Source: an uncultured beta proteobacterium (lineage in GTDB: Bacteria > Pseudomonadota > Gammaproteobacteria > Burkholderiales > Burkholderiaceae_C). Taken from it: DNA of 32,747 bases. The translations under genes and the position numbers were made by a program. Below are positions 1 through 32,747 of the stretch, piece by piece (the first letter of the stretch is position 1; every line of letters starts with the position of its first letter). The stretch spans positions 1-32,747 of the forward strand of contig CAIYWD010000221.1 in the NCBI GenBank assembly GCA_903929815.1. Reading direction: 5' to 3'. The notes beneath the pieces are model-generated. The model was not told where the DNA came from. It made no database searches and saw only the letters and a list, made by a program, of their open reading frames with translations.

Positions 1-31
1 GCTTTGCCCAAATAGGCTAACCGTTCTCATT

Positions 32-52
32 CCCCCCTTTGAAAAAGGGGGG
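32..52. terminator. G/C-rich hairpin, terminator-like
   Basis: CCCCCCTTT (32-40) pairs perfectly with AAAGGGGGG (44-52) around a 3-nt loop, a 9-bp stem. No T-run follows on either strand (the right side reads TTAGGATATGG), so it may be a repeat fragment rather than a working terminator. It directly abuts the long palindrome that starts at 55. Confidence 0.4.
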
Positions 53-54
53 TT

Positions 55-299
55 AGGATATGGTCAACAATAAGTTGTGCATTTGGCCGTCAGAGTTGGG
101 ATGCAATCCCAGGCGCAAATCGTGCGGTGTGGCCCAGCCACATAAGCGATTTGTAACGACGCAGTGCGCCCAAATCTGACGAGACAAATGCACAACTTAT
201 TGTTGACCATATCCTGAGGGGGATTTGGATGTCGCACCCAAGCAAAGCCACATCACTTTGAAACGCACCCATACACAACTTATTATTGACCATATCCTA
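55..299. repeat. Long palindromic repeat (family A) with a nested motif
   Basis: Positions 55-85 and 185-215 are perfect 31-bp inverted arms, beginning AGGATATGGTCAACAATAAG. Inside are nested short hairpins (TGGGAT/ATCCCA, TGTGGC/GCCACA) and CAAATCG/CGATTTG, so one strand could fold almost completely. A third copy of the arm end lies at 273-299. Between 215 and 273 sits CCACATCACTTTGAAACGC (from 248), a motif that recurs at 5041, 25506 and 32725, so two repeat types appear nested here. The inner block of family A recurs at 12320 and, inverted, around 601-645. No transposase is present. This looks like a non-autonomous element or palindromic intergenic repeat. Confidence 0.75.
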
Positions 300-735
300 A
301 AAGGTATTCCATAACTCCAAGCACTTAACGAAAAGTTTTCTACATCAAAAATTGTACAAAATTTGGTTCTAACGCCCTCTGGGATTGCATTAAGTGCTAT
401 GTTTTTTGAAATTATGAGGTGGAAAATTTATTGTGAATCACTTATCAAAAATTCAACAACTTGGCATCAGAATAAATTTACCCTGCCCAGAAAAGGCTTC
501 GGTTTGACGATGTCAAGTTTATCAGGGTAAAATCACGTTCTCGCAGTCATTAGCACACCAGTCTCTTTCAAAGACGTGGTCAGAAATAAGTTCCAACATT
601 AGCTCGTCAGATTTGAACCTGGTATTGCATTCCAACTCTGACGGCTCAATGCGAAACTTATTTCTGACCACATCCTAAGAGGATGGTGTCAGCGGCATCA
701 TAAAACGGCGCATCCTGTCACCCGAAGTTATCAAA
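300..735. other. Gene-free region with degenerate repeats
   Basis: No convincing gene is present between the family A cluster and the peroxiredoxin. About 350-417 is a degraded copy of the TAGCTA palindrome: TTCTAACGCCCTCTGGG followed by AAGTGCTATG corresponds to CTCTAACGCCCGTCCC and AAGTAGCTAT at 25366-25402. Positions 576-671 hold a second family A element. The rest is AT-rich with no recognisable signal beyond whatever promoter drives the gene at 736. Confidence 0.5.
576..671. repeat. Palindromic repeat, family A variant
   Basis: GTGGTCAGAAATAAGTT (576-592) and AACTTATTTCTGACCAC (655-671) are perfect 17-bp inverted arms. The interior has CGTCAGATTTG and, inverted, CAACTCTGACG, matching the inner arms of the 55-215 element in the opposite orientation. 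It lies 64 bp upstream of the peroxiredoxin start and could affect that promoter region. Confidence 0.65.
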
Positions 736-1221
736 ATGGCGATTGTTGTTCATAAACCCATCCCTGAGTTCGAGTCCTTCGCCACCAATGGTGTGCGAAT
801 TACTAATTCGTCGCATCTCGGGCAAGCCCTTGTTCTGTATTTTTACCCCAAAGACAACACACCGGGTTGTACCACGGAGGCCATGCACTTTCGCGACAAG
901 TACCCAGAGTTCGTGCAAGCCGGCGCCCAAGTTTTTGGCGTGTCACGTGACAACATGAGATCGCACGAGGAATTCAAGCACAATCTTGAGCTCCCTTTCG
1001 ATTTGATTGCCGATACTGAAGAAAAAATGTGCCACATGTTTGGTGTTGTCAAAAACAAAATCATGTATGGCAAAAAAGTTAAAGGCATTGAGCGCAGCAC
1101 TTTTCTGATTGGCGTTGACGGTTGTCTTATAGAAGAGTGGCGGGGTTTTAAAGTGCCAGGTCACGTGGATGATGTGCTGCAGGCCGTCAAAGACCTCCGA
1201 AACGTGCCTGAACCCGCATAA
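736..1221 (+). CDS. bcp: Peroxiredoxin, Bcp/PrxQ family
   Basis: A 161-residue thiol peroxidase of the AhpC/TSA fold that reduces hydrogen peroxide and organic peroxides in the cytoplasm. The family signature FYPKDNTPGCTTEA places the peroxidatic cysteine at C45, with the usual upstream Pro/Thr. The resolving cysteine five residues later, found in E. coli Bcp (GCTxxxC), is replaced by M50; the other cysteines are C99 and one near residue 129. The protein may therefore work as a 1-Cys enzyme or use an unusual partner cysteine; that is inference. Length is normal for the family. No strong Shine-Dalgarno is visible before ATG 736, which lies just after a palindromic repeat. A strong terminator follows at 1282, so the gene is probably monocistronic. 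Confidence 0.93.
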   Translation: MAIVVHKPIPEFESFATNGVRITNSSHLGQALVLYFYPKDNTPGCTTEAMHFRDKYPEFVQAGAQVFGVSRDNMRSHEEFKHNLELPFDLIADTEEKMCHMFGVVKNKIMYGKKVKGIERSTFLIGVDGCLIEEWRGFKVPGHVDDVLQAVKDLRNVPEPA

Positions 1222-1281
1222 TGCTCGCGCAGATCATGTTCTATCTCATGCTTTTCACCATTCATTGACCTGTAGCGACAC

Positions 1282-1312
1282 AGCCGCCCCTTGACAGGGC
1301 GGCTTTTTTTTT
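1282..1312 (+). terminator. Rho-independent terminator after bcp
   Basis: AGCCGCCC (1282-1289) pairs with GGGCGGCT (1297-1304) across a 7-nt loop and is followed by an uninterrupted T-run to about 1312. It is a textbook intrinsic terminator on the plus strand, separating bcp from the PhoH-type gene that starts 28 nt later. Confidence 0.9.
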
Positions 1313-1339
1313 ATATCCCTTCAAGTTTGGGAGTTTTTT

Positions 1340-2947
1340 ATGCCACTGCCTCCTGCGCCAACCCAACCTGGTACTATTTTGCCCGTACAAGCCTATGCCA
1401 CAAACACTTCCAAACGACGCAAACGCCCATCGAACTCCTTGCCTGCACCAGAGGCAGCGGCATCTCATTTGACGGAAGTTGCGCAGCAGACCCCTTCTCC
1501 TGAGCCACACAGTACACAGGCAACCGCGCCCACCCGAAAAAGCAAACGCACAGTAGTGGGCCCGCGCAAGTTATTTGTACTTGATACCAACGTGTTGCTG
1601 CACGATCCCAGCAGCCTGTTCCGGTTTGAAGAACACGATATTTTTCTGCCCATGATGGTGTTGGAAGAGCTGGATGCCCACAAAAAAGGCATTACCGAAG
1701 TGGCACGCAATGGTCGTCAAGCCAGCCGCTCACTTGATGCACTCGCCAACCATCGCGGTTCAGACATTGGTACGGGCTTGCACTTGAACTCTACCGGCCA
1801 CAATGAAGCAGTCGGTCAATTGTTTTTTCAGACCCAACGGCTGGACTACGATTTGCCTTTGAGCTTACCCCAAGGCAAGGCGGATAACCAGATTTTGGGT
1901 GTGGTGAATGCACTGAGCAAACAATATGCACCGCGCGAAGTCGTTTTGGTCTCCAAAGACATCAACATGCGGGTCAAGGCGCGTGCTTTGGGCTTGTTGT
2001 CAGACGATTATCAAAATGACAAAGTGCTTGCAGATGGCGATGTTCTTTATTCGGGCACACTGGCCTTGCCTTCTGATTTCTGGAGTACCCACGGCAACAC
2101 GGTTGAAAGCTGGCAACAGGCCAATCACACGTTTTACCGCATCACTTCACCTATCGTGCCGCAGCTTTTGATCAATGAGTTCGTTTATTTTGAAGCGCTG
2201 GGCGAACCCAGCCTTTACACACGGGTGACTGAAATCCGTGGCAAAACCGCCGTTCTCAAAACACTCAAGGATTACACCCACCTGAAAAATGCGGTCTGGG
2301 GCATTGCCACCCGAAACCGCGAGCAAAATTTTGCCATGAATCTGTTGATGGACCCCGATATTGATTTTGTGACACTGGCGGGCACAGCAGGCACAGGCAA
2401 GACCCTGATGGCGCTCGCAGCCGGACTCACTCAAGTGCTTGATGACCGCCGGTACGCTGAAATCATCATGACGCGTGCCACTGTCAGCATGGGTGAAGAC
2501 ATTGGCTTTTTGCCTGGTACTGAAGTAGAAAAAATGGGCCCATGGATGGGTGCATTGGATGACAACCTTGAAGTGCTGTGCAAAACTGACACCACCGCGG
2601 GTGAATGGGGACGCACGGCCACCCACGAATTGATTCGTAGCCGCATCAAAATCAAAAGCATGAATTTCATGCGGGGTCGTACTTTTTTGAACAAGTACGT
2701 CATCATTGATGAAGCGCAAAACCTGACCCCCAAACAAATGAAAACCCTGATTACCCGTGCGGGGCCAGGCAGCAAAATCATTTGCATGGGCAATCTTACT
2801 CAAATTGATACCCCTTATTTGACCGAAGGTTCATCCGGACTGACTTATGCCGTGGACAAATTCAAGGGTTGGCAACACAACGGCCATATCACCCTCGCAC
2901 GCGGCGAACGTTCACGCCTGGCTGACTTTGCCAGTGAAGTGTTGTAA
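1340..2947 (+). CDS. PIN domain-PhoH family ATPase
   Basis: A 535-residue two-domain protein. An N-terminal tail of about 70 residues rich in Pro, Thr, Ser and basic residues is probably disordered. A PIN nuclease-like domain (about 75-230) follows, with the acidic LDTNVLL motif (D82) and EELD. The C-terminal half is a PhoH-type P-loop ATPase with Walker A GTAGTGKT (348-355) and Walker B YVIIDEAQN near 453-461. The PIN-PhoH architecture is that of the YlaK/PhoH2 group, linked to RNA unwinding and cleavage in characterised relatives; the substrate here is unknown. The start is supported by GGAG six nt before ATG 1340. It converges on dnaB, with a palindromic repeat (2949-3005) filling the gap. 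Confidence 0.88.
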   Translation: MPLPPAPTQPGTILPVQAYATNTSKRRKRPSNSLPAPEAAASHLTEVAQQTPSPEPHSTQATAPTRKSKRTVVGPRKLFVLDTNVLLHDPSSLFRFEEHDIFLPMMVLEELDAHKKGITEVARNGRQASRSLDALANHRGSDIGTGLHLNSTGHNEAVGQLFFQTQRLDYDLPLSLPQGKADNQILGVVNALSKQYAPREVVLVSKDINMRVKARALGLLSDDYQNDKVLADGDVLYSGTLALPSDFWSTHGNTVESWQQANHTFYRITSPIVPQLLINEFVYFEALGEPSLYTRVTEIRGKTAVLKTLKDYTHLKNAVWGIATRNREQNFAMNLLMDPDIDFVTLAGTAGTGKTLMALAAGLTQVLDDRRYAEIIMTRATVSMGEDIGFLPGTEVEKMGPWMGALDDNLEVLCKTDTTAGEWGRTATHELIRSRIKIKSMNFMRGRTFLNKYVIIDEAQNLTPKQMKTLITRAGPGSKIICMGNLTQIDTPYLTEGSSGLTYAVDKFKGWQHNGHITLARGERSRLADFASEVL

Positions 2948-2948
2948 T

Positions 2949-3005
2949 ACGCTCTCAAATATATAGCTACTAACGCTTGACTGGTAAGGGCTAGAGGCCT
3001 TTTTT
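2949..3005. repeat. TAGCTA palindrome (family B) between convergent genes
   Basis: CGCTCTCAAATATATAGCTAC followed by GGGCTAGAGGCCTTTTTT, with imperfect pairing of the ACGCTTG and AAGGGCT arms. The GGCCTTTTTT end suggests bidirectional termination between the PhoH-type gene (+) and dnaB (-). Related copies lie near 350, 4935, 12541, 18177, 25346 and 32630. I recall this motif as very common between genes in Comamonadaceae. Confidence 0.65.
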
Positions 3006-3006
3006 A

Positions 3007-4416
3007 TCAATAATCTCCACTGGCATTGGAGGCCAAAGATTCAAACTTGGTAATCTTATTCAAAAATGCCAGTTTGACCACGCCCGTGGGTCCATTGCGC
3101 TGTTTGGCAATGATGACTTCGGCTACGCCGGGTTCTTTGCAGGCTTCCTTGGTGTAATACTCATCGCGGTAGATAAACATGATGATGTCGGCATCTTGTT
3201 CAATAGCGCCAGACTCTCGCAAGTCACTTGGCATAGGCCGTTTGTCCGGGCGGGTTTCTACACTGCGGTTCAACTGAGACAACGCCAGCACCGGACATTT
3301 CAGCTCCTTGGCCAGCATTTTGAGGCCACGCGAAATTTCGCCCAGTTCGGTTGCACGGTTTTCGCCGTCGGTGTTGTCTGATCCACTCATCAACTGCAAG
3401 TAGTCCACCACAATCAGGCCTAACTGTCCACACTGGCGTGCCAGTCGGCGCGCGTTAGCCCGAAGTTCGCTGGATGTCAAACCGGCGCTTTCATCAATAT
3501 GCAGCGAAATGGTGCGCAGTTTTTCAACGGTCTCTGTCAAGCGTGGCCATTCTTCATCGGTAAGTTTTCCGGTGCGCAAATGACTTTGGTCAATGCGCCC
3601 AATCGACCCCACAATGCGAACGGCCAATTGGGCTGCCCCCATTTCCATTGAAAACACAGCAACAGGCAAGCCTTCATGCAGGGCAACGTGCTCGGCAATG
3701 TTGATGGCCAGCGCGGTTTTTCCCATGGACGGTCGTGCAGCCAAAATAATCAGATCGCCGGCTTGAAAACCGGCAGTCATGCGATCCAGGTCATAAAAAC
3801 CTGTAGGCACGCCGGTCACGTCGTTGGGGTGGTCTGCCATTTCCTGAACACGATCCAGCAAGGTCACCACCAGTGTTTCCATGGTCTGAAACCCTTGCTT
3901 GGTACGGGCACCTTCTTCGCCAATGTTGAATATTTTTTGTTCAGCCTCGTCCAAAATGGCAGCGACGGGTCGGCCTTTGGGGTTAAACGCACTGGCCGAG
4001 ATTTCTTCGCTGGTGCTGACGAGTTTGCGCAAAATAGAGCGATCACGAACAATTTCGGCATAACGACGAATATTGCCTGCACTGGGCACATACTGCGCCA
4101 ATGCATTCAGGTAGCCCAGCCCTCCCACTTCTTCGGCTTTGCCAGAACTCTGCAATTGCTCGAAGACCGTGATCACATCCGCAGGCTTTAAGGCGTTGAT
4201 AAGCGTGTGCATGGCTGCAAAAATCAACCGGTGCTCAAAACGATAAAAATCGTTTTCAGTCAGCACATCACTCACCCTGTCCCAGGCAGCGTTGTCCAGC
4301 AACAATCCACCTAATACGCTGGATTCTGACTCGATGGAATGCGGGGGAATGCGCAACTGCGCCACTTGGCGATCCGGGCCGTCATCGTCAAACGGCATTG
4401 AAAACATGTCAGACAA
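3007..4416 (-). CDS. dnaB: Replicative DNA helicase DnaB
   Basis: A 469-residue hexameric helicase that unwinds the replication fork and recruits primase. The N-terminal DnaB domain spans about 20-125 and the RecA-like ATPase about 190-460, with Walker A ARPSMGKT (227-234), the Walker B stretch LIVVDYLQLM, and RNGPTG near the C-terminus. Start choice: TTG at 4416 has AAAGGA six nt upstream, whereas the in-frame ATG at 4407 lies 15 nt from it, so a TTG start (MSDMFSM...) is preferred. A MITE-like element begins 14 bp upstream, and its TTTAA duplication overlaps the A-rich side of the ribosome binding site. In many betaproteobacteria dnaB follows rplI; here its upstream neighbour has been replaced by repeats. 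Confidence 0.97.
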   Translation of the reverse strand: MSDMFSMPFDDDGPDRQVAQLRIPPHSIESESSVLGGLLLDNAAWDRVSDVLTENDFYRFEHRLIFAAMHTLINALKPADVITVFEQLQSSGKAEEVGGLGYLNALAQYVPSAGNIRRYAEIVRDRSILRKLVSTSEEISASAFNPKGRPVAAILDEAEQKIFNIGEEGARTKQGFQTMETLVVTLLDRVQEMADHPNDVTGVPTGFYDLDRMTAGFQAGDLIILAARPSMGKTALAINIAEHVALHEGLPVAVFSMEMGAAQLAVRIVGSIGRIDQSHLRTGKLTDEEWPRLTETVEKLRTISLHIDESAGLTSSELRANARRLARQCGQLGLIVVDYLQLMSGSDNTDGENRATELGEISRGLKMLAKELKCPVLALSQLNRSVETRPDKRPMPSDLRESGAIEQDADIIMFIYRDEYYTKEACKEPGVAEVIIAKQRNGPTGVVKLAFLNKITKFESLASNASGDY

Positions 4417-4430
4417 AATAAATCCTTTAA

Positions 4431-4664
4431 CCTAGATTCCTCAGTTGAACGCGCCCGAGTGGGCTACTGGCGGCGCGTCTGGATAGGCGTGACGACGCTG
4501 CAGGCTACTGCCTGCAAGGAGGAACAACACCCCCAGACGAGTCGCCAGTAGCTCAATCGGGTGCGTAGCGCTCTCACCCAAAGGGTGAACTCCATCGAAG
4601 TAACAAATATCAATTTTCATAACGGTTTAGTGAAAAGAATAAGCGGTCAACTGAGGAATCTAGG
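4431..4664. mobile_element. MITE-like element, copy 1
   Basis: A 234-bp element with terminal inverted repeats CCTAGATTCCTCAGTTGA (left, 4431) and its complement at the right end (4664). The match extends to 22 bp with one mismatch. It is flanked by the 5-bp direct repeat TTTAA (4426-4430 and 4665-4669), as expected of transposition. The interior continues the inverted symmetry (CTACTGGCG near 4464, CGCCAGTAG near 4544) and has a GCAGGC/GCCTGC hairpin (4500-4515). No coding capacity. CCTAGATT is also the start of the ISEcp1 (IS1380 family) repeat as I recall it, and that family makes short AT-rich duplications, so mobilisation by an IS1380-type transposase is plausible but unverified. Confidence 0.85.
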
Positions 4665-4708
4665 TTTAACCTAACAAAAGAGAACCATCCACATCAAGGG
4701 AACACAAG

Positions 4709-4792
4709 ATGACCCAACCTCTTCATGCCCATGTCGCCATGGTGATTATGTCGGGTGAAGCGCAGAAGGAGCAAAGGCGTGATGCCAACTGA
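4709..4792 (+). CDS. Possible 27-residue small ORF
   Basis: ATG 4709 to TGA 4792 encodes MTQPLHAHVAMVIMSGEAQK plus seven more residues, with AAGGGA 7-8 nt upstream as a reasonable ribosome binding site. It is enclosed by the inverted octamers CCACATCA (4689) and TGATGTGG (4790). I recognise no family. It could be a chance ORF or a remnant of a gene displaced by the surrounding repeats; the evidence for expression is weak. Confidence 0.2.
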   Translation: MTQPLHAHVAMVIMSGEAQKEQRRDAN

Positions 4793-4855
4793 TGTGGCGA
4801 TAAACATCATAAATCCAAAGCAGCACCCCGAATGGTGAAAAATCTTTGTTACAAG

Positions 4856-5068
4856 GGGTGCAATGCAAGGTGATGCGAAGTAGCCAACATGGATACCTAC
4901 AAGAAGCAGAGTTAGGCAAATTTATTCGCCTATTTTACTATGAAATAAATAGCTATCTATGTAAGCTGGACGTGCGCTAGAGGCCGATTTGTTATACAAA
5001 AAACTTACGCAAGTTCACGCAGCTTGACAGGTGAATATTGCCACATCCATATCACTTTGAATCGTACC
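4856..5068. repeat. Composite repeat (C-B-C), copy 1
   Basis: The left end GGGTGCAATGCAAGGTGATG (4856) and right end CCACAT...ATCACTTTGAATCG (5041-5068) are imperfect inverted versions of one motif, best written GGGTGCGTTTCAAAGTGATG. Between them sits a TAGCTA palindrome (TAGCTATCTATG...GCGCTAGAGGCCG, 4950-4986) followed by ATTTGTTATACAAAAAA. The element at 25282-25522 has the same parts in inverse orientation, sharing TTGTATAACAAATCGGCC and ACAGGTGAA. No protein is encoded. It forms most of the leader region of the DUF1566 gene. Confidence 0.6.
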
Positions 5069-5169
5069 TTGTCACAAGTAAGGGGGCACAGTGCGAGTTC
5101 TTTTTGGTTAGAATGTTTTAAGAAGCTGTCCATGGGTTGTGGGCAGTAAAACGATGGAAGGGTACTTTT

Positions 5170-7008
5170 ATGAATACATTTTCGCGATTTTTGCGCTGGC
5201 TTATGCTGGCATGTTTGATGCTTGGCGCCAGTTACGCACTGGCGGCCAAAACTTATTCTGACAACGGCGATAAAACGGTGACAGATCCAACAACGGGGTT
5301 GACCTGGATGCGGTGTGCCTGGGGACAACCCTACAACGAAGCGACCAATAACTGTGACGGAAATCCAATTCCTCTCTCTTGGACTGATGCTGAAGCAACG
5401 AAAGGTACAGATTTTGCAGGTCATAAAGATTGGCGTTTGCCCACCATTCGTGAATTGCTGACTATTGTGGACAGATCACGTAAGACACCAGCAACCAACA
5501 CAGTAGCTTTTCCTGCCGCACCATTTGATAAGATGACTTGGTCAAGTTCTGCTATTACATTGGAAAATAAAGAGTACGCTTGGGGTGTCAATTTCTGGTT
5601 TGGCGATACTGCCTACAGTTTAAAAAAGCCGACAACACTAACAGAAACACCCATCTTGGGTGTGGTTCGATTGGTGCGTAACGACCCCACTTCCCCCACT
5701 GCTGCTGCTAATGCAGCTCTTTTGAGGCTTGAACGACCTAACAGTGATTACCAATTGCAAGATGCAGATAAATCTGTGTTGCACGTTCCCACGGGTTTGA
5801 TTTGGCTGAAATGTGCTGTATGGTCAAATGATTGCAAAGACACCCCTAATCCGTTCAATTTTGCTGAGGCTACTAGTCAAGCCAAGATGGAATTTAATGG
5901 TCACAAAGACTGGCGCATACCTACTGCAGATGAACTGTTGAGTTTGGTAGATTTCAAGCTGTTAAATCACGCCATTAACGCCACCATGTTCCCCAATTCC
6001 CAAGGGGGGTATTTCTTCTCATCCTCGCTTGTGGATGGCAATGTCAATAGCCCATGGTTTGTGCATTTCTGGGATGGTAAGCTGACCGGCAATCCAGACC
6101 CCAAGCAAGCAGACAACCTCTACTCGCTTCGTTTGGTACGCGGCGGTAATACTGACGTTCCTGTGACTCTGACAGTCGACAAGCCCACCTACGGTGAGGT
6201 GAACAGCAGCGCACTTGTTGGCATTAAGTGCGGTCCGACATCCACATTGACATGTTCCAATAGCTTCACACAAAACACAGTCGTTAAGCTGACCGCCACT
6301 CCAGCCAATCTTTTCCAGTCATGGAGTGGAGATTGCACAGGTTCAGATCCTGCGAACTGCACAGTCACAATGAGTGCCGCTAAAAAAGTACAAGCCAACT
6401 TTTATCCCTATATCCCAGTGCCAGAAAAATGGAGCATGTGGGGTAACGGTAAGAACGAAGCTATGAAAGTGGCAGATTACTTGAGTAACGCTGAAGTCGT
6501 TGGATCTGTATGGACATGGGATGTTAAAACGGGTTGGAGGTTTTATGATCCTTCGAAAACTCCGCAAGATTTGCTGACTTTTGCCACCGCCAGGAATTGG
6601 AGTGTTCTGACCCAAATTAACCCCGGTGAAGGTTTTTGGGTGAATGCCAAAAAGGCGTTTGATATGAAACAGCCAAGTGGCATCAAAATTATTACTGCAA
6701 GTGACTTTAAAGAAGGTAATTCCTTGGCCCTGGCAAAGAACTGGAATCTGGTCGCTGTTGGTGACGAGCCACTTCCAACTAAATTCAATGCCGACATTGG
6801 TGTTACTCCTCCTGGTACAGAACCTGTTGACAACATAACGTCTTTATGGACTTGGGACAATTCACAAAGCAAATGGTATTTCTACTCGCCTTCAAAAGAA
6901 AGAGAAGGTACTGAAGCCGTGGCCAAGTTCTTGTCTGATAAGGGTTATCTTGATGCTACCAGCAAGAAGCTGGGGGCCAATATTGGATTCTGGGTTCTCA
7001 AACCTTGA
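5170..7008 (+). CDS. Secreted DUF1566 (Lcl-like) protein with W-rich C-terminal repeats
   Basis: A 612-residue exported protein of unknown function. The start at 5170 is chosen over 5137 because GGAAGGG lies about 7 nt upstream and a signal peptide begins there (hydrophobic core WLMLACLMLGA, cleavage near A25/A26). Two DUF1566 domains follow (about 27-170 and 187-327), each with the hallmark GHKDWR[LI]PT. Next comes an InlB-B-repeat-like module (about 330-415) with LTATP..FQSWSGDCTG and paired cysteines. The C-terminal ~190 residues hold two related units, SVWTWD...WRFYDPSK...GFWV and SLWTWD...WYFYSPSK...GFWV, that I cannot assign. No sortase signal or anchor is seen. It stands alone between repeats and a strong terminator, suggesting an accessory insertion between dnaB and recX. 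An extracellular adhesin or binding role is a guess. Confidence 0.8.
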   Translation: MNTFSRFLRWLMLACLMLGASYALAAKTYSDNGDKTVTDPTTGLTWMRCAWGQPYNEATNNCDGNPIPLSWTDAEATKGTDFAGHKDWRLPTIRELLTIVDRSRKTPATNTVAFPAAPFDKMTWSSSAITLENKEYAWGVNFWFGDTAYSLKKPTTLTETPILGVVRLVRNDPTSPTAAANAALLRLERPNSDYQLQDADKSVLHVPTGLIWLKCAVWSNDCKDTPNPFNFAEATSQAKMEFNGHKDWRIPTADELLSLVDFKLLNHAINATMFPNSQGGYFFSSSLVDGNVNSPWFVHFWDGKLTGNPDPKQADNLYSLRLVRGGNTDVPVTLTVDKPTYGEVNSSALVGIKCGPTSTLTCSNSFTQNTVVKLTATPANLFQSWSGDCTGSDPANCTVTMSAAKKVQANFYPYIPVPEKWSMWGNGKNEAMKVADYLSNAEVVGSVWTWDVKTGWRFYDPSKTPQDLLTFATARNWSVLTQINPGEGFWVNAKKAFDMKQPSGIKIITASDFKEGNSLALAKNWNLVAVGDEPLPTKFNADIGVTPPGTEPVDNITSLWTWDNSQSKWYFYSPSKEREGTEAVAKFLSDKGYLDATSKKLGANIGFWVLKP

Positions 7009-7090
7009 CGGACTTGCATAGATTCTGATCAAAACAGTGTCGGTCATCCATGGGTTCAGATAGTCACCCTGGATGATGGAAATTTGCGAA

Positions 7091-7125
7091 AGCCCTACCC
7101 TCTTCTTGGGTGGGGCTTTTTTTTT
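7091..7125 (+). terminator. Rho-independent terminator of the DUF1566 gene
   Basis: AGCCCTACCC (7091-7100) pairs with GGGTGGGGCT (7108-7117), a 10-bp stem with one G-T pair and a 7-nt loop, followed by nine T residues. It is strong on the plus strand. The T-run abuts the 3' end of recX, which is encoded on the other strand. Confidence 0.9.
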
Positions 7126-7577
7126 CAAATCTCTGACTCAAATCCAGCCACAACGCGCCGGATGGCATCACCACTGAAGCCACGAGCAGCCAAAAAACGC
7201 ACTTGTTTGGCTGTTTCTTTGGCATCTGCCGCAGGTTTTTTGAATTTTTTTTCCCACACCACGCGTGCTCTCTCCAGTTCGGTGCTTTGCAAGGTTTTTA
7301 GTGCATCAGACACGGCATCAAATGACAGACCTTTGCGCTGCAGTTCCTGACGGATACGTGCTGTGCCCATTTTTCCAGACAGGTTGTGCAGCACAGACTC
7401 AAGCGCCCGCTGTTCGCTCATCAACCCTTTAGCCTGAAGGTCGTCAAGCACAACGGCCAGGTGACCTGGCTCGACTTCAAAGCGGGCGAGTTTATTTTGC
7501 AGCTCAGCACGTGAGTATTCTCGCGATCCAAGCAAGCGCAAGGCACGTGCCTTAAGAGAAACTGTATCGGTCGTCAT
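7125..7577 (-). CDS. recX: Regulatory protein RecX
   Basis: A 150-residue all-helical protein. RecX proteins bind inside the RecA filament and limit its ATPase and strand exchange. Family features are the N-terminal LGSREYSRAELQNKL, then LDDLQAKGLMSEQR, and the tandem three-helix repeats. It is usually next to recA; here it follows rapZ by 19 bp and is probably cotranscribed with it, so recA must lie elsewhere. Its stop codon coincides with the T-run of the convergent terminator. Confidence 0.88.
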   Translation of the reverse strand: MTTDTVSLKARALRLLGSREYSRAELQNKLARFEVEPGHLAVVLDDLQAKGLMSEQRALESVLHNLSGKMGTARIRQELQRKGLSFDAVSDALKTLQSTELERARVVWEKKFKKPAADAKETAKQVRFLAARGFSGDAIRRVVAGFESEI

Positions 7578-7596
7578 CCAAGCTCCTCATCGAATT

Positions 7597-8505
7597 TCAA
7601 GAAGTGATTGCACCAGGTCTGGTATCCATTTCACGGTGTCGTTTCAAGGTCATCCACCGCTTTTGAAAATGTTTACTTAATTGCTCCACCAAATAAACAG
7701 AGCGATGCTGGCCGCCCGTGCAGCCAATGGCTACCGTGACATAACTGCGATGGTTTAACGACATGGCATCCAGCCAAGTTTCCAGAAAACCCTCAATGTG
7801 ATGGAGCATTTTTTGCACATCGGCATGCTCTTGCAGAAAATGGATGACCGGTGCATCACATCCGGTCAACTCCCGCAGTTCAGGCTCATAGTGAGGGTTA
7901 GGCAACATACGAACATCAAACACGAAGTCGGAATCATTGGGAATACCGCGTTTGAAAGCAAAAGACTCAAAAACCAATGTCAATTGCGTGCTGAGTACCT
8001 CGAAAAATGCCTTGACGTAGCTCTGCAATTGAGTGGGGCGAAGAATGCTGGTGTCAATCACATGGGCGTTGGCGCGCAATTCGCTGAGCATCTCGCGTTC
8101 AAGTTCAATAGCCTCTGTCAATGCCCGCTGCTGATGGTGCATCGAGTTGATTTGTACGGTTTTGGACAAGGGGTGGCGGCGACGTGTTTCTGAAAATCGG
8201 CGCACCAGGGTATCGGTCGATGCGTCCAGAAACAAAGAAACAACTTGAATGCCAAGGGACTGGAGCTGGATCAATTGCGCTGGCACCTGTGGCAGGGCAT
8301 CCGCACTGCGCACGTCAATCGCAATGGCCAGGCGTCTGGCCTGGCTATGTTTCTGCAAATCAATCAAGGGGGTCAGCAACCCTGGTGGCAGATTGTCAAC
8401 ACAATAAAAACCTATATCTTCCATGGCATTGAGAGTCACCGACTTGCCCGAACCGGACATTCCTGTGATCAATACGAGTTGAATTTGTGTGGTGGGGTTT
8501 GACAT
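7597..8505 (-). CDS. rapZ: RNase adapter protein RapZ
   Basis: An approximately 302-residue P-loop protein (YvcJ/RapZ family) that in E. coli binds small RNA GlmZ and glucosamine-6-phosphate and directs RNase E cleavage. Walker A is GMSGSGKS (15-22), and the C-terminal region holds the conserved [13 protein letters not shown]. Two start codons are possible: ATG 8514, touching the MITE-like element with no room for a binding site, and ATG 8505 with AGGA eight nt upstream. I chose 8505 (MSNPTTQ). The AGG of that site is the last triplet of the repeat, so the mobile element appears to supply part of the translation signal. Confidence 0.9.
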
Positions 8506-8514
8506 GTCAATCAT

Positions 8515-8694
8515 CCTGGATTCCTCAGTTGAATGCGTCCGAGTGGGCTACTGGCGGCGCGTCTGGGGGGGTTGCCAGTAGCTCAATCGGGTGCGTAGCG
8601 CTCTCACCCAAAGGATACACTCCGTCGAAGTCACAAATATCAATTTTCATAACGGTTGAGTGAAAATAATAAGCGGTCAACTGAGCAATCCAGG
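8515..8694. mobile_element. MITE-like element, copy 2 (internally deleted)
   Basis: A 180-bp copy with ends CCTGGATTCCTCAG and CTGAGCAATCCAGG. Relative to the other two copies it lacks about 55 bp of the centre, including the GCAGGC/GCCTGC hairpin. The TTTAA duplication is absent (flanks ATCAT and ACAAT), so this copy looks older or rearranged. It fills the recN-rapZ gap, lies in the same orientation as copies 1 and 3, and overlaps the recN 3' end by 18 bp. Confidence 0.85.
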
Positions 8695-10344
8695 ACAATC
8701 CTGTTCTTGCAGCAAATCACGTGCATGAGCGACTGTGCTGTCCATGATTCGTTCACCGCCGAGCATACGCGCCAGTTCTGTCACACGGGTATCACCCATG
8801 ACAGGAGTCACCGAACTGATGATCCCAAAGCCTGTTTGTTGTTTGCTGACAACCCAATGATGGTCAGCACAGGCTGCCACTTGAGGCAGGTGAGTGACTG
8901 CCAGAACCTGACGATCACGACCGAGCTGCTGCATGAGGCGGCCTACGGTTTGCGCCACAGCACCTCCCACACCTGCATCTACTTCATCAAAAATAAGGGT
9001 TTTCGCTTGACCGAGCTGGCTGGTGGTGACGGCAATCGCTAGTGCAATGCGCGAGAGTTCGCCGCCGGATGCGACTTTGTGAATCGGTCGAGGCGTGCTG
9101 CCTGCATGACCTGCCACCAGGAAGTTCACCTCTTCAAGACCGGTGCGCATGGGTTTGTCTGAAGTTTGCAAAACAACATCAAATCTCCCACCCTTCATGC
9201 CCAAATCCTGCATCGTTTGGGTAATGACATCAGAGAGTTTGGGGGCTGCTGCAAGCCTGGCACGGCTTAATACGCGGGCTTCATGCAGATACGCTTGCAG
9301 TGCCTGCTCTTGTGCGTCTTCCAACGCTTGCATATCGGTTGCCGTTTCCAAAGCAATCAACTCCTGATGCCAATTTTGCAACAGTTCAGGCAAATCTTCA
9401 GGATGACGTTTGTAGCGGCGTGCCAGTGACACCCACAGGCTGAGGCGATCATCAATGACCGTCAGACGGTCGGGGTCAAGTTCAGTTTTGCGCAGGTAAC
9501 CGTGCAAGGTGTGCAAGCTGTCTTGAATCTGCACCACACTGGAGTTCAATACCTCGGTCAGCGCCCGAAACACAGGCTCAATATGCTCTTGTTGTTGCAG
9601 CAAAGAACAAGCGCGATTGAGCAAGGCGACCGCATTGTCGTCAGATTCGTCAAGAATGTGCAGAGTACCCTGTGCAGCATCCAGCAAGCCTTGGGCATTG
9701 GCCAAACGGGTGTGTTCTGCATTGAGTTCAGGCCACTCCCCTGCAAGAGGTGCCAGTTTTTCAACCTCGCCAATTTGCCAATTTAACCGCTCGCGCTCAC
9801 GCAACAGGGAATCTTGCGACAAGCGCGCTTTTTCCAATTGGCGTTGTGCATCTCGCCATTGCTGCCAGCACGCCGAAACGGCATCACTGTTCGTTTGCGC
9901 GTAGGCATCAAGCAAAATGCCCATGGCATCAACCCGTGTCAAACTTTGCCAGGCGTGCTGCCCGTGAATATCCAACAATTGCTCACCCAATGCGCGAAGT
10001 TGGCTGGCAGTGGCGGGGCTGCCGTTGATCCAGGCTCGGCTTTTCCCTTGAACGTCCACGGTTCGGCGCAGCAACAAGGAATCATCAGCCTGATAACCCC
10101 CATCCAACAACCACTGGCGTGTGGCTGGCCCCAGATCAAACTCTGCACTGACTTCCGTGCGGTGGGCACCCTCACGAATGACACCAACATCTGCGCGACC
10201 CCCAGTGACCAGTTGCAAGGCATCGATCAAAATGGATTTTCCAGCACCCGTTTCGCCGGTCAGCACGGTGAATTGATCGGCAAGCTCAAGGTCAAGCTCG
10301 CTCACAATCACAAAGTCTCTCAACACAATACGTTTCAAACTCAC
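8677..10344 (-). CDS. recN: DNA repair protein RecN
   Basis: A 555-residue SMC-like ATPase that acts early in double-strand break repair. Walker A is GETGAGKS (30-37), the ABC signature region [14 protein letters not shown] and Walker [14 protein letters not shown] are near the C-terminus, and a coiled-coil section lies in the middle. The start is GTG 10344, sharing GTGA with the nadK stop, which implies translational coupling. The last codons (PGLLS) and the stop codon, 8677-8694, lie inside the right terminal repeat of the MITE-like element, so insertion appears to have replaced the native C-terminus without harming the core motifs. Confidence 0.95.
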
Positions 10345-11243
10345 AGTAAAACTACCTTTTCGTTCCAGTGCAATTTCTCGCGCAACGTATCAAAGTACGA
10401 CCAGCCTTTGGGGTGCAGAAATCTGACATGGTGTACAGACTGGCGGACATCAATACGATCGCCGATCATCAGTGAAGCCAGAGACTGTGTATCAAAACTG
10501 GCACTTGCGTCTCGGCCAGCGACAATTTCCAAAGTAATCACAGATGTGTTGGCCAGCACAATGGGTCTGTTTGACAAGGTGTGAGGGGCAATCGGAGCCA
10601 GCACCCAGCCACCTACGGACGGATGCAGCAAAGGGCCACCCGCAGACAATGAGTACGCGGTAGAACCGGTGGCTGTCGCAACAATCAAACCATCAGCACG
10701 CTGGTTGGCGACAAAATGACCATCCACTTCCACCCTTAATTCAACCATGCCTGCCGTGGCACCCCGGTTAACAACAACATCATTCATAGCCGTTGCACTG
10801 AAAACACACTGCCCATCACGCATGACCCTACCATCCATCAAATTGCGCTGATCTTCAATATATTCACCATGCAACATGGAAGTCAGGCAGTCTGAAAAGC
10901 CGCTGTAAGGAATGTCGGTGATAAACCCCAATCGCCCCTGATTGATGCCAATCAGGGGCACACCAAAAGCTGCCAATTGACGACCTATGCTGAGCATCGT
11001 GCCATCACCACCGACCACCACAGCCAAATCGCACGAAACAGCAATGGCATCCAACGCTAGACAAGGAAAGTCAAAGACACCCATGCGGTGTGCCCAATCG
11101 TGCTCTATCACGACATCACAACCCTGTTTGACCAAAAAATGCGCAACAGTCAGTAAGGCATCTGGTGAATGTATCCCCGTTGCACCCAAGTGCGCACCGT
11201 GGTACTTTCCAATCAATGCTATGCGGTGAAATGTGGATGTCAT
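10341..11243 (-). CDS. nadK: NAD kinase
   Basis: A 300-residue enzyme that phosphorylates NAD to NADP. It has the GGDGT motif (78-82), NDVVVNRG and the [12 protein letters not shown] stretch of the active site. ATG 11243 is preferred over an in-frame TTG at 11249. It is the first gene of a nadK-recN pair with a 4-nt overlap, divergent from hrcA across only 28 bp. This nadK-recN/hrcA arrangement is common in betaproteobacteria. Confidence 0.95.
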
Positions 11244-11271
11244 GGTCAAATTACATCACTAAAATGAAGTC

Positions 11272-12276
11272 ATGCTCGATGATCGTGCCAAGTTATTGTT
11301 AAAAGCGCTGATTGAACGCTACATTGCAGATGGGCAGCCGGTAGGCTCGCGCACGCTGTCTCGTGCTTCTGGCGTTGAATTGTCGCCTGCAACCATTCGC
11401 AATGTGATGTCAGATTTGGAAGAATTAGGGTTGATTGTCAGCCCCCACACTTCGGCCGGTCGTATCCCTACTGCGCGTGGTTACAGACTGTTTGTAGATA
11501 CCATGCTCACGGTTCATCGTGCCCAGTTGGGCACGCATAGCCTGGCTCCCGATCAACCCCAAAAGGTCATGTCCAATGCTGCCCATTTGCTGTCGAATCT
11601 TTCGCAGTTCGTTGGTATTGTCGTGGCACCACGTCGAACGTCAATGTTCAGACACATTGAGTTTTTGCGCTTGTCTGAGTGCCGGTTTTTGGTCATCATT
11701 GTCTCTCCGGATGGTGACGTGCAAAACAGAGTGGTCTTTACCAAGGTTGATCACACACAGACACAACTGGTAGAGGCTGCCAATTACCTGAATACCCATT
11801 ATGTTGGCTTGACGATAGATCAGGCGTATGAGCGCCTGAAAAGCGAGGTGGACACACTGAGGGTTGAAATCGCCAGTTTGATGAATGCAGCGGTCAACGC
11901 CAATTCTGATGCCATTTCCGAATCGCAAGATGACGTGATCATTTCGGGTGAGAGAAATTTATTGTCTGTCAGTGATTTTTCAAACGATATGAGCAATTTG
12001 CGACGTGCTTTTGAACTTTTTGAGCAAAAAGCGCAACTCATTCGCTTACTTGACATGACGGGTCAGGCGGAGGGCGTTCGTATCTTTATTGGTGGAGAAA
12101 GTCAAGTGATGCCCTATGAAGATTTATCCATTGTCAGTGCTACCTACGATATTGACGGGCAAATTGTAGGCACACTGGGCGTGGTGGGACCAACGCGCAT
12201 GGCTTATGACCGAATGATTCACATTGTTGACATCACAGCCAAACTCGTGAGCAATGCCTTAAGTCGTCACAAATAG
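11272..12276 (+). CDS. hrcA: Heat-inducible transcription repressor HrcA
   Basis: A 334-residue repressor of class I heat-shock genes (groESL, dnaK), which binds the CIRCE inverted repeat and needs GroEL for activity. The N-terminal winged helix is recognised by [37 protein letters not shown] and the [13 protein letters not shown] motif. A central GAF-like domain and the C-terminal [15 protein letters not shown] section complete it. No CIRCE sequence is visible upstream, so autoregulation through that site is not supported here. The 28-bp intergenic space to nadK is very tight for two divergent promoters. Confidence 0.95.
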
Positions 12277-12319
12277 GCCTTTACAATTGTGACTGGTAGT
12301 TCGTTTCACCCAAATGGCC

Positions 12320-12388
12320 AAGCGATTTGTAACGACGCAGTGCGCCCAAATCTGACAAGCCCAATGTGGAACTTATTATTAATCCTTA
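12320..12388. repeat. Family A half-element upstream of tRNA
   Basis: AAGCGATTTGTAACGACGCA and the following TGCGCCCAAATCTGAC repeat the right half of the 55-215 element almost exactly. It continues into AACTTATTATTAATCC, a truncated arm, and stops about 6 bp before the tRNA. No matching left arm is present, so this is a solo half. Confidence 0.7.
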
Positions 12389-12393
12389 GTCAA

Positions 12394-12470
12394 GGGCCGT
12401 TAGCTCAGTTGGTTAGAGCAGAGGTCTCATAAACCTTTGGTCGCTGGTTCAAGTCCAGCACGGCCCACCA
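12394..12470 (+). tRNA. tRNA with anticodon CAT (Met elongator or lysidine-type Ile2)
   Basis: A 77-nt cloverleaf including encoded CCA. Acceptor GGGCCGT pairs with ACGGCCC, the D arm is GCTC/GAGC, and anticodon stem GAGGT/ACCTT encloses loop CTCATAA. The T arm is GCTGG/CCAGC with loop TTCAAGT. Anticodon CAT at 12428-12430. Pairs 4-69 and 5-68 are both C-G, as in E. coli tRNA-Ile2 (the TilS substrate), and the segment TTGGTCGCTGGTTCAAGTCC is, as I recall it, shared with that tRNA. Isoleucine identity after lysidine modification is thus a serious alternative to elongator Met. It is not initiator-like (no C1-A72 mismatch). Confidence 0.95.
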
Positions 12471-12540
12471 ATTCATACGCGATGTTCAAGTTTAATGTCA
12501 TGATTGAAATGAATTAGTGCCCTCAAGTCATATCAAGGGC

Positions 12541-12606
12541 GCTTCTGTAATGCTATTGAATAAGTAGCTACTTATGCTTATCCATCAAGCGCCAGAGGGC
12601 GATTTA
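12541..12606. repeat. TAGCTA palindrome (family B) overlapping the ampG 3' end
   Basis: AAGTAGCTACTTATGCTTAT followed by CCATCAAGCGCCAGAGGGCGATTT shows the family layout (TAGCTA, then a GCTTR...YAAGCGC hairpin, then AGAGG.CGATTT). The ampG stop codon and its last few codons (SPSGA) fall inside the repeat. It may terminate ampG transcription. Confidence 0.65.
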
Positions 12607-13907
12607 GCTCTTAAAACCAGGGCGACCAACAGTAACACGGGAACTCCCAGCAAGGCAGTGGCCACAAAAAAATTGAGGTAGCCAAAGTGATCCACATAGC
12701 GCCCTGAGTAGCCGGCCAAAAACTTGGGTAACAACAGCATCATGGAACTGAACAGTGCATATTGGGTGGCTGAGTAATTCACGTTGGTCAAGCCCGAAAG
12801 ATATGCAATAAAGGCAGCAGACGCAATACCGCCGGCCAGATTGTCGGCAGAAATGACAAAAATCAGGCCATGGACGTCGTGGCCACGGGTGCTTAACACA
12901 GCAAACAGAAGGTTGCTGGCGGCGCTTAATACTGCCCCTAGCATCAACACCCGCTTGACCCCTAAGCGCATGGTCAATGCCCCCCCTACAAATGCTCCAA
13001 GCAGCGTCATGATGACACCGTAAATTTTGGTGACCGCGGCCACTTCGTCTTTGGTGTAGCCCATGTCCACGTAAAACGGGTTGGCCATGCTGCCCATCAC
13101 CACATCGCTGATGCGGTAGGTGGCAATAAGCCCCAAAATCAGCACAGCTTGCCAACGGTAACGCTTCAAAAAGTCGGCAAAAGGTTCTACCAAGGCACTA
13201 CGCAACCAGTCTGCTGCATTTTTGGCGGGTAAGACTGCGAGGCGCAGAGGTTCTGGTGACATCAACACGGTGATCACACCCAGTGACATGCTAGCGGCCA
13301 TGACCAGATAAGCAGTCTGCCAGGCACCGGGCTGATAGCCCGAAATAGCCGAAGATTCAGATCGTGCTGCAATCCACAAAACACCAGCCCCTGCCCAAAT
13401 CATAGCCAGTCGGTAGCCAATTTGGTACGCTGCAGCCAATGCGGCTTGACGATCCGGGTTGGCAGATTCAATGCGAAACGCATCGATCGCGATGTCTTGC
13501 GTGGCAGAGCCAACAGCCACTGCCAATGCGCCCCACACCACGGGGGACAGTGCCACTTGGGGGTCGTTGAACGACATGGCCAGTAACCCCAGCACAATGC
13601 AGAGCTGCGACAACAAGAGCCAACCACGCCTGCGCCCCAGCGCTTGGGTGAGCAGCGGGATGGGCATTCGATCCACCAAGGGTGCCCATAGCCATTTGAA
13701 AGCATAGGCCAAACTCACCCAGCTCAAATAGCCGATGGTGGTGCGGTCAATCCCGGCCTCGCGAAGCCAAAAACTCAAGGTGCCCAGCACCAGAAACAAA
13801 GGCAATCCTGCCGAAAAACCCAACACCAGCATGCGCCATGCTGCAGGTTCCAGATACACCCGAAAATCTGTCAGAAATTGCCTGGCAATGACCTTGAGTG
13901 CTTGCAT
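12585..13907 (-). CDS. ampG: AmpG-type muropeptide permease (MFS)
   Basis: A 440-residue inner-membrane transporter with about 12 hydrophobic segments. AmpG imports GlcNAc-anhydroMurNAc muropeptides for cell-wall recycling and can influence AmpC beta-lactamase induction. Family signatures include LGFSAGLPLFLVLGTLSFWL near the N-terminus, then KWLWAPLVDR, RRRGWLLLSQ and SATQDIAIDAFR. The C-terminus is encoded by a palindromic repeat, which supplies the stop codon. It lies downstream of ihfA with a 51-bp gap and may be read from the same strand, though no functional link is evident. Confidence 0.9.
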   Translation of the reverse strand: MQALKVIARQFLTDFRVYLEPAAWRMLVLGFSAGLPLFLVLGTLSFWLREAGIDRTTIGYLSWVSLAYAFKWLWAPLVDRMPIPLLTQALGRRRGWLLLSQLCIVLGLLAMSFNDPQVALSPVVWGALAVAVGSATQDIAIDAFRIESANPDRQAALAAAYQIGYRLAMIWAGAGVLWIAARSESSAISGYQPGAWQTAYLVMAASMSLGVITVLMSPEPLRLAVLPAKNAADWLRSALVEPFADFLKRYRWQAVLILGLIATYRISDVVMGSMANPFYVDMGYTKDEVAAVTKIYGVIMTLLGAFVGGALTMRLGVKRVLMLGAVLSAASNLLFAVLSTRGHDVHGLIFVISADNLAGGIASAAFIAYLSGLTNVNYSATQYALFSSMMLLLPKFLAGYSGRYVDHFGYLNFFVATALLGVPVLLLVALVLRAKSPSGA

Positions 13908-13958
13908 GCCGTGGCATCACAAAGAACTTATCATAAAAGCCACACGCATTTGACTACA

Positions 13959-14270
13959 TCAAGGCGTAATTTGCGCTTTCAATTTTTGACTGGCATGGAA
14001 AGTTACCACACGGCGTGCTTGAATGGGGACTGTTTCACCGGTTCTGGGGTTGCGCCCGGGTCTTGGTGATTTGGCGCGTACCTGAAAATGACCAAATCCG
14101 CAAATTTTGACATCCTCACCAGATGTCAATTTTTCTGAGATGACTTCAAAAAACGTTTCAACCATTTCTTTGGCTTCGCGCTTGCTCAATCCGACACGAT
14201 CGAAAAGCATTTCAGACATGTCGGCTTTGGTTAGTGCCGGAGTTTTCTGGGATTCAACTTTAATATTCAT
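13959..14270 (-). CDS. ihfA: Integration host factor subunit alpha
   Basis: A 103-residue DNA-bending protein of the HU/IHF family, working as a heterodimer with IhfB in recombination, replication and transcription. The start [10 protein letters not shown] (14270) is preferred over 14306 because it gives the family length and has GAGAG six nt upstream. The beta-arm motif [20 protein letters not shown] is intact. It follows pheT as in many proteobacteria, but the gap is unusually long (208 bp) and holds a palindromic element. Confidence 0.95.
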
Positions 14271-14332
14271 AAGGAACTCTCTTTCTATTGGATAACTTAA
14301 ATTCAATAGTCCGTGTCACCAAAATGGAGACA

Positions 14333-14436
14333 TGAAATCGTGTCTTTTCCTGCTTGGCGTTGTTGTTCGTCGTTGCAATAGCTCAGGCTATTGCGTCTCC
14401 TCTCGCCTAGCTCGTCAGAAAAATCCATTGATTTCA
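14333..14436. repeat. Long imperfect palindrome in the pheT-ihfA gap
   Basis: The core hairpin GCAATAGC-TCAG-GCTATTGC (14375-14394) is perfect. Arms extend outward imperfectly, with TTGGCG opposite CGCCTA and the outer ends TGAAATC (14333-14339) and GATTTCA (14430-14436). In the minus-strand transcript it would form a long stem between pheT and ihfA and could act as a processing or attenuation element. It does not match the other repeat families here. Confidence 0.55.
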
Positions 14437-14478
14437 TTAGGTAACATTGTTGATGAAACAGACTACCAGAAACGGACA

Positions 14479-16917
14479 TCAGGCGCGCTGCTGCGCACCC
14501 ACCTGATCGGTCAAGGATACCAGCACCGCAGATACGGCGGCATCAATGCTTTGCTCTGACAGAGTGGCATCCTGGGTATTGAGTGTAAGACGCACCGCCA
14601 TGCTTTTTTTGGATGGTTTATCTGATAGTTGCGTCGTGGTAGCATTTAATGGTGGATGATAAATGTCAAACACGACGGCATCGAGTGAGACATGGCCACA
14701 GGATGCTGACCCAATCGCTTGCATCAATGCTTGCGCTGTGACATGCTCATCGACCCACACCGCAATATCACGCTCAACCGGGTGAAAACGCGGCACGGGA
14801 TGAAAGTGGGGCACGGTACGATGCAGCACGGCATCCAGAGCAATCTCGAACAAGACGGGGGCATGCATCAGTTCGTAAGACTGGCACCACCGGGGATGTA
14901 ATTCACCGACCACACCCACCACGATGCCGTGGCAGACCACATTAGCACAACGACCAGGGTGCAAGGCAGGGTGATGTGCTGGCATGAATTGCGCCTGCGT
15001 AGGTGAGAGCAAGGCCTCCAAATCGCCCTTGATGTCATAGAAATCAACCGATCGCTCTTTTTGCCCCCACTGAAGGGCATCGACAGCACCGCTCGCCAAA
15101 GCAGCCAGACGCATGGGCTGTGCAAATCCCTTGACACTGGTATCCGTGTTGCCCACGGTGTCGTCATGCCAAAATACACGGCCTACCTCAAACACCCGTA
15201 CACGATGAGCTTTGCGATCTTGGTTAAATTTCAAAACTTGTAGCAAAGAACCCAGCAAGGACGAGCGCATGACGTTCATTTGGCTGGCAATGGGGTTTTG
15301 TAAACGGATGGGGTTGGAGTTGCCCGCCAATTCACGTTCCCAGCGTTCGTCACAAAAACTGAAGTTGATGGTTTCCTGGTAGCCCAGTGCGGCCATGGAG
15401 CGTTTCACCGCAAAAGAATTTCGTCTGAATTCAGGTGGCAGTTTAGCGGTGATGGAAGCTGTTGGTGGCGTGTGGGGCAAGTTGTGAAAACCAATCATCC
15501 GCGCCACTTCTTCAATCAAATCTTCTTCAATCTGAAGGTCAAAACGGTACGAGGGCACGGTAACTTCAATCACATCATCGGTCTGAACCAGGCTTAGACC
15601 CAAGCCTGTGAGCGCAGTGACGCACTGGGCGGCAGAGAGCGGTAGCCCCAAAATTTTGCTGGCACGCGATACACGCATGGACACGGTTTTAGCAGGTGGC
15701 AAGGCTACGCAGTGATCGTCAATGGGACCCCAAACGGTGTCTGGTGTGCCACAGATGTCACTGATGAGTTGGGTAATGCGTTCGATGTGTTCAACCGTTA
15801 GCGCAAAATCAACACCGCGCTCAAAACGATGACCGGCATTCGTTGAAAAATGAAAGCGCCTTGAACGCCCGACAATAGCTTTTGGCCACCAGAAAGCGGC
15901 TTCCACATAGACATTTTGAGTGTCATCAGACACCGCAGTGGCCGCGCCCCCCATGATGCCCGCCAGGGACTCAACCTGCACAGCATCGGCTATCACACCC
16001 ACGTCACCATCCACATCAATGGTGTTACCGTTGAGCAGCTTGATCTGTTCGCCACTGTTGCCCCATCGCACCTCCAGACCGCCCTGAATTTTGTCCAGGT
16101 CAAAAATATGCGTGGGCTGACCCGATTCAAACATCACATAGTTGGAAATATCGACCAAGGCTGACACACTGCGCTGACCGCAACGTGCGAGGCGATCAAC
16201 CATCCATGCCGGAGTGGGCGCTTGGGTATTGACACCGCGAATGATTCGGCCAGAGAAGCGACCACACAAGTCAGGTGCGCTGATTTTGACGGGCAAGATG
16301 TCAGCAATACGCGGTGTGAGCTTGGCAAACGGTGGGCGTTGCAGTGGCGTGGTGGTTAATGCACTGAGTTCGCGGGCCACACCAAAAACGCTCAAAGCGT
16401 GTGCCAGGTTGGGCGTTAATTTAAGGGTTAAAACGGTGTCATCCAGGCGCAAATGCTCACGAATGTTTTGCCCAATGAGGGCATCTGCTGCCAGTTCCAA
16501 AAGGCCTGCCTGGTCCGTGGATAATTGAAGTTCACGCGCTGAACACAACATGCCAAAACTGTCAACACCGCGCAGTTTGCCCACGTGAATGATGAAAGGC
16601 TTGTTCGCGTCATCCGTTGGCAGATCTGCACCCACCAAAGCACAAGGCACTTTGATGCCCACCCTGGCATTGGCTGCCCCGCACACAATGGTCAGGTTTT
16701 GCGATTGGCCTACGTCGACCTGGCATACCCGCAGACGATCGGCGTTGGGATGGGGATTGACCTGCACAATGTGGCTCACCACAACATGGTGGAAGGGCGG
16801 TGCAACGGGTTTACTGTCTTCTACTTCAAGACCAGCCATGGTCAAGGCGTCAGACAACTGTTCGGTGTTCAGGGGAGGGTTGCAAAATTCTCGCAACCAC
16901 GATTCAGGAAATTGCAT
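14479..16917 (-). CDS. pheT: Phenylalanyl-tRNA synthetase beta subunit
   Basis: An 812-residue subunit of the (alpha-beta)2 enzyme that charges tRNA-Phe; beta carries the editing site and tRNA-binding modules. An N-terminal OB-fold (about 40-150, HIVQVNPHPNADRLRVCQVD), B3/B4 editing domain, B5 domain, core class II-like fold and C-terminal FDX-ACB domain (HPVPRFHPVERDIAVWVDE) are present. The start MQFPESWLREF (16917) matches the family, with GAGA upstream; 16962 would add 15 unrelated residues. It is 47 bp downstream of pheS and cotranscribed. Confidence 0.96.
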   Translation of the reverse strand: MQFPESWLREFCNPPLNTEQLSDALTMAGLEVEDSKPVAPPFHHVVVSHIVQVNPHPNADRLRVCQVDVGQSQNLTIVCGAANARVGIKVPCALVGADLPTDDANKPFIIHVGKLRGVDSFGMLCSARELQLSTDQAGLLELAADALIGQNIREHLRLDDTVLTLKLTPNLAHALSVFGVARELSALTTTPLQRPPFAKLTPRIADILPVKISAPDLCGRFSGRIIRGVNTQAPTPAWMVDRLARCGQRSVSALVDISNYVMFESGQPTHIFDLDKIQGGLEVRWGNSGEQIKLLNGNTIDVDGDVGVIADAVQVESLAGIMGGAATAVSDDTQNVYVEAAFWWPKAIVGRSRRFHFSTNAGHRFERGVDFALTVEHIERITQLISDICGTPDTVWGPIDDHCVALPPAKTVSMRVSRASKILGLPLSAAQCVTALTGLGLSLVQTDDVIEVTVPSYRFDLQIEEDLIEEVARMIGFHNLPHTPPTASITAKLPPEFRRNSFAVKRSMAALGYQETINFSFCDERWERELAGNSNPIRLQNPIASQMNVMRSSLLGSLLQVLKFNQDRKAHRVRVFEVGRVFWHDDTVGNTDTSVKGFAQPMRLAALASGAVDALQWGQKERSVDFYDIKGDLEALLSPTQAQFMPAHHPALHPGRCANVVCHGIVVGVVGELHPRWCQSYELMHAPVLFEIALDAVLHRTVPHFHPVPRFHPVERDIAVWVDEHVTAQALMQAIGSASCGHVSLDAVVFDIYHPPLNATTTQLSDKPSKKSMAVRLTLNTQDATLSEQSIDAAVSAVLVSLTDQVGAQQRA

Positions 16918-16964
16918 GGTGGATTTCTCAATACCAAAAAGTATGCACTGACGTTTTCGCAAAA

Positions 16965-18026
16965 TTAGCGAAACTGAGACAAAAAGCGAAGGTCGCCGTC
17001 AAAAAACAGACGAAGGTCATTGACACCATAGCGCAGCATGGTCAGGCGGTCAGGCCCCATGCCAAAGGCAAAACCGATGTAACGCTCAGGGTTCAACCCC
17101 ATGTTGCTGATCACATTGGGGTGAACTTGTCCTGAACCGGCCACTTCCAGCCAGCGACCTGCCAAGGGGCCACTGGGAAACTGAATGTCAATTTCAGCAC
17201 TGGGTTCGGTGAAGGGGAAAAAACTGGGGCGAAAACGCAAAACAAGGTCACTGGACTCAAAAAATGTGCGGCAAAAATCTGTGAAAACGTATTTCAAGTC
17301 TTTGAAACTGACGTTTTCGCCCACCCACAGGCCTTCGCATTGGTGAAACATGGGGGAGTGCGTGGCATCGCTGTCAACACGGTAAGTGCGTCCGGGGGCG
17401 ATGACGCGAATTTCAGGCATGTCTCCATCGTAGAGCGTATTTTTTGGCTGTGCAGATGAACGATGGCGCTTGACATGCTGCACCGCATGGCGAATTTGCA
17501 TGGGGCTGGTGTGGGTGCGCAACACCGCTGGCTCACCTGCATTTTCAACATAAAACGTATCGTGCATGGATCTCGCAGGATGATCAGGAGGCGTGTTCAA
17601 TGCGGTAAAGTTAAACCAGTCTGACTCAATCTCCGGACCCTCGGCCACATCAAAACCCATCGATGAAAAAATGGCCTCAATGCGTTCCAAGGTCAATGAC
17701 ACAGGGTGCAAGCCACCTGTTAAACGCTTGCGGCCAGGCAGGGTAACGTCTAAGGCTTGGGCTTGCAATTGGCGCTGCAACGCCTGTTCTGCCAGAGCCT
17801 GCCGACGTGCGTTGAGTGCTGCCTCAATGGTTTGCCTGGCTTCATGGATGGCTGCTCCGCGTGACTTTTTGTCTTCAATAGACAAATTTGCGAGATTTTT
17901 CATCAGGGCAGTGACAGAGCCCTGCTTGCCCAAATACAGTGCTTTGGTGTTTTCAAGTTCAGCAGGCACTTTGGTCAATGCAAAATCAGCGCGGGCGTTT
18001 TTTACCAAAGTTTCCAAGTCGTTCAT
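16965..18026 (-). CDS. pheS: Phenylalanyl-tRNA synthetase alpha subunit
   Basis: A 353-residue class II catalytic subunit. An N-terminal coiled-coil region is followed by the class II motifs: [17 protein letters not shown], motif 2 around [19 protein letters not shown], and motif 3 [18 protein letters not shown] near the C-terminus. The start MNDLETLV at 18026 is preferred, with AGAGAA a few nt upstream; the longer reading to 18077 runs into a palindromic repeat. It sits in the rplT-pheS-pheT order, separated from rplT by 233 bp of repeats. Confidence 0.96.
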
Positions 18027-18062
18027 AAAATTCTCTATCGAATAACCTAAGGATTCGTTACA

Positions 18063-18157
18063 TAGGATATGGTCCATAATAACTTGAGCAATTTATGCGG
18101 ATGGCGTGAGGATGAATCACCTCATAAATTGATCAAGTTGTTAGGTAACGCATCCTA
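18063..18157. repeat. Family A palindrome inside the rplT-pheS gap
   Basis: Arms of 35 nt starting TAGGATATGGTCCATAATAA (18063) and ending in CATCCTA (18157) pair at 28 of 35 positions. The inner TGAGG/CCTCA pair leaves a short loop. The outer arm sequence is a diverged form of the 55-215 element ends. On the minus-strand transcript it would form one long hairpin between rplT and pheS. Confidence 0.65.
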
Positions 18158-18176
18158 AGTGTGAGTTGTTGCATGA

Positions 18177-18247
18177 AAAAAGGCCAGTGCCAAAAACGGC
18201 TCTAGCCCTTGTCCCATCTGCATAATGCACTATGCTAATAATAGCAT
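18177..18247. repeat. Degenerate TAGCTA palindrome (family B)
   Basis: GGCTCTAGCCCTTGTCCC followed by TGCATAATGCACTATGCTAA is a diverged family B copy in inverted orientation, with a small TGCTA/TAGCA hairpin (18231-18246 region). With the adjacent family A palindrome it explains the whole 233-bp gap between rplT and pheS. Confidence 0.45.
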
Positions 18248-18259
18248 AAACACCCATCT

Positions 18260-18619
18260 TCAGGCAGCCATTTTTGCCTTGACCTGTTCTACGATGGCTG
18301 TAAAACCTGCCATGTCATTGATGGCCATATCGCTCAATACCTTGCGGTCAATCTCGATACAGGCTTTTTTCAACCCATTGGCCAACTGGCTGTAAGTCAT
18401 GCCACATTGACGGGCGGCAGCATTGATACGTGCAATCCACAACTGGCGAAAGACACGTTTTTTGGTACGACGATCACGGTAGGCATATTGCCCAGCTTTC
18501 ATGACCGCTTCTTTGGCGACCCGATAAACATTACCGCGACGACCACGGAAACCTTTGGCAAGGTCAAGAACTTTTTTGTGACGGGCGTGAGCCGTGACAC
18601 CACGTTTGACGCGAGACAT
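18260..18619 (-). CDS. rplT: 50S ribosomal protein L20
   Basis: A 119-residue early-assembly 23S rRNA-binding protein; in E. coli it also represses translation of its own operon. The lysine/arginine-rich N-terminus ([20 protein letters not shown]) and the globular [20 protein letters not shown] are typical. AGGAG lies seven nt before ATG. It is 25 bp downstream of rpmI. Confidence 0.97.
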
Positions 18620-18644
18620 TGTGTTACTCCTTATTCGTTGTTAA

Positions 18645-18848
18645 TCAAATACCATAACCAGGCAACATTTGCGCTACATGACCCATATTGGTCTCATGAA
18701 CCGCAGCGATACCTCGCAAATGGCGTTTATTTTTGGTGGTCTTCTTGGTCAAAATATGACGTTTAAAGGCGTGACCGCGTTTGACGGTACCCCCAGGGCG
18801 AACGCGAAAACGTTTTTTTGCCGCGCTCTTGGTTTTCATTTTGGGCAT
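18645..18848 (-). CDS. rpmI: 50S ribosomal protein L35
   Basis: A 67-residue basic ribosomal protein ([17 protein letters not shown]...). ATG 18848 is chosen from family length and an AGGAG site seven nt upstream; another ATG at 18854 lies only one nt from that site. It occupies the conserved infC-rpmI-rplT order. The C-terminus [13 protein letters not shown] is slightly longer than typical. Confidence 0.96.
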
Positions 18849-18884
18849 TGGCATGCTCCTATGAGTTTTATGCTCGTGAGGCGT

Positions 18885-18953
18885 CTGCAAACTCTTTGCA
18901 GCCTTGATGGCCCCGAGACACTTTTAGCTGCAGCAAGACAACATCTTGCTGCA
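18885..18953 (-). promoter_or_regulatory. Paired hairpins in the infC-rpmI leader
   Basis: The 157-bp infC-rpmI gap holds two perfect hairpins. The first is CTGCAAA/TTTGCAG (18885-18901, 3-nt loop), about 30 nt before the rpmI binding site. The second is TGCAGCAAGA/TCTTGCTGCA (18929-18953, 5-nt loop). In E. coli, L20 represses rpmI-rplT through an RNA structure in this region, so an L20-responsive leader is a reasonable hypothesis. No T-run follows either hairpin, arguing against simple terminators. Confidence 0.45.
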
Positions 18954-19005
18954 ATGTTCGGCAGTTGCTCACTACCTCACTCTTTACAGATGTCAGATGA
19001 AGATA

Positions 19006-19587
19006 TCAAACACCCTCTGACGCTGACGACTTGGTCATCGGCTTTTTGCGACCGGGTGCAATCATCATGATCATTTGCCGTCCCTCAAGTTTTGGGAATT
19101 GCTCGATCACAATCAAGTCTCCCAAATCATCACGGATGCGGTTCAGTAGCGCCAAACCTAAATCTTGATGGGTAATTTCACGCCCGCGAAAACGCAGGGT
19201 GATTTTGCATTTATCGCCCTCGGCAAGGAAACGCCGAATATTGCGCATTTTGATGTTGTAGTCTCCATCATCGGTACCCGGGCGAAATTTGATTTCTTTG
19301 ATATCAATGACAGTTTGGCGTGCTTTGGCTTCAGCCGCTTTTTTTTGTTCCTGGTATTTAAACTTGCCGTAATCCATCAAACGGCACACAGGAGGGGTGG
19401 CTGTCGCTGAAATTTCGACCAAATCGACATCTAGCTCACCTGCCATGCGCAAGGCTTCGGTGGTAGTGACGACACCTAGAGGCTCATTCTCAACACCAGA
19501 AAGACGGACTTCAGGTGCTGTGATTTCCCGATTTAATCGGTATTTGCGTTCTTCGCGCTGACGGCGATCACGAATTTCGGTAGCGAT
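19006..19587 (-). CDS. infC: Translation initiation factor IF-3
   Basis: A 193-residue factor that binds the 30S subunit and checks start-codon selection. No ATG, GTG or TTG gives a full-length protein: the first TTG/ATG (19452/19446) would remove about 45 conserved residues ([17 protein letters not shown]). An ATC at 19587 in frame, with AAAGGA seven nt upstream, gives the expected N-terminus [19 protein letters not shown]. Rare starts (AUU in E. coli) are known for infC and underlie its autoregulation by IF-3. Core motifs [19 protein letters not shown] and [14 protein letters not shown] are intact. It follows thrS by 92 bp. Confidence 0.95.
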
Positions 19588-19679
19588 AACTTAATCCTTT
19601 AAAAAATTACCACACACTGTGGCCACACTGCAGAAGGGACTGCGCCTAAACGCAGAGGACTGCGCCAAAAAAACGACCA

Positions 19680-21539
19680 TCATACTGCTTGAGATTTACG
19701 CGCAGTGTCGGCCATCAATCGATTTGAAAACTCATCCATTGACATGACGTTGAGGTCTTTCCCACCGCGCATTCGCACTGACACTGTGCCAGATGCCATT
19801 TCACGGTCGCCCACAATAACAAGATAAGGGACTTTTTGCATGGCATGCTGACGTATTTTATAAGTGATTTTATCGTTTTGAAGGTCAGTTTCAATTCTGA
19901 ATCCTTGACTTGACAAAGTGGTAGCCACACCGGCAGCATATTGTGCATGAGCATCGGTCACGTTAATCACTACAGCTTGAACGGGTGCGAGCCAAACGGG
20001 CAAGGCACCGGCAGTTTCCTCAATCAAGATGCCTATGAAACGCTCCAGACTGCCCACAATGGCCCGGTGCAACAAGACGGGGCAGTGACGTGCGCCGTCT
20101 TCACCCACGTACTCAGCCCCCAGACGTTCCGTCATGAAAAAATCAACCTGAATGGTTCCACACTGCCATGGCCGCCCGATGGCATCTTTCAGGGTGTATT
20201 CAATTTTGGGGCCATAAAAAGCACCTTCGCCGGGCGACACCTGATACTCGCAGCCCGAAGTACGCAGACTTTCCATCAAGGCATGTTCTGCCTTGTCCCA
20301 ACTGGCATCGCTGCCAATGCGCTTGTCGGGGCGCGTGGCAATTTTGTAGATGATGTTTTTGAAACCAAAATCAGCATAGACCTTTTGCAGCAGGGCGGTG
20401 TAATCTGAGCACTCTTGCAAAATTTGATCTTCGGTGCAAAAAATGTGACCATCGTCTTGCGTGAACCCACGCACACGCATGATACCGTGCAATCCGCCTG
20501 AAGGTTCATTGCGGTGGCATTGGCCAAATTCACCGTAACGCAAGGGCAAATCGCGGTAACTTTTAATGCCCTGCTTGAAAATCAGAATATGACCTGGGCA
20601 ATTCATCGGTTTTAAGGCATATTCGCGCTTTTCAGATTCGGTCACGAACATGTTTTCGCGGTATTTATCCCAGTGACCCGTTTTTTCCCACAGGCTTTTA
20701 TCGATGATTTGTGGGCCTTTGACTTCACTGTAACCATTGTTGCGATAAACCTGACGCATGTACTGCTCGACACATTGCCACAACGTCCAGCCCCTGGCAT
20801 GCCAAAACACCAGGCCTGGCGCATGGTCATCGAGGTGAAACAGATCAAGCTCGCGTCCAATTTTGCGGTGGTCGCGTTTTTCTGCTTCTTCGAGCATTGT
20901 GATGTGTTGTGCCAGGTCTTCTTTGGTCGCCCAAGCCGTGCCATAGATGCGCTGCAACATTTCATTGTGATGGTCGCCGCGCCAATAAGCACCTGCCACT
21001 TTCATCAGTTTGAAATGTTTGAGCCTGCCGGTACTGGGAACGTGGGGCCCACGGCACAAATCTTCAAACGCGCCTTCGCGGTACAGACTGACCTCTTGAT
21101 CAGCGGGGATGCTGTTGATGATTTCAGCTTTGTAGTGTTCGCCCAAATTTTTAAAATAGGCCACAGCATCGTCACGCTGCAACACACGACGCGCTATAGG
21201 CTCGTCTTTAGCGGCTAACTCGGTCATACGCTTTTCGATAGTGACCAAGTCATCTTGCGTAAAAGGGCGTTCGTATGAGAAATCGTAGTAAAAACCGTTG
21301 TCAATCACAGGGCCAATGGTGACTTGTGCTGTTGGAAATAAATCCTTGACGGAATATGCCAGCAAATGCGCCGTTGAGTGACGGATGATCTCCAAGCCTG
21401 CTGCGTCTTTGGCCGTGATGATGGACAGCGCTGCATCAGCATCCATCACAGAACTGGTATCAACCACCCTGTCTCCTAATTTGCCAGCAAGCGCAGCCTT
21501 GGCCAGGCCAGTTCCAATGGAAGCGGCGACCTCAGCCAC
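19680..21539 (-). CDS. thrS: Threonyl-tRNA synthetase (apparent 5' frameshift)
   Basis: A 619-residue reading frame covering nearly all of a class II ThrRS: the end of the TGS domain, the editing domain with HSTAH, the catalytic core with zinc ligands in MNCPGH and later histidines, motif 2 around [21 protein letters not shown], motif 3 ([17 protein letters not shown]), and the anticodon-binding domain. The frame opens at GTG 21539 with no good binding site. The expected N-terminus ([18 protein letters not shown]) is encoded just upstream from ATG 21595, but one base out of frame, with two nt (AC) where three are expected before GTG GCT GAG. A 1-nt deletion, sequencing error or recoding are the options. 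It lies between ilvC and infC, as is common. Confidence 0.93.
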
Positions 21540-21595
21540 GTGACAGGCCCGGGGTAGTGACGCACTGAGCCGTCGGGAAGAGTAATGTGAACCAT
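21540..21595 (-). other. Out-of-frame 5' piece of thrS
   Basis: ATG 21595 starts [18 protein letters not shown], the typical first strand of the ThrRS TGS domain, but the frame then reads TWLRS... and soon meets TAG. Restoring one base near 21540-21541 (for example GTC AGC GTG GCT) would join it to the main frame. Essentiality of thrS makes a real null allele unlikely. Confidence 0.8.
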
Positions 21596-21664
21596 GATGA
21601 TGTGAGAATGCTTAAGACGCAAAAAATGTCGGGGTTACACGAACCCAATCTACAAGATTTCCTG

Positions 21665-23195
<1,531 letters not shown>

Positions 23196-23226
23196 GATTC
23201 ATGTTCCCCTTTTCTCCAATCCTCCC

Positions 23227-23248
23227 CCAGTCATGGTCATGACTGGGA
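23227..23248. promoter_or_regulatory. Perfect hairpin in the ilvB-ilvH spacer
   Basis: CCCAGTCATG (23227-23236) and CATGACTGGG (23239-23248) form a 10-bp perfect inverted repeat with only GT between. No T-run follows on the minus strand (CTCCCCC...), so it may stabilise or process mRNA between subunit genes, or be a dimeric protein-binding site. Confidence 0.45.
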
Positions 23249-23280
23249 TTGATGGGCAATAGATTCATCTTTTAAAAAAA

Positions 23281-25089
23281 TTAATAGTCTTCAGAGCTGA
23301 GCAGCATCTCGGTAATTCCCTTGCCAGCTTGCACCATGGGGAAGACGTTTTCGGTGGGGTCTGTGCGAAAGTCCATGAAAACAGTGCGGTCTTTTAATCG
23401 ACGCGCTTCACGCAGCGCAGGTTCAACATCTTTGGCTTGCTCAATCAACATGCCAACATGGCCGTAAGCCTCTGCCAACTTCACAAAATCGGGCAAGGCC
23501 TCCATGTAACTGTGACTGTAGCGACCACCATGTTCAATTTCTTGCCACTGCCGAACCATCCCCAAATAACGGTTGTTGAGCACCATGATTTTGACGGGCG
23601 TGTTGTGCTGCAAACAAGTGGACAGTTCCTGAATGCACATCTGTACAGAACCCTCGCCACTCACACAAAAGACCTCGCTGTCAGGGTGTGCCATCTTCGC
23701 GCCCATGGCAAACGGCAATCCAACACCCATAGTGCCCAGACCACCTGAACTGATCCAGTGCCGTGGTTGGTTGAAACGGTAATACTGTGCCACCCACATT
23801 TGATGCTGCCCAACATCCGACGTGATATAGACATCATCGTCACGTGTCATGTTCCAAAGTGTTTCCACCACGTATTGTGGCTTGATGATGCCATTTTGAC
23901 CTGGGTTGTACTTCAGGCACTGGCCTTTGCGCCAGTCTTCAATGGTGTTCCACCAGGCGGCCTGTGTTACTGCATCGGGCTTGCCGTGTGTTTCGTGAAT
24001 CACAGCCAGCATGTCAATCAGAACGTCTTTGACATCCCCCACAATGGGAATATCCACCTTGACGCGCTTGGAAATACTGGAGGGATCAATGTCAATGTGA
24101 ATGATTTTGCGTTCATTTTGTGCAAAGTGTTTAGGGTTGCCAATCACCCGATCATCAAAACGCGCACCCACCGCCAGCAAAACGTCGCAGTGCTGCATGG
24201 CATTGTTGGCCTCGACCGTGCCGTGCATACCGGGCATACCCAAAAACTTGCGATCGCTCGCAGGATACGCCCCCAAACCCGTCAAGGTGCTGGTGCAGGG
24301 GCAACCCAAAAGATCGACCAACTGACGCAATTGCTCTGAAGCATTGCTGAGAACCACGCCACCACCGGTATAAATATAAAGGCGTTTGGCTGCCAAAATG
24401 AGTTGCAGCGCCTTGCGAATTTGCCCTCCATGCCCTTTACGAACGGGGTTGTAAGAGCGCATTTCAACCGTTGCAGGATAGCCGTGGTAAGGCACTTTTT
24501 TGAACGACACATCTTTGGGAATATCAACCACCACAGGCCCTGGCCGACCTGTGCGTGCAATATGAAAGGCTTTTTTCATGGTGATCGCCAAATCACGCAC
24601 ATCCTTGACTAAAAAATTGTGCTTAACCACAGGTCGGGTGATGCCCACCGTGTCGCACTCCTGAAAAGCGTCCATGCCAATAGCGGGCGTAGAAACCTGA
24701 CCGCTCACAATCACCATGGGGGTGCTGTCCATGTAAGCCGTTGCAATGCCGGTGACCGCATTGGTAGCACCCGGGCCAGAGGTGACAAACGCCACACCCA
24801 CATCGCCAGTGGAACGCGCATAAGCATCTGCTGCATGAACCGCCGCTTGCTCGTGTCGCACCAAAATATGCCGAATGGTGTCTTGCTTGAAAAAAGCGTC
24901 GTAAATATGCAAGACGGCGCCGCCAGGATAACCCCAGACAAATTTAACGCCTTCAGCTTCTAATGCCTTGATGAGAATTTCGGCACCGCGCAGCTCAGTT
25001 GGCGAAGCAACTGTAAATTTTTGGGCTAGGGGTTGAATGGGAGAGAGCGAAGATTCTGTCGCAACAGAATCGATTTGAGATATTTCCAT
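23281..25089 (-). CDS. ilvB: Acetolactate synthase large subunit
   Basis: A 602-residue thiamine-diphosphate/FAD enzyme, the first common step of branched-chain amino acid synthesis. The N-terminal TPP pyrimidine domain has GYPGGAVLHIYD and the catalytic glutamate of VRHEQAAVHAADAYAR (E80). A central domain and the C-terminal TPP-binding domain (SGEGSVQMCIQELSTC ... NNRYLGMVRQWQE) follow. The usual GDG metal motif reads GEG (478-480), which I recall as normal in betaproteobacterial homologues. AAAGG lies six nt before ATG 25089. First gene of the ilvB-ilvH-ilvC run. Confidence 0.96.
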   Translation of the reverse strand: MEISQIDSVATESSLSPIQPLAQKFTVASPTELRGAEILIKALEAEGVKFVWGYPGGAVLHIYDAFFKQDTIRHILVRHEQAAVHAADAYARSTGDVGVAFVTSGPGATNAVTGIATAYMDSTPMVIVSGQVSTPAIGMDAFQECDTVGITRPVVKHNFLVKDVRDLAITMKKAFHIARTGRPGPVVVDIPKDVSFKKVPYHGYPATVEMRSYNPVRKGHGGQIRKALQLILAAKRLYIYTGGGVVLSNASEQLRQLVDLLGCPCTSTLTGLGAYPASDRKFLGMPGMHGTVEANNAMQHCDVLLAVGARFDDRVIGNPKHFAQNERKIIHIDIDPSSISKRVKVDIPIVGDVKDVLIDMLAVIHETHGKPDAVTQAAWWNTIEDWRKGQCLKYNPGQNGIIKPQYVVETLWNMTRDDDVYITSDVGQHQMWVAQYYRFNQPRHWISSGGLGTMGVGLPFAMGAKMAHPDSEVFCVSGEGSVQMCIQELSTCLQHNTPVKIMVLNNRYLGMVRQWQEIEHGGRYSHSYMEALPDFVKLAEAYGHVGMLIEQAKDVEPALREARRLKDRTVFMDFRTDPTENVFPMVQAGKGITEMLLSSEDY

Positions 25090-25281
25090 GATAAACCTTT
25101 GTGAATTTCTCTAACGAAAAACCTTGGGTGCATCTTTGTAAACACTTGTGGTGCTACATTGAAGCTTGAGGCCAAAACCATAAGCACAAGGATTGTTGTG
25201 CCGAACCTTGACCCGTTTGCATAAGTTGTAAACGCTATTATCGCACTCCATCACACGGTCGCCCTGAAATCGTGCTGATGC
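25090..25281. other. ilvB upstream region
   Basis: 192 bp between the ilvB start and a composite repeat, presumably carrying the ilvB promoter. On the minus strand GATAAT (near 25240) resembles a -10 box, but no well-spaced -35 is evident. A 22-codon ORF here (starting MQTGQGSAQQ) lacks Leu, Val or Ile runs, so an attenuator leader peptide is not supported. Confidence 0.3.
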
Positions 25282-25522
25282 GGGTGCGGTTCAAAGTGAT
25301 GTGAAGACGGCGATGTTCACCTGTAAAACTGCACGAACTGAGTGATTTTTTTGTATAACAAATCGGCCTCTAACGCCCGTCCCTATTGCGTAAGTAGCTA
25401 TCTTTATAATAGTAAAATTAACATCGATTCATTTGCAGCGGTAGATAGGTAGAGACTGAGTTATTCGCACGACTCATCTCCTGGCATGTGGCCATGTTGA
25501 CTGTTCCACATCACTTTGACGC
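25282..25522. repeat. Composite repeat (C-B-C), copy 2
   Basis: The left end GGGTGCGGTTCAAAGTGATG (25282) and right end CCACATCACTTTGACGC (25506-25522) are inverted versions of the same motif, about 241 bp apart. Enclosed are ACATCGCC/ACAGGTGAA-type sequence shared (inverted) with 5020-5040, TTGTATAACAAATCGGCC, and a TAGCTA palindrome (25366-25402). It separates ilvB from the divergent sigma factor operon, and its right end overlaps the longest possible sigma factor reading frame. Confidence 0.65.
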
Positions 25523-25575
25523 TTTTTCGAACGCTGCACCACGATTCCCTCTTACTTGCCCCCAAGAGAATTGAT

Positions 25576-26142
25576 TTGGCCACTCCCACTGAACTTTCAG
25601 ATTTTTTGAAAAGCGTTGAAAAACGTGCCTTCAAGCGTACCGCCTACAACGTTGGCAACGATGAATCAGCCCTCGACATTGTTCAAGACAGCATGATGAA
25701 ACTTGCAGAGCACTATGGCGATAAGCCTACTGACGAACTTCCCATGCTGTTTGCGCGCATTTTGGGCAACACCACATTGGACTGGTTTCGTCGGCAAAAA
25801 GTCAAAAATGCCTTTTTCTCATCGTTGAGCGATTTTCAATCTGACCCTGATGACACTGAATCTGATATTCTGGAGTCCTTGTCATCTACAGAAATGTCTT
25901 TGGAATTTGAAAACCCACAAACCACTGCAGAGCGTACTGAAACCTTGCAAATGATTGAAAAAGCGCTGTTATTATTGCCTACACGTCAACGAGATGCCTT
26001 CCTCATGCGTTACTGGGAAGGTATGAATGTTTTAGAAACCGCATCTGCAATGGGTTGTTCTGAAGGCAGTATTAAAACGCACTGTTCTCGGGCAGCTCAA
26101 GCCCTGTCCCGTGCTCTTCATGCCAAAGGACTTACACCATGA
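25576..26142 (+). CDS. RNA polymerase sigma factor (ECF-like, sigma-70 family)
   Basis: A 188-residue sigma factor with region 2 (LDIVQDSMMKLAEHYGD, NTTLDWFRRQKVKN) and region 4 (LLPTRQRDAFLMRYWEGMNVLETASAMGCSEGSIKTHCSRAAQAL) joined by an acidic linker. No ATG is available. TTG 25576 (MATPTELSDFLKSVEKR) matches the homologues I recall and has AAGAGA upstream; the longer frame from TTG 25516 begins inside a composite repeat. It overlaps the next gene by ATGA, giving translational coupling with a one-TM protein, which resembles a sigma/anti-sigma pair. Target genes are unknown. Confidence 0.88.
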   Translation: MATPTELSDFLKSVEKRAFKRTAYNVGNDESALDIVQDSMMKLAEHYGDKPTDELPMLFARILGNTTLDWFRRQKVKNAFFSSLSDFQSDPDDTESDILESLSSTEMSLEFENPQTTAERTETLQMIEKALLLLPTRQRDAFLMRYWEGMNVLETASAMGCSEGSIKTHCSRAAQALSRALHAKGLTP

Positions 26143-26585
26143 ATATCAATACTTCAGAGCAATCACGGCAAGCCTCCATAGATCAATTTGGCAGGCAAAT
26201 CAGTCTTCAACTGGATGCCACCTGCCAACACCTGCCTTACGACATTTCAGAGCGTTTGCGTGCGGCAAGGGTCAGGGCTGTTGAAATGCGCAAACAGGTG
26301 TTGCTGGCATCGGCTCAAGTTTCTTATGCCAACACCTTGTCTAACACTTTGACAGCGCAGCATGGTGGGCATCATTCTCCCTGGTGGAATCGCCTTGGTG
26401 TTGCTGGTTTGCTGCTACTGTTGCTGACAGGGCTGTTGGTCATTAACATCATTCAAGACGACCTCAGTGCACGTGAACTTGCAGACATTGACACCGCCAT
26501 CCTGACCGACGATCTTCCCCCTGCAGCTTATATTGATGTTGGCTTTGCTCAGTTTTTGAAACTTGGCAACCCACAGGAACCCTGA
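26139..26585 (+). CDS. DUF3619 family membrane protein
   Basis: A 148-residue protein with a soluble N-terminus (ISLQLDATCQHLPYDISERLRAARVRAVE), one transmembrane segment (about 85-106, GVAGLLLLLLTGLLVINII) and a short C-terminal tail with DIDTAILTDDLPPAAYIDVGFAQFL. I recognise it as DUF3619, found in Burkholderiales next to this type of sigma factor. Its position directly after, and overlapping, a sigma gene and its single membrane pass suggest an anti-sigma or membrane-sensor role; that is inference. Its stop is 1 nt from the next start codon. Confidence 0.75.
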   Translation: MNINTSEQSRQASIDQFGRQISLQLDATCQHLPYDISERLRAARVRAVEMRKQVLLASAQVSYANTLSNTLTAQHGGHHSPWWNRLGVAGLLLLLLTGLLVINIIQDDLSARELADIDTAILTDDLPPAAYIDVGFAQFLKLGNPQEP

Positions 26586-26586
26586 T

Positions 26587-27330
26587 GTGTTTAAATTGAC
26601 CCTGCAACACCTTCGCTGTCTCCCTGTCATCACGTTGACGCTTTTGACAGGGATGTCAATGGTCACGCCAATCTGGGCGCAATCGGGCACGCAGGGCAAG
26701 CCGCCCGTTGTCCCCTTGAGTCAACAGCGTTCCACAAGCACCAGTTCAGTCACCGTTTTGGGCAATGCCATCCCTGCTGCCTTTTCTTCAATGGATTGGA
26801 GTGCATTAACACCAGAACAGAAAAACGCACTTCAGCCTCTTTCTGCCACCTGGAAAAACATCAGCAATGTTCAAAAACGCAAGTGGATATCGCTCAGTAC
26901 CAACTATTCCCAAATGACATTGGCTGATCAGACCAAAGCACATGCACGCATGGCACAGTGGGCAGCTCTTAGCCCGCGCCAGCGCGAACAGGCCCGACTG
27001 AACTTTGCCGAGGTCAAAAAAGTGATGCCGTCACAGGAAAAAAATGAGAAGTGGATAGCCTACCAAGCCCTGAGCACCGAGGAAAAGAAAAAACTGGCCA
27101 AATCAGCACAATCCAAGCCACCTCACACAGCCTTGGCTGCACAACCCTCAGCGCCAGACAAACTCAGTCGATTGCCTGTGAAAAAAATTGCCAAACCGCC
27201 CGTTGTGCCAGCATCTGCGGTGCTGCCTAACCCGCCATTGCCCGCCAGCCCTGCCTCTGCTGCCGCTTCATCGGCTGTGGCTGCATCTGCTGTGACAGCG
27301 CCGGTGATGCCTGCAAGCTCTGCCCCATAA
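26587..27330 (+). CDS. DUF3106 family exported protein
   Basis: A 247-residue protein with a signal peptide (LPVITLTLLTGMSM, cleavage near A31) and a DUF3106 helical region (about 70-170: WSALTPEQKNALQPLSATWK, ALSPRQREQARLNFAEVK, LSTEEKKKL). The tail is Pro/Ala/Ser-rich and low-complexity. GTG 26587 is preferred over TTG 26563 because AGGA lies eight nt upstream. The repeated L[ST]P.Q...A...W pattern resembles periplasmic helical chaperone-like proteins of the Spy/CpxP kind, but homology is not established. Third gene of a tightly packed operon. Confidence 0.75.
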   Translation: MFKLTLQHLRCLPVITLTLLTGMSMVTPIWAQSGTQGKPPVVPLSQQRSTSTSSVTVLGNAIPAAFSSMDWSALTPEQKNALQPLSATWKNISNVQKRKWISLSTNYSQMTLADQTKAHARMAQWAALSPRQREQARLNFAEVKKVMPSQEKNEKWIAYQALSTEEKKKLAKSAQSKPPHTALAAQPSAPDKLSRLPVKKIAKPPVVPASAVLPNPPLPASPASAAASSAVAASAVTAPVMPASSAP

Positions 27331-27360
27331 ACTGATGACTCAGGTGCGGGCGGAATTTAA

Positions 27361-27596
27361 CCTGAGATTCCTCAGTTGAACGCGCCCGAGTGGGCTACTG
27401 GCGGCGCGTCTGGGTAGGCGTGACGACGCGGCAGGCTACTGCCTGCAAGGAGGAACAACACCCCCAGACGTGTCGCCAGTGGCTCAATCGGGTGCGTAGC
27501 GCTCTCACCTAAAGGGTACACTTCCATCGAAGTAACAAATATCAATTTTCATAACGGTTTAGTGAAGATAATAAGCGGTCAACTGAGGAATCCAGG
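27361..27596. mobile_element. MITE-like element, copy 3
   Basis: A 236-bp full-length copy nearly identical in the centre to copy 1 (GCAGGCTACTGCCTGC hairpin, CTACTGGCGGCGCG arms). Ends are CCTGAGATTCCTCAG (one extra base) and CTGAGGAATCCAGG. It is flanked by direct repeats TTTAA (27356-27360 and 27597-27601). It lies between the convergent DUF3106 gene and glnB, and the right-hand duplication contains the glnB stop codon. Confidence 0.88.
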
Positions 27597-27597
27597 T

Positions 27598-27963
<366 letters not shown>

Positions 27964-27995
27964 TCACGCATCGTGATTGTGCATGACAATCACTA

Positions 27996-29666
27996 TCACG
28001 CCAGAAATTTGTTGGTGATGGGATAGCGCCAGTCCTTGCCAAAACTGCGGTGTGTCACACGAATGCCCACGGGCGACTGTCGCCTTTTGTATTCACTGGT
28101 TTTCATCAGCCACGTGACACGTTCCACATCGGCCCGTGCAAAACCTGCTGCCACCATATCTTCAATGCTTTCGTCATTTTCCATATAACGTTCGACAATG
28201 GCATCCAAAATATCGTAAGGCGGCAAGCTATCCTGGTCCTTTTGGTTGGGCCGAAGCTCAGCACTTGGTGGCCGTGTCATGATGCGCTCAGGAATAGGCG
28301 ATGAGCCAGTCTGATAGGGGTCATGCACATTGCGCCAGCGCGCCAATTGAAACACTGTGGTTTTGGTCAAGTCTTTGATGACTGCAAAACCGCCTGCCAT
28401 GTCACCATACAAAGTGCAGTAGCCGGTGGCCATTTCTGACTTGTTGCCGGTGGTCAGCACCAGACTGCCAAACTTGTTGCTCAATGCCATCAGCAGCGTG
28501 CCACGAATGCGTGCCTGAAGGTTTTCCTCGGTCGTGTCTTCTGCCAGACCTTTGAATTCGGAACTTAACGTGGCTTTGAAGGCTTCCAATTCAGGAACGA
28601 TGGACAGTTCATCGTAACGAACGCCCAAGCGAGAAGCCATCTCACGCGCATCCCTCCAACTGATGTCTTGGGTATAGGGCGAAGGCATCATCACCGCACG
28701 AACCCTGTCTTTGCCCAAGGCATCCACAGCGATAGCCAACACCAGGGCAGAGTCAATGCCACCTGACAAGCCCAACACCACCGATGGAAAGCCATTTTTT
28801 CCAATGTAGTCACGCACACCCCACACCAGTGCATCCCACAAATCGGCATCCGCATCGCCGTACGGTGCGATTGTCGCTCTTAATTCAATAGCTGCCGATG
28901 CTTGATGGACGTGGACTAGAAGGTTATTTTCTATAAAACCAGGGGCACGACCGGCCAGTGTGCCATCCGCATTCAATGCAAATGAATATCCCTCAAAAAC
29001 CATCTCATCTTGCCCGCCCACCAAATGCGCATACACCAGAGGAAGTCCACAATCGAGCACCCGCTCGCGCATCTGATGTTCGCGCTCTGTGCCCTTTCCA
29101 ATATGAAAGGGTGATGCGTTCATGACCGCGATCATTTGTGCGCCAGCATCCCGCGTTAAACGTGCAGGTGCTTCAAACCATGCGTCTTCACAAATCAGCA
29201 AGCCAACCTTGACCCTGCACTCACCCACTTCAAACACACACACATCGTGACCTGATTTGAAATAACGATGCTCATCAAACACTTGGTAGTTGGGCAATTC
29301 GCGCTTGGCATAACGTGCCACTGCCTGGCCTTCACACAACACACTCGCAGCGTTAAATCGCTGCTGTACAGCCACCGATCGTGTGCGACTGTCGCCACCC
29401 GTGGGGTGACCCACCACCACACACAGTCCCTTGAAGGTTGCCAATGCTTGAGCAACATTCTGCACAGCCTCATCACAGGCAGTGATAAATGCTGCACGCA
29501 AAAACAAATCTTCAGCGGCGTACCCACAGATGGAGAGTTCAGGTGTCAACACCAGACGTGCGCCATTCCAGTAAGCCTGTTGGGCTGCCTCAATGATTTT
29601 TTTGGAGTTGCCCAGCAAATCGCCTACCACCAGATTGAGTTGTGCTACGCAAAGAGTGAGCATCAT
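27996..29666 (-). CDS. nadE: Glutamine-dependent NAD+ synthetase
   Basis: An approximately 556-residue enzyme amidating nicotinic acid adenine dinucleotide. The N-terminal nitrilase-type glutaminase domain (about 1-260) has the catalytic Glu (LTPELSICGYAAED), Lys (KRELPNYQVF) and Cys (LLICEDAWF). The C-terminal ATP-pyrophosphatase domain has SGGIDSALVLAIAVDALG and GNKSEMATGYCTLYGDMAGG. The start is uncertain: MMLTLCVAQLN at 29666 fits the family, ATG 29675 is possible, and 29750 would lie inside cheW. No clear ribosome binding site is seen, suggesting coupling to cheW, which ends 31-40 bp upstream. Confidence 0.93.
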   Translation of the reverse strand: MMLTLCVAQLNLVVGDLLGNSKKIIEAAQQAYWNGARLVLTPELSICGYAAEDLFLRAAFITACDEAVQNVAQALATFKGLCVVVGHPTGGDSRTRSVAVQQRFNAASVLCEGQAVARYAKRELPNYQVFDEHRYFKSGHDVCVFEVGECRVKVGLLICEDAWFEAPARLTRDAGAQMIAVMNASPFHIGKGTEREHQMRERVLDCGLPLVYAHLVGGQDEMVFEGYSFALNADGTLAGRAPGFIENNLLVHVHQASAAIELRATIAPYGDADADLWDALVWGVRDYIGKNGFPSVVLGLSGGIDSALVLAIAVDALGKDRVRAVMMPSPYTQDISWRDAREMASRLGVRYDELSIVPELEAFKATLSSEFKGLAEDTTEENLQARIRGTLLMALSNKFGSLVLTTGNKSEMATGYCTLYGDMAGGFAVIKDLTKTTVFQLARWRNVHDPYQTGSSPIPERIMTRPPSAELRPNQKDQDSLPPYDILDAIVERYMENDESIEDMVAAGFARADVERVTWLMKTSEYKRRQSPVGIRVTHRSFGKDWRYPITNKFLA

Positions 29667-29706
29667 GGTCTGCATGGTCTGATCTGACAAATAAGCATTC
29701 AACACG

Positions 29707-30192
29707 TCAGGAGAGCATGCCAAGTTCAGCGTGATTGAGCAAGGATTCAATATTCATCACAATCAAGGTGCGATCGCCCAAATGAACCAGACCGGTGATA
29801 AAACGGCTGTCCAGCACAGATTCAAACTGCGGTGCAGGTTTGATCGACTCGGCCTTGATACTGACCACATCAGACACAGAATCGACCACCACGCCAATCA
29901 CCGTGCCATGCACTTTCAAAATAATCACGACCGTGAACTCGGTGTACTCTGCACGGGGTAAATTGAGCTTGAGTCGCAAATCCACAATAGGAACAATAAC
30001 GCCCCTCAAGTTGATGACCCCCTTGACAAACAGGGGGGCATTGACCATGCGGGTAGGGTCTTCGTAGGAGCGAATTTCCTGAACCTGCAATATGCCAATA
30101 GCGTACTCTTCAGAGCCAAGACGCAAACTCAAGTATTCACCCTCATTGGCCTTGGCAGTACCAGAGCGGGTTGTATTTGGTTTTGGGTTCAT
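29707..30192 (-). CDS. cheW: Chemotaxis coupling protein CheW
   Basis: A 161-residue adapter linking chemoreceptors to the CheA kinase. The CheW fold spans about 20-155: EYLSLRLGSEEYAIGILQVQEI, VKGVINLRGVIVPIVDLR, and TLIVMNIESLL. ATG 30192 (MNPKPNTT) is preferred because AGGA lies eight nt upstream; ATGs at 30201 and 30198 overlap that site. It is isolated from other chemotaxis genes and sits upstream of nadE-glnB, so it may be an auxiliary CheW. Confidence 0.92.
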   Translation of the reverse strand: MNPKPNTTRSGTAKANEGEYLSLRLGSEEYAIGILQVQEIRSYEDPTRMVNAPLFVKGVINLRGVIVPIVDLRLKLNLPRAEYTEFTVVIILKVHGTVIGVVVDSVSDVVSIKAESIKPAPQFESVLDSRFITGLVHLGDRTLIVMNIESLLNHAELGMLS

Positions 30193-30292
30193 GAACATCA
30201 TCCTTTGAAAAAATGGGTAAAACAAAGCTATCGCTGCAATCATCCGATGCTAATACATGCCATCACATCAAAAACAGCATTTTTAGAGGTAA

Positions 30293-30358
30293 AGTTCGCC
30301 CATTCGCCAATTACCGACGTCAGCACGTTTTTGTGTGCCAGTCGGCGATGGCGAAACT
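30293..30358. promoter_or_regulatory. Long imperfect hairpin between cheW and hppA
   Basis: AGTTCGCCCATTCGCC (30293) and GGCGATGGCGAAACT (ending 30358) are imperfect arms. Inside, CCGAC...GCAC pairs with GTGC...GTCGG around a T-rich loop, so 66 nt could fold almost entirely. It lies in the 233-bp divergent spacer, about 67 bp before the hppA start; it may be an mRNA leader structure or a small repeat. Confidence 0.45.
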
Positions 30359-30425
30359 CTGCAGGGGTGCATTAATAATTAATAAGATGCACACTGTCTT
30401 CTCGACCAATTAACAGGAAAATTTT

Positions 30426-32501
30426 ATGACAGGCAACTCAGCGCTGATATTGGCGCTTATCTGCGGCTTGATCGCAGTCGGCTATGGCTTTTGGGCACGA
30501 AGCTGGATACTCTCTCAAGATGCCGGCAATCAGCGAATGCAAGACATCGCCAATGCCATCCAGACCGGTGCATCGGCATACCTTGCCCGGCAATACAAAA
30601 CCATTGCCATTGTTGGCGTGGTACTGGCTATTTTGATTGGTGTATTTCTTGATCACCTCAGCGCAGTTGGCTTTGTGCTGGGTGCAGTGCTCTCTGGGGC
30701 TTGTGGTTTTATTGGTATGAATGTTTCGGTTCGTGCCAATGTGAGAACCGCCCAGGCTGCCACCAAAGGCATTGGCCCTGCACTAGACGTTGCTTTTCGT
30801 GGAGGTGCCATCACCGGTATGCTGGTGGTGGGGCTGGGACTTTTGGGTGTCACCGGTTTTTACTGGTTTTTGACAGGCAATAGCGATGCACCCAACGCCA
30901 AACTGGCCGAAATGCTCAACCCCTTGATTGGTTTTGCCTTTGGTTCTTCTTTGATTTCCATTTTTGCACGTTTGGGCGGTGGCATTTTCACCAAAGGCGC
31001 AGACGTGGGTGCTGACCTGGTGGGCAAGGTTGAAGCCGGCATTCCCGAAGACGACCCCCGCAACCCTGCCGTGATTGCCGATAACGTAGGCGACAACGTG
31101 GGCGACTGCGCTGGCATGGCAGCAGACCTGTTTGAAACTTACGCCGTCACGCTCATTGCCACCATGGTGCTCGGTGCTTTGATGGTGACAGGTGCAGGCA
31201 TCAGTGCTGTGGTCTATCCGCTGGCGCTGGGTGCTGTGTCGATTGTGGCCTCCATCATTGGCTGCTTCTTTGTCAAAGCCTCGCCCGGCATGACCAACGT
31301 GATGCCCGCCCTTTATAAAGGTTTGGCTGTCGCGGGGGCGCTGTCACTGGTGGCTTTCTTTTTTGTGACTCAAAACTTGCTGCCCGCCACCCTGACACTC
31401 ACAACCGGTCAAGTGATCTCTGGCATGAGCCTGTTCTATGCATGTATCGTAGGTTTGGTGCTGACTGCCGCTTTGGTGTGGATTACCGAGTATTACACCG
31501 GCACCCAATACAAACCAGTACAGCACATCGCTGAGGCTTCCACCACCGGTCATGGCACCAACATCATTGCGGGTTTGGGCGTGTCCATGCGCTCAACCGC
31601 CTGGCCTGTGATGTTTGTCTGCGTGGCCATTTACACCGCTTACGCATTGGCTGGTCTTTATGGCATTGCCATTGCGGCGACCTCCATGTTGAGCATGGCA
31701 GGCATTGTGGTCGCCCTGGATGCTTATGGCCCCATCACCGACAACGCAGGCGGCATTGCTGAAATGGCTGAAATGCCCAAGAGCGTACGCGACATCACTG
31801 ACCCCCTGGATGCCGTGGGCAACACCACCAAAGCAGTGACAAAAGGTTACGCCATTGGCTCTGCCGGTCTGGCTGCACTGGTTCTTTTTGCCGACTACAC
31901 CCATAAGCTCGATGCTTATGGCAAGGTGATCACCTTTGATTTAAGCAACCACATGGTCATCATTGGTCTGTTTATTGGTGGCCTGATTCCTTATCTCTTT
32001 GGCGCCATGGCGATGGAAGCCGTAGGCCGTGCCGCAGGTGCTGTGGTGGTCGAAGTTCGCCGCCAGTTTCGTGACATCAAAGGCATCATGCAAGGCAAAG
32101 CCAAGCCTGATTACGGCACCGCCGTTGATATTTTGACCACTGCTGCCATCAAGGAGATGGTCGTACCGTCCTTGTTACCCGTGGTCGCGCCTATTTTGGT
32201 GGGGCTGATACTAGGGCCTGCTGCTTTGGGTGGCTTGCTGATGGGCACCATCGTCACGGGCTTGTTTGTGGCTATTTCGATGTGTACCGGTGGCGGTGCC
32301 TGGGACAATGCCAAAAAATACATTGAAGACGGTCATTTTGGTGGCAAAGGCTCAGAAACCCACAAAGCCGCCGTGACCGGTGACACCGTAGGCGACCCCT
32401 ACAAAGACACCGCAGGTCCAGCCATCAACCCGCTGATCAAAATCATCAACATCGTGGCTCTGTTGATTGTGCCGTTGATGATGAAGTTTCACGGCATGTA
32501 A
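30426..32501 (+). CDS. hppA: K+-independent H+-translocating pyrophosphatase
   Basis: A 691-residue integral membrane enzyme with about 16 hydrophobic segments that pumps protons using pyrophosphate hydrolysis. The substrate-binding signature [11 protein letters not shown] begins near residue 193 and is followed by [19 protein letters not shown]. The potassium-determining motif reads GNTTKA with lysine at 469, which in this family marks K+-independent H+ pumps (alanine marks K+-dependent ones). A third acidic cluster near the C-terminus ([19 protein letters not shown]) is intact. AGGA lies seven nt before ATG 30426. It is transcribed alone, away from cheW. Confidence 0.96.
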
Positions 32502-32543
32502 CTGTCTTTTCACTTGGCATCAAGCCAATATGGGAGCGAGCTC

Positions 32544-32747
32544 GGGTGCGTTTCAACGACACCAAACAAAACTCACTTCTGGAAGCGCGGGCAAGATGCC
32601 CGCGCTTCCAGGAATGATGCTATGATTTTTTGCGATATTTTATGTTAAGAAATCGGCATCTAACGCCCGTCCCACTTGCATAGTTTGCTATGATTTTTGC
32701 AACTTAGATCAGACATGGCAGTCACCACATCACTTTGAAACGCACCC
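32544..32747. repeat. Composite repeat (C-B-C), copy 3
   Basis: GGGTGCGTTTCAA (32544-32556) and TTGAAACGCACCC (32735-32747) are perfect 13-bp inverted ends. The right side extends to CCACATCACTTTGAAACGC (from 32725) as at 248, 5041 and 25506. Inside are the GC-rich hairpin at 32579 and a TAGCTA-type palindrome (GGCATCTAACGCCCGTCCC ... TTTGCTATG, 32652-32693). The element reaches the end of the window. Confidence 0.65.
32579..32611. terminator. 15-bp perfect hairpin downstream of hppA
   Basis: CTGGAAGCGCGGGCA (32579-32593) and TGCCCGCGCTTCCAG (32597-32611) pair perfectly around AGA. It lies 78 bp after the hppA stop and may end its transcript, but no immediate T-run follows. The GCGGGCAAGATGCCCGC core resembles a palindrome seen between genes in many bacteria (recollection), so it may be a REP-like unit nested in the composite repeat. 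Confidence 0.6.

Follow-up and report, generated by a model that had tools for sequence, protein, structure and literature searches.

Small mobile sequences whose transcripts fold are already known in prokaryotes. MITEs and related sequences such as Correia/NEMIS, ERIC/RU-1, RPE and CIR, as presented in the relevant parts of PMC10969869 and PMC2229807, are alike in size, carry inverted ends, duplicate their target, reach many copies, lack a transposase and give a transcript that is predicted to fold; according to the same parts, small mobile sequences are reported to affect neighbouring messages via RNase III or RNase E. The 235-bp Chunjie elements, as far as the description in PMC10969869 goes, can be likened by that description alone to the element analysed here, with a similar size, ends, direct repeats and shortened copies. 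The main text of this review contains no occurrence of IS1380. The element described below shares all the features listed for the Correia/NEMIS, ERIC/RU-1, RPE and CIR group but, unlike these sequences as described in the parts cited, it has a hairpin arm that covaries across genera at a near-constant length, and its core has relatives between several other kinds of ends. These two features, the first one extending over many genera, appear to be new, together with an end set linked to IS1380-related transposons. The full-text literature searched, with most subscription papers and ISfinder outside its scope, gave no recognised description of the element, and its novelty is thus unproven.

The DNA analysed, hereafter the window, is a 32,747-nucleotide contig of an uncultured beta proteobacterium, whose draft genome comprises 2.6 Mb in 283 contigs and is 97.5% complete. 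The three copies of a repeat recognised there by the initial annotation are all real, two of them being full-length and one internally deleted. Copy 1 (4431-4664, plus strand, 234 bp) has inverted ends CCTAGATTCCTCAGTTGA and, at 4449-4582 on the plus strand, a conserved folded core that scores 146.0 bits with our covariance model R1; the fold of 4449-4583 has a z of -7.90. Copy 3 (27361-27596, plus strand, 236 bp), next to a P-II gene (27598-27936, minus strand), has an extra base in its left end, CCTGAGATT. The TTTAA repeats initially seen around two copies are exact, at 4426-4430 and 4665-4669 for copy 1 and at 27356-27360 and 27597-27601 for copy 3. Copy 2 (8515-8694, plus strand, 180 bp), whose neighbours are rapZ (7597-8514, minus strand) and a recN-like gene (8677-10344, minus strand), has lost the tip of the hairpin arm and is flanked by ATCAT and ACAAT, that is, without exact duplication. 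A different repeat of about 60-80 bp, with AAATCGGCNTCTAACGCCCGTCCC, occurs in the window at 25344-25401 and 32634-32691 and, inverted, at 4932-5011.

Real transposition with a target preference, as had been proposed from the TTTAA pairs, is borne out on a larger scale. An exact 5-bp duplication surrounds 80 of the 127 unique full-length copies with both flanks, taken from the draft genome and from other genomes, against a mean of 13.1 and at most 23 when the right flanks are shuffled; an earlier count (81 exact of 131 rows) preceded the removal of four duplicates between named and other sources. When the flanking 5-mers are tabulated, 79 of these 80 duplications follow n-T-N-A-n, with T in second and A in fourth place, and 73 read TTNAA or ATNAT. 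All 20 full-length copies of the complete genome G055 have exact duplications, and the longest inward-facing pair among the end sites listed for this genome spans 444 bp. In the draft genome, one copy (L002:1037-1270) interrupts a unit of a different repeat (GGTGCGnTTCAAAGTGATG) at TTCAA, and the two sides of its duplication differ by one mismatch. This repeat occurs as 27 intact units as well, which represent empty sites, and as 3 more interrupted units that are seen on their left side only. A repeat reading GGGTGCGTTTCAAAGTGATGTGG, which in many cases continues with AAATCCCCCCTAACCCCCCTTTTTCAAAGGGGGG or a similar sequence, is found at 230-270 of the window, in L016, L051 and other loci, and is a target for the element. 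With a size below 500 bp, inverted ends, no transposase and a target duplication upon insertion, the repeats are a transposase-less 234-bp mobile element scattered through beta-proteobacteria.

The search of the draft genome with the 4431-4664 sequence that the initial annotation had suggested does find further copies: BLAST returns at least 53 matches, at least 40 of them over at least 140 bases, the remaining ones being short or antisense arm matches, and this is a lower bound, as scoring covered the best 40 of 124 candidates and the matches listed do not include copy 2. Copy counts in this genome are in any case lower bounds because many of its contigs end inside a copy. The 18-bp end, with up to 3 mismatches, has 160 sites there, against 0 for a reversed control. 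Shorter and longer derivatives with the same ends are also present in this genome. The shortest ones measure 50 bp (L059:2044-2093 and L074:2061-2110), with the two ends nearly back to back and without exact duplication, and are probably internal deletions that occurred after insertion.

Outside this genome the element is widespread but patchy, depending on how it is searched. It is present in 15 of 60 genomes by DNA search (the draft genome included), full-length matches within the genus being 68-83% identical, mostly 76-83%. In named genomes, at least 108 stretches contain the exact core pattern, and most of these bear a beta-proteobacterial label; among the matches listed, the labels include Ramlibacter, Roseateles, Paucibacter, Variovorax, Polaromonas, Accumulibacter, Azonexus and others, three records being Rhodoferax, with single records labelled Desulfobulbus and Acidimicrobiia. 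Order-wide, the same exact pattern is rare and patchy: of 399 genomes, the draft genome and one other contain it. Within the bacterial family, R1 matches at E ≤0.001 in 115 of 299 genomes (the draft genome included) and in 73 of 141 genera, with rough E-values and with some matches that may be other-ended elements or chance hairpins. Phages gave no match to the element, viral contigs none to the exact core pattern, and E. coli none to an other-ended core used as query; plasmids queried with the window copy gave one match, in Polaromonas (69.1% identity).

The initial annotation had likened the ends to those of IS1380 and ISEcp1, and the ISEcp1 end also begins CCTAGATT. This likeness stands for congeneric genomes, where full IS with the same kind of ends are indeed found, but not for the draft genome. 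In the genus, an IS1380-related subgroup (e.g. in G008, G015, G072 and G093; also in G520 of the family) has ends CCTAnnnnCnnCAGTT. Among its complete IS, the ends read for instance CCTATTTTCCTCAGTT in G008 and CCTATTTCCGGCAGTT in G015, and G106 has single IS ends CCTAGAAACCGCAGTT. Two of the transposases (L118 and L117) score 79.2 and 90.4 bits with PF13701 (cut-off 34.7) and 164.7 and 159.0 bits with NF033539 (cut-off 180). The left end of the element reads CCTCA (59), CGGCA (23) or CCGCA (11 of 132 rows) at positions 9-13, which are the same end types as those of the IS. IS ends in L147/L150 and element ends in L211/L223 agree at 17 of 17 bases in different genomes, likewise L155 and L252, and the end of window copy 1 agrees with L118 and L155 at 15-16 of 18 bases. 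All 24 IS flanks picked by hand show T in second and A in fourth place, two of them from L115, whose ends differ, while three of six weaker end-like sites left outside this count fit T-N-A and three do not. Exact 5-bp duplications are found at two IS, ATGAC (L144) and CTAAT (L329). The IS1380-related IS thus have the end type, the mostly n-T-N-A-n flanks and the 5-bp duplications of the 234-bp element, but differ from it in being 1.5-1.7 kb long, in carrying a transposase and in having no significant R1 core in 41 loci (PF13701 or L118-like; best R1 13.7 bits).

Within the draft genome, neither a PF13701 profile search nor a protein search for an L118-like transposase found anything, so that no resident autonomous IS was seen there from which the element could derive or by which it could be moved; a tblastn search for transposase fragments in 81 of its loci gave none that was convincing (best E 0.026). 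PF13701 matches occur in 18 of 60 genomes searched, in 6 of the 15 with the element versus 12 of the 45 without it (the draft genome included), and there is therefore no clear link between the two. Relatives of the G008 transposase are present in 21 of 89 genomes of the genus, the draft genome not being among them. The idea of an IS1380-related mover is also weakened by the fact that relatives of the transposase are limited to 6 of 24 element-rich genomes, and by G501 and G520, the only two of these six where both IS ends are readable, in which the ends of the resident IS differ from those of the element. Weighing the shared ends, flanks and duplications against the missing resident IS, the mover is probably a transposase of IS1380-related kind, acting in trans, as judged from sequence comparison. 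The draft genome does have an IS1634-family transposase, at L091:283-2049 on contig C145 (NF033559, 311.7 bits), which is the only PF01609 match reported there. This protein was rejected as the mover, since it belongs to IS1634 by NF033559, lies about 5 kb from an end-like site and has no matching ends in the surrounding stretches that were inspected.

Between its ends, the element has a strikingly regular interior. Its length is exactly 234 bp in 46 of 57 named-genome copies among the matches listed, where ends were accepted about 166-309 bp apart, and in 77 of all 128 unique full-length rows, 125 of which measure 230-238 bp, the spread in the G-numbered genomes being bounded by a preselection at 226-252 bp. 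This preselection comprised 76 full-length rows, from which one artefact was removed, and excluded shorter and longer derivatives, among them window copy 2; alignment A2 consists of 45 of the resulting 75 rows, hand-chosen for diversity, and alignment A3 of 33 rows. The scan of named contigs gave, among the matches listed, 81 core matches in 80 loci, of which 57 had both ends; the other 24 were excluded, 12 for lying at a contig edge and 12 for having weak ends. Four duplicates remain in the length and G·U, orientation and first duplication sets, and the thinned sets are without near-identical rows.

In the 45 selected copies, from 13 genomes, a 40-pair structure is paired in 94.7% of cells, with two-sided changes in 28 of the 40 pairs; all 500 shuffles fall short on each of five measures, and pairing drops to 32-45% in slid versions. 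The 33 copies from more genera give the same picture, with 35 pairs, 94.4% of cells paired, two-sided changes in 30 pairs, none of 500 shuffles at that level and 32-48% pairing in slid versions. Conservation is unevenly distributed over the fold. By mean majority share of the letters, the long arm scores lowest among the helices (0.651), whereas the highest value of all (0.935) is shared by the tandem G·A loop and the second hairpin; the ends stand at 0.847 and the spacer at 0.569. The internal loop opposes 5' GACGAC to 3' AGGAGG, as G·A, A·G, C-G, G·A, A·G and C-G, and its two C-G pairs are replaced by A-U or G-C in some copies. At the gathering score, Rfam recognises only a tRNA in the window and nothing in 8 other loci, and it finds nothing in copy 1 alone at E up to 5.

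The counts of G·U and A·C bear on which strand folds. In 63 rows thinned at 90% identity, G·U outnumbers A·C by 256 to 10 in the long arm, raw counts of this kind being inflated by kinship between rows, and G·U leads in 20 of the 21 pairs of the arm. When all interior pairs are taken together, its lead is smaller (29 versus 9, with 2 ties), because the small hairpin is neutral (6:5 in the thinned set) and the second hairpin has the reverse preference (6:15). For the arm, this points to one strand as the folded one. As G·T also exceeds A·C in single-stranded DNA, the excess of G·U does not separate RNA from single-stranded DNA. The interior is thus not a random leftover but a conserved, strand-specific fold, in which the arm sequence is exchangeable and the loops are near-invariant.

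Conservation of the interior could also have a coding origin, in the form of a minus-strand peptide of about 60 residues running from an ATG to a TGA inside the end. A frame that ends at the TIR, stays open over at least 58 codons and has a Met within its first 14 codons is indeed present in 27 of the 45 aligned copies, but in 10 of the 45 the stop is missing, and a further 8 lack an open frame of this kind. Moreover, variation at second and third codon positions is nearly equal (0.223 versus 0.248 within the genus, 0.409 versus 0.378 between families). As these codon-position rates reveal no constraint at the protein level, the peptide was rejected, and we regard it as very improbable.

The same data bear on the simplest origin for an element of this type, namely an ordinary miniature element that arose by internal deletion of an IS, the interior being neutral filler and its palindromes being due to chance or to templated repair between the arms. 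Such elements typically have ends and duplications like those observed here, and the shorter and longer same-end derivatives of the draft genome would fit as well. Nevertheless, the interior was not found in the 41 IS loci mentioned above, and a neutral filler accounts poorly for a near-constant length, for near-invariant loops next to an exchanged arm and for related cores with other ends (see below). Templated repair, for its part, should erase G·U pairs, yet the long arm keeps them in large excess over A·C. We therefore consider this origin quite unlikely, and favour a fold that has been kept by selection.

R1 also matches regions devoid of the ends of the 234-bp family, and these regions sit between other inverted ends. 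Two of them are in the window. At 56-214 (plus strand), a 159-bp element with inverted ends GGATATGGTCAACAAT has a related folded core; six more copies of this family, 159-160 bp long and flanked mostly by TTA, are present in fetched loci of the draft genome. A partial copy lies near 12320-12380, directly before a tRNA gene (12394-12467). At 14307-14465 (minus strand), between pheT and ihfA, a 159-bp stretch is bounded by inverted ends of a third type, TAGTCTGTTTCATC / TAGTCCGTGTCACC, and again contains a related core. A host RNA located between pheT and ihfA was envisaged as the ancestor of the core and rejected, as R1 finds nothing significant when applied to the pheT loci of 29 other genomes (best E 0.098), the pheT-ihfA junction itself being visible in 12 of the 30 pheT loci displayed, since minus-strand loci exposed the opposite side. 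The 14307-14465 stretch therefore looks like a separate insertion. Elsewhere, related cores lie between ends CCTAGTACTTCGTT (L228), CTAGTGCAGTGTTC or similar (L276, L254 and L242), CTAAGAACTTGTCC (L290), TTAGAACGTGTTTA (L387, a plasmid), CTCAGAGGCTGAGA (L217), GCCTGTTCACACTA (L248) and AAGGACCCTCTGCA (L386 and L388, plasmids). Even after merging similar ends, at least six other end kinds accompany a related core, the two of the window included. Their ends suggest that these other-ended elements are mobile too, further copies having been checked for the GGATATGGTCAACAAT kind only.

Weak R1 matches alone prove little: because of the palindromic arm, R1 gives 234-bp copies about 20-47 bits even when they are read in antisense. 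For this reason a second model, R2, was built without the 234-bp family and the strand of its matches was checked. It derives from alignment A4, ten hand-chosen other-ended rows with none from the 234-bp family; the core at 56-214 is one of these rows, so that R2 matches it by construction, whereas the 14307-14465 stretch was deliberately left out and scores 28.1 bits. At E ≤1, R2 finds the 234-bp element in 22 of the 29 sources that contain it (20 at E ≤0.01), always at the element and on the sense strand, with no antisense match, and gives one match (E 0.5) in 13 sources without the element. L205, with 48.7 bits, is intermediate. R2 misses 7 of the 29 copies, gives no more than 11.9 bits to window copy 1 and 16.4 bits to window copy 3, and has two weak unexplained matches elsewhere in L211 (E 0.054) and L241 (E 0.46). 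As R2 recognises 234-bp elements on their sense strand, the cores are related or, at the least, have strand-specific sequence and fold in common. Found between at least six other end kinds, the core thus behaves as a module carried by different end sets, and reciprocal model searches support the view that it is shared across them as such.

What such a module would do, and for whom, can be addressed from the position of the copies. One possibility is that the core acts in cis on host messages, as a terminator, a stabiliser or an RNase III site, and is kept for its effect on neighbouring genes. NEMIS and ERIC elements provide precedents, at least in the parts of PMC10969869 and PMC2229807 that deal with them, and copies close to genes exist, as at rapZ and the P-II gene. 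However, a strand-specific fold acting in this way should bias the orientation of the copies, and none is apparent: among 121 copies with usable flanks, counted with crude ORF calls and with the four duplicates still in the set, 34 are in sense with both neighbouring genes, 38 antisense to both, 26 between divergent genes, 18 between convergent genes and 5 in an undefined context. The common orientation of the three copies, which the initial annotation had pointed out, is thus true of the window but is not a rule. An action in cis on the neighbours seems to us unlikely.

The explanation that we favour, with moderate confidence, is that of a non-autonomous family of about 234 bp that would be moved in trans by an IS1380-related DDE transposase, and whose interior would be a selected, strand-specific fold, shared as a module and serving the element itself. 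The transposase would recognise ends of type CCTAnnnnCnnCAGTTG and insert the element into a palindromic WTNAW site, generating the 5-bp duplication. The ends, the duplications, the insertion into a repeat and the congeneric IS can be observed directly, and it is the movement of the element by this transposase that we infer. Selection would keep the interior fold, made of a long exchangeable arm, an internal loop, a small hairpin and a second hairpin, the internal loop consisting of two G·A/A·G tandems split by covarying pairs. As RNA or as single-stranded DNA, the fold would serve the mobility or the persistence of the element rather than neighbouring genes, because the copies show no orientation bias towards the latter. 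A more far-reaching proposal, which we put forward tentatively and hold to be possible rather than probable, is that the structured nucleic-acid module is itself the unit of selection: it would keep its fold and loops, swap its arm, be taken up by unrelated kinds of ends, and be needed as strand-specific RNA or single-stranded DNA for moving or persisting.

Bacterial miniature transposons are usually read as remnants that are defined solely by their ends, whereas here part of the interior is better kept than the ends. As the core outlives changes of ends, it becomes a testable question whether a folded core helps a transposon that has no enzyme of its own. Given the number of genomes and genera of the family in which R1 has a match, any such function would be widespread.
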